This document shows positions 1 to 39,611 of a stretch of DNA of 39,611 nucleotides, in pieces. The stretch is from NCBI GenBank assembly GCA_902766765.1, contig CACXER010000042.1:1-39611 (forward strand). Direction: 5' to 3'. Origin of the DNA: an uncultured Elusimicrobium sp. (GTDB lineage: Bacteria > Elusimicrobiota > Elusimicrobia > Elusimicrobiales > Elusimicrobiaceae). How positions within the stretch are numbered: the stretch's first letter is position 1; every line of letters starts with the position of its first letter. The notes beneath the pieces were generated by a model. It saw only the letters and a program-made list of their open reading frames with translations, was not told the origin of the DNA and searched no databases. The translations under genes were made by a program, and so were the position numbers.

Positions 1-15
1 TACTTTTTCAGCCAT
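1..15 (-). CDS. 5' end of a leftward gene, truncated by the window edge
   Basis: Only the first five codons (M-A-E-K-V) are inside the window. The start is supported by a strong Shine-Dalgarno AGGAGG on the minus strand about 8 nt upstream (23-30) and by a good promoter at 76-104. The product cannot be identified from five residues. It is divergent from smc. Confidence 0.7.
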
Positions 16-27
16 TGTTAAACTCCT

Positions 28-70
28 CCTTATAAGGATCGTCGTTAATATTAACGTACACTAACGTACA
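28..70. promoter_or_regulatory. Repeat and palindrome cluster in the leader of the leftward gene
   Basis: TAACGTACA occurs twice in tandem at 52-60 and 62-70, a period of 10 bp (one helical turn). It overlaps a perfect 14-bp palindrome at 43-56 (CGTTAATATTAACG). A second 10-bp palindrome, CCTTATAAGG (28-37), abuts the ribosome-binding site. The position just downstream of the -10 box suits a repressor site, but no regulator can be named. Confidence 0.4.
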
Positions 71-75
71 AATCA

Positions 76-104
76 AGTGTAATAAAAAAAATCTAATTTT
101 GCAA
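76..104 (-). promoter_or_regulatory. Promoter of the truncated leftward gene
   Basis: Read on the minus strand: -35 TTGCAA (99-104), 17-nt spacer, -10 TACACT (76-81). Predicted transcription starts near 69, giving a leader of about 54 nt. The leader holds the direct repeats and palindromes described at 28-70. Confidence 0.6.
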
Positions 105-182
105 GTGTTTTTTTTAGGCGGGTGTTCCTCGGGGTCTTTTTATATAGTACGCGTACGGGGTAAAAAATGGGCTTTTTACCTA

Positions 183-217
183 TATAATAGGGGAAAATGG
201 TATAATCAAACTATAAT
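183..217 (+). promoter_or_regulatory. Probable smc promoter region (three TATAAT boxes)
   Basis: TATAAT occurs at 183-188, 201-206 and 212-217. None has a convincing -35 at 16-18 nt, so the active box cannot be chosen. smc itself has a Shine-Dalgarno AAGGGG (222-227), so it is translated from a leadered mRNA. Confidence 0.4.
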
Positions 218-232
218 ATCTAAGGGGATTTT

Positions 233-3200
233 ATGTACTTAAAAGCAATAGAAATTATGGGGTTTAAATCGTTCGCCGATAAATCCCGCCTGGATTTTGA
301 ACCGGGTATTACGTGTGTAGTTGGACCTAACGGTTGCGGTAAATCTAACGTGATTGATTCTGTACGTTGGACAATCGGTGAAATGAGTTGGAAAGCGTTG
401 CGTTCTGCTTCCATGGTAGATATTATTTTCAACGGTACCGCCAAACGCGCTCCCCTAAACATGGCACAAGTGAGCATGATTTTTGATAATGCCTCACGCC
501 AACTTCCCTTAGATTTTAATGAAATTACCGTTACGCGCAAAATCTTCCGCTCCGGTGAAAGTGAATACTATTTAAATAAAGTTCAATGCCGTTTGCGTGA
601 TATCCGCGATTTGTTTTTAGATACCGGTATCGGCGGCGAGGGCTATGCTATCATTGACCAGGGCGGTGTGGAAAGTGTGCTTTCCGCGTCGGCCGAACAA
701 CGCCGCGAGATGTTTGAAGAAGTAGCCGGCGTTTCCAAATACAAAGCCAAACGCGAAGAATGCGTGCGCCGTTTAGAGCGCGTGGACCTGGACTTGGCCC
801 GTCTGGCCGACACGGTGGCGCTTATTCAAGAACAAATTAAAAAGTTAGACAGCGAAGCCAAGAAAGCGCGGCTGTATCAAAAATACCGTGAAGAACTCAA
901 AGAAAGTGAAATTGCTATTTCCGTTTGCTCTATTAAAGAGGCCGATGCGCTTATTGCCAAACACACGGCCGAATTAGATCCCATTACTACCAAACAAAAT
1001 GATTTGGAAAACCGCATCTCCGCGCAAGAGGGCGCGGCGGCGGCGTTGGACCTTAATTTAACACACAAACAAAAAGAGATGGCGGAGTTTAATGAAAAAA
1101 TTTCTGCCAGCAAATATCAAGTTGGGTTGTTGGAAGGGGCTATTAAAAACTGTGATAACCTGACCGCCGAACTTACGGCGCAAATCTCCGCCTCCGGCGC
1201 GGAAGCCCAACGCGGGCAGAGCCGCTTACAGGAACTTGCCCCGACGATTGCCAAACTCAAAGAGCAACTTTCTGCCATCACGGCACAACTTGATCCCTTG
1301 CAACAAAATTACAATGAACAAATGCAAACCGCGCAAAAGTTGGAAAACGATTTGCGCCAAGCTGAAAGCGATTTGCAACATGCCTCTAGCGACATGATGA
1401 ATTTGGTACAGAAACAAATGGAAGTTTCCAACCGCATTTCGTTAGAAGAATCATCTGCCCAACGCGAAAATGAAGATTTAATTGCGGCCGAAAAAATCAG
1501 CCAAACTCAAACGCAAGGACTTAACGAACAAGAAGAAAAATTAAACGAAATTTCGGCCCGCGTCCAAACAGCCCAAGCCGCCAGTGATAAAGCACGCGAA
1601 GAAATTACCCAGGGAGAAAGTGCTTTTCAAAAACTGCAACAAGAGCGCGGTACGCTCAACGAAAAACTCTCTGCGGTTAAATCGTCCGTCGCGGCGTTGA
1701 AAGCCAAGTTGGAAATGATTCAAACCCAAGGTAAGAACGACCCGTACTGGGTGGGGGCGCAACTGGTGAGTAAAAGCGGGCTTTCCGGTGTGAAAGGCAC
1801 TTTGCGCAAGGCCTTGAAATATCCCGCCTCGTTAGGGGTGGCCGTCGAAGAAGCCTTTGGAAAATATTTAGATGCGGTGTTATGCACCGACGAAAAAACG
1901 GTGCAAGAAGCGCTTGCCCTCCTCAAGCAAAACGGCAAAGCGCGTGCTAAATTTATTGTACTTGCCAACGTTCCTACGGCCAAACACGACGCACCGGAAA
2001 ATGCGCTTAAAAAGCAACTTTCCTATAAGCCGGAACTGGAAAATTTAGTGAACTACGTTATCGGCGGATACAGTTATCAAGACGGTACAGTTAAAGACGC
2101 GTTCTTTGTGGGCGGTGGGGCGGAAGATGTCCGTGCGCCCGAGGCCTACTGGGGCGAAGAAGAAACCGTCCGCGGCGAAATGGAAACACAACAAGCCGAA
2201 GAAGAAACGCTTTCCAAACAAATTATTGCTAATTACGACGCACTTAAAAAAGCCGAAGAAGATTTAAAAACCTTGCGTGTAAAATTGCAAGAAGCGGCTG
2301 TGGCGCTCAATACCGTGCAAAATGAACGCGCCAACCAAGAGCGTTTGATTGCCCAAACCAAACAAGAGTTAGCGCGTGCCGCCCAACGCAAGCAAGAAAT
2401 TACCTTGCGGGTAGATAACCGCAAACAGACGGTCAGTGCGCTTAAAAAACAGTTGGAAGAACTCAAAAACAATCACGCGGCCACGCAGAAAAAAGGCGAA
2501 GAATTACGCTTAAAACAAGTGGAACTCCGCAAGCAGGCCGAAGCGTTAAAGGGTACCATCAATACGTTAAGTTCGCAACTCTACGATGTGCGTATTAAAA
2601 AGAATAATATAGAAGTGGACTTGAAATCTACGGAGTTTGAGTTTAACAGTTTAACCGACAGCGAAGGCAAACGAAACGAAAAGATTGCCTCTTCTAATCT
2701 GCGCTTAAAGAGTTTGGCCGAAGAAAAACTTTCCACCCAGGCCAAATTATCCTCCGAGCGCGATGCCTTGGCGCAACTGGAACTCACCGAACACCAAATG
2801 CGCGGCGAAGTAGAAGCGCTCAAAAAAGAATTTAACGATAAAACTACCGCGCTCAACGCCTGCAAGAAAGAATTTTCCGACCTGACTATTAAGAAGAATG
2901 ATTTGGAAAATGCCCTTTCCAACGCGCGGCGCCAACGCACCACCGTAGCCAATAACTTATTTGAAAGTTGGAATATCACGCCGGAAGAAGCCCAACTCAA
3001 CTATGGCGAGAAAACGGTGGATTACGAACGCGTGAAGATGATGCGCAAACGCATTGAAAACATGGGAGCCGTCAATATGACCGCGCCGGAAGAATACGAT
3101 GCGCTCACCGAACGCAATAATTTCTTGAAAACCCAAATCAACGATTTGGAAAGTGCGAAGAAAGATTTGAAATCGGCCATCAACAAAATCAATCAAACCA

Positions 3201-3715
3201 CGCGTGAAAACTTCCGCTACACGTTTGATCAAGTGCGTATGCACTTTAAGAATATTTATCAAACGCTTTTCCGCGGCGGGGAATGTGATTTGGTGCTGAC
3301 GCAACCCGATAATTTGTTAGAAACCGGCATTGAGATTTATGCTCAACCGCCCGGGAAAAAACTACTCAACATTACCTCTATGTCCGGCGGTGAAAAGACG
3401 CTCACGGCGATGTCGCTACTCTTTGCGTTTTTTACGCATAACCCGTCTCCGTTCTGCATTATGGACGAAGCCGACGCTGCCCTGGACGAAGCCAACGTAG
3501 AACGCTACGTCAATTTGATTAAAGAGTTTTCCAAAACGACGCAATTTATCGTCGTAACGCACAATAAGCGCACCATGGAAGCCGCGCGGATGCTCTACGG
3601 AATTACCATGGAAGAAAGCGGGGTGTCCAAAGTAATGTCAGTCAATTTGGCGGACCGCACCAATCCGGAAGACGTCAAGAAAAAAGAGGCCATTGAAGCC
3701 CTGGCGGAGGCCTAA
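233..3715 (+). CDS. smc: Chromosome segregation protein SMC
   Basis: This SMC ATPase forms the long coiled-coil dimer of bacterial condensin, which compacts and segregates the chromosome with ScpA and ScpB (not in this window). At 1160 residues it has the usual family length. Visible parts are the Walker A GPNGCGKS (residues 31-38), a first coiled coil (about 165-500), a globular hinge (about 505-650), a second coiled coil, the ABC signature MSGGE (about 1050-1054) and Walker B IMDEAD with D-loop ALDEAN (about 1076-1086). The start is set by AAGGGG 5 nt upstream of ATG. The stop TAA shares its last base with the next ATG (TAATG), so the phosphoesterase is translationally coupled. The signature reads MSGGE rather than LSGGE, a mild variant. 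Confidence 0.97.
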   Translation: MYLKAIEIMGFKSFADKSRLDFEPGITCVVGPNGCGKSNVIDSVRWTIGEMSWKALRSASMVDIIFNGTAKRAPLNMAQVSMIFDNASRQLPLDFNEITVTRKIFRSGESEYYLNKVQCRLRDIRDLFLDTGIGGEGYAIIDQGGVESVLSASAEQRREMFEEVAGVSKYKAKREECVRRLERVDLDLARLADTVALIQEQIKKLDSEAKKARLYQKYREELKESEIAISVCSIKEADALIAKHTAELDPITTKQNDLENRISAQEGAAAALDLNLTHKQKEMAEFNEKISASKYQVGLLEGAIKNCDNLTAELTAQISASGAEAQRGQSRLQELAPTIAKLKEQLSAITAQLDPLQQNYNEQMQTAQKLENDLRQAESDLQHASSDMMNLVQKQMEVSNRISLEESSAQRENEDLIAAEKISQTQTQGLNEQEEKLNEISARVQTAQAASDKAREEITQGESAFQKLQQERGTLNEKLSAVKSSVAALKAKLEMIQTQGKNDPYWVGAQLVSKSGLSGVKGTLRKALKYPASLGVAVEEAFGKYLDAVLCTDEKTVQEALALLKQNGKARAKFIVLANVPTAKHDAPENALKKQLSYKPELENLVNYVIGGYSYQDGTVKDAFFVGGGAEDVRAPEAYWGEEETVRGEMETQQAEEETLSKQIIANYDALKKAEEDLKTLRVKLQEAAVALNTVQNERANQERLIAQTKQELARAAQRKQEITLRVDNRKQTVSALKKQLEELKNNHAATQKKGEELRLKQVELRKQAEALKGTINTLSSQLYDVRIKKNNIEVDLKSTEFEFNSLTDSEGKRNEKIASSNLRLKSLAEEKLSTQAKLSSERDALAQLELTEHQMRGEVEALKKEFNDKTTALNACKKEFSDLTIKKNDLENALSNARRQRTTVANNLFESWNITPEEAQLNYGEKTVDYERVKMMRKRIENMGAVNMTAPEEYDALTERNNFLKTQINDLESAKKDLKSAINKINQTTRENFRYTFDQVRMHFKNIYQTLFRGGECDLVLTQPDNLLETGIEIYAQPPGKKLLNITSMSGGEKTLTAMSLLFAFFTHNPSPFCIMDEADAALDEANVERYVNLIKEFSKTTQFIVVTHNKRTMEAARMLYGITMEESGVSKVMSVNLADRTNPEDVKKKEAIEALAEA

Positions 3716-4452
3716 TGCGAATCGGTGTTTTTTCCGATGTGCACGGTAACTTGGAAGCCCTTCAGGCGTGTTTGACGCGGTTGGATAAAGAAGGGGCAGA
3801 GCGGTTTATTTTCTGTGGAGACGTTATTGGCTACGGCCCGGACCCGGAAGCATGTGTCCAGAAAATTTTGCAACTTCCGCTACTGGCTTGTGTGTTAGGT
3901 AATCACGATGCCGCGTTAGATAGATCGGAGTTGGAATCTTATTTTAACTACGATGCCCGCCTGGCGTTAGAAAAAACCCGCAAGTTATTATCTCCCGGTT
4001 CGCTCTATGCGCTTACCACCTTGCCCGAACGAGTACAAATGCCCAGTTTCTGTGTAGTGCACGGCACGCCGGCTGACCCGATTAAAGAATATTTTTCCAG
4101 CATGTTGCAGTTCAAATCTAATTTATCATTGTGGGAAGGTTCCGTCTGTTTCGTGGGGCATACACACCTGTCTTTTTATATGAAAGGTACGGCACGCAAT
4201 TGTACGGTTTCTTTGTGCAGTAAGGACGGAACGAAAATTTCACTTACCCGCCAATCGCGCTATGTCATCAATCCCGGTGCCGTTGGAAAACCGCGTGATA
4301 AGAACCCGCAGGCCGCTTTTGGTTTATGGGACACGAAAGCCAATACATTTACATTCTTGCGTGAAAGTTACGACGTGAAAAAAACGCAAGAGAAAATGCG
4401 TAAATACAAATTCCCCTCGTTTTTAATTGACAGTTTAGCCGTTGGTTATTAG
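3715..4452 (+). CDS. Calcineurin-like metallophosphoesterase (YfcE/MJ0936-type)
   Basis: A 245-residue cytoplasmic metallophosphoesterase. All five metal-site blocks are visible: D8-V-H10 in FSDVHGN, G35-D36, G62-N-H-D65, a histidine in VVHGTP, and GHTH. The C-terminal NPGAVGKPRD segment is typical of the small YfcE/MJ0936 phosphodiesterase group, which hydrolyses phosphodiester model substrates; the physiological substrate is unknown. Its ATG overlaps the smc stop by one base, so the two probably form one transcription unit. Its stop overlaps the stop of the convergent glycosyltransferase gene, and no terminator lies between them. Confidence 0.9.
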   Translation: MRIGVFSDVHGNLEALQACLTRLDKEGAERFIFCGDVIGYGPDPEACVQKILQLPLLACVLGNHDAALDRSELESYFNYDARLALEKTRKLLSPGSLYALTTLPERVQMPSFCVVHGTPADPIKEYFSSMLQFKSNLSLWEGSVCFVGHTHLSFYMKGTARNCTVSLCSKDGTKISLTRQSRYVINPGAVGKPRDKNPQAAFGLWDTKANTFTFLRESYDVKKTQEKMRKYKFPSFLIDSLAVGY

Positions 4453-5783
4453 GATTTTTTCCACCGGCTTAGCAAGGTGGCGGCGGCCAGACCGGCCGTG
4501 ATACATAGCACAAATTCAAACGGCGCACGAAAACGTGCATACGCTCCAAAAAAGCACGATCCGATCAACCAAAAATATCCGGTGTATGTCATAAGGAACA
4601 GGGTGGCTAACCGCCGGGTTTTCCATAGAAAGATAAACCCGGTTATCCCCAGCAACGCCACGAGCCCCACCTGCAGAAAAGCAAGTAAAAAGAGGAATTT
4701 ATCAGCGGCCGAACTTAGCCAGGGCCGCGGCAATATTCCGGTTTGGTTGAGTGTTTTTTCGGCTTGTTTCTCATCTTCATACCCAAACGCAAGACGTACC
4801 AAATGCACGTGATTGGTGCCCAGTAATGTTTTTCCGGCCCATACCGGTAAGTGTGTTAGTTTATGCCACTTGCTTTTTTTAAGTAACGGCGCGGCCAAGC
4901 GTTTATATTCACGCACTTGGTCGGGCGCCTGTCGGGAATTAAAGTCCGGCGGTAAAAACGCCAGTAGCATCCGTTGGGCTTGCGGCACGGAAAGATTACT
5001 TTGTTTGGCCACATAGTCGGCATTCCAAACGTACAGATTATACGCGCCGACGGACGTAAATCCGTTATAGCCGGTTTGGATGTGATTGCGTAATTGCCAC
5101 GCACCAATGCCTACCACCAGCGGCAGGATGAAACAAAGGGCTGTTTGTTTGGCCAGCGTGCGTGATTTTTTATACAAGATAAAAATTCCCAGTAATACAA
5201 AACTGACCGGAACAAAGTAATAAACCGCCGGACGCACATAGACGGCCGCTCCTAAAAAAATAGCGGCGGCGAACATATCCCATACGCGCAGGGTTTGCAG
5301 CCACCGAATGGCGAAAAATACAAACCAAGCAAGCAAAAACACGCATACGGTTTCCGTTAGTACGGCAAACGAAAGGGAAAAATACAGCACACTTGCCGCG
5401 CAAAATCCGGCGGCCCACCGTGCGGCGGTTCTATCCGCCAAACGAAGTGTTGTTACATACACCGGAAGTAATAAAATCAGCGATAGTATATTTTGTACGA
5501 TGACAATTCCCCACGTGGCACTATGCGTTAGCCATTGGGTTAGGGCTAAAAATACAGGATATCCCGGCGTGCGCATTAATAACGGCGTGGCGGAAACGGC
5601 TTCCCAAAATTGTCCGTATGTTAGCCACGTCTGGGCGGGATAAATATATCCCAGTGAATCCGGGAAAATGAGCGCTTGCTCGCCAAGCGGATTGATGAAA
5701 TAAAGGTGGGCAAGAGCCAGCAGTTTAAGGAGCACCGCCGACACAAAAATCCACCACAAAATTTTATCTTGATACCATTTCAT
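4449..5783 (-). CDS. Multi-pass membrane glycosyltransferase (GT39/ArnT-PMT-like)
   Basis: A 444-residue integral membrane protein with about 10-12 hydrophobic segments. The first lumenal region has PDSLGYIYPA followed by RTPGYPVFLAL, and TE and VRP motifs flank later helices. This architecture is typical of the GT-C fold (dolichyl-/undecaprenyl-phosphate-sugar transferases, PMT_2/ArnT group), which move a sugar from a polyprenyl-phosphate carrier to protein or lipid at the outer face of the inner membrane. Donor and acceptor are unknown. An upstream in-frame ATG at 5807 exists and overlaps eamA. I chose 5783 because it gives a compact N-terminus before the first helix and has TACACT ending exactly 6 nt upstream, the spacing repeated elsewhere here. 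Neither start has a ribosome-binding site. Confidence 0.75.
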   Translation of the reverse strand: MKWYQDKILWWIFVSAVLLKLLALAHLYFINPLGEQALIFPDSLGYIYPAQTWLTYGQFWEAVSATPLLMRTPGYPVFLALTQWLTHSATWGIVIVQNILSLILLLPVYVTTLRLADRTAARWAAGFCAASVLYFSLSFAVLTETVCVFLLAWFVFFAIRWLQTLRVWDMFAAAIFLGAAVYVRPAVYYFVPVSFVLLGIFILYKKSRTLAKQTALCFILPLVVGIGAWQLRNHIQTGYNGFTSVGAYNLYVWNADYVAKQSNLSVPQAQRMLLAFLPPDFNSRQAPDQVREYKRLAAPLLKKSKWHKLTHLPVWAGKTLLGTNHVHLVRLAFGYEDEKQAEKTLNQTGILPRPWLSSAADKFLFLLAFLQVGLVALLGITGFIFLWKTRRLATLFLMTYTGYFWLIGSCFFGAYARFRAPFEFVLCITAGLAAATLLSRWKKS

Positions 5784-5789
5784 ATGGGT

Positions 5790-5795
5790 AGTGTA
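5790..5795 (-). promoter_or_regulatory. Possible -10 box of the GT39-like gene
   Basis: TACACT on the minus strand ends 6 nt before the ATG at 5783. There is no good -35 and no TG extension, and the gene may simply be read through from eamA 13 nt upstream. Confidence 0.3.
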
Positions 5796-5796
5796 T

Positions 5797-6696
5797 CTAA
5801 TCAGCATCTACTTTCTTTTGGATTAGCCACAAACTGATAAAAATAAGCCCCATGCCGACAAGTTCCGTGCCATACGGCCACCGGGCGCGGAAAATCATAT
5901 CCGTTGCCATGGCAATAATCGGCGAGAAATACGTAACAGACGCCATGCGTGTAGCACCCCACCGTTGAATAAGCGCGACCATCAGCAAAAACGCCACAGC
6001 GGAAGAAAAAACACCCGCGCAGATGATAGAAACAATTACTTTGCCGCTAAACGCACTTACCGCCGGGAACGGCTCTAGTAAACCCGCAATCACGCATAGA
6101 ATCACTGCCGAAAATAAATACTGGTGAAACGTATTGGCCTCTAACGAAACGGCGCGGCTGTCTACCATAATTTTTTTTGTCAGCACGTTCCCCAGTCCGT
6201 AACAAAGGGCCATGGCCAGCAAAGCCCCATAGCCCAATAGGGTCATTATACCGCCCGGGCCGTTGAGGGCCGTTTGCACTTTGAGCCACATCATAATCAG
6301 TAGCCCGATCAGCCCCAACACCACTCCTCCGGCTCGCCGCCAGGTAAAGCGGTCCACCCCTTTAAGTAAAATGGCTCCCGCCACAAAACTCCATATCGGC
6401 ACCGTACCGTTGAAAATCCCGGCTACTGTCGGTGCAGTGTATTGTAATCCCCAGGACAAGGCCGCAAACGGCAGCAAAATAAGCAGTAGCCCTATCGTCC
6501 ACGGACGCCACAGTTGACGCATGGGGCATTTTAAATTCTTGCGTTGCACACCGTAATAGACGACGAAAAACAATAACCCCGCCAGTACTCTGAAAAATGT
6601 ACTCCACCAAGGCGGCAAAGCCTCTACCATATTTTTAGAGGTCAAAAAAGCAGTTCCCCAGCAAAGGGCTAAACAAAATGCTAAAAAGTAACTCAT
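5797..6696 (-). CDS. EamA/DMT-family transporter
   Basis: A 299-residue inner-membrane protein with about ten hydrophobic helices arranged as two EamA repeats (roughly residues 1-135 and 150-295). The N-terminal CWGTAFLTSK and FFRVLAGLLF patterns and the end-of-repeat APTVAGIF and SSAVAFLLMV segments are typical of the drug/metabolite transporter superfamily. Members export amino acids or other small metabolites; the substrate cannot be predicted. No ribosome-binding site is visible. TATAAT (6704-6709) ends 7 nt before the ATG, so the mRNA is probably leaderless. The gene is divergent from znuA and probably co-transcribed with the GT39-like gene. Confidence 0.88.
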   Translation of the reverse strand: MSYFLAFCLALCWGTAFLTSKNMVEALPPWWSTFFRVLAGLLFFVVYYGVQRKNLKCPMRQLWRPWTIGLLLILLPFAALSWGLQYTAPTVAGIFNGTVPIWSFVAGAILLKGVDRFTWRRAGGVVLGLIGLLIMMWLKVQTALNGPGGIMTLLGYGALLAMALCYGLGNVLTKKIMVDSRAVSLEANTFHQYLFSAVILCVIAGLLEPFPAVSAFSGKVIVSIICAGVFSSAVAFLLMVALIQRWGATRMASVTYFSPIIAMATDMIFRARWPYGTELVGMGLIFISLWLIQKKVDAD

Positions 6697-6703
6697 ATTC
6701 TCT

Positions 6704-6709
6704 ATTATA
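6704..6709 (-). promoter_or_regulatory. -10 box of eamA, probably giving a leaderless mRNA
   Basis: Perfect TATAAT on the minus strand, separated from the ATG by 7 nt. Transcription would start at or within a base or two of the A of the ATG. The -35 at a 17-nt spacing (CTTACC) is weak. Confidence 0.5.
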
Positions 6710-6755
6710 ATAAATTACTTGCGTCCGGTAAGTCCGCAGGGGTGGCGTGAAATCG

Positions 6756-6761
6756 TATAAT
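6756..6761 (+). promoter_or_regulatory. -10 box of znuA
   Basis: Perfect TATAAT, 9 nt before ATG 6771. Transcription would begin within about 1-3 nt of the start codon. No clear -35. No recognisable Zur/Fur palindrome could be identified with confidence. Confidence 0.4.
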
Positions 6762-6770
6762 ATATATAAG

Positions 6771-7652
6771 ATGAAAAAGAGCATTTTAATTTTATTGGTT
6801 ATTATGGTGTTGGCGGCAGTTTGTCTAATCCGTTTTTCCGCTAAAAAATCCGCTGTTCCGTCGGCAGTAGTAACGTCGGGATATGTGCCGTACACGCTGG
6901 TTAAACAAATCGGCGGAGGACTACTCCCTGTGGAAATGTTACTCCCGCCGGGGGCCGAACCGCATAGTTTTGAACCGTCGCCGGGCAGTATGGTAGCCGT
7001 ACATAACGCGCGCGCATTTGTATACGTGTCCGACGCATTGGAGCCGTGGGCCAAAGACGTGTTGGGTGCAGTTGGAAAAAAGACGCGGGTAGTGAATTTA
7101 AGCCAAGCGGTGGCTCCGTCGCAAGACCCGCATGTGTGGATGGATTTTGGGGCGGTGGTAGATATGGCGCGCGCGCTGGAAAAAGCGCTTAGCGAAATGG
7201 ACCCGGAGAATGCCTCTAGTTATGAGAAAAATCTAAAACAATTTGAACAAGAAGTGGCCGTGTTGGATATGGATTTTGCGCGCGCTTTATCTTCGTGTGA
7301 AAGCCGCGAGGTGGTGCATATCGGGCATTTGGCCTTTGGCGCACTTGCCAAGCGGTATCATTTGTCGCTAATGGCGCTGGCGGGTACGTCACACGATGGA
7401 GAACACTCTGCACAAAAACTCATTGATTTAACCAAGCACATCCGCGCCAAACATATTCAATCGTTATTTACCGAAGAAGCCGTTTCGCCGCGGCTTGCTC
7501 AAACGGTGGCGGCGGAAACGGGTGCACAAATTTTTCCGCTCTACACCATAGAAGATATTTCCAAAGACGATTTTTCAAACGGTGTTACGTACGCGCAACT
7601 CATGCGCCGCAATCTGGATAGTTTACAACAGGGACTTGTATGCAAGAAATAA
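6771..7652 (+). CDS. znuA: Zinc/manganese ABC transporter substrate-binding protein
   Basis: A 293-residue cluster A-I metal-binding protein with an uncleaved or cleavable N-terminal hydrophobic segment (residues 4-22). Metal-ligand histidines appear in the usual places: AEPHSFEPS, DPHVWMD and HIGHLAFGALAKRYHL. The FTEEAVSP segment then supplies the typical acidic C-lobe region, and the end TYAQLMRRNLDSL is family-typical. It captures Zn2+ (or Mn2+) in the periplasm and hands it to ZnuB. An in-frame GTG at 6747 lies eight codons upstream behind a GGGG run. I prefer ATG 6771 because it begins a normal signal sequence and because TATAAT lies between the two. The gene overlaps znuC by 13 nt. Confidence 0.88.
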   Translation: MKKSILILLVIMVLAAVCLIRFSAKKSAVPSAVVTSGYVPYTLVKQIGGGLLPVEMLLPPGAEPHSFEPSPGSMVAVHNARAFVYVSDALEPWAKDVLGAVGKKTRVVNLSQAVAPSQDPHVWMDFGAVVDMARALEKALSEMDPENASSYEKNLKQFEQEVAVLDMDFARALSSCESREVVHIGHLAFGALAKRYHLSLMALAGTSHDGEHSAQKLIDLTKHIRAKHIQSLFTEEAVSPRLAQTVAAETGAQIFPLYTIEDISKDDFSNGVTYAQLMRRNLDSLQQGLVCKK

Positions 7653-8431
7653 TCCGCGCCGAAAATATCACATTTGCCTATACGCGTGTGCCGGTATTGG
7701 AAAACATTTCTTTTACCGTGCACGCAGGGGATTATATCGGACTTATCGGTCCCAACGGTGGCGGAAAAACGACCTTATTAAAAGTACTGCTCGGTTTGCA
7801 AAAAGGGAAAGGGGAAATTTCGCTTTTCGGTACGCCACTGGCCAAATTTACCGGGTGGAATAAAATCGGTTACTTGGCGCAAAAAAGTCCGGTGGCACAG
7901 AGTCGCTTTCCGATTGGGGCCGAGGAAGTGGTTTTAATGGGGCTTCCCGGGCGCGGGGCCGGCGTCAGCCGCAACGAATTAAAAGAAGTATACGAAGCCA
8001 TGCAACAAACCCGCACACGCAAATATGCCGGGCGGCTGTTTAACGATTTGTCTATCGGACAACAACAACGCGTTTTGCTGGCGCGCGCGTTAGTCAGTAA
8101 GCCGCAACTTTTAATTTTGGATGAACCGTCCACCGCTTTAGATGCCCAGTCACGCGAGATGTTTTTTGATTTACTCGGCGAACTCAATACCAAACATCAT
8201 ACCACGATTTTGCTAATTACCCATGATACGGGCGAAGTGGGAAAATATATTTCCAAATTTATGTATGTGGATAAATCGCTGGTGTTTTTTGGTACGAAGG
8301 AAGAATTTTGCCATTCCGCAGCGGTAGCCCAAAAACTAGGGCCCTTTGCCCAACATACCATTGACCATTTGCACAATACCCACGGGCATTGCCCACTCGG
8401 GGCGTCGTGTAAGGAGTGTCACCATGATTGA
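7640..8431 (+). CDS. znuC: Zinc/manganese ABC transporter ATP-binding protein with His/Cys-rich tail
   Basis: A 263-residue ATPase that powers metal import through ZnuB. Walker A is GPNGGGKT (37-44), Walker B LLILDEPS, the D-loop TALD, and the H-loop histidine is in LLITHD. The ABC signature reads LSIGQ instead of LSGGQ. The last 25 residues are unusual: seven His and three Cys, including a GHCPLGASCKECHHD end, which looks like a metal-binding tail and favours zinc as substrate. Overlaps of 13 nt with znuA and 8 nt with znuB show a tightly coupled operon. Confidence 0.92.
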   Translation: MQEIIRAENITFAYTRVPVLENISFTVHAGDYIGLIGPNGGGKTTLLKVLLGLQKGKGEISLFGTPLAKFTGWNKIGYLAQKSPVAQSRFPIGAEEVVLMGLPGRGAGVSRNELKEVYEAMQQTRTRKYAGRLFNDLSIGQQQRVLLARALVSKPQLLILDEPSTALDAQSREMFFDLLGELNTKHHTTILLITHDTGEVGKYISKFMYVDKSLVFFGTKEEFCHSAAVAQKLGPFAQHTIDHLHNTHGHCPLGASCKECHHD

Positions 8432-9233
8432 GTTTTTAAGTTACGGCTTTGTCCAACGGGGGCTCTTGGCGGGCAGTTTGGTGGCGGCGTCTTGTGCCTT
8501 GCTCGGAGTGTTTTTAGTACTCAAACGCTTATCTTTAATCGGCGACGGCATGAGTCATGTGTGTTTAACGGGGGTGGCGGTGGCGCTGCTGACGTCCACC
8601 AGCCCGGTGTATATGTCTATCCCGGTTGTGATGGCGGCGTCGCTGGTCATTATGAAACTGACGCAAAAATTCAAGATTTACGGTGATGCGGCTATCGGCA
8701 TTGTCAGTGCGGCGGGACTATCTATTGGGTTATTGATTACGGCACTTGCCGGCGGATTTAATACCGATTTACTCGGCTATTTATTTGGCAGTATTTTGAC
8801 GGTCACACCGGGTGAAACCGTATTGTGCGGTGTTTTGCTGGCCGTGGTGGCCGGAGGAATTGGGATGTTTTACCGTCTACTTGTAGCGACGTGTTTTGAT
8901 GAATCGTTTGCCCATACACGCGGCGTGCCGACGCAGATGGTAAATACCGCGCTCGTGCTTGTTACGTCCGTGGCAGTGGTGTTGTCATTTAAGGTGGTGG
9001 GTATATTTTTAATTTCCGCTTTGATCATTATTCCGCCCGTCAGCGCGCTGCTCGTTTCGCGCACGTTTAAGCAAGTGTTGTGGCTGGCGGCCTCGTTTGG
9101 CGTAGCAAGCGTGTGGTTGGGCGTATATGGTTCGTTTGTGTTAAATATCCCATCGGGTGCAGCGATTATTTTAGTCAATTTAATTTGCTTATTTGCATGC
9201 TATGTTTGGAGTAGAGGAGTGAGCCGTGGTTAA
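8424..9233 (+). CDS. znuB: Zinc/manganese ABC transporter permease
   Basis: A 269-residue ABC-3 family permease with about eight membrane helices. The N-terminal FVQRGLLAGSLVAASCALLG and the following LKRLSLIGDGMSHV are hallmark sequences of ZnuB/MntB permeases; the latter belongs to the region that contacts the ATPase. The open frame extends upstream to 8346, but ATG 8424 has AAGGAG 8 nt upstream and gives the family-typical N-terminus. It overlaps znuC by 8 nt and nth by 8 nt. Confidence 0.92.
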   Translation: MIEFLSYGFVQRGLLAGSLVAASCALLGVFLVLKRLSLIGDGMSHVCLTGVAVALLTSTSPVYMSIPVVMAASLVIMKLTQKFKIYGDAAIGIVSAAGLSIGLLITALAGGFNTDLLGYLFGSILTVTPGETVLCGVLLAVVAGGIGMFYRLLVATCFDESFAHTRGVPTQMVNTALVLVTSVAVVLSFKVVGIFLISALIIIPPVSALLVSRTFKQVLWLAASFGVASVWLGVYGSFVLNIPSGAAIILVNLICLFACYVWSRGVSRG

Positions 9234-9873
9234 GAAAAATGTACCCGTGGAGCCGCTACTAAAAGAACTGAAGAAATTATATCCCAAACATATTATCCCC
9301 TTGCACCACAAAAGCGCGTGGGAATTGTTATGCGCGGTCATCTTATCGGCCCAATGCACCGACGCCCGCGTCAACACCATTACGCCGCATTTATTTAAAA
9401 AATATCCTACCGTATACGATTTGGCCAAAGCCGATATCAAAGACGTGGAGAAAATCATTCACTCCGCCGGATTTTTTCACAGTAAGGCATTGTCTTTAAT
9501 TGAAATGTCTAAACGCATTTGCGAGGTATACGGCGGTAAAGTGCCGCAAACAATGGATGATTTACTTACTTTGCGCGGCGTAGCACGCAAAACGGCCAAC
9601 GTAATGCTGGGTGATTATTTCAAAAAACCCGCCGGGATTGTGGTAGATACACACGTCAAGCGATTATCGTTCCGGCTGGGGCTTACCCGAGAGACCGACC
9701 CGGTCAAGGTGGAAAAAGATCTTACTAAACTTATTCCGTACAAGTATTGGGGGTGGGTGGCGATTGCACTAATTTTACACGGCCGTAGCATTTGCCCCGC
9801 TCGTAAACCGCTGTGTTCAACCTGTACCCTCTGTAAGTTTTGCCAAAGAAATGGGGTAGCGTTTTCCGCATAA
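9226..9873 (+). CDS. nth: Endonuclease III
   Basis: A 215-residue base-excision-repair DNA glycosylase/AP lyase acting on oxidised pyrimidines. The helix-hairpin-helix LRGVARKTANVML carries the catalytic lysine, and VDTHVKRL carries the catalytic aspartate. The C-terminal 4Fe-4S motif C-X6-C-X2-C-X5-C is intact in CPARKPLCSTCTLCKFC, with one extra Cys inside it. The start is GTG with AGAGGAG upstream, overlapping the znuB end by 8 nt. Its place in a zinc-transport operon is probably only co-transcription. Confidence 0.95.
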   Translation: MVKKNVPVEPLLKELKKLYPKHIIPLHHKSAWELLCAVILSAQCTDARVNTITPHLFKKYPTVYDLAKADIKDVEKIIHSAGFFHSKALSLIEMSKRICEVYGGKVPQTMDDLLTLRGVARKTANVMLGDYFKKPAGIVVDTHVKRLSFRLGLTRETDPVKVEKDLTKLIPYKYWGWVAIALILHGRSICPARKPLCSTCTLCKFCQRNGVAFSA

Positions 9874-9876
9874 AAA

Positions 9877-9904
9877 ACTATCTCCCAACACATCGGGAGA
9901 TAGT
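9877..9904 (-). terminator. Rho-independent terminator of the 9940-10923 gene
   Basis: A 10-bp stem ACTATCTCCC / GGGAGATAGT with an 8-nt loop. On the minus strand it is followed by six T. On the plus strand no T-tract follows, so it serves the leftward gene mainly. Confidence 0.85.
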
Positions 9905-9939
9905 CTGTAAAGAGCCGGTCAACTCGGCGAGTAATCAAG

Positions 9940-10923
9940 CTATAAGGCAAGCGGGTCATCAACAAGTAGGGCAAAGTAGGGTTTCTTCTCCGCTTCCTGG
10001 ATAAAGATGACATAGCGGCCATCAAAATCGAAGTGACGAGAACGAACAATCCCGCGTGACGTGCCCATTATGGCTTCCGCCACCAACCTGACGCCTTCTC
10101 TATCCATCTTGAATTGTATGTGTTCCAGCGCCTTTGAGATCATACCTCCATTTTGGAGCCGGAGCCCTTGCAATTCGCTGAATTCCCGTTCTGTTTCAAT
10201 ATTTAATTTAGGCGCCTTAAATGTGTCTGCGGCTCCCAGGGGGGCTTCTCTCCCGGTTGACATTTTAGCCAACATCCGCTGGTACAGTTCCTCCAATGTC
10301 CCGGTTGCGTTCGTGCGGTACAAGTAAATCTCATCATTTTGTTTGGACCGCAAGCGAACGGCAAATTCTCCCGGGGAGTAGAAAAGCGGTTTAACCGACT
10401 CTTTCTGTTCCTTCGTTACCGCTCCGAAATATTCTATTTGGGAGCCTTGGGGGCCAAAAGAATCCTCTTCCACATCATTAAAGGCAGTCATGAACTCAAA
10501 ATCTTTCTTCAACATGACATAAAACAGCGTACCGGAGGAATCCCATTGCATTTTATCCAACACCTGGCTTTCTTCGTTGAATTTTTCCAGGATATCTTTT
10601 TCCATTTCGCGTTTTAGTGCAGGTGTATTGCGCCCTTGTTTTGCGTAATACGATTCCTCGGACAAGTCCTGTTTAGTAAAGCCTTTTTTGTTCAAATCAT
10701 ATACTATGGGTGGGAATTCGCCCAAAGGTTGCGCAGGCCCTCCGAGTTCTTTCATAAAATCGTTCCAGAGCAACTGGAAAGCTCCTACCCAAATCTGGTT
10801 AGCAGCATCAGAGCGGCTGGACATCGTTGGCAAGACGTCTAGCGCCTGTTTGTCTTGGGCGCAAAGAGGAATAAGTAAGCCCGTTATAAGGACGGCTGAT
10901 AAGCCAATTTTTCGCAAATTCAT
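9940..10923 (-). CDS. Exported protein, possibly a divergent serpin-fold protein
   Basis: A 327-residue protein with a signal peptide (residues 1-21, cleavage after LCA). The start at 10923 is set by AAAGGAG 7-8 nt upstream; the frame extends to 10962 without support. No family is certain. The C-terminal third resembles serpins in order and spacing: PKLNIETEREFSELQGL (helix/strand before the breach), QFKMDREGVRLVAEA (strand 5A and reactive-loop hinge), 26 residues from the hinge Gly to DGRYVIF, then YVIFIQEAEKKPYFALLVDDP, matching the serpin end F-x-F-x(12)-P-x-F-x-G-x-V-x-x-P. A GTLEELYQRM segment fits the strand-helix region before it. The hinge lacks the Thr and small residues of inhibitory serpins, so protease inhibition is doubtful. 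It is a single-gene unit with its own promoter and terminator. Confidence 0.55.
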   Translation of the reverse strand: MNLRKIGLSAVLITGLLIPLCAQDKQALDVLPTMSSRSDAANQIWVGAFQLLWNDFMKELGGPAQPLGEFPPIVYDLNKKGFTKQDLSEESYYAKQGRNTPALKREMEKDILEKFNEESQVLDKMQWDSSGTLFYVMLKKDFEFMTAFNDVEEDSFGPQGSQIEYFGAVTKEQKESVKPLFYSPGEFAVRLRSKQNDEIYLYRTNATGTLEELYQRMLAKMSTGREAPLGAADTFKAPKLNIETEREFSELQGLRLQNGGMISKALEHIQFKMDREGVRLVAEAIMGTSRGIVRSRHFDFDGRYVIFIQEAEKKPYFALLVDDPLAL

Positions 10924-10962
10924 AATATTCTCCTTTACTACATGACATTTTCCGGTGATCAT

Positions 10963-10990
10963 AGTATAAGAGTTTTCCGCAAAAAATCAA
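10963..10990 (-). promoter_or_regulatory. Promoter of the serpin-like gene
   Basis: Minus strand: -35 TTGATT (10985-10990), 16-nt spacer, -10 TATACT (10963-10968). The predicted start is near 10956, leaving a leader of about 33 nt that contains the AAAGGAG site. Confidence 0.6.
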
Positions 10991-11071
10991 GCATCAGTCT
11001 TTCTCTCCGCCTTAGACTGCTGTATTCAACCTACACATTGGCAAGATTTTGTATTAAGAAAGGCGTAAAAA

Positions 11072-11608
11072 TTAATTCAGCGTATAGGCGTACACGGAGT
11101 GATAATCTCCCAAGTACGTTCCTTTCATGATTTGGCTGCAATACGCCCCTTGTGATTTTCCAAAGTTTGTGCCGCCCGTTTTACGTTCCATGCACAAAAT
11201 TTGTTGTTGCGGCAGATGGTAATAATTATCGGCGGTATAATAAGCAAAGCCGGCCCCTTTGTAAGGCCCGTTAATAAGACCCATGTATATACCCGATGCA
11301 TGTAATTGCAAGGACCACTCATTATTGGCCCGCGTATCTGTGATGACCTCATCGTTATACCATTTGGTTGTGCCGGTCCAGCCGTTTACTTCCAGGGGTA
11401 ACTCGTCAAACGAGGCCGGCATGGCTCCGTTGGCCAGCAAATAAGTGTCTGCCGCTTGCCCTAAGGATTTGAGCAGCGTAAGGGCTTGTGCGGAATGGGC
11501 TTTAGCGACCGCTTTTTGATACTGCGGGAGTGCCACCGCCGCTAAAATACCGATGATAAGCACGACAACTAAAAGTTCAATCAAAGTAAATGCTTGTTTG
11601 TTTTTCAT
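11072..11608 (-). CDS. Type IV pilin-like protein (prepilin, 178 aa)
   Basis: The short charged leader MKNKQA precedes [18 protein letters not shown], the class III signal cut by prepilin peptidase before Phe, with Glu5 of the mature protein conserved. Such proteins assemble through the N-terminal helix into type IV pili or type II secretion pseudopili. After ALPQYQKAVAKA the sequence is unique, with two Cys near the C-terminus. The start has AAAGGAG. It stands alone, with no pilus-assembly gene nearby, between unrelated genes. Its promoter/leader element is nearly identical to that of the pilin at 37783-38307. Confidence 0.92.
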   Translation of the reverse strand: MKNKQAFTLIELLVVVLIIGILAAVALPQYQKAVAKAHSAQALTLLKSLGQAADTYLLANGAMPASFDELPLEVNGWTGTTKWYNDEVITDTRANNEWSLQLHASGIYMGLINGPYKGAGFAYYTADNYYHLPQQQILCMERKTGGTNFGKSQGAYCSQIMKGTYLGDYHSVYAYTLN

Positions 11609-11626
11609 TTTGTTGCTCCTTTGGCC

Positions 11627-11671
11627 TTTTTAACCAATACTCTATTATCATTTTTTTTTTTTGTTTGTCAA
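11627..11671 (-). promoter_or_regulatory. Pilin promoter with homopolymer spacer
   Basis: Minus strand: -35 TTGACA (11666-11671), 16-nt spacer dominated by a run of 12 A (11651-11662), -10 GATAAT (11644-11649). The stretch 11627-11648 is 21/22 identical to 38324-38345 upstream of another pilin. Confidence 0.75.
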
Positions 11672-11698
11672 CCCCCTGGTTTTTCGCTTGACGTAAAA

Positions 11699-11726
11699 AC
11701 AGGCACAAACCTTTGTTTGTGCCTGT
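11699..11726 (-). terminator. Terminator of the GT8 gene
   Basis: A perfect 12-bp stem (ACAGGCACAAAC and its complement) with a 4-nt loop, followed on the minus strand by a T5 tract. It lies just past the stop of the 11749-12693 gene. Confidence 0.88.
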
Positions 11727-11748
11727 AGCGGTTGGTTTATGTGGAAAC

Positions 11749-12693
11749 TTATACCCGTGCTCTAATCAGCCAGCGCAGTAAATACGTTAAAAATTTAACG
11801 GGATATTTCTGCGGGTTGGGGGCTACCTGGAAAAGCGGATATTTTTCTAATCCCCATTTTTTTAATAACGGAAAATTATTTTGACACGCTATTCCTGTCT
11901 CTTTTACCCACTCTTTATAAAGGGTAAACCATTCGTCAAAGTAATAGTATTTCCAAAATTTGCGGTGCCCGATGGCGTGAATAACAACGGCCTTGGTGAG
12001 CGCAAAGCGGTTGCGTTGGGCCTCGCAGTTGTATTTTTCGTCCAACGTATCAATCGTCAGCCCGAAGTGCTGGCACATTAAAAGCAATACTCCCTGATCG
12101 GGGAAGACAAGATGTTCGGCGATTTCTGCCGTTTTTTGGTAACACCAGTCGGACAACGCATCCTTGTCTTGCGTGAGGGCCTGGCTGATACACATAATGC
12201 CCGCGTTAAAGTGTGGGGCTTGCATATCAAACCCGGGGATATCCGCCGTAAAGTTCACACGCACACGCTCGTCGTAGTACTCACGTCTGAAACCAATGCC
12301 GTGCGGAATTTGCTCACGCATGCCGGAAATATCCCCGCGAATTAAAATATCCGCGTCCAGCCATAGGACGTATTGATATTCTTTTAAATAGCGGAAACAC
12401 TCATAACGCACAAACGTCATTTCGCCGTAATCACGTAATACATTGTGGCGCATGCCGGACATATCGGGGAATTTATACGGAATAAATCGGCACGGAACAA
12501 TTTTTTCTAACGCGGTGCGGGCGTTTTCGTCCATGTTCTGGTAATAAATGACGATATCGGACTCACGCAATAACGCTGTGTTAAATTTTTGAAGGCCTTT
12601 TAAAACAACACCCAGGGCAAAAGCCAAATTGCCCGTCGCGCCCATAATAATGGCGGTATTTTTCTGGGGAGAAGTAGGGGATAGTGTTTGCAT
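11749..12693 (-). CDS. Family 8 glycosyltransferase
   Basis: A 314-residue cytoplasmic, retaining GT8-type (GT-A fold) transferase. Visible are the metal-binding DxD in YVLWLDADILIRGD (about residues 109-122), FNAGIMCI, PDQGVLLLM and the metal-ligand histidine region VIHAIGHRKFW, in the order found in LPS galactosyl/glucosyltransferases. It probably adds a hexose to a surface polysaccharide or lipid-linked core; the sugar cannot be specified. There is no Shine-Dalgarno. The extended -10 TGTTATAAT ends 6 nt before the ATG, so the transcript should be leaderless. It has its own terminator. Confidence 0.88.
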   Translation of the reverse strand: MQTLSPTSPQKNTAIIMGATGNLAFALGVVLKGLQKFNTALLRESDIVIYYQNMDENARTALEKIVPCRFIPYKFPDMSGMRHNVLRDYGEMTFVRYECFRYLKEYQYVLWLDADILIRGDISGMREQIPHGIGFRREYYDERVRVNFTADIPGFDMQAPHFNAGIMCISQALTQDKDALSDWCYQKTAEIAEHLVFPDQGVLLLMCQHFGLTIDTLDEKYNCEAQRNRFALTKAVVIHAIGHRKFWKYYYFDEWFTLYKEWVKETGIACQNNFPLLKKWGLEKYPLFQVAPNPQKYPVKFLTYLLRWLIRARV

Positions 12694-12699
12694 AGGTTT

Positions 12700-12708
12700 A
12701 TTATAACA
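12700..12708 (-). promoter_or_regulatory. Extended -10 promoter of the GT8 gene (leaderless)
   Basis: Minus strand TG-T-TATAAT, ending exactly 6 nt before ATG 12693. The upstream part overlaps the T-tract of the oadB terminator, so terminator and promoter are fused. Confidence 0.65.
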
Positions 12709-12712
12709 AAAA

Positions 12713-12739
12713 ACGCCCTTTCTTTGAGGGAAAGGGCGT
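12713..12739 (-). terminator. Terminator of the birA-oadGAB operon
   Basis: A 10-bp stem ACGCCCTTTC / GAAAGGGCGT with a 7-nt loop and a T-tract on the minus strand, 20 nt past the oadB stop. Confidence 0.88.
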
Positions 12740-12759
12740 GTATGTAACGTTACAAATAC

Positions 12760-13923
12760 TTATTTTAGCAAGGCCAGCAATACGCCTGCGGCTACCGCAC
12801 TGCCGATCACTCCCGCCACGTTCGGGCCCATTGCGTGCATGAGTAGGTAATTTTGCTTGTCATATTCAAGCCCTACTTTGTTGGACACGCGCGCCGCCAT
12901 CGGTACGGCGGAAACGCCCGCGGAGCCGATAAGCGGATTGATTTTCGTTTTGCTAAAGCAGTTCATCAGTTTGGCAAGTAACACGCCCGAGGCTGTTGCA
13001 ATAGAAAATGCAATAATACCGAGTACCAAAATACCCAGCGTTTCGGTTACCAAAAAGTGGTCAGCTTGTAATTTGGATCCGACGGACAACCCCAGTAAAA
13101 TCGTTACAATATTGCAAAATTCGTTTTGTAATGTTTTGCTAAGACGCTCTGCCACGCCCGATTCCTTTATTAAATTCCCGAAGGTCAACGCACCGATTAG
13201 CGGAGCCGCTGAGGGCAGCAAAAGTGCACACAACAACAAGATGACGAGCGGAAATAAGATTTTTTCACGTTTAGATACCGGGCGAAGTTGTGTCATGCGG
13301 ATTTTGCGTTCTTCGTCGGTCGTTAAAAGTTTCATAATGGGTGGTTGGATAATCGGTACCAGCGCCATGTAGGAATAGGCGGCTACAGCGATGGCTCCCA
13401 ATAAATCGGGCGCCAAGCGCGACGTTAGGTAAATAGACGTCGGGCCGTCTGCACCGCCGATAATGCCGATAGAGGCGGCTTCTTTTAAACCAAAGGCGAA
13501 TAGTTGGTTATCACCGATGTGAATGTACGATAATCCAATCGCGCCAATGAGCGTAGCAAAAATACCAAACTGCGCCGCGCCGCCGAGTAATGCCATTTTC
13601 GGGTTAGCAATCAGCGGCCCGAAATCAGTCATGGCACCTACCGCCATAAAGATAAATAGCGGAAATAAACCCGTATTGATACCGGCGTTGAATACAATAC
13701 CTAAAAACCCATTCGGCCCGGCGATTTCTTCGCCTACCGGCATGGGGATATTGGCCAAGAGCCCACCAAAGGCAATCGGCACAAGAAGCAGCGGTTCAAA
13801 TTGTTTTTTGATACCCAGCCACAACAGAAAACAGCAAACGCCAATCATCACGAATTGTTGCCACGTGATGGAATAAAGCCCGGTGGTTTGCCAAATTTGG
13901 TTGAATGCTTGTGCAAAATCCAT
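12760..13923 (-). CDS. oadB: Na+-translocating decarboxylase beta subunit
   Basis: A 387-residue, roughly nine-helix membrane subunit that decarboxylates the carboxybiotin formed by the alpha subunit and couples this to export of Na+. Key family residues are visible: the essential Asp in [11 protein letters not shown] (the Asp203 region of Klebsiella OadB) and the conserved [15 protein letters not shown] segment with the Ser and Arg implicated in Na+ and proton passage. The start is set by TAGGAG upstream. It follows oadA by 9 nt and closes the birA-oadG-oadA-oadB operon. The related glutaconyl-CoA and methylmalonyl-CoA decarboxylase beta subunits are similar, but the linked OadA-type alpha subunit favours oxaloacetate. 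Confidence 0.93.
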
Positions 13924-13932
13924 ATGTAACTC

Positions 13933-15729
13933 CTATTTGATTTCGGCAAGCGCGTGGCCGGTTTGCACTTGGTCGCCTTGTTTAACGACGAAATGTACCG
14001 TTCCGGAGGCGGTGGCCGCTACCGGGGTTTCCATTTTCATCGCTTCCATAACGAGAATTTCCTGACCTTCGGTTACGTGGTCGCCTTCTTTGGCGGAGAA
14101 ACGTAATACTGCACCGGGAACCGGGGCGTTGACGGTGGCACCTTGACCGTTGGCCGCAGGTTTAGCCGCGGCTGGGGCACTAGCGGCCGCGCCAACTCCC
14201 ACATTGTAACGTTTGCCGTTGACGACGGCGGTGGAGTCGTTTTCAAACGAAACGGTGTAGGTTTTGCCTTCTACGGTAACACTGACCGGGCCCTCTTGCT
14301 TGGTGGCCGGTTTAGCGTCCGCCGCCCAGCGGATACCGTTGACTTTGGCTTCGCCTTTCAAGTACATAAGCCCCTTATCGGCGCATGTAGCAATGATAAA
14401 TTTATTTTCATCGGTAACCGGTAAGCCCGCTTCTTTAAGTTTGGCTTCCGCCACTTTCAACCCTTTCTTGGGATCAGCGTCGTTGATCTCTAACGGGGTT
14501 TTGGTGGTAGGTTCGCGTTTGAGTTGTTCGCTGGCAATTTTGACAATTTCCGGGTCTGCTTTTACCGGCGTTTTGCCAAAGTAACCCAAGACCATTTTGC
14601 CGTATCCTTCGGTAATTTTTTTCCACGGGCCATACATCACGTTAGCGTATGCTTGTTGGAAGTAGAACTGTGAGACGGGGGTAACGGACGTACCGAACCC
14701 GCCGAGTTTCACACATTCGCCCATGGCTTTTACGACTTCGGGGAATTTATCAAACGTGCCGTTGTCACGCATCATTTGTGTGTTGGCAGTCAACGCGCCG
14801 CCGGGTAAAGGCGAGAACGGAATAATCGGGTTGACCTTGGTGGCCTCGGGGGGCAAAAAGTATTTGCTCATGCAGTCTTGGAATACGTTTTCGGCTTCTT
14901 GGATTTTCTTCGGGTCAATGTCTAACGTGTATTCGGTACCGCGAAGCGCATGCCACATCGTTAAAATATCGGGTTGGCAGGTGCCGCCGGAAACGGGTTT
15001 CATGGATAAGTCTAACGAATCCGCCCCCGCTTTGATGGCTTCCAAACAGCAAGCAATGGAGTTGCCGGCGGTTTCGTGTGTATGGAAAACGATTTTGGTG
15101 CCGGCGGGTAATACGCGGCGTGCCATGGCAATCGTTTGGCCGACGGTGTGGGGTGTAGAAGTACCGGAGGCATCTTTGAAACAGACGGAGTCAAACGGAA
15201 CGCCCGATTTCAAAATGTCTTTCAATACTTTTTCATAAAATTCGGCGGTGTGGATTTTGCCTGTCGTGTCCCAACCGGGAGCCAAGGACATCATCGTCAC
15301 GCAGATTTCGTGTTTGAGCCCGGCATCGTGAATGCATTGGCCGGAATAAATGAGGTTGTTTACGTCGTTGAGTGCATCAAAGTTGCGGATGGTGGTGGTA
15401 CCGTGCTTTTTAAATAGTTCGGCGTGTGCTTTGATAACATCAGAAGATTGACTGTCCAATCCCACCACGTTGACACCGCGGGCCAAGGTTTGCAAGTTAG
15501 CATCCGGGCCGGCTGTTTGGCGGAACGTGTCCATCATGTCAAAGGCGTTTTCGTTACAGTAAAAGAACAACGCCTGAAAGCGCGCTCCACCGCCAAATTC
15601 CATGTGGGTAATTCCGGCGTGGCGGGCGGCTTCTACCGCGGGCATAAAGTCTTTGGTTAAAACGCGCGCTCCGTAGACGGATTGGAACCCGTCGCGAAAC
15701 GCAGTAAGCATAAAGTTAATTTTTTTCAT
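13933..15729 (-). CDS. oadA: Oxaloacetate decarboxylase alpha subunit (carboxyltransferase + biotin carrier)
   Basis: A 598-residue protein with an N-terminal TIM-barrel carboxyltransferase (about 1-300), a conserved PC/OadA domain (about 300-450), a linker, an Ala/Pro-rich hinge (APAAAKPAA) and a biotinyl domain whose biotin Lys lies in EAMKMET. The barrel has the carboxylated-Lys motif CFKDASG and the metal HxH in FHTHETAG. It moves CO2 from oxaloacetate to biotin, yielding pyruvate. The N-terminal barrel motif reads LTAFRDGFQS, with the usual Thr before RD replaced, and the next region diverges from the common form. Pyruvate carboxylase subunit B has the same fold; the adjacent oadG and oadB settle the role. 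AAAGGA lies about 12 nt upstream of the start. Confidence 0.93.
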   Translation of the reverse strand: MKKINFMLTAFRDGFQSVYGARVLTKDFMPAVEAARHAGITHMEFGGGARFQALFFYCNENAFDMMDTFRQTAGPDANLQTLARGVNVVGLDSQSSDVIKAHAELFKKHGTTTIRNFDALNDVNNLIYSGQCIHDAGLKHEICVTMMSLAPGWDTTGKIHTAEFYEKVLKDILKSGVPFDSVCFKDASGTSTPHTVGQTIAMARRVLPAGTKIVFHTHETAGNSIACCLEAIKAGADSLDLSMKPVSGGTCQPDILTMWHALRGTEYTLDIDPKKIQEAENVFQDCMSKYFLPPEATKVNPIIPFSPLPGGALTANTQMMRDNGTFDKFPEVVKAMGECVKLGGFGTSVTPVSQFYFQQAYANVMYGPWKKITEGYGKMVLGYFGKTPVKADPEIVKIASEQLKREPTTKTPLEINDADPKKGLKVAEAKLKEAGLPVTDENKFIIATCADKGLMYLKGEAKVNGIRWAADAKPATKQEGPVSVTVEGKTYTVSFENDSTAVVNGKRYNVGVGAAASAPAAAKPAANGQGATVNAPVPGAVLRFSAKEGDHVTEGQEILVMEAMKMETPVAATASGTVHFVVKQGDQVQTGHALAEIK

Positions 15730-15759
15730 AGTGTTTTTGTTTTCCTTTTATATAAGATT

Positions 15760-15984
15760 TTATTTACCTTGAAATTTTCTGGCTGTGGCAATGGCTACGG
15801 CGAGGAGCGTGTTATCGGCTCCGGCCGGGGTTGACGCAGCGGACGGAAAATTTTCATCCATCCAGGCCACAAATACGCCTAAAATTTTCATCATTCCGAT
15901 CAGTAAGATCAGAAACGATAATACAATCATCATCCCGATAGCGGTAATGTTGAGCGATTGCAAAAATAGATTTTCTGCACTCAT
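15760..15984 (-). CDS. oadG: Oxaloacetate decarboxylase gamma subunit
   Basis: A 74-residue small membrane protein with one N-terminal transmembrane helix (about residues 13-36) and a short cytoplasmic tail ending in AVAIATARKF, typical of OadG, which stabilises the alpha-beta complex. The usual His-rich metal-binding tail of some OadG proteins is absent. Its ATG overlaps the birA stop (ATGA), with AGGAG 10 nt upstream, so it is coupled to birA. Confidence 0.85.
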   Translation of the reverse strand: MSAENLFLQSLNITAIGMMIVLSFLILLIGMMKILGVFVAWMDENFPSAASTPAGADNTLLAVAIATARKFQGK

Positions 15985-16685
15985 ACTAATACATCTCCTA
16001 TATATATTTCTTTAAGGCCCTGGTCGGTGCGTAGTAGCAACGTGCCACGCGGGGAAATCCCTTCCGCCAAGCCGAAAATCGTTTTATCACCGTCTTTGAC
16101 GGTAATTTTTTTACCTAACGCCGCAAACCGTTGGGTATAGGCGGCGCAAATGGTTTCAAATCCCTTTTCACACAATGCCGGATAACCGCGTTGGAAAAAT
16201 TGTAAAACATCTTGTAAAACTTCTTCGCGCGTTACGTTTATGCCTAGCGCATTTAGTGACGTGGCCGGCTGGCCGACGTGCTCTAAATCGGTTTGGCTGA
16301 CGTTGATTCCTACCCCTAACACTACGGCCTGAAAAACGGTTTTATCAAAAACGGCTTCGCTTAAAATGCCGCTGATTTTTTTGCCGTCAACTTGCACATC
16401 GTTGGGCCATTTGACGGCGGGCGTCAGCCCGTATTTTTCCAACGCATAGCAAATGGACAGGGCCATTAGTTGCGTTAAATTGGGTAAAAAAGGATTGTAC
16501 GGCGGTTTTAAAAGAACGGAAAAATAGAGCCCGCCCGTTTGCGATACCCACGTGCGATCTTGTCGCCCGCGTCCGGCCGTTTGTGTGTCGGCATATACTA
16601 CGGTGGCATGGGGCAAGTCGGCCCGGTGCATTTTTAAATATGTGTTGGTGGAATCCACCGTTTTCAAATGTACCAAGCGGCTCAT
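15981..16685 (-). CDS. birA: Biotin-protein ligase, monofunctional
   Basis: A 234-residue ligase that forms biotinyl-AMP and biotinylates acceptor lysines. The biotin/ATP loop GRGRQDRTW and the KWPNDV motif are clear, followed by the GKKISGIL strand and the small C-terminal SH3-like domain (about 185-234). The N-terminal DNA-binding domain of E. coli BirA is missing, so it should not act as a biotin repressor. It heads the oad operon and overlaps oadG by 4 nt, so the obvious client is the OadA biotin domain. No ribosome-binding site is present. An extended -10 (TGATACAAT) ends 6 nt before the ATG. Confidence 0.95.
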   Translation of the reverse strand: MSRLVHLKTVDSTNTYLKMHRADLPHATVVYADTQTAGRGRQDRTWVSQTGGLYFSVLLKPPYNPFLPNLTQLMALSICYALEKYGLTPAVKWPNDVQVDGKKISGILSEAVFDKTVFQAVVLGVGINVSQTDLEHVGQPATSLNALGINVTREEVLQDVLQFFQRGYPALCEKGFETICAAYTQRFAALGKKITVKDGDKTIFGLAEGISPRGTLLLRTDQGLKEIYIGDVLV

Positions 16686-16691
16686 GTATAA

Positions 16692-16700
16692 ATTGTATCA
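16692..16700 (-). promoter_or_regulatory. Extended -10 promoter of birA-oadGAB (leaderless)
   Basis: Minus strand TG-A-TACAAT with exactly 6 nt before ATG 16685. No -35 is evident, as expected for extended -10 promoters. It lies in the 29-nt gap after the preceding pilin gene. Confidence 0.6.
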
Positions 16701-16714
16701 AATTAGGAGTAGGT

Positions 16715-17170
16715 TTACTGCCCGGCGGCCCAAGCGTTGCAGAGTTGTCGTTCGTAAGCGGAAGCCTCGTAGAACACGCACGCTCTGGCTCCGGCAAGAG
16801 TAATAGACAAAGCATACGTACCGCCGCTGGGAATCCGTTGCGCAAGGGCTTTGAGGTGTTGGTCGCCCACGCAGTTGCTGGCGGTCAATTCATAGTTTTT
16901 TATTCTTTTAGAAACAATGTTCCCGCAATAACTGGCTAATTGGCCCGGATATTCAATATCTAAGTCAGTGATGTTGTTAGTATAATTGCCGGAGGCCAGT
17001 TTATACATATCGTTGGCTTTGGCAATAGATTCCACTAGAGTAATGCCTTCGCTCATGCGTGCTTTTTCTACGGCTTTTTTATATTGGGGCAAAGCTACCG
17101 CCGCTAAAATACCAATGATGAGCACAACTACTAACAACTCAATTAGTGTGAATGCTTGGTTGTTTTTCAT
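16715..17170 (-). CDS. Type IV pilin-like protein (prepilin, 151 aa)
   Basis: Leader MKNNQA followed by the class III signal [18 protein letters not shown] with Glu5. The C-terminal domain (after [12 protein letters not shown]) is unrelated to the other pilins here and has four Cys, likely two disulphides. AAAGGA lies 5-6 nt upstream of the ATG. It is transcribed away from the pilin at 17309, and the 138-nt gap holds both promoters. No assembly genes are near. Confidence 0.92.
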
Positions 17171-17202
17171 AAAAATCCTTTTCTCTTTGGTTTTGTAAAT
17201 AT

Positions 17203-17231
17203 ATTATTACTTTTTTATAGGTACGACGCAA
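17203..17231 (-). promoter_or_regulatory. Promoter of the leftward pilin
   Basis: Minus strand: -35 TTGCGT (17226-17231), 17-nt spacer containing A6, -10 AATAAT (17203-17208). The leader carries the AAAGGA site. Confidence 0.6.
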
Positions 17232-17308
17232 CCACTGAAATGCTTGATATCGCGATTTTTTTTTGCTAAGTTTTATAAAAAGGTGTAAAACATCAAAGGA
17301 GATTTACT

Positions 17309-17857
17309 ATGAAAAATATTACGTTGGGTCGTTCGGGTGGGTTTACCTTGATTGAATTATTGGTTGTGGTACTTATCATCGGCATTTTGGCGGCGGTGGC
17401 TCTGCCGCAATATAATGTGGCGGTGGCTAAGAGCAAATTTACTAAACTGATTCCTACCGTCAAGGCATTAAAAGATGGTATGGAAATGTATCACATGGCC
17501 AATGGTTCTTATCCTCCCGATTCCCAGGGAACAACCGATTTCGGTTTTAGTATAGAGGTGGCCACTGATTGTACCGGATATGCGGGAACAAGTTGGATTA
17601 CTTGTCCTAACGGAATTTATTTTGACCGTATGGACAGTGGACAACTAACCGTAGCGGGCATGGACACCAATATCAAAATGGCCTATTTGATATGGTTAGA
17701 TAATTCCGCTCATCCCGGCGAGATACGCTGTGTGGCTAATGGAGATGTGGCCAATAAAGCCTGTAAAAGTATGGGCGGAACCGTGGTAGCAGGAGAAAGT
17801 TTTAGTGCGATCAACCAGCGGATTGGTTCAAATAGCACCGTCTATAAAATCCACTAG
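17309..17857 (+). CDS. Type IV pilin-like protein (prepilin, 182 aa)
   Basis: A longer leader (MKNITLGRSGG) precedes [18 protein letters not shown]. The body has four Cys and ends KIH. The start has AAAGGAG 7-8 nt upstream. A TATAAA box at 17274-17279 is the best -10, but no -35 fits; a T9 run (17256-17264) lies just upstream. Its stop TAG overlaps the pdxA stop on the other strand in the 4-nt palindrome CTAG, so the two genes converge with no terminator between them. Confidence 0.92.
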   Translation: MKNITLGRSGGFTLIELLVVVLIIGILAAVALPQYNVAVAKSKFTKLIPTVKALKDGMEMYHMANGSYPPDSQGTTDFGFSIEVATDCTGYAGTSWITCPNGIYFDRMDSGQLTVAGMDTNIKMAYLIWLDNSAHPGEIRCVANGDVANKACKSMGGTVVAGESFSAINQRIGSNSTVYKIH

Positions 17858-18765
17858 TTATTTTTTACCGCAAACAAGATAGCCGATACCATACTTTGTG
17901 GGTCGGCTATTTTTTTACCCGCAATATCAAATGCGGTACCGTGTGCGGGAGACGTACGCAAAAACGGCAGGCCCGCCGTCAGGTGGACAATCGGTTTTTG
18001 GGCGGCGAGTTTCAAGCCCAGTAATGCTTGGTCGTGATACATACACAAAAGTCCGTCATATTGTCCGTTGATATGCGAGAGCCACGCGGCATCCGAAGGA
18101 AGGGGCCCGTCAATCCGCACGTGATTTTGGCGTAGTTTTTTAAGGGTGGGGAGTAAAATTTCATTTTCTTCCGTGCCGAATTTTCCGTTGTCACCGGCGT
18201 GCGGATTGACGGCACATAACCCGATTCTCGGATTTTTTACACCTAAATCTTGTAATGCTTTTTTAAAGTGCAAAGCAGCCGTTTCCACCCGTTTTTGTGT
18301 AAGCGGCAAATGGGACAGGGCAAAATGTTCGGTAACCAGCGCGCAGCGCAAATTCCCGCTTACAAACATCATCAGCCCGTCCGATTTGGTTGCGTGGCGT
18401 AACAGTTCGGTGTGCCCGGTAAACGGCACGCCCGCTAACGTCCAACTTTGTTTAGAAATCGGCGCGGTTACTAAAGGTACATTGCTTTGCAATGCCAACT
18501 TGATACCTACTTTTACCGCTTGAAAAGAAACCAGCCCACCCACCCGGCTCGGCGCGTGTAACGTGGGGGTTTTTTCAGCACTTTCTACGGCTATCAAACT
18601 ACCCAACTTATCTGTCCAGCCGGCGCGCAAGAGAGAAGTGGGCTCGCCGATAACGACCGCACGGCATACCCGGCGCACGCGCTCATCTTGTAGAGCGCGT
18701 ACTACGATTTCCGGGCCGATACCTTGTGGGTCTCCGGCGGTAATTAAAACGAGAGGTTTAGTCAT
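17854..18765 (-). CDS. pdxA: 4-hydroxythreonine-4-phosphate dehydrogenase
   Basis: A 303-residue metal- and NAD-dependent oxidative decarboxylase of the DXP-dependent pyridoxal phosphate pathway. Family marks are the N-terminal ITAGDPQGIGPEI, and the three metal histidines in GHTELLRH, NPHAGDNGKFG and YHDQALLGLK. ATG 18765 is chosen over GTG 18777 because it gives the usual N-terminus; no ribosome-binding site is visible. A GC-rich hairpin (18774-18810) ends only 8 nt upstream, between this gene and the SurA-type PPIase. The surA-pdxA order recalls the E. coli surA-pdxA cluster. A PdxA2-type paralogue acting on other 4-phospho-hydroxy acids cannot be excluded. Confidence 0.9.
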   Translation of the reverse strand: MTKPLVLITAGDPQGIGPEIVVRALQDERVRRVCRAVVIGEPTSLLRAGWTDKLGSLIAVESAEKTPTLHAPSRVGGLVSFQAVKVGIKLALQSNVPLVTAPISKQSWTLAGVPFTGHTELLRHATKSDGLMMFVSGNLRCALVTEHFALSHLPLTQKRVETAALHFKKALQDLGVKNPRIGLCAVNPHAGDNGKFGTEENEILLPTLKKLRQNHVRIDGPLPSDAAWLSHINGQYDGLLCMYHDQALLGLKLAAQKPIVHLTAGLPFLRTSPAHGTAFDIAGKKIADPQSMVSAILFAVKNN

Positions 18766-18773
18766 ACAAAATG

Positions 18774-18810
18774 ACACCGCCCCCGTATCGTAAGGAATTG
18801 GGGGCGGTGT
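18774..18810 (-). terminator. GC-rich hairpin between the PPIase gene and pdxA
   Basis: A perfect 11-bp stem (ACACCGCCCCC / GGGGGCGGTGT) with a 15-nt loop, 6 nt past the PPIase stop. On the minus strand it is followed only by CATTTTGT, a weak T-tract, and then the pdxA ATG. It may be a terminator, or a partial one that sets pdxA level. Confidence 0.7.
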
Positions 18811-18816
18811 TGAAAA

Positions 18817-19995
18817 CTATTTTTTTACTTCTTCTTTTTTGGCTTGTTCTTCTTTGGCCTTGGCTGCTTGTTCGGCGGCGGCTTTGTCTATTTCAAAGGT
18901 TTTGGTGATTTTAACATCGGCCTTGTTGTAGAGTTCTTCAATATATTCGCCCATGGCTTGTTGCACACGTTGTTGGGCGAGGTATTGGCCTAAATCACGG
19001 GCGACGTCTTCAAACTGGACGGTCTTTTCGGCCCGTTTTTCTTTAATTTTAATGATGTGATAACCGATGTCGGTTTTAATCGGCGCGCTGACTTTACCAA
19101 CGGCGAGCGTAAAGGCCTTGGCGTCAATTTCTTTGGGAGCCACGCCTTTAATTAAAATCATATCGCCTCCGCTGGCCAGTGCGGCTTTTTCCTCTGTATA
19201 TTTTTGCACGGCAGCAGAAAATTCCAACCCGTTATCAATTTCTTTTTTAATTTGTTTGGCCAGTTCTTCTTTCTTTTTTACATCTTCGGGTTTCATATCT
19301 TTGGTAACGGCTAAATAGATATGTCCAATACGCACTTGTTCGGCGGTGAGTTGTTTGAGTTTGGCCGCGATGGCTTGCGCCTCTTTGAGTTTGGCAGGGT
19401 CTTCTTTTTCAAGCGCTTTGATTTTTTTGGTGTTATTTTTCATAACGGCTTCTACGTTGTTAAACAAAGCCCGGGCGTCGGCTTCCTCCACCGGTTTGAC
19501 AGTAGCACGCAATTTCTCGTCCATCAATTTGCGTACGGCAATATCTTTTTTGATACGTTCTTTATAGCGTTTTAACGTCATGCCTTGTTTTTTAAGGGCT
19601 TCGTTAAAGCGTTTATCGGCCCCGGAGGGGTCTTCTTTGCCGGTTTTTTCGTCAATGATAAAACGGGTTTTGATTTCGTTGATGCCGGCGTCCAATTCGG
19701 AATCTTTTACTTGCACTTTGGCTTCGTCGGCAGCTTGGTAGAGAAGTTCTTTGGAAATGAGTTCTTTTAATACTTCTTTACCCAGTAAATCTTTGGCATA
19801 CGGCTGCTGTAAAAATTGCGGTGCGGCCACTTTATATTGCTCAATGACGCCATCTAAATAGGCATCATATTCGGAAGATAACACCGGGCGTCCGTTGACG
19901 GTGGCCACGGAACCTTCCATTACTTTAGCGTTGGCACTCATCCCTAATACACAGGCGAGCGCGAAAGCCCATAGATATTTATTCGTTTTGTGCAT
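18817..19995 (-). CDS. Periplasmic peptidyl-prolyl isomerase, SurA/PrsA-type
   Basis: A 392-residue exported chaperone with a signal peptide (MHKTNKYLWAFALACVLGMSANA). An N-terminal SurA_N-like helical domain (about 30-200) precedes one parvulin domain (about 215-325) containing VRIGHIYLAV, ASGGDMILI and the end IGYHIIKIKEK. The C-terminal tail is rich in Ala, Lys and Glu. It helps fold outer-membrane or exported proteins. Its start overlaps the preceding lipoprotein gene by 17 nt, so the pair is co-translated. Confidence 0.87.
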   Translation of the reverse strand: MHKTNKYLWAFALACVLGMSANAKVMEGSVATVNGRPVLSSEYDAYLDGVIEQYKVAAPQFLQQPYAKDLLGKEVLKELISKELLYQAADEAKVQVKDSELDAGINEIKTRFIIDEKTGKEDPSGADKRFNEALKKQGMTLKRYKERIKKDIAVRKLMDEKLRATVKPVEEADARALFNNVEAVMKNNTKKIKALEKEDPAKLKEAQAIAAKLKQLTAEQVRIGHIYLAVTKDMKPEDVKKKEELAKQIKKEIDNGLEFSAAVQKYTEEKAALASGGDMILIKGVAPKEIDAKAFTLAVGKVSAPIKTDIGYHIIKIKEKRAEKTVQFEDVARDLGQYLAQQRVQQAMGEYIEELYNKADVKITKTFEIDKAAAEQAAKAKEEQAKKEEVKK

Positions 19996-20812
19996 AGATC
20001 ATTACCTCGTATTTATTTTGTAAATTGGCAATAACTTCGTCCAATTTTTTATTTTCTAATACCGCGCGGATACGCGGTTCTGCCTCGCTTTTAGAGAGAC
20101 GTTTCTCATTTGTTTTCATAATGATATGAAATCCAAAAACTGTTTTAATAAAGCCCTGCACGCTTCCGTTGGAAGACGTGGCGGCGATTACTTCGATTTC
20201 CGGCAGGAATTCACCGGGCATAAAAGTAAATTTCGTGTTGCGAAGTTCCTCCGGCGCAACGTTATACTGGCGCGACATTTCTTTCCATTTAGAAGGGGAA
20301 CGCTTGAGCGTGCGCAATACTTGGTCGGCCGTTTCGGCGTTGTCCACAATAATTTGCTGAACGGTCATCTCGTACGGATATTTTTTATAATAGGCGGCCA
20401 CTTCCTCGTCGGTTATTTTTAAAGCGCCGGACTGCCGTTGTTTTTCGTACCACAAATCTTCCAACAATTGACGCGTATAAGCCTGATAAATTTCGTTCAA
20501 CTGCATCCGTTTATCGGTAGATAACTTTTGATAATCGGCCGATTGGTCCAACCCGTGAGCCAGCGCGTCGGTTTGGATCAGTTTTTCACGCAAAATAATT
20601 TGGAGCAAGTTTTGACGCCCAATAGGAGTTTGGGCAAACTTAGCATCCTGCTCGGACAAAAGCCCCAGGCGTTCTTGTACATCTTGCTCGGTAATAGTAG
20701 GAACATCCGGCCGCGGTGCTTTTTTGGAGTTGGCCTGTTGGGCATCCTCCGGTTTGTTGCACGCCCCTAAAAGAAATATCCCTACGAGAAAATACAATAA
20801 ACTGCGTTTCAT
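19979..20812 (-). CDS. Lipoprotein with parvulin-like PPIase domain
   Basis: A 277-residue protein with a lipoprotein signal (LLGAC, lipidated Cys18). A SurA_N-like helical part (about 45-140) is followed by a degenerate parvulin region (about 145-255) with VQQIIVD and the FGFHIIMKTNEK ending. It is probably a PrsA/SurA-like folding factor anchored to a membrane face. It precedes a second PPIase gene and overlaps it by 17 nt. There is no ribosome-binding site. The extended -10 TGATATAGT ends 6 nt before the ATG, and its TGA is the mfd stop codon. Confidence 0.82.
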   Translation of the reverse strand: MKRSLLYFLVGIFLLGACNKPEDAQQANSKKAPRPDVPTITEQDVQERLGLLSEQDAKFAQTPIGRQNLLQIILREKLIQTDALAHGLDQSADYQKLSTDKRMQLNEIYQAYTRQLLEDLWYEKQRQSGALKITDEEVAAYYKKYPYEMTVQQIIVDNAETADQVLRTLKRSPSKWKEMSRQYNVAPEELRNTKFTFMPGEFLPEIEVIAATSSNGSVQGFIKTVFGFHIIMKTNEKRLSKSEAEPRIRAVLENKKLDEVIANLQNKYEVMIYAQNE

Positions 20813-20818
20813 ATATAT

Positions 20819-20827
20819 ACTATATCA
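20819..20827 (-). promoter_or_regulatory. Extended -10 promoter of the PPIase pair, overlapping the mfd stop
   Basis: Minus strand TG-A-TATAGT, 6 nt before ATG 20812. The first three bases are the TGA stop of mfd. This gives the PPIase pair a possible independent, leaderless transcript within the pbp1A-mfd operon. Confidence 0.5.
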
Positions 20828-23800
20828 TTTTTCCGCGGGTAAAAGCGTATTTAAAAAAGAAAGAGTTTCACGCGCAAAATCAAGCGGCGACTGGTGCGGT
20901 AACGGACGCAAACGCAGGCCATCCCCTTGGCGGGATTTGGTAAACATCACGCGCTCCGGGCCGAAGTGCGCAAACAATTTGGCTGGGAAGTTTTCCGGCA
21001 TTTTAAAACGGTATGAAAATAACAACTCTAAGGCGTCTTCCATGTACTCCACATGATAAATGTTTAACCGGGTGGCTTGTTGAGACAAGGCAAACAAGAC
21101 GACTAAGTTTTTTATTTCCGGCGGCACAGGGCCGCACAAATCGGCTAATTGGGTGAGTAATTGGTGGGTTTTGGCCTTATCGGCGCTCATGAGCGCCTTG
21201 TAGTATTTTAACCGTTCGGCATCGTCGGGCAGATAATCCGGCGGGATGTAGGCCGCTACCGGCAAATTGACGGTAGCATGCCAGGCGGGCTCGGGCCGCT
21301 GGCCGCGTAATTTTTTAACTTCGGCGGCCACCAAATCACAATACAAACTCAGTCCGATTTCACTGATGGGGCCGTGTTGCTTGACGCCTAAGAGTTCGCC
21401 TGCCCCGCGGATTTCCATATCGCGCAAGGCCAAACGAAACCCGCTGCCCAGTTCGCTAAATTCCATCAGAGCCGCTAAGCGTTGTTTGGCTTCTTCGCTG
21501 GGGGCTTTTTCCGCGGACGGTTTCCAACGTACGGCGGCTAACTCGTCAAAATTATCTTCTTCTTGCGTGGGGGCTTTGAATAGCCAGTCGGGGTGGAATA
21601 GGTAACAATAGGCCTTGGTGCTGCCGCGCCCGATACGTCCGCGCAGTTGGTACAGTTGCGCTAGGCCAAAGCGGTGGGCATTTTCCACAATGAGCGTGTT
21701 TGCGTTGGTAATGTCTATGCCCGATTCAATAATGGTAGAGGCCAATAGGACGTCGTATTTCCCGTTATTAAAATCCCACAAGGTTTGTTCCAGTTCTTTT
21801 TCATTCATTTGTCCATGCGCCACGCAAATGCGCGCTTGAGGAACTAATTGTTTAAGGAGTAGCAACCGCGATTCCATGCTTTGCACGCTGTTGTATACAT
21901 AATATACCTGTCCGCCGCGGGCTAACTCTTGCAAGATGGCACTGGCGGCCAGTTCATTGTTCCACGGGGTAACCACGGTTTTGATGGGTGTGCGTCCGCG
22001 AGGTGGGGTGTCAATAAGTGAAATATCCCGCAAGGAAGAAAGTGATTGGTTGAGCGTGCGCGGTATCGGGGTGGCACTTAACATCAGTGAGTGGACGCCG
22101 GTACATTTGGAGCGGATTTTCTCTTTTTGTTTAACACCGAAGCGATGTTCTTCGTCAATGATGACAAGCCCTAAATTTTTTACGATAATGTCTTTGCTCA
22201 TCAGCCGGTGCGTGCCGATGATAATATCGCATACACCGTTTTTAATTTCTTCTACGACGGCACGTTGTTCTTTCGGCGTTTGAAACCGGCACAGCATACG
22301 AATATTGATGGGAAACCCGGCCATGCGTTTGGTAAATGTTTTATAATGTTGGGCGGCTAAAATGGTGGTGGGCACGAGCATCATTACTTGCTTGCCGGAC
22401 AGGACAGTTTTTAAGGCGGCGCGCATGGCTACTTCTGTTTTACCAAAACCCACATCGCCTACTAAAATTCGGTCCATGGGTTTGGGTAGGGATAAATCAT
22501 GCAATGTTTCTTCAATGGCTTGTTCTTGCCCCGGGGTAAGCACATAGGGAAAAGAGTCTGCAAATTCCCGTTCCATACGGGCATCTCCGGTCAAATCGGG
22601 AGCGGGAGTGGCTTGGCGTAGGGCTTCCAACTTCAAAATTTCCTGGGCGGTTTTTTGAGCATCTTCTTTGGCGCGTTTTTTGGCTTCTTGCCACCGGGCA
22701 CCCCCTAACACGGCCAGGGCCGGATGTTTACCGCCCGCGCCGATATACTTTTGGACTTTTTTAAAGTCATACATCGGTACATGTAAGCGGCTGCCGTGGC
22801 GGTATTCAATAATCAAACAATCGGTGGGATTAGTTTGTTTATCCATGACTTCTAATCCCAAATAACGCCCAATTCCATGTTCCTGGTGGACTACATAATC
22901 TCCGGCTTCTAATTCTTTAAACCGCACTCGCTTGGCGTTTTCTATATCAAAGTGATGCAATACGCGGGAAGCATTATAACGGCGGTTGAGTAAATCGTTA
23001 GAGGTAATAAAGGCCACTTTTTGGGCCGGATCAATAAACCCCTGGGTCAATGGGGAAATGCACAGCGGAGCCGTTTTGGCGTGAGGAAATTCGGCCAGTA
23101 ATTCGCCGAGGCGGTCCAATTCCCCGCGATTTAGACAGCAAATTTGCACCGTGTATCCCTGGCTCTGCAAATTGGCAATTTCTTTATCGGCCAGTTCCAT
23201 GTGGGCTTGAAAGGGAACGTTGGCTTTGAGTCCCGCGTTGACGGCCCCTTCGCGCGGAAGCGGCACAATAAAACGGGCATTAGGGTAACGTGAGAAATCA
23301 AATTCGTTATCCGGCTCGTCAAATACAAACAGTGTATCCGGTAAAAAATCGGCCAGGGTAGCCGGTGTTTGGGCAAACGCGAGGGGCAATAAAACGATTT
23401 GCTCTACGGTGTTTTTGGTATTTTGGCTATCTAAATCAAAAGCACTGATGGTTTCTAAACGGTTGCCGGAAAAGTAGAGTCGGAATGGTAAATTTTCTTG
23501 CAAACAGAAGATGTCCACTACACTGCCGCGGGCGGCATATTGGCCTGGAAGTTCGGCGTAGTCTTCACGTGTATATCCCATTTCTTCTAAACGCGCTAAC
23601 AATTCTTGGCGGCGTAATGTATCTCCGAACCGCAGCGCGTAGGTGCGTGCGAGCAGTTCTTCGCGGGAGGGGAGTGATGCCGTGAGTCCTTCGTAAGAGG
23701 TAATAACTAGGCGCGGTCCCGCCGCGGGTGTGATGAGTTGGGATAAGGCGGCAATCCGGCCGCTGTCTGTTTCCGGGAATGTAACAATAGAGGTGTTTTT

Positions 23801-23956
23801 GGGGGCGAATTCCCGCGCGGCTTCTTGCACGTCTAATGTTTCGTGCGGTGTTACAAAGATAAGTTGCCCCCGAAGAAGTTGGCGGCAGATAAAATAGGCC
23901 TTGGCTGCTTCGTTGGGCAGCCCGTAAATAAAAGAAGAAGGCGAAATTTGATTCAT
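20825..23956 (-). CDS. mfd: Transcription-repair coupling factor
   Basis: A 1043-residue SF2 translocase that removes stalled RNA polymerase and recruits UvrA. It is slightly shorter than E. coli Mfd (1148). Order: UvrB-like N-terminal region (about 1-300), RNA-polymerase-interacting domain with AGDYVVHQEHGIGRYLG (about 350-410), helicase motor with Walker A GDVGFGKTEV (about residue 495), DEEHRFG (about 598) and QLRGRIGRG, then the C-terminal TRCF domain. It lies 12 nt after pbp1A with no ribosome-binding site of its own, so read-through expression is likely. Confidence 0.97.
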   Translation of the reverse strand: MNQISPSSFIYGLPNEAAKAYFICRQLLRGQLIFVTPHETLDVQEAAREFAPKNTSIVTFPETDSGRIAALSQLITPAAGPRLVITSYEGLTASLPSREELLARTYALRFGDTLRRQELLARLEEMGYTREDYAELPGQYAARGSVVDIFCLQENLPFRLYFSGNRLETISAFDLDSQNTKNTVEQIVLLPLAFAQTPATLADFLPDTLFVFDEPDNEFDFSRYPNARFIVPLPREGAVNAGLKANVPFQAHMELADKEIANLQSQGYTVQICCLNRGELDRLGELLAEFPHAKTAPLCISPLTQGFIDPAQKVAFITSNDLLNRRYNASRVLHHFDIENAKRVRFKELEAGDYVVHQEHGIGRYLGLEVMDKQTNPTDCLIIEYRHGSRLHVPMYDFKKVQKYIGAGGKHPALAVLGGARWQEAKKRAKEDAQKTAQEILKLEALRQATPAPDLTGDARMEREFADSFPYVLTPGQEQAIEETLHDLSLPKPMDRILVGDVGFGKTEVAMRAALKTVLSGKQVMMLVPTTILAAQHYKTFTKRMAGFPINIRMLCRFQTPKEQRAVVEEIKNGVCDIIIGTHRLMSKDIIVKNLGLVIIDEEHRFGVKQKEKIRSKCTGVHSLMLSATPIPRTLNQSLSSLRDISLIDTPPRGRTPIKTVVTPWNNELAASAILQELARGGQVYYVYNSVQSMESRLLLLKQLVPQARICVAHGQMNEKELEQTLWDFNNGKYDVLLASTIIESGIDITNANTLIVENAHRFGLAQLYQLRGRIGRGSTKAYCYLFHPDWLFKAPTQEEDNFDELAAVRWKPSAEKAPSEEAKQRLAALMEFSELGSGFRLALRDMEIRGAGELLGVKQHGPISEIGLSLYCDLVAAEVKKLRGQRPEPAWHATVNLPVAAYIPPDYLPDDAERLKYYKALMSADKAKTHQLLTQLADLCGPVPPEIKNLVVLFALSQQATRLNIYHVEYMEDALELLFSYRFKMPENFPAKLFAHFGPERVMFTKSRQGDGLRLRPLPHQSPLDFARETLSFLNTLLPAEK

Positions 23957-23968
23957 ACGGAAAACGGA

Positions 23969-26098
23969 TTAGAAACTTTCCGGTTCGGTACCGGTAATAA
24001 AGGCCTCTAAAAATTTGTTGCGGTCGGTAGGCATGGCCAGTTTGCCGGTAATGGGGTTGATGTACGAGAAGGAAATCCCCTCCGGCACGGCAAAATCTTC
24101 GTTGGGTTCGTCTTTTAAGATTTGTTCCATAATTTCCGTCCACCAACGCGCTGTCGTGCTACCGGTAAAACGGGCTCCGTTTTCGTGCGAGGTATCATCG
24201 TCATAACCCATCCAAGCCGCGGCCGCCGTGTTAGGAGTCATACCCACGAACCACATATCGCGGTGACTTTGGGTGGTGCCGGTTTTCCCGGCGATGTTGC
24301 GGCCTAAACGGGCGACGTACGCCCCGCTACCGCGTTGGGTAACGCCCTTCATCATGTTGATAAGTAAATAAGAGTGTTGAGGGGAAAATACGGCTGATTC
24401 TAACGGGATATGTTGTTCCAAAATGCGTCCGTTCGCGTCTTCCACGCGTTCAATATAGTAATTGTCTGTATGAATACCGCCGTTGGCAAAAGTAGTCAGG
24501 GCGGCTAAATGTTCGTCCATTTCTACTACGCTTACTCCCAGGGCCAAAGCCGGCACGTTGGGTAAATTAGCGGTGAGACCCGCTTTACGCGCCACTTGAA
24601 TAACTGCCCGCGGGGAAACGGCGTCAATCAAGTTGACGGCTACTAAATTTTTGGATTTTTCCAACCCTTTACGTAAGGTTACCCACCCTTCGGCTCTGCC
24701 GCCGTAGTTTTGGGGTACCCAAACGTTAAAATCACGGCTGGCGATGAAAGGTTGTTTGGCTAAATCTAAAGAATAAAGGTCAGCGTTTTCATCAAAAGTG
24801 CGCCAGTTGCGTCCGTCGTAATAGAACATAGTTGGCAAGTCTTTAACGAGCGTGGCGGGCGTATATCCTTTTTGCAACGCAGCCATCCAAACGTATGGTT
24901 TGAAGGAGGAGCCCGGCTGGCGTTTGGCCTGGGTCGCGCGGTTGAATTTACTTTCGTCAAATCCACGTCCACCGACAAGCACCCGCACGGCACCCGTTTT
25001 AACATCGCGTACCATAAAGGCACCTTGCAAACGGGGGTATTCGGTTTTGGCTTCGGCCGGTGTATTTTCTTCCTCTTCGTTTTGGTTGGGGGCATCCGCT
25101 TCGGCATCGTTCGGGTCAATTTCAATCCCGAGGCCTTTGGCCACTTGCTCATCGTACTCCTGGAGTTTTTTGTTCATGATTTCTTCGGCCAGGGCTTGTT
25201 GGTCAATATCTAGCGTAGTGTAAATGTTGAGCCCGGCTTTCCATAATACGTCCATACCGTATTTGGGTTCCAGAATGCGGCGAATATATTCAATGAAGTA
25301 CTGCCCCGGTTTCTTTTCCACCACGGGAGGTTTGGTGGGGAGTTCTTCGGCTTTGGCGGCGGCCAATTCTTCTGCCGTAATATAGTTCTGCTCGTGCATA
25401 ACGTCTAATACGAGGTCGCGCCGTTGCCGCGAAAGTTTGGGATTGGCGAACGGGTTATACCGCCCCGGCGCCGGAATAAGCCCAACGAGTAAAGCGGCCT
25501 CGCCGGTGGTCAACTCGGAAAGGTCCTTGTCAAAGTATTTTTTAGCGGCGGCTTTAACACCGTAAGCCCCACTGCCTAGATAAATTTCGTTGAGGTACAG
25601 TTGTAAAATTTCGCGCTTGCTGAATTGATGTTCAATTTGAATCGCCAAAATAATTTCGCGGATTTTGCGGATAATTTTTTTCTCTTGTGTTAAAAACACA
25701 CCGCGCGAAAGTTGTTGCGTAAGGGTGGACGCTCCTTGTTTGGCCCGTCCGGTTAGCATATCGTTAAGAAGCGCGCGGAAAATGCCGCGCACGGAAAACC
25801 CGGCGTGCTTGAAAAAATCGCGGTCTTCCATAGCCACCACGGCGTTTTGCAAATCTACCGGGATGTCCTCCAGGGGCACCATGCTGCGTTTTTCAATGGA
25901 AAATTCGTGAATGAGTTTGTTGTTTCGGTCGTATACTTTGGTGGTGAGTGACGGCGTATATTCTTCCATTTCATATACGGGCGGCAAGCCGGAAAAAATA
26001 TAACGCATAAACACGGCTGCCAGTAAAATACATACAAACAGACTAGCCAGGACAGTAAATAAAACCGGTTTAGAGAAAGATAAACGTTTGCGTGCCAT
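23969..26098 (-). CDS. mrcA: Penicillin-binding protein 1A (bifunctional GT51/transpeptidase)
   Basis: A 709-residue class A PBP that polymerises lipid II and cross-links peptidoglycan in the periplasm. A single N-terminal transmembrane helix (about 10-34) is followed by a GT51 domain with catalytic EDRDFFKHAG and QGASTLTQQL, and NEIYLGSGAYGVKAAA. The transpeptidase has SSFK (nucleophile Ser about residue 398), SKN and KTGTT (about 609). A Glu/Asp-rich insert (about 325-345) separates the domains. There is no ribosome-binding site: TGATATAAT ends 6 nt before the ATG. It heads a probable pbp1A-mfd-PPIase-PPIase transcription unit. Confidence 0.96.
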   Translation of the reverse strand: MARKRLSFSKPVLFTVLASLFVCILLAAVFMRYIFSGLPPVYEMEEYTPSLTTKVYDRNNKLIHEFSIEKRSMVPLEDIPVDLQNAVVAMEDRDFFKHAGFSVRGIFRALLNDMLTGRAKQGASTLTQQLSRGVFLTQEKKIIRKIREIILAIQIEHQFSKREILQLYLNEIYLGSGAYGVKAAAKKYFDKDLSELTTGEAALLVGLIPAPGRYNPFANPKLSRQRRDLVLDVMHEQNYITAEELAAAKAEELPTKPPVVEKKPGQYFIEYIRRILEPKYGMDVLWKAGLNIYTTLDIDQQALAEEIMNKKLQEYDEQVAKGLGIEIDPNDAEADAPNQNEEEENTPAEAKTEYPRLQGAFMVRDVKTGAVRVLVGGRGFDESKFNRATQAKRQPGSSFKPYVWMAALQKGYTPATLVKDLPTMFYYDGRNWRTFDENADLYSLDLAKQPFIASRDFNVWVPQNYGGRAEGWVTLRKGLEKSKNLVAVNLIDAVSPRAVIQVARKAGLTANLPNVPALALGVSVVEMDEHLAALTTFANGGIHTDNYYIERVEDANGRILEQHIPLESAVFSPQHSYLLINMMKGVTQRGSGAYVARLGRNIAGKTGTTQSHRDMWFVGMTPNTAAAAWMGYDDDTSHENGARFTGSTTARWWTEIMEQILKDEPNEDFAVPEGISFSYINPITGKLAMPTDRNKFLEAFITGTEPESF

Positions 26099-26104
26099 AT
26101 TCTA

Positions 26105-26113
26105 ATTATATCA
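26105..26113 (-). promoter_or_regulatory. Extended -10 promoter of pbp1A (leaderless)
   Basis: Minus strand TG-A-TATAAT (perfect extended -10), ending 6 nt before ATG 26098. It matches the birA layout exactly. Confidence 0.65.
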
Positions 26114-26181
26114 AAATTCCAGGCCGGTCCAACGGGCCAAATGGAGCCAGAGATGAAAAAAAAGGCAAACTATTGTAAAAT

Positions 26182-26218
26182 AGTAATTACCCTGTAAATC
26201 TCACTAAAAAGAATTACT
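26182..26218. promoter_or_regulatory. Inverted repeat upstream of the sensor kinase
   Basis: AGTAATT (26182-26188) and its complement AATTACT (26212-26218), 23 nt apart, just before the kinase start. Possibly a binding site for the adjacent NarL-type regulator; this is a guess from position alone. Confidence 0.25.
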
Positions 26219-26220
26219 TT

Positions 26221-27303
26221 ATGACACGCAAAAAAACAGCCAAATCCTCCAAGAATCACTTCCCAACGGGTAAATCCCGGGCTATTACGGCTTTACGGGG
26301 GAAATCTTTTTATGGGTATGAGTTTGTTTCGTTGGTAGATGTTCGTACGAAACGGGGTACGTACTTGGGGGGGAATGTGCGTCCGGTCGCCACGTTATAC
26401 CGTATGCCGATGCATGCCTCAGCCATTGAAAAGGCCGTTCAGCAAGGCATTTTTCATTACGAGTGGTCTGCCTTGCGCGGAAAGGAACAACAGTTATATC
26501 AAACGACCTGTGTGGCGTTGTCTCCCACGATAGGAAAAGCAACGGAAGTATTGGTATTATCCCGCAACATTACGCAAGGATTTATTCCGTATACGGGGCC
26601 CGTTACCGGGCTGCACGATAGTTTTGCTCCACGAACTTTTGCACAGATTTTACTGGCTACCCGGGAAACGGAAAAAAGAGAAATTTCCAAAGCATTACAC
26701 GATGAAATCGGTTCCAGCGCAGTCATGCTCACGGCGCTACTTAGTTTGGTGCGGGCGAGCGTACAAACCGGAAACACGAAGCAAGCCCTGCGTGATTTGG
26801 CCCAATTAGATACACAGATTAAACAAGGGGTGGAGCGTATTAAAAATATCGTTGTATCTTTGCGTCCGCCCGCCATAGAAAATCAAGGCGGTTTGGGAGG
26901 CGCCGTGCGGGATTTATTGGAAAATGTGAGCGCGCTAAATCTTATCCCCTATACCTTTGATTACCAAGAGCCCAACGATACGATCGGGGTGTCGGATAAT
27001 GTAAAAATTTTGCTATACCGCATAGTGCAAGAAGCCCTGACTAACATTGTAAAGCACGCCCGCGCGAAACATATTTCTGTTGGTTTGAAAACGGTGGGAA
27101 CACGTATCCGTTTAACTGTCTGCGATGACGGAGTGGGGTTTGTTCCTGCCAAGCAACTGTCCATCAAGCAAGTGGGGCTGCTAGCGATGAAAGACAGTGT
27201 AAAATTATTGGGCGGTAAGATATCCGTTAAAAGTGCGCCTGGCAAAGGTACGCACATTACGGTGTCTTGCCCGCGTGTTGTATATGGGGGAAAAGTATTA
27301 TGA
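26221..27303 (+). CDS. Soluble sensor histidine kinase, NarL/DegS-type (PAS-HisKA_3-HATPase)
   Basis: A 360-residue kinase without membrane helices. An N-terminal PAS-like domain (about 30-125) ends in VLVLSRNIT, typical of a PAS core. The HisKA_3 helix has the phospho-acceptor H160 in ALHDEIGSS. The ATPase domain (about 265-355) shows IVQEALTNIVKHA (N box), DDGVGF (G1) and GKGTHITV. Being cytoplasmic, it likely senses an internal or cofactor-bound signal. Its TGA overlaps the regulator ATG (ATGA), so the two are a coupled pair. No Shine-Dalgarno is seen. Confidence 0.9.
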   Translation: MTRKKTAKSSKNHFPTGKSRAITALRGKSFYGYEFVSLVDVRTKRGTYLGGNVRPVATLYRMPMHASAIEKAVQQGIFHYEWSALRGKEQQLYQTTCVALSPTIGKATEVLVLSRNITQGFIPYTGPVTGLHDSFAPRTFAQILLATRETEKREISKALHDEIGSSAVMLTALLSLVRASVQTGNTKQALRDLAQLDTQIKQGVERIKNIVVSLRPPAIENQGGLGGAVRDLLENVSALNLIPYTFDYQEPNDTIGVSDNVKILLYRIVQEALTNIVKHARAKHISVGLKTVGTRIRLTVCDDGVGFVPAKQLSIKQVGLLAMKDSVKLLGGKISVKSAPGKGTHITVSCPRVVYGGKVL

Positions 27304-27944
27304 AAAAAGTTGTATTGGCTGATGACCATGCGATTGTACGTACGGGGGTGCGTACGGTTTTGGAGCGTTTAGGCAAGGATATGGAAGTAACGGCGGAAGT
27401 TTCCAACGGGCAGGAACTGGTAGACTATGCCAAAACACATCCGGACGAAATTTACGTGGTGGATATTGCCATGCCCGTGATGAACGGAATTGAAGCCGTA
27501 GAACAAATGGTCAACATGCATCCGGATATTAAAGTCGTGATGCTGAGTATGTATGATGACCGCATCTCGGTGGAAAAATCGCTCAAAGCCGGGGCTAAAG
27601 GATTTATTGTCAAAGTCTCCGCCGCCGATGAAATTGTCAACGCTATAGAAGAACTTTGCGCCGGTCGGTTTTATTTGTGCAGCAAAGTTTCTAAGTATAT
27701 CGTACAAGGTTTTTTGGGTAAGACTTCTCCGCGCAAGCGCGACGGACGCGGGCTTACCCCCAAAGAAAAAGAAGTTTTGCAACTCATTGCGGAAGGATAC
27801 AGTAGCAAACAAATCGCTAAAGCGTTTAATTTGTCGCTCAATACGATCCATGTACACCGCAATAACATTATGAAAAAGTTGGGCATCCATAAACAAACCG
27901 AATTGGTGCGTTTTGCACTCAAAGAAGGGATTGCCCGGCTATAA
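27300..27944 (+). CDS. Response regulator, NarL/FixJ family
   Basis: A 214-residue transcription factor. The receiver domain (1-120) has the acidic pair in ADDH, phospho-acceptor D55 in VVDIAMPVMNG and the conserved Lys in GAKGFIVK. The C-terminal LuxR-type helix-turn-helix (about 150-210) begins LTPKEKEVLQLIAEGYSSKQIA. The start at 27300 overlaps the kinase stop by 4 nt; an upstream in-frame start at 27267 would add residues unlike a receiver. Targets are unknown. Confidence 0.94.
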   Translation: MKKVVLADDHAIVRTGVRTVLERLGKDMEVTAEVSNGQELVDYAKTHPDEIYVVDIAMPVMNGIEAVEQMVNMHPDIKVVMLSMYDDRISVEKSLKAGAKGFIVKVSAADEIVNAIEELCAGRFYLCSKVSKYIVQGFLGKTSPRKRDGRGLTPKEKEVLQLIAEGYSSKQIAKAFNLSLNTIHVHRNNIMKKLGIHKQTELVRFALKEGIARL

Positions 27945-27955
27945 AGGATTGAATT

Positions 27956-28558
27956 ATGCGTATTATTGCCGGAACCGCCCGCGGGCGGAGGATATTTTCC
28001 GTATCTAAGAATTTACCCGTCAAACCCATTTCGGACCGGATTAAACAATCGGTTTTTGATATCATCCGCCCACGGTTACCCGGGGCCATGATGTTGGACT
28101 TGTTTGCCGGAACGGGGAATGTGTCGTTAGAGGCGCTTTCGCGCGGTGCGATGCGTTGTGTGATGGTGGATCGGGAGCCGGCGTGTATCAAAAATATTCA
28201 CCGTAATTTAGCGCATTTGGGGTTTGAAGACCGGGCCAAAGTGTTACGCGGAGATATTTTAAAACCGTTAGATTATCTGCTTGCCTATAGTGACAATGAA
28301 GGGTACGATATTATTTTTATGGGGCCGCCGTACCGGGATATCAATAATAAGATGTTGTCCTTGTCTGAACCGGCCTTGAAAAACGTGGCAGAGGCACGAT
28401 TGCTGGCCCCAAAAGGCATTATTATTTTGCAGACTCACAAAACGGAAGAATTTGCCGTGCCCGCCGGACTGGAGATTTACCGCGTGGAAAAATATGGGGA
28501 CACACTTGTTCATTTCTTGCGTGAAACCCTTCGGGAGAAAAAAACCGATGTTGAATGA
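27956..28558 (+). CDS. rsmD: 16S rRNA (guanine966-N2)-methyltransferase, with altered catalytic motif
   Basis: A 200-residue Rossmann-fold methyltransferase. The N-terminal MRIIAGTARGRRI, SDRIKQSVFDII and SAM-binding LDLFAGTGNVSLEALSRGA are all typical of RsmD, which modifies 16S rRNA in assembling small subunits. The catalytic motif IV, usually DPPY/F, here reads G123-PPY in IIFMGPPYRD, so the acidic residue that contacts the target amino group is missing. AAAGGA gives the start 11 nt after the regulator stop. The stop overlaps the next gene by 11 nt. Confidence 0.9.
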   Translation: MRIIAGTARGRRIFSVSKNLPVKPISDRIKQSVFDIIRPRLPGAMMLDLFAGTGNVSLEALSRGAMRCVMVDREPACIKNIHRNLAHLGFEDRAKVLRGDILKPLDYLLAYSDNEGYDIIFMGPPYRDINNKMLSLSEPALKNVAEARLLAPKGIIILQTHKTEEFAVPAGLEIYRVEKYGDTLVHFLRETLREKKTDVE

Positions 28559-29279
28559 TTCACACGAACTGAATTTTTCCAAAATCAAAACATATAATGA
28601 ATGCCCGCTGGCCTATAAACTCAAATATATAGAAGGTAAAAAAGAAGGGCTGGTGCCGGCATCTTCACTGGGGGTATCGCTTCACCGTACGTTAGAAGCA
28701 TACCACGCCGAAAGTAATGATCCATCCGAACTCCTTTCCTATTACGATGATTGTTGGATGGGGGCCGGCTACAGCAGTGCGGGCGAACAAATGGAGTGGT
28801 ATTTAAAGGGTAAGCGGATGTTGGAAGTCTATGCCCAGCGCGAGTATGAACGCAAAACTACCGTGGACAGCACAGAGCGCGAATTTATTTTTCAAGAGGG
28901 CGAATGGACCTTGCGCGGGAAAATTGACCGCATTGATAAACATCCGGATGGTTCGTGGGAAGTAATTGACTATAAAACCGGTACAGATGTGGACGTTAAT
29001 ACGCAAGTGACCGATTCGTTGCAACTCGGTATCTATGCGATAGGGGCTCGCCGGGCTTGGCATATGGAACAAGGGAAAGCCACCATTTATTTTGTGGCCT
29101 TTGATAAAACCGTTAGTGCTCCGTTTGATTCGTTTGACGAACAAAAAATTTTAGATGTTTTTATTCAAACCGGTCAGAAAATCGTAGCCGGAGAATTCCC
29201 GCCTAATCACGCCCAATGCGCTAACTGTTTGTTCAAAAACCGATGTAGCGAATCGGTTGCCCCCGCCGAACAGCCATAA
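28548..29279 (+). CDS. RecB-family PD-(D/E)XK nuclease with Fe-S cluster motif
   Basis: A 243-residue stand-alone nuclease of the RecB/AddB/Cas4-like superfamily. The core has GKIDRID and IDYKTG (Asp about 141, Lys 143) with a downstream QLGIYA (the QxxxY motif). One N-terminal Cys (C19 in NECPLAYKLKY) and three C-terminal Cys (C224, C227, C233) form the typical 4Fe-4S arrangement. It should act on DNA ends in repair; no CRISPR array or cas gene is near, so Cas4 is not implied. ATG 28548 (GGAG upstream) is preferred over the longer frame from 28452, which overlaps rsmD extensively. Confidence 0.87.
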   Translation: MLNDSHELNFSKIKTYNECPLAYKLKYIEGKKEGLVPASSLGVSLHRTLEAYHAESNDPSELLSYYDDCWMGAGYSSAGEQMEWYLKGKRMLEVYAQREYERKTTVDSTEREFIFQEGEWTLRGKIDRIDKHPDGSWEVIDYKTGTDVDVNTQVTDSLQLGIYAIGARRAWHMEQGKATIYFVAFDKTVSAPFDSFDEQKILDVFIQTGQKIVAGEFPPNHAQCANCLFKNRCSESVAPAEQP

Positions 29280-29292
29280 TTTAATTTGCATC

Positions 29293-29321
29293 TTGCATAA
29301 TTTAGTTCGGTTTATTACAAT
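29293..29321 (+). promoter_or_regulatory. Promoter of the CheD-like exported protein gene (leaderless)
   Basis: -35 TTGCAT (29293-29298), 17-nt spacer, -10 TACAAT (29316-29321). The -10 ends 6 nt before ATG 29328, so the AGAGGA that looks like a ribosome-binding site would not be transcribed. Confidence 0.65.
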
Positions 29322-29327
29322 AGAGGA

Positions 29328-30272
29328 ATGAAAACATTACAAATTGCACTTATTTCAAGTCTTCTTTGCAGCGGGGTCTTCTCTTCCGCTTTTGCCCAAC
29401 ACGGCATCGGTAAACCGACAGCCAAAAAACCGGTTGTCCATTCGTCCCACCATCACTCCAAAAGACCGAGGTTATATGGACGCAAATCCAATGGATCCTA
29501 TGTGGAATTGCGGGAGCATTTTGCCGGTTCTCGGTTTGGTATTGCGGACGATGATAACTTGTCTTTCGTGGTGGTGAACTTCATTACAACCCAACGCCCG
29601 GATGAGCCGGTTGCCCAAAAAACGTTAGTGCCCAAAAATTTGGTTTATCGGCAGGTGAGTCGTAAGGCGCTGGCTGCTACCCAGCAAAACCAAGCCCCCG
29701 CGCCGGACTTTGTCCCGTACACGGGAGGGAAAGGAAATATCAGAATGGTTGGTTTTAAAGAATGGTTTTCGGCTACGCCGGCAGAGGCCCCACAATGGGT
29801 GGGTACGTTTGGGCTGACCCATTCGGTAGGCGTAGCGGTTGTCAGTAAGCGTGGCGGTCAGGTGGTTCGTGTAAGCGTTGCTCACGTGGACATGAACACG
29901 GTGTTGGCCCACGAAAATTCCTGGGAATTTTTTGCCCAAAGTAATGAGTTTGGAGCGGAGCAAACGGATATCTTTTTGCTTTCAGAAAAAGGGGATGAAG
30001 CCCTCGTTACCCAACTACGTGAGCGGTTTCAATACCTCAATTTGCCCAACCCGCGTTACGTGATTCGGACGGACCATGCGGGGCAATTCGCGGTAAATAC
30101 CCAAACCGGGGAAGTAAGTACGGAAATCACTTTCCCGACGGATGTGAGATGGACAGATCAAGATGAATTGCGTTTTAATTACCAGATCATGAATATTTTG
30201 ACGCCTAATCCGTTGACGCCGAGCCCGTTGCAACAAGCAGTTTCTTCACAACGCGCCCAAGCTGCCCAATAA
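29328..30272 (+). CDS. Exported protein of unknown function with a CheD-like core
   Basis: A 314-residue protein with a signal peptide (residues 1-23, SAFA then QHG) and a His-rich patch after it. No family is certain. The core from about residue 158 resembles CheD glutamine deamidases in pattern: GTFGLTHSVGVAVV matches the strand-turn holding the CheD catalytic Cys (T-L-G-S-C-V), VSVAHVDM matches the catalytic His strand, and YVIRTDHAG...NTQTGEVSTEI matches the closing GG...R...TG strands. The Cys position is Val/Ser here, so deamidase activity is unlikely. It is a single-gene unit with its own promoter and terminator. The export signal is odd for CheD, which is cytoplasmic. Confidence 0.5.
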   Translation: MKTLQIALISSLLCSGVFSSAFAQHGIGKPTAKKPVVHSSHHHSKRPRLYGRKSNGSYVELREHFAGSRFGIADDDNLSFVVVNFITTQRPDEPVAQKTLVPKNLVYRQVSRKALAATQQNQAPAPDFVPYTGGKGNIRMVGFKEWFSATPAEAPQWVGTFGLTHSVGVAVVSKRGGQVVRVSVAHVDMNTVLAHENSWEFFAQSNEFGAEQTDIFLLSEKGDEALVTQLRERFQYLNLPNPRYVIRTDHAGQFAVNTQTGEVSTEITFPTDVRWTDQDELRFNYQIMNILTPNPLTPSPLQQAVSSQRAQAAQ

Positions 30273-30285
30273 AAGTATCCTTTGT

Positions 30286-30318
30286 AAAGCCACCCCCTAC
30301 GCTGTGGGGGGTGGTTTT
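30286..30318 (+). terminator. Terminator after the CheD-like gene
   Basis: A 12-bp stem (AAAGCCACCCCC with GGGGGTGGTTTT, one G-U pair) and a 9-nt loop, ending in T4. It separates this gene from the rpsF operon promoter. Confidence 0.8.
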
Positions 30319-30334
30319 CAATTCCGTTTGTTTT

Positions 30335-30343
30335 TGTTATAAT
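30335..30343 (+). promoter_or_regulatory. Extended -10 promoter of the rpsF operon
   Basis: TG-T-TATAAT; a weak -35 TTTTCA lies at 30315-30320 (17-nt spacer). The predicted start near 30350 gives a leader of about 68 nt that holds the hairpin at 30361-30388. Confidence 0.6.
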
Positions 30344-30360
30344 ATATACAAGGTAAAAAG

Positions 30361-30388
30361 CCGCGGGCTATGCCTGCGGTATTTTTTT
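30361..30388 (+). promoter_or_regulatory. Terminator-like hairpin in the rpsF leader (candidate attenuator / S6:S18 leader)
   Basis: An 8-bp stem CCGCGGGC / GCCTGCGG (one G-U pair, 3-nt loop) is followed after TA by T7, inside the leader of rpsF. Many bacteria control this operon through an S6:S18-binding leader RNA; position and the CCG-containing stem fit, but I cannot match the full consensus. It could instead be a simple attenuator. Confidence 0.5.
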
Positions 30389-30417
30389 CCTTACAAAACG
30401 CTAGTAAAAATTAGTCT

Positions 30418-30738
30418 ATGAAAACGTACGAAAGTGTAATTATCGTAAAACCCCAACTCTCCGATGGAGAAGTGGGCGAATTCGTGAATAAGGCCAAAGC
30501 CCTTATCACGAGCAAAGGCGGAGAAGTAACCAGCGAAGAAAAATTGGGTCGTCGCAAATTCACCCATGAAGTAAATCACGTTCGCGATGGGTTCTATCTC
30601 TACTTGAAATTCAAAGCCGAACCTTCTTTTGTAAAAGAATTTGAAGGTGCTTTGAAACTCAACGAAAACGTACTGCGCTCCATGACGTTAAACGCCGTGG
30701 AAGTGAAAGCCAAACCGGCCCCAGTCGTAGGAAAATAA
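30418..30738 (+). CDS. rpsF: 30S ribosomal protein S6
   Basis: 106 residues, the usual length. It starts MKTYESVIIVKP and continues with the typical KLGRRKFTHEVNH and GFYLYLKF blocks. It binds the 16S central domain with S18, which is encoded two genes downstream. No Shine-Dalgarno is evident. First gene of rpsF-ssb-rpsR-rplI, a widely conserved order. Confidence 0.97.
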   Translation: MKTYESVIIVKPQLSDGEVGEFVNKAKALITSKGGEVTSEEKLGRRKFTHEVNHVRDGFYLYLKFKAEPSFVKEFEGALKLNENVLRSMTLNAVEVKAKPAPVVGK

Positions 30739-30751
30739 AAGGTTGACTTAT

Positions 30752-31201
30752 ATGCCAAACTCCATGAGATTACCGGAACAAAATCTAGTCCTTCTAGTCG
30801 GACGGTTAACACGTGACCCTAACGTGGCATTTACACAGAAAGGTCAAGCCGTGTGCCGTTGTAGTATTGCGGTAAACCGCAGATATCAAGATCCGACTAC
30901 AAACGATTGGAAAGATGACGTGGTTTTTGTGCCCGTCGTAGTATGGGGCGCGGCAGCCGATCGGTGTAAAGACCGGATTAAAAAGGGAACGCCCGTTGCT
31001 GTAGAAGGGCGCCTGACTGCCGATGAATATACCGATAAAGCCACGGGCCAAACCCGCAAAAGTATGCAAGTTACGGCCCGGCGGATCCAAATCCTGGAAT
31101 CCGCAGCCGCCGCCGGAGGCGCCTACAATGACGGCGCACAAGCGGCCGCAAAGGACGACGTCCCCACTACCGAAATACCGGAAGATGACGTGCCCTTTTA
31201 A
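30752..31201 (+). CDS. ssb: Single-stranded DNA-binding protein
   Basis: 149 residues. The OB fold (about 8-115) has NLVLLVGRLTRDPNV and WGAAADRCKDRIKKGTPVAVEGRL. A short Ala/Gly linker leads to the acidic tip EIPEDDVPF that recruits repair and replication partners. A TTG at 30743 is in frame, but ATG 30752 is preferred, with AAAGG upstream. It protects single-stranded DNA during replication and repair; its position between rpsF and rpsR is conserved in bacteria. Confidence 0.96.
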   Translation: MPNSMRLPEQNLVLLVGRLTRDPNVAFTQKGQAVCRCSIAVNRRYQDPTTNDWKDDVVFVPVVVWGAAADRCKDRIKKGTPVAVEGRLTADEYTDKATGQTRKSMQVTARRIQILESAAAAGGAYNDGAQAAAKDDVPTTEIPEDDVPF

Positions 31202-31221
31202 CCTAACAAACGAGGAAACAA

Positions 31222-31539
31222 ATGTCTGAAGAAATCACGAATACTCCCGCTGTAGAACCGGCTCCTGCCGCTACGGCCGCCCGCCCGGAAAGACCGGGTC
31301 GTGCCTTCGGGAAAAAGCGCTTTGAATCCAGACGCAAAGTCTGCAAAGTATGCGCTGAAAAAATTGACAATGTAGACTATAAGAACTTCCAGTTCGTAAA
31401 GTCTTTCACCATGGAAAGCGGCAAGATTTTGTCCCGCCGCATTACCGGTACGTGCGCTAAGCACCAACGCCAAATCACCAAAGCGATCAAACGCGACCGC
31501 AACTTGGCGATTTTGCCCTATTCCTTACCCAAAAAATAA
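31222..31539 (+). CDS. rpsR: 30S ribosomal protein S18 (zinc-ribbon-type Cys set)
   Basis: 105 residues, longer than the usual 75-80 because of an Ala/Pro-rich N-terminal extension of about 30 residues. The core has CKVCAEK, DYKNFQFVKSF and ITGTCAKHQRQ. The C-x2-C ... C-x2-H set suggests a zinc-binding C+ form, which would tie its folding to zinc supply. GAGGAA lies upstream of the ATG. Confidence 0.95.
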   Translation: MSEEITNTPAVEPAPAATAARPERPGRAFGKKRFESRRKVCKVCAEKIDNVDYKNFQFVKSFTMESGKILSRRITGTCAKHQRQITKAIKRDRNLAILPYSLPKK

Positions 31540-31553
31540 GTTGGAGGACGAAC

Positions 31554-32057
31554 ATGAAAGTTATTTTGAAAGAAAACGTCAAAAATTTGGGTATGGTGGG
31601 TTCCATTGTGGAAGTGAAACCCGGTTACGCCCGCAACTTCTTAGTGCCGCATCGCTTGGCTGAAATCGCCACCGAAGGCGCCATTAAGAATTGGCAACTT
31701 GGTGCCGAACGCCGCCAAAAACGCATTGATGCGGAACTGGCCGAAGCGCGCAAAATCGCCGAAAAATTAACCGGTGTAGTTTTGCCGTTCACCAAAACGG
31801 TCAATGCCGATGGCGTAGTATTTGGTTCTGTCAACAAAGCCGATATCTACAAGGCCTTGAACGAACTTGGGCACAAAATCTCCAAAGATTCTATTGAGCT
31901 CAATATGCCGATCAAAGCCCTCGGTGAAACCGAAGTCGGTATCTATTTGAAACCGACCGTTACCGCTACCATCAAGGTACAAATCAATCCCTTGACGACG
32001 GTAGAAGAAAAAATCGGCGACGCGAAAGCGGAAGTAAAAGCCGAAGAAACCAAATAA
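31554..32057 (+). CDS. rplI: 50S ribosomal protein L9
   Basis: 167 residues. The N-terminal domain shows the L9 signature (GMVGSIVEVKPGYARNFLVPHRLA), then the long connecting helix (about 40-75) and the C-terminal rRNA-binding domain. A Glu/Lys/Ala-rich tail of about 15 residues extends the usual length. GGAGG lies 7 nt upstream of the ATG. Last gene of the operon, followed by a strong terminator. Confidence 0.97.
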   Translation: MKVILKENVKNLGMVGSIVEVKPGYARNFLVPHRLAEIATEGAIKNWQLGAERRQKRIDAELAEARKIAEKLTGVVLPFTKTVNADGVVFGSVNKADIYKALNELGHKISKDSIELNMPIKALGETEVGIYLKPTVTATIKVQINPLTTVEEKIGDAKAEVKAEETK

Positions 32058-32082
32058 TTACTGATACGCTTGCGTTTTGTAT

Positions 32083-32113
32083 AAAACCCCCACACTACAA
32101 GTGTGGGGGTTTT
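32083..32113. terminator. Bidirectional terminator between rplI and the two-TM protein gene
   Basis: A perfect 14-bp stem (AAAACCCCCACACT and its complement) with a 3-nt loop and T-tracts in both directions. It lies between convergent genes. Confidence 0.9.
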
Positions 32114-32149
32114 GTTTTCCGTGTGAAAATATTTTGTTTCTGTAAATTT

Positions 32150-32998
32150 TTAATGACCTACCCAGTTGCGTAAGGCAAACCAGGAAAGAAAACTCACGCC
32201 AAAGAAGATTAAAATTAGCAGAATAAACCAAATTCCGCGCCACATGGTTCCTCCGGTAGCGGGGGGTTCGGTTCCCGCGCCGAAGCGTTGGAGCATCGCC
32301 ATGGCACGCGCATCCGGTGCGGCGTCTGTCACCGCAGGGGTAGCCGTATTTTCAGGGTTACTTTTTTCTAATTGTTCCACGAGTTTTTCCAGTTCGCCTA
32401 AGATTTGTAAGGCGCGGAAACGGAACGCTTCCATTTCTTCCAGCGGAATCAAGCGGTGCTCGTGATATACGAGCGCATTGTCATTGAGTTCCAAATATAT
32501 ATTCGTTTGCGTTTTGAATAGCCCTGTCATCATGGGCGTAAACAATATGCCCGCCGCCGGTGACGGCGTATGCATACGGTAGGTGGAATCAATGGCGGGG
32601 ATATTGGTTTTCATGAGGGCATATTGCGAACGCGAAAACGGGGAAGTGAGCGGCGCGGCTTTTAATTGCGGGAATTGCCGCTTTTTCAGTTCGGCGGTAA
32701 AAATCGTTACCGGAATCGGTTTAGTCTTGGGATTTTCATCTATATAAATAATATCATCTGCCCAGCGGATAAAGGCCACGTTATCCGAACAGGTAAATAC
32801 GTTATGGTATTGATGAAAAAATTGCGTAAAAAATTCCAGCCGCCCGGCGGTAAGTTGGGTGGTTACGCTGGGTTTTCGTTTATCAAACGCACACCCCATC
32901 GAGCGGGCTAATCGCGCCAGTTGTGCACTGCGCGAACGGGTGGTGGCTACTAAGCCGACGACACAGGAAGCAATCACAAGGGAAATAAATAAAATCAT
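32150..32998 (-). CDS. Membrane protein of unknown function (two TM helices)
   Basis: A 282-residue protein with an N-terminal helix (residues 2-19) and a C-terminal helix (about 253-275, WFILLILIFFGVSFLSWF), so the middle 230 residues sit on one side. The middle has no recognisable motif; it contains an acidic helical stretch (LEEMEAFRFRALQILGELEKLVEQLEKS) followed by a low-complexity Pro/Ala/Thr linker. There is no ribosome-binding site. It has a canonical promoter (TTGACA-16-TATGAT) that ends 6 nt before the ATG. Function unknown. Confidence 0.7.
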   Translation of the reverse strand: MILFISLVIASCVVGLVATTRSRSAQLARLARSMGCAFDKRKPSVTTQLTAGRLEFFTQFFHQYHNVFTCSDNVAFIRWADDIIYIDENPKTKPIPVTIFTAELKKRQFPQLKAAPLTSPFSRSQYALMKTNIPAIDSTYRMHTPSPAAGILFTPMMTGLFKTQTNIYLELNDNALVYHEHRLIPLEEMEAFRFRALQILGELEKLVEQLEKSNPENTATPAVTDAAPDARAMAMLQRFGAGTEPPATGGTMWRGIWFILLILIFFGVSFLSWFALRNWVGH

Positions 32999-33004
32999 AC
33001 TTAT

Positions 33005-33032
33005 ATCATATCAAAAAAAGCGTGTCTGTCAA
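33005..33032 (-). promoter_or_regulatory. Canonical promoter giving a leaderless mRNA (two-TM protein gene)
   Basis: Minus strand: -35 TTGACA (33027-33032), 16-nt spacer, -10 TATGAT (33005-33010) with TG extension, then 6 nt to ATG 32998. The -35 is embedded in the T-tract end of the hppA terminator. Confidence 0.7.
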
Positions 33033-33039
33033 AAAAAAT

Positions 33040-33063
33040 CCCCCGCACCGAAAAGCGCGGGGG
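33040..33063 (-). terminator. Terminator of hppA
   Basis: A 7-bp GC stem (CCCCCGC / GCGGGGG) with a 10-nt loop followed on the minus strand by A and eight T. Confidence 0.85.
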
Positions 33064-33079
33064 AAGAAAACAACGTAAG

Positions 33080-35446
33080 TTATTTTTGGGTTACGTCTTG
33101 CGCCGGTTTTTTGCTGGACAAAATGGCCCAACTCAAAACAGCGAGTAACGCGATCACAACCACCCAACCTAATTTGCCCAAGGGGGTGAAGTCGTTGTGG
33201 TAGTTGACAATGATAGGCGCAACGATCACCGCTACCATGTTGACTACTTTAATAAGCGGGTTGACGGCCGGGCCGGCGGTATCTTTTAACGGATCGCCTA
33301 CGGTGTCACCCACCACGCTGGCTTTATGGCGTTCAGACCCTTTACCGGTGTTAGCCGCGATGTTGGACGGTTCGTCCTCTACCACTTTCTTGGCATTATC
33401 CCAACTGCCGCCCGCGTTAGACATAAACACGGCGAGTAGTTGCCCGGAAACGATAATCCCGGCTAAGAAACCGCCCAACGCTTCTACGCCAAAGGTCAGC
33501 CCTACGATGATCGGAGAAACGATACCGAGTAAGGCCAAGATGACGAGTTCTTTTTGCGCGGCGATCGTGGAAATGTTGACGGCGCGGGTGTAATCCGGTT
33601 TGGTTTTTCCTTCCAAGACGCCACCTTTAAATTGGCGGCGAACTTCTTGCACGATTAAAGCAGCCGCACGGCTTACCGCGTTGATGGCAAAAGATGAGAA
33701 CAACCACGGCAACGCTCCGCCGATAAGCATACCCACAAACACAACCGGGTTAGAAACTACAATACCCACTTCGGAAAGCAAGGTAAGGACTTTGCCTTCG
33801 CCCGCGGCGGCCCAAGCATCGTTTAACAAGCGTTGTACGTTGCTGACGTCTACCATGTAGGAGGCGAATAACGACACGGCGGCGATTACCGCAGAACCAA
33901 TGGCCACCCCTTTGGTAATGGCTTTGGTGGTATTACCTACACCGTCCAAGTCGGCCATAATTTGGCGGGCTTTTTTGGTTTCGGGGTCTTCTTGTCCGTG
34001 CCAACTCATTTCGCCGATACCGTTAGCGTTATCGGCAATCGGGCCGAAGGAGTCCATGGCTACGTTGTTACCGGTCAGCGTGAGCATACCGATACCCGTC
34101 ATGGCAACTCCGTACAAAATGAAGTTGAATTTTTCTACCGGGCTTAGTCCGTCAATCGTACCGAATACGATGACCGACAAGAAGATAGACGCCGCAATAA
34201 CCAGCGTCGTCCACACCGCGCTTTCAAAACCTACGGCAATACCCGACAAAATCGTCGTGGCAGAGCCCGTCGCAGTGGCTTTTTTGATTTCTTGTACCGG
34301 TTTTCCGTCGGTGCCGGTAAAGTATTCGGTCAAGCGGTCAATGCAGATGGCCAGCAAAATACCGATGGTGGTAGCCGCAAACGGACGCCACCAACCGCCG
34401 GGTACATTGGCCATGTAGAAGTAAGCGAGCACGCCGAAAATCGCCACGGAAATTGCCGCGGAAATAGAATAGCCCTTGAAGATAGCTTTCATGGCGTTAC
34501 CCGCAGAGCGTTTAGAATCTTTTACCGCGTACGTACCGATAATGGAGCAGAGCACCCCGATACCACGTACCAACAACGGATACACGATCCATTCGTGATG
34601 TCCGGTGATACGCCACAAGGCAATACCTAAAATTAAACCGGACACGATGGTTACTTCGTACGATTCAAAAATATCAGCAGCCATACCGGCGCAATCGCCT
34701 ACGTTGTCACCAACGAGGTCGGCTACTACGGCGGGGTTGCGCGGGTCATCTTCCGGGATTCCGGCTTCTACTTTTCCGACGAGGTCAGCCCCTACGTCAG
34801 CGGCTTTGGTGTAAATACCACCGCCTACGCGCATGAATAAAGCCAGTAACGTACCGCCGAAACCGAAACCCAAGAGGGCGTCCGGAGCGGCGATGCCGAA
34901 AATGATGAAAATAATCGTTCCGCCGAAAAGACCCAACCCGTCGGTCAGCATGCCCGTTACGGTGCCGGCGCGGTACGCAATACGCAAGGCATCGCCGAAA
35001 CTGCGTTTAGAGGCCGCGGCTACGCGCACGTTGGCATCTACCGCGATGCGCATCCCCAGTTGACCTACGAGTAGCGAGAACACTGCCCCCAAAATAAACG
35101 CACCTGCCCGGCCAAACGCGGCGATAAGTTTTACTTTATCAGCCGATAACCCGGCAAAGCGTTCCATGGAGTCTTGGGAAACAGGAACAATGTAAACAGA
35201 TAAAAACAGACAGATAGTTAAAAGACCGATTAACGGCAAAATCGTTTTTAACTGACGTTTCAGATAGGCATTGGCGCCTTCTTCAATAGCACTCCATACT
35301 TTTACCATTTCCGGAGTGCCGGTATCTTCACTCATAACTTGCTTGCGCAAGAACAATGCGTACAACAATCCCAGCACCGCAATCAAGAGTACGCCAAACA
35401 ACGCGTACTGTTCAAAACAGCGCAAGGATGAAATTCCATACCACAT
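33080..35446 (-). CDS. hppA: Membrane-bound, ion-pumping inorganic pyrophosphatase
   Basis: A 788-residue, about 16-helix protein that couples pyrophosphate hydrolysis to H+ (or Na+) export. Substrate-binding acidic motifs are visible: the loop after GGGIYTKAADVGADLVGKVE, DDPRNPAVVADLVGDNVGDCAGMAAD, DSFGPIADNANGI and the C-terminal KASVVGDTVGDPLKDTAGPA. The diagnostic GNTTKA segment has Lys at the position that is Ala in K+-dependent enzymes, so this should be the K+-independent type, usually a proton pump. AAGGAG lies upstream of the ATG. Together with oadGAB it suggests ion-gradient energy conservation from pyrophosphate and decarboxylation. Confidence 0.96.
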   Translation of the reverse strand: MWYGISSLRCFEQYALFGVLLIAVLGLLYALFLRKQVMSEDTGTPEMVKVWSAIEEGANAYLKRQLKTILPLIGLLTICLFLSVYIVPVSQDSMERFAGLSADKVKLIAAFGRAGAFILGAVFSLLVGQLGMRIAVDANVRVAAASKRSFGDALRIAYRAGTVTGMLTDGLGLFGGTIIFIIFGIAAPDALLGFGFGGTLLALFMRVGGGIYTKAADVGADLVGKVEAGIPEDDPRNPAVVADLVGDNVGDCAGMAADIFESYEVTIVSGLILGIALWRITGHHEWIVYPLLVRGIGVLCSIIGTYAVKDSKRSAGNAMKAIFKGYSISAAISVAIFGVLAYFYMANVPGGWWRPFAATTIGILLAICIDRLTEYFTGTDGKPVQEIKKATATGSATTILSGIAVGFESAVWTTLVIAASIFLSVIVFGTIDGLSPVEKFNFILYGVAMTGIGMLTLTGNNVAMDSFGPIADNANGIGEMSWHGQEDPETKKARQIMADLDGVGNTTKAITKGVAIGSAVIAAVSLFASYMVDVSNVQRLLNDAWAAAGEGKVLTLLSEVGIVVSNPVVFVGMLIGGALPWLFSSFAINAVSRAAALIVQEVRRQFKGGVLEGKTKPDYTRAVNISTIAAQKELVILALLGIVSPIIVGLTFGVEALGGFLAGIIVSGQLLAVFMSNAGGSWDNAKKVVEDEPSNIAANTGKGSERHKASVVGDTVGDPLKDTAGPAVNPLIKVVNMVAVIVAPIIVNYHNDFTPLGKLGWVVVIALLAVLSWAILSSKKPAQDVTQK

Positions 35447-35487
35447 AATTCTCTCCTTGTTTTAAAATAAAAATCTACATCCCCTAT

Positions 35488-35493
35488 ATTATA
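35488..35493 (-). promoter_or_regulatory. -10 box of hppA
   Basis: TATAAT on the minus strand about 41 nt before the ATG, leaving a leader with the AAGGAG site. No strong -35 at 16-18 nt. Confidence 0.4.
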
Positions 35494-35550
35494 ATAAAAT
35501 CCTCGAAAAAATGTACAATAGAAAAAGCATTTTATTTAGGAGGTTTTATT

Positions 35551-37086
35551 ATGTGGTTGTTGGTCGGTATATTTGTAGGGTTGGGGATTGTGTTTCGGCA
35601 ACCGTTATTCTCTCTACCTTTTAGCCAGGCGGCAATTCTCCTGGGGATTCTGTTGTTTTTGGCTGTGCTCGGATATTGGGCACGTAAACAGGCGGTACTG
35701 TTGGTCTTGCTTGGATTATCTATAGTGGGTTTGCGGTGGTATTTATTGGAGCACTCAAGTGCAGGAGATCGTCCGAAAGAGAATATTGTTTCACAGGCAC
35801 AAAAGAAAACTCCGGCACAAAGACGACCGAACGCACCTGTAACAAAGGAAGATGCCTTAAAAAATCAAGGACAGCCGTTAGATCAGCAATTGTTTCAGGC
35901 GATTGCGCAACGGAACCTCCAACGTGTCAAGCAATTGATTTCTCAGGGTGCCGATGTCAATGCTCGGGAGCCGAACGGTATACGTTTTTCCGTTTTGTGT
36001 CAGGCGGTTGGTGGACCGTTGGAAATGGTTCAAGTGTTGGTAGATGCCGGTGCAGAAATCAATACGCCCCGAGGGGAGGGGTTTTCTCCGCTTGGAATGG
36101 CGGCCAGTATAAGAAGAGTGGATGTAGCAGATTTTTTAATTCAACATGGGGCCGATGTGAATTTAATGTCGGACCGTACGCCGCTTATGTTAGCGGCTGA
36201 GTCGGGTGCGTTGGATGTGGCCGAACGTTTACTAGCCGCCGGGGCCGACCCGAATATAGCCAAACTGGGATATACGCCTTTAAAAGAAGCCATCAAGCGG
36301 GAAAATTTGCCGATGGTAAAACTGTTGATAAGCAAAGGGGCCGATGTCAATTTCCCGGATACGTGGAATGCTGCGTTTAAGCAAGGATACCAGCCGGTGA
36401 TAGAAGTTTTAGTAGATGCGGGAATGCGTTTTCCGGATGATCCAAACGGAACGGCCGTTCAGGCATTTCGTGGGGAAACGGCCCAGGTAAAAGAAAAATT
36501 GCCCAGCATGGAACACTCCGACGCCCGACCCTACTTGTTGTGGTGGGCGGCGGCCGGCGGCAAAATAGATACGGTGCAAATGCTTTTGGAAAACGGCGTA
36601 ACGCAGCGCATAGCGGATGCATTTGTGGCCGCGTGCACAGCGGGACATACGCCCATTGTCAATTTATTGCTCAAGCAGAATCCGCCTTTGAGTGACCGCA
36701 ATAAACAACAAGCGTTTCACGCCGCGGTTGAACATGGGTTTGTGGACACGGTCCGTGTGTTATTGGCTGCCGGATGGGATCCGAATACGCCGGCTCCGTT
36801 TTTCGGGGGCATGGCTTTGGTTCCCGCCGTTAGACAAGGGAATGTGGAAATGGTCCGCCTGCTATTGGATGCCGGTGCAGACGTAAACCGGCAAGATCAT
36901 ACCGGGTCCGGGGTGGTGCCTCTGCATATCGCCGTAGAAGCCGGGCGATTAGAGGTTGTAAAGATGTTGGTGGAAGCCGGCGCAGATGTAAACCGGGCGG
37001 ATCAATTCGGACAAACAGTAATGCTTCGGGCGAGATCAAAACCGGAAATTGCCGATTATTTGCGTGCCCACGGTGCACACGATTAA
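35551..37086 (+). CDS. Membrane-anchored ankyrin-repeat protein
   Basis: A 511-residue protein. Three short hydrophobic helices (about 1-18, 25-43, 46-66) are followed by a charged linker, then about 13 ankyrin repeats (about 112-508). The best are TPLMLAAESGALDVAERLLAAGADPN, split here only by position about 212-238, and the last two repeats with VEMVRLLLDAGADVN. Central repeats (about 290-350) are degenerate. Ankyrin arrays bind proteins; free-living bacteria use them too, so this is not proof of a host effector. GGAGG lies 8 nt upstream of the ATG, with TACAAT at 35514-35519 as likely -10. Single-gene unit. Confidence 0.88.
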   Translation: MWLLVGIFVGLGIVFRQPLFSLPFSQAAILLGILLFLAVLGYWARKQAVLLVLLGLSIVGLRWYLLEHSSAGDRPKENIVSQAQKKTPAQRRPNAPVTKEDALKNQGQPLDQQLFQAIAQRNLQRVKQLISQGADVNAREPNGIRFSVLCQAVGGPLEMVQVLVDAGAEINTPRGEGFSPLGMAASIRRVDVADFLIQHGADVNLMSDRTPLMLAAESGALDVAERLLAAGADPNIAKLGYTPLKEAIKRENLPMVKLLISKGADVNFPDTWNAAFKQGYQPVIEVLVDAGMRFPDDPNGTAVQAFRGETAQVKEKLPSMEHSDARPYLLWWAAAGGKIDTVQMLLENGVTQRIADAFVAACTAGHTPIVNLLLKQNPPLSDRNKQQAFHAAVEHGFVDTVRVLLAAGWDPNTPAPFFGGMALVPAVRQGNVEMVRLLLDAGADVNRQDHTGSGVVPLHIAVEAGRLEVVKMLVEAGADVNRADQFGQTVMLRARSKPEIADYLRAHGAHD

Positions 37087-37102
37087 ACTGTTCGTAACAA
37101 GT

Positions 37103-37135
37103 AAACAGCCCCGAGCCAAAAGCCCGGGGCTGTTT
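37103..37135. terminator. Bidirectional terminator between the ankyrin gene and the thioferritin gene
   Basis: An 11-bp stem AAACAGCCCCG / CGGGGCTGTTT with an 11-nt loop. T-tracts follow in both directions, between convergent genes. Confidence 0.88.
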
Positions 37136-37150
37136 TAGTAATTAGATAAT

Positions 37151-37672
37151 TTATTTCTTCTTACACTTGCACGCGATGTTTGGTAATACGATTTCATAAT
37201 CGGCGGCCAAGTCTTCCAATTCTTGCTCGTGTTCAATTTCTTCTTGTAAGATTTGGCGGACAATGTGCGAAGTGATTAGGTCTTTACCAAATACATATTT
37301 GAGTAATTTATTATAAACTTCTATTGCACAACGTTCGCCTTGTAAATTTTGTTTCAGAACGCTGGAAGCCTCGTGATTTTTCGGTTCCAAGTATCCACAC
37401 GTACTTTGTTTGTACCACTCTTCCGGGCTGAGTACGGGCGTGCCGCCCAGTTCAATAATGCGTTTAGCCAATTTTTGCGCATGGTCTAATTCTTCTTTAG
37501 CGTGTTCCTCCAGTTCCGGGCGAAGCACCGGCGCCATAATGCCGCTTGCCACTTGTGCCCCGGCCCAGTATTGATAATAAGCTAACCATTCATCACTAAA
37601 GGCTTGATTGAGTAGCCGCACTACTTCGTTGACGTCCAGCCCGGCCTGTGTTACGATTTTTCGTCCTGTCAT
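37151..37672 (-). CDS. Dps-like ferritin (DPSL/thioferritin type)
   Basis: A 173-residue four-helix diiron protein. Metal-ligand helices are FSDEWLAYYQYW, EELDHAQKL, GERCAIEVY and EEIEHEQELEDL. Two Cys in STCGY and GERCAIE match the paired thiols that mark DPSL thioferritins, which use H2O2 to oxidise Fe2+ and protect DNA in anaerobes. The C-terminal CKCKKK is an extra Cys/Lys tail. I chose the second Met (37672) because TATACT ends exactly 6 nt before it, whereas Met at 37678 would directly abut that box. Bacterioferritin is an alternative name, but no haem Met is evident. Confidence 0.85.
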   Translation of the reverse strand: MTGRKIVTQAGLDVNEVVRLLNQAFSDEWLAYYQYWAGAQVASGIMAPVLRPELEEHAKEELDHAQKLAKRIIELGGTPVLSPEEWYKQSTCGYLEPKNHEASSVLKQNLQGERCAIEVYNKLLKYVFGKDLITSHIVRQILQEEIEHEQELEDLAADYEIVLPNIACKCKKK

Positions 37673-37678
37673 TCCCAT

Positions 37679-37696
37679 AGTATACCCCCTGTATAC
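37679..37696 (-). promoter_or_regulatory. -10 box within paired GTATAC palindromes upstream of the thioferritin gene
   Basis: TATACT (37679-37684, minus strand) ends 6 nt before ATG 37672. It overlaps the first of two GTATAC palindromes (37680-37685 and 37691-37696, 11 bp apart); a third lies at 37735-37740. A repressor bound here would block transcription. Confidence 0.5.
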
Positions 37697-37782
37697 AGGT
37701 AAATTTCCGCGGTAAATACATCCGCGTAAAATGAGTATACCAATTCAGTCGTCTGCGTTCTCGCCCGAAAAAGGGTTAGATT

Positions 37783-38307
37783 TTAAGGAAGGGCAAAATA
37801 GCGATTATTTCCGTCATCAATGAGTGTTCCACCCAAGGCTAAACAGATCTTTCGTTGTTCGTCCGTCATGCCGATACACCGTCTCATAATAGTTCCGGCT
37901 GTTCCGTACCAAACATCCATCGGAGGTACTTTGGATTTACTGAGTTGCAAATTATTTAAATCATCATTATCGGTACCCAGTTTCCAGTAGCAAACAATAT
38001 GCGGATAATCTCCGTCAAAGAAACACCGTACATTGGATATAGTAATCAAGCGATTATTGCCTGCGGAATATCCTAACGTGCCGTTGGGTAAAATATCCAA
38101 TTGATCAAAACTGGTAGCATATTCTGCGTTGGCTAAATAATACGCTTCTTGGCTTTTGACAAGAGCGTCGCCAATGGCTTGTAACTGCACAAAACGGCTT
38201 TTGGCAACCGCTTTCTGATATTGAGGTAATGCCACCGCTGCCAAAATGCCGATGATTAAAACAACCACGAGAAGTTCAATGAGCGTGAATGCTTTTGTGT
38301 TTTTCAT
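37783..38307 (-). CDS. Type IV pilin-like protein (prepilin, 174 aa)
   Basis: Leader MKNTKA then [18 protein letters not shown] with Glu5, followed by ALPQYQKAVAKS. The C-terminal part has four Cys. The open frame extends upstream to 38451, but AAAGGAG before ATG 38307 and the conserved leader fix the start. Its promoter/leader is almost the same as that of the pilin at 11072-11608, while the C-terminal domains differ. No assembly genes are near. Confidence 0.92.
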   Translation of the reverse strand: MKNTKAFTLIELLVVVLIIGILAAVALPQYQKAVAKSRFVQLQAIGDALVKSQEAYYLANAEYATSFDQLDILPNGTLGYSAGNNRLITISNVRCFFDGDYPHIVCYWKLGTDNDDLNNLQLSKSKVPPMDVWYGTAGTIMRRCIGMTDEQRKICLALGGTLIDDGNNRYFALP

Positions 38308-38323
38308 ATTATTGGCTCCTTTA

Positions 38324-38369
38324 TTTTTAACCGATACTCTATTATTGCTTTTTTTTTTTGGTTTGCCAA
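38324..38369 (-). promoter_or_regulatory. Pilin promoter with homopolymer spacer (second copy)
   Basis: Minus strand: -35 TTGGCA (38364-38369), 17-nt spacer containing a run of 11 A (38349-38359), -10 AATAAT (38341-38346). Positions 38324-38345 match 11627-11648 at 21 of 22 bases. Confidence 0.75.
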
Positions 38370-38373
38370 GTAA

Positions 38374-38640
38374 AATTTTGAAAACGGTAAAAACGCGATG
38401 TGGTTTACTCATGTTCACGATGGAATCGTGAACGAGGAAATATATAAGCAAACGCCTCTTAAAATTTTATGGATTTTAAAAGAAGTCAATACCGAAGATC
38501 CAAGCAAATCTTGGTCGGTTTCCGGGTGGCCCAATGAGGATAATTGGACCGACGAATACCGTTATTGGAAGCGTACCTACACTAAATTATTTACACCTCA
38601 TTTTTCGGTGTTGATTTTTCAAACAGGCAGTAAAGATTAG
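38374..38640 (+). pseudogene. Gene remnant, both ends missing
   Basis: The frame is open from just after TAA at 38371 to TAG at 38638-38640. It reads as protein-like from before its first ATG (38398), with WFTHVHDGIVNEEIY and KILWILKEVN. This pattern recalls a family of about 200-250-residue uncharacterised/uracil-DNA-glycosylase-like proteins beginning near HDGIxNxExY...KILxxLKExN; I am not certain of it. There is no promoter or ribosome-binding site, and the frame ends at the neighbouring convergent gene. It probably is the leftover of a deleted gene next to the pilin. Confidence 0.4.
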
Positions 38641-39521
38641 TGGTTGCGTAATTGTTTGAGCAGGTGCGCAGTGTGTTTATCTTTGATTACGCTATATAGC
38701 CAGATTGTGCCACCTGTCAATAATCCGACTCCTTGCAGTAAAAGTACCCATCCTATAAAAGCATTGAAGGGGCTACCAAACGCAAATGCCAGCCATAAGG
38801 CGCCAATCCCTAATGCTATAAACAATAAACTGCACAGTGTCATTATAAAATAACTGCGGTAGCGTCGATGTAAACCGTAGCATATTTGGTTTTGTATTTG
38901 TTCCTTTAAAAAATTAGCCAGTTCTTTTTGGTCGTCATCGTAAACGGAAGATGTTTTGCAGTCAAATGCGAAGGTTTTAAAATATGTATGTAAATCTGCT
39001 AATTGGTAAATCAATTTAATAGTAGTAAGTTTATGGGATACCTCAATGCGCTGATTTTTGGATAGGAACATAAGTGTAAGTGTATGCAAAGCCGCGTGGG
39101 AACCATTTTTCGTATGCACGGTTGTAAGTTCTCCTATTACTTCTATCTCAGTTTCTTTATAGGGTAAAAACTGAGTGCTTTGACGAGTATAAACTGTTAC
39201 ACCTTCCGGGCCGAAATTCAATGCATATACGGCCGTTGGAATAGTCCATTGAGCGCGTTTTTGCCACCATTCAATAAGACCACCAATTATTCCAACAGGG
39301 ATCATGAGTATCCCAAACACACAGAACCCTGCAATCAACAACCCTTCTTTTTGTTTCGTATAATTAAAAAATTCTATAGCGCCTTTCCACACAACACTGA
39401 TGCTGCCGGAGACAAGGATAAAAAGAATAATTATTGCTAATATTACAGCTAATAAGACGAATAATACGCCCAATTGAGCCAGTAGGGTATAACGTGCCGG
39501 GTTTTTGATCTTGATATACAT
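38637..39521 (-). CDS. Membrane protein of unknown function (four TM helices)
   Basis: A 294-residue protein with two N-terminal helices (about 12-38 and 62-83), a soluble central part of about 130 residues with beta-rich patterns, and two C-terminal helices (about 222-243 and 250-275). No family is recognised. The frame extends to an ATG at 39545, but TATAAT (39528-39533) lies inside that extension and ends exactly 6 nt before ATG 39521, with -35 TTGTTT at 17 nt. I therefore place the start at 39521 with a leaderless transcript. Confidence 0.7.
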   Translation of the reverse strand: MYIKIKNPARYTLLAQLGVLFVLLAVILAIIILFILVSGSISVVWKGAIEFFNYTKQKEGLLIAGFCVFGILMIPVGIIGGLIEWWQKRAQWTIPTAVYALNFGPEGVTVYTRQSTQFLPYKETEIEVIGELTTVHTKNGSHAALHTLTLMFLSKNQRIEVSHKLTTIKLIYQLADLHTYFKTFAFDCKTSSVYDDDQKELANFLKEQIQNQICYGLHRRYRSYFIMTLCSLLFIALGIGALWLAFAFGSPFNAFIGWVLLLQGVGLLTGGTIWLYSVIKDKHTAHLLKQLRNH

Positions 39522-39527
39522 GCTCTC

Positions 39528-39556
39528 ATTATAGGAATTATTCATATAATAAACAA
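39528..39556 (-). promoter_or_regulatory. Promoter of the four-TM protein gene (leaderless)
   Basis: Minus strand: -35 TTGTTT (39551-39556), 17-nt spacer, -10 TATAAT (39528-39533), then 6 nt to ATG 39521. Confidence 0.65.
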
Positions 39557-39611
39557 ATAGGTTGCCGGGTGTTTTTAGTATAACATTAAAAATCTACTAC
39601 ACGGCTCCTGA

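Follow-up and report, generated by a model that had tools for sequence, protein, structure and literature searches.

Cleaved and latent serpins reach a relaxed state after cleavage or after a slow change from a strained native form, and in latent PAI-1 the loop is built in as strand 4A. In native ovalbumin, the loop stays uninserted. Bacterial serpins are described, in the passages of PMC8233489 considered here, as sparsely spread, enigmatic in role and disputed in origin. The same passages report that hormone-binding globulins use the stressed-to-relaxed change for ligands, that almost all hub-like prokaryotic serpins retain the hinge consensus ExGTEAAAA, and that the divergent Streptomyces group U serpins are suspected to be non-inhibitory, many of them having a consensus hinge and significant BLAST homology to other serpins. 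Elusimicrobia are mentioned once in the main text of that article, among the hub serpins; these are probably the ordinary PF00079 serpins that we found in the phylum.

The window, a stretch of 39,611 nucleotides from an uncultured Elusimicrobium sp. of the gut (genome assembly of 1.36 Mb in 102 contigs), carries on its minus strand a gene whose product is probably a trimmed, exported and non-inhibitory serpin locked in a relaxed, latent-like state, serving as a static envelope protein and not as a protease trap. The open reading frame is real, with an ATG at 10923 and a stop codon at 9940–9942; an alternative in-frame ATG at 10962 would give a protein of 340 residues. The features of the gene are as follows, residue n beginning at position 10923 − 3(n − 1).

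9940–10923, minus strand: gene of the serpin-fold protein, 327 amino acids, from the reading frame.
10930–10936, minus strand (reads 10936–10930): ribosome-binding site AAAGGAG, read directly from the sequence, 6 bases 5′ of the ATG at 10923.
10858–10923, minus strand: putative signal peptide, approximately residues 1–22, by inspection; C21 stands without a lipobox.
10744–10800, minus strand: s6B and helix B, residues 42–60, in the model; most conserved stretch of the family, names suggested by order.
10630–10650, minus strand: strand read as s1A, residues 92–98, in the model; tentatively assigned by order and by the 2-residue gap to the next helix.
10579–10623, minus strand: helix read as helix F, residues 101–115, in the model; near helix F in the low-confidence full-length profile alignment.
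10492–10530, minus strand: strand read as s3A, residues 132–144, from the model and the low-confidence profile alignment; K139 and K140 invariant in alignment A2.
10105–10143, minus strand: strand s5A, residues 261–273, from the model and hhalign to true serpins.
10060–10095, minus strand: hinge from P15 to P4, residues 277–288, predicted inserted strand s4A, from the model, the ends of the VIA-align alignments and the alternating pattern in 82 rows.
10015–10059, minus strand: variable post-hinge loop, residues 289–303, with no strand predicted (no s1C), from the model and entropy.
9961–10014, minus strand: closing strands s4B and s5B, residues 304–321, from the model and profile alignment.
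9875–9906, minus strand: likely terminator directly 3′ of the gene, with a T run behind a strong hairpin (RNA folding energy −19.4 kcal/mol, z −6.5).

The terminator hairpin at 9875–9906 is absent from the list of the consensus terminator scan, and a promoter-like site at 10990–10963 was set aside as being at chance level (1 found, 2.2 expected). By inspection, some relatives of the protein carry a lipobox or a long linker (L060, L109 and L164), and in L164 and L165 some 200 residues with a high content of Pro, Ala, Glu and Val link the signal segment to the serpin-like domain. The convergent neighbour encodes an HhH-GPD (endonuclease III-like) domain; positions 6747–9233 of the plus strand hold a zinc-uptake-type ABC operon (ZnuA, ATPase and ABC-3 permease) and then this gene. 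On the other side, a pilin-like gene with an N-methylation motif (11072–11608, minus strand) lies 148 bases upstream, and similar-looking pilin starts were seen by inspection within about 6 kb of the serpin-like gene in L051, L100 and L104. In the Elusimicrobium relative L051 (6984–9937), two exported proteins are encoded after the serpin-like gene, and by inspection their opening motifs resemble those of metallophosphatases.

The fold was predicted from the 76-row alignment A2, giving a model with a mean pLDDT of 89.9 and a pTM of 0.80; the ten-residue blocks 271–280 and 281–290, which span the hinge, reach pLDDT 97 and 94. A single-sequence model was dropped (pLDDT 38). All 50 listed VIA-align matches to the 76-row model are serpins, with Z 14.8–16.0, r.m.s.d. 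3.3–4.1 Å and 8–14% identity over 234–247 residues. Serpins thus head the matches over lengths just under the 250 residues that the preliminary description had named as support. All 50 listed Foldseek matches in the PDB are also serpins, with low TM-scores (0.40–0.51) and, in many, a large r.m.s.d. In a viral structure library at E ≤ 0.001, the seven matches comprise five named as serpin or serine proteinase inhibitor, one M152R and one named as sine oculis-binding protein. Structural match and profile homology together support a serpin fold and membership of the superfamily, in agreement with the serpin-fold reading first proposed from the sequence.

Sequence searches alone give a fainter picture. 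At E ≤ 1, nothing in Pfam, NCBIfam or the PDB matches the window protein, and phmmer gives no serpin; the protein therefore fails the curated whole-protein cut-off of Pfam Serpin PF00079 (27 bits). Within the family, PF00079 is nevertheless the Pfam family matched by most members: 4 of 14 match it at E ≤ 1 in the smaller set, and 22 of 76 at E ≤ 0.1 in the larger (best E 1.7e-5), the remaining 54 having no match at that threshold. No NCBIfam serpin model matched any of the 76 members at E ≤ 0.1. A PDB profile search with the 14-row alignment A1 returned mostly serpins, all of them weak (best E 0.076), and with the 76 rows of A2 no serpin was found. Aligned by hhalign with true Elusimicrobiota serpins (10 rows aligned out of 20 loci fetched from the phylum), A1 scores a probability of 90.5 (E 1.4e-6), A2 42.6 (E 2.6e-4) and the two combined, at 89 rows, 65.9; the similarity covers the C-terminal half of the family, and the full-length 89-row alignment is of low confidence, serving for orientation only. 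Those failures of the single sequence and of the profiles are what a convergent or mispredicted fold without serpin kinship would have in its favour. Set against the lead of PF00079, the A1 probability and the uniformly serpin fold matches, such a reading is close to refuted, and we give it almost no credence.

Ordinary Elusimicrobiota serpins belong to the same superfamily and share this C-terminal-half profile similarity, but those above the cut-off match PF00079 at E < 1e-85. Judged by the published description (PMC8233489, in the passages considered here), the prokaryotic serpin groups S, T and U can be likened to the family as members of the same superfamily; unlike many of the group U serpins, the family lacks the consensus hinge, and the window protein lacks a phmmer serpin match.

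The last third of the protein has the serpin-like layout noticed at the outset, with all of the named motifs present: QFKMDREGVRLVAEA occupies residues 270–284 and PYFALLVDDP residues 315–324. G277 lies 24 residues from D301, the first residue of DGRYVIF, and 26 from R303, the residue aligned with the serpin s4B Pro. This stretch is conserved beyond chance, being common to the 75 relatives aligned in A2, with G277, A284, P315 and Y316 invariant there.

What sets the protein apart is the hinge. In the model, strands 261–273 and 277–288 are consecutive around Gly277, which aligns with P15, and the 50 listed VIA-align alignments, 23 of them to entries with ‘cleaved’ in the title, stop at model residues 287–291, residues 292–327 falling outside them. 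VIA-align pairs model residue 291 with residue 358 of 1ezx and residue 352 of 1jti (only first and last aligned residues being given), which we take to be the P1 residues of those structures. Through this pairing, residues 277–291 would occupy the place of the inserted loop in cleaved serpins. The hinge is thus predicted to be already inserted in sheet A as strand 4A. Compared with cleaved and latent serpins (the thermophilic bacterial serpin 1mtp, cleaved antichymotrypsin and latent PAI-1), the family is alike in fold and, by prediction, in having the hinge as strand 4A; it differs in its low identity (8–14%), in the apparent absence of helices A, D, E and I and strand 2A, and in that the relaxed state would be its first and only state.

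The sequences of 82 distinct relatives are consistent with such a strand. P15 is Gly and P8 is Ala in all 82; charged residues stand at P13, P11 and P9 in 90%, 91% and 96% of rows, and hydrophobic residues at P14 in 93% and at P12, P8 and P6 in 100%. Ser or Ala fills P10 in 81 of the 82 rows; at P12 only Leu, Ile, Val and Met occur, and at P9 only Glu and Tyr. Scored for alternation, the segment from P14 ranks second of 284 positions, the first beginning at 269, in the last part of strand 5A. We infer from the P14–P6 pattern a permanent strand and not a loop needing both exposure and insertion. Three qualities of the pattern weigh against this: an amphipathic strand pattern alone does not prove where the strand lies; a distant branch (3 of 82 rows) departs from it, P9 being Tyr and P13 either Ile or Val; and the window's own hinge is less regular, with Val at P11. 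Both Elusimicrobiota (f21) and the order of genome G345 contain the Tyr-at-P9 branch (L160, L010 and L011), which also occurs as neighbouring copies.

The same hinge lacks the features of an inhibitor. Across P17–P9, where inhibitory serpins have ExGTEAAAA, the window reads REGVRLVAE and agrees at 2 of 8 defined positions, and the complete motif occurs in none of the 82 rows; the true serpins of the phylum have TEAAAAT from P14 in 10 of 10 rows aligned. The preliminary description had called the hinge non-inhibitory for want of the Thr (P14 is Val) and of a run of small residues, and a hinge of non-inhibitory kind is common to the whole family. Beyond that description, the prediction places the hinge inside sheet A, which is more than an inability to insert.

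Conservation is concentrated in three stretches. The twelve lowest-entropy 10-residue windows all begin in 44–49, 132–135 or 275–277, that is, in s6B and helix B, in s3A and in the hinge, which are the parts that pack around a loop once it is inserted. The hinge window at 277 ranks 12 of 288 by this measure. Over the variable post-hinge residues 287–297 the mean entropy is 2.23 bits, the median being 1.49. K139 in s3A and E283 in s4A are invariant in A2, and a covariation analysis of s3A with s4A was dropped because these two residues do not vary.

An alternative is that the protein resembles ovalbumin, which, like the hormone-binding globulins, shares with the family a serpin fold without inhibition: the loop would be exposed in reality and the inserted strand a bias of the predictor. 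The loop state is indeed a prediction, from a predictor that may prefer the relaxed form; many of the library matches are cleaved chains, the single-sequence model was of no use, so that the fold rests on one 76-row alignment, and the post-hinge stretch varies as ordinary reactive loops do. An exposed loop would leave unexplained, however, why P12, P8 and P6 are hydrophobic in every relative with charges between them, and why the hinge is among the most conserved stretches; lacking s2A, the sheet would also probably be one strand short. We regard this arrangement as unlikely, though as the most serious of the alternatives. Also to be held against the locked, relaxed state are the low Foldseek TM-scores, the 76-row profile that found no PDB serpin and the 54 members without a PF00079 match.

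The protein appears trimmed relative to ordinary serpins. From N42 (s6B) to the helix-F anchor there are 65 residues in the window and 63–67 in the family, against 103–106 in true serpins, and from P238 to G277 39 residues in the window and 38–46 in the family, against 55–56. In place of the helices C, D and E and the strands 2A and 1A of serpins, the model lists a single short helix and a single strand, and it has no helix over 247–261, the expected place of helix I. By element order, the model's list contains no obvious counterpart of helices A, D, E and I or of s2A and s1C. From order and spacing, the loss of helices A, D, E and I and strand 2A seems likely; what is left would be assigned to helix F, s1A and s3A, these assignments drawing also on the low-confidence alignment.

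In the favoured reading, then, the protein would go directly to the relaxed, latent-like state on folding. What is the reactive-loop hinge in ordinary serpins would here be a permanent fourth strand of sheet A, and strand 2A would apparently have been lost, so that sheet A keeps the usual five strands. Since the protein would then neither store strain nor expose a bait loop, it could not trap proteases in the serpin manner. The product would most likely be a stable, protease-resistant envelope module, putatively binding a partner through its surface or through the variable loop, which would sit at the pole occupied by P1 in cleaved serpins; the low confidence of loop residues 291–300 (mean pLDDT 62) makes the return path of this loop uncertain. 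Of all this, the family, its residue pattern and, by inspection, the signal peptide are shown, the fold and the state of the loop are predicted, and the lost elements, the absence of inhibition and the static binding role are inferred.

The family extends well beyond the window. The window protein alone found no homologue in the 40 other genomes drawn at the first search, nor in a first scan of genome contigs. Across 340 genomes of the phylum, strong relatives occur in 13, counting the window's own genome, and occupy 15 places, all with E no higher than 7.4e-15; L013, one of the 15, is truncated by the end of its contig. This search gave matches at E ≤ 1 in 34 genomes, 21 of them with only E ≥ 0.0059, and five frames from those 21 (L014, L015, L016, L025 and L029) look unrelated by inspection and were set aside. 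A profile search of 334 genomes recovered the same 13 and three partial matches at E ≤ 0.01 (G096, G285 and G093). The protein of the same-genus genome G075 (L002) is the same as that in L051, from an uncultured Elusimicrobium sp.

With a 14-row profile, a scan of genome contigs gave at least 585 stretches matching the pattern, 346 of which encode a relative. Among the best 80 of these 346 loci, which were kept, the titles name Gastranaerophilales, Gastranaerophilus or Melainabacteria in 44, Elusimicrobium or Elusimicrobia(ceae) in 8, Cyanobacteria in 4, ‘bacterium’ in 20 and others in 4. From the order to which G345, the genome of L064, belongs, 241 genomes were drawn; 196 of these carry a match, single in 186 of the 196, and among 117 genomes of the order the family exceeds the PF00079 cut-off in 1 (28.6 bits). 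We call this order of gut bacteria Gastranaerophilales because it includes G360 (L122, Candidatus Gastranaerophilus phascolarctosicola), a naming that carries no statement of kinship among the genomes. The family is common in an order of another phylum, a point beyond the preliminary description. The early expectation that such a protein would be unusual in its own lineage calls for one qualification: serpins are not rare in the phylum, PF00079 being above cut-off in 23 of 101 relatives searched, all 23 from another family of the order. Among the genomes drawn from its own genus none passed, with one weak match (G006, E 0.039).

In a tree of 82 rows, the window and six other Elusimicrobiaceae-type rows group together as 7 rows (97/89) within a clade of 26 (100/100), whose members include rows titled Gastranaerophilales, Cyanobacteria and unnamed bacteria. 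Three further Elusimicrobiaceae rows lie elsewhere in the 26-row clade and five other Elusimicrobiota rows outside it (100/100). The window sits on a long branch (1.42) and deviates in composition, and the tree is arbitrarily rooted; for these reasons it gives no direction of transfer. A close resemblance of L160, a locus in the order of G345, to the Elusimicrobiota loci L010 and L011 makes another cross-phylum link, suggesting a second transfer between phyla. Matches to plasmids or phages, which would point to a mobile origin, were absent for the window protein at 1e-5.

Gene neighbourhoods bear on a further alternative, in which the protein is a working inhibitor or protease sensor with an odd hinge, its loop exposed at first and inserting on cleavage or partner binding, perhaps reporting to an adjacent BlaI-like regulator. 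Its loop length is like that of working serpins: from G277 to Y304 there are 27 residues in the window and 27–35 in the family, against 28–31 in ten true serpins. In 38 of the 79 loci with at least 900 bases upstream, a BlaI-like gene (by Pfam PF03965 in four of the 38) and a gene of about 130 residues and no known identity lie on the same strand directly before the serpin-like gene, in the same gene run; the second is separated from it by at most 28 bases and overlaps it in 14 of the 38. Examples are L064 (5206–6993), L119 (5272–7041) and L120 (5228–7020), with 35 further loci, and a gene read from its domains as RadA occurs in 42 of the 79. None of the BlaI-like, 130-residue and RadA neighbours is found in the 9 Elusimicrobiaceae loci counted, the window included (L100 has too little upstream DNA to tell), and the inhibitory motif is nowhere complete, so that an inhibitor or sensor seems to us a long shot.

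With about as little confidence, the family can be imagined to have kept or regained the serpin fold without metastability, with a five-stranded sheet, the hinge as an ordinary strand and 2A absent. If it branched before the inhibitory serpins, it would show the role of the serpin fold before the spring-loaded trap. As most of the genomes sampled from the order of G345 carry it, the family would on this view have a basic envelope task there.

Literature on Elusimicrobia, Gastranaerophilales, Melainabacteria, the gut, latent or s4A serpins and non-inhibitory bacterial serpins yielded, mostly at the level of abstracts, no description of the family. Bacterial serpins are described as sparsely spread; here, most of the genomes sampled from one order carry a serpin-fold family. 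The strained state is the defining mark of working serpins, and this family seems to have given it up. With a natural serpin that is never strained, the costs and the gains of loop insertion and of strand 2A could be tested cleanly.
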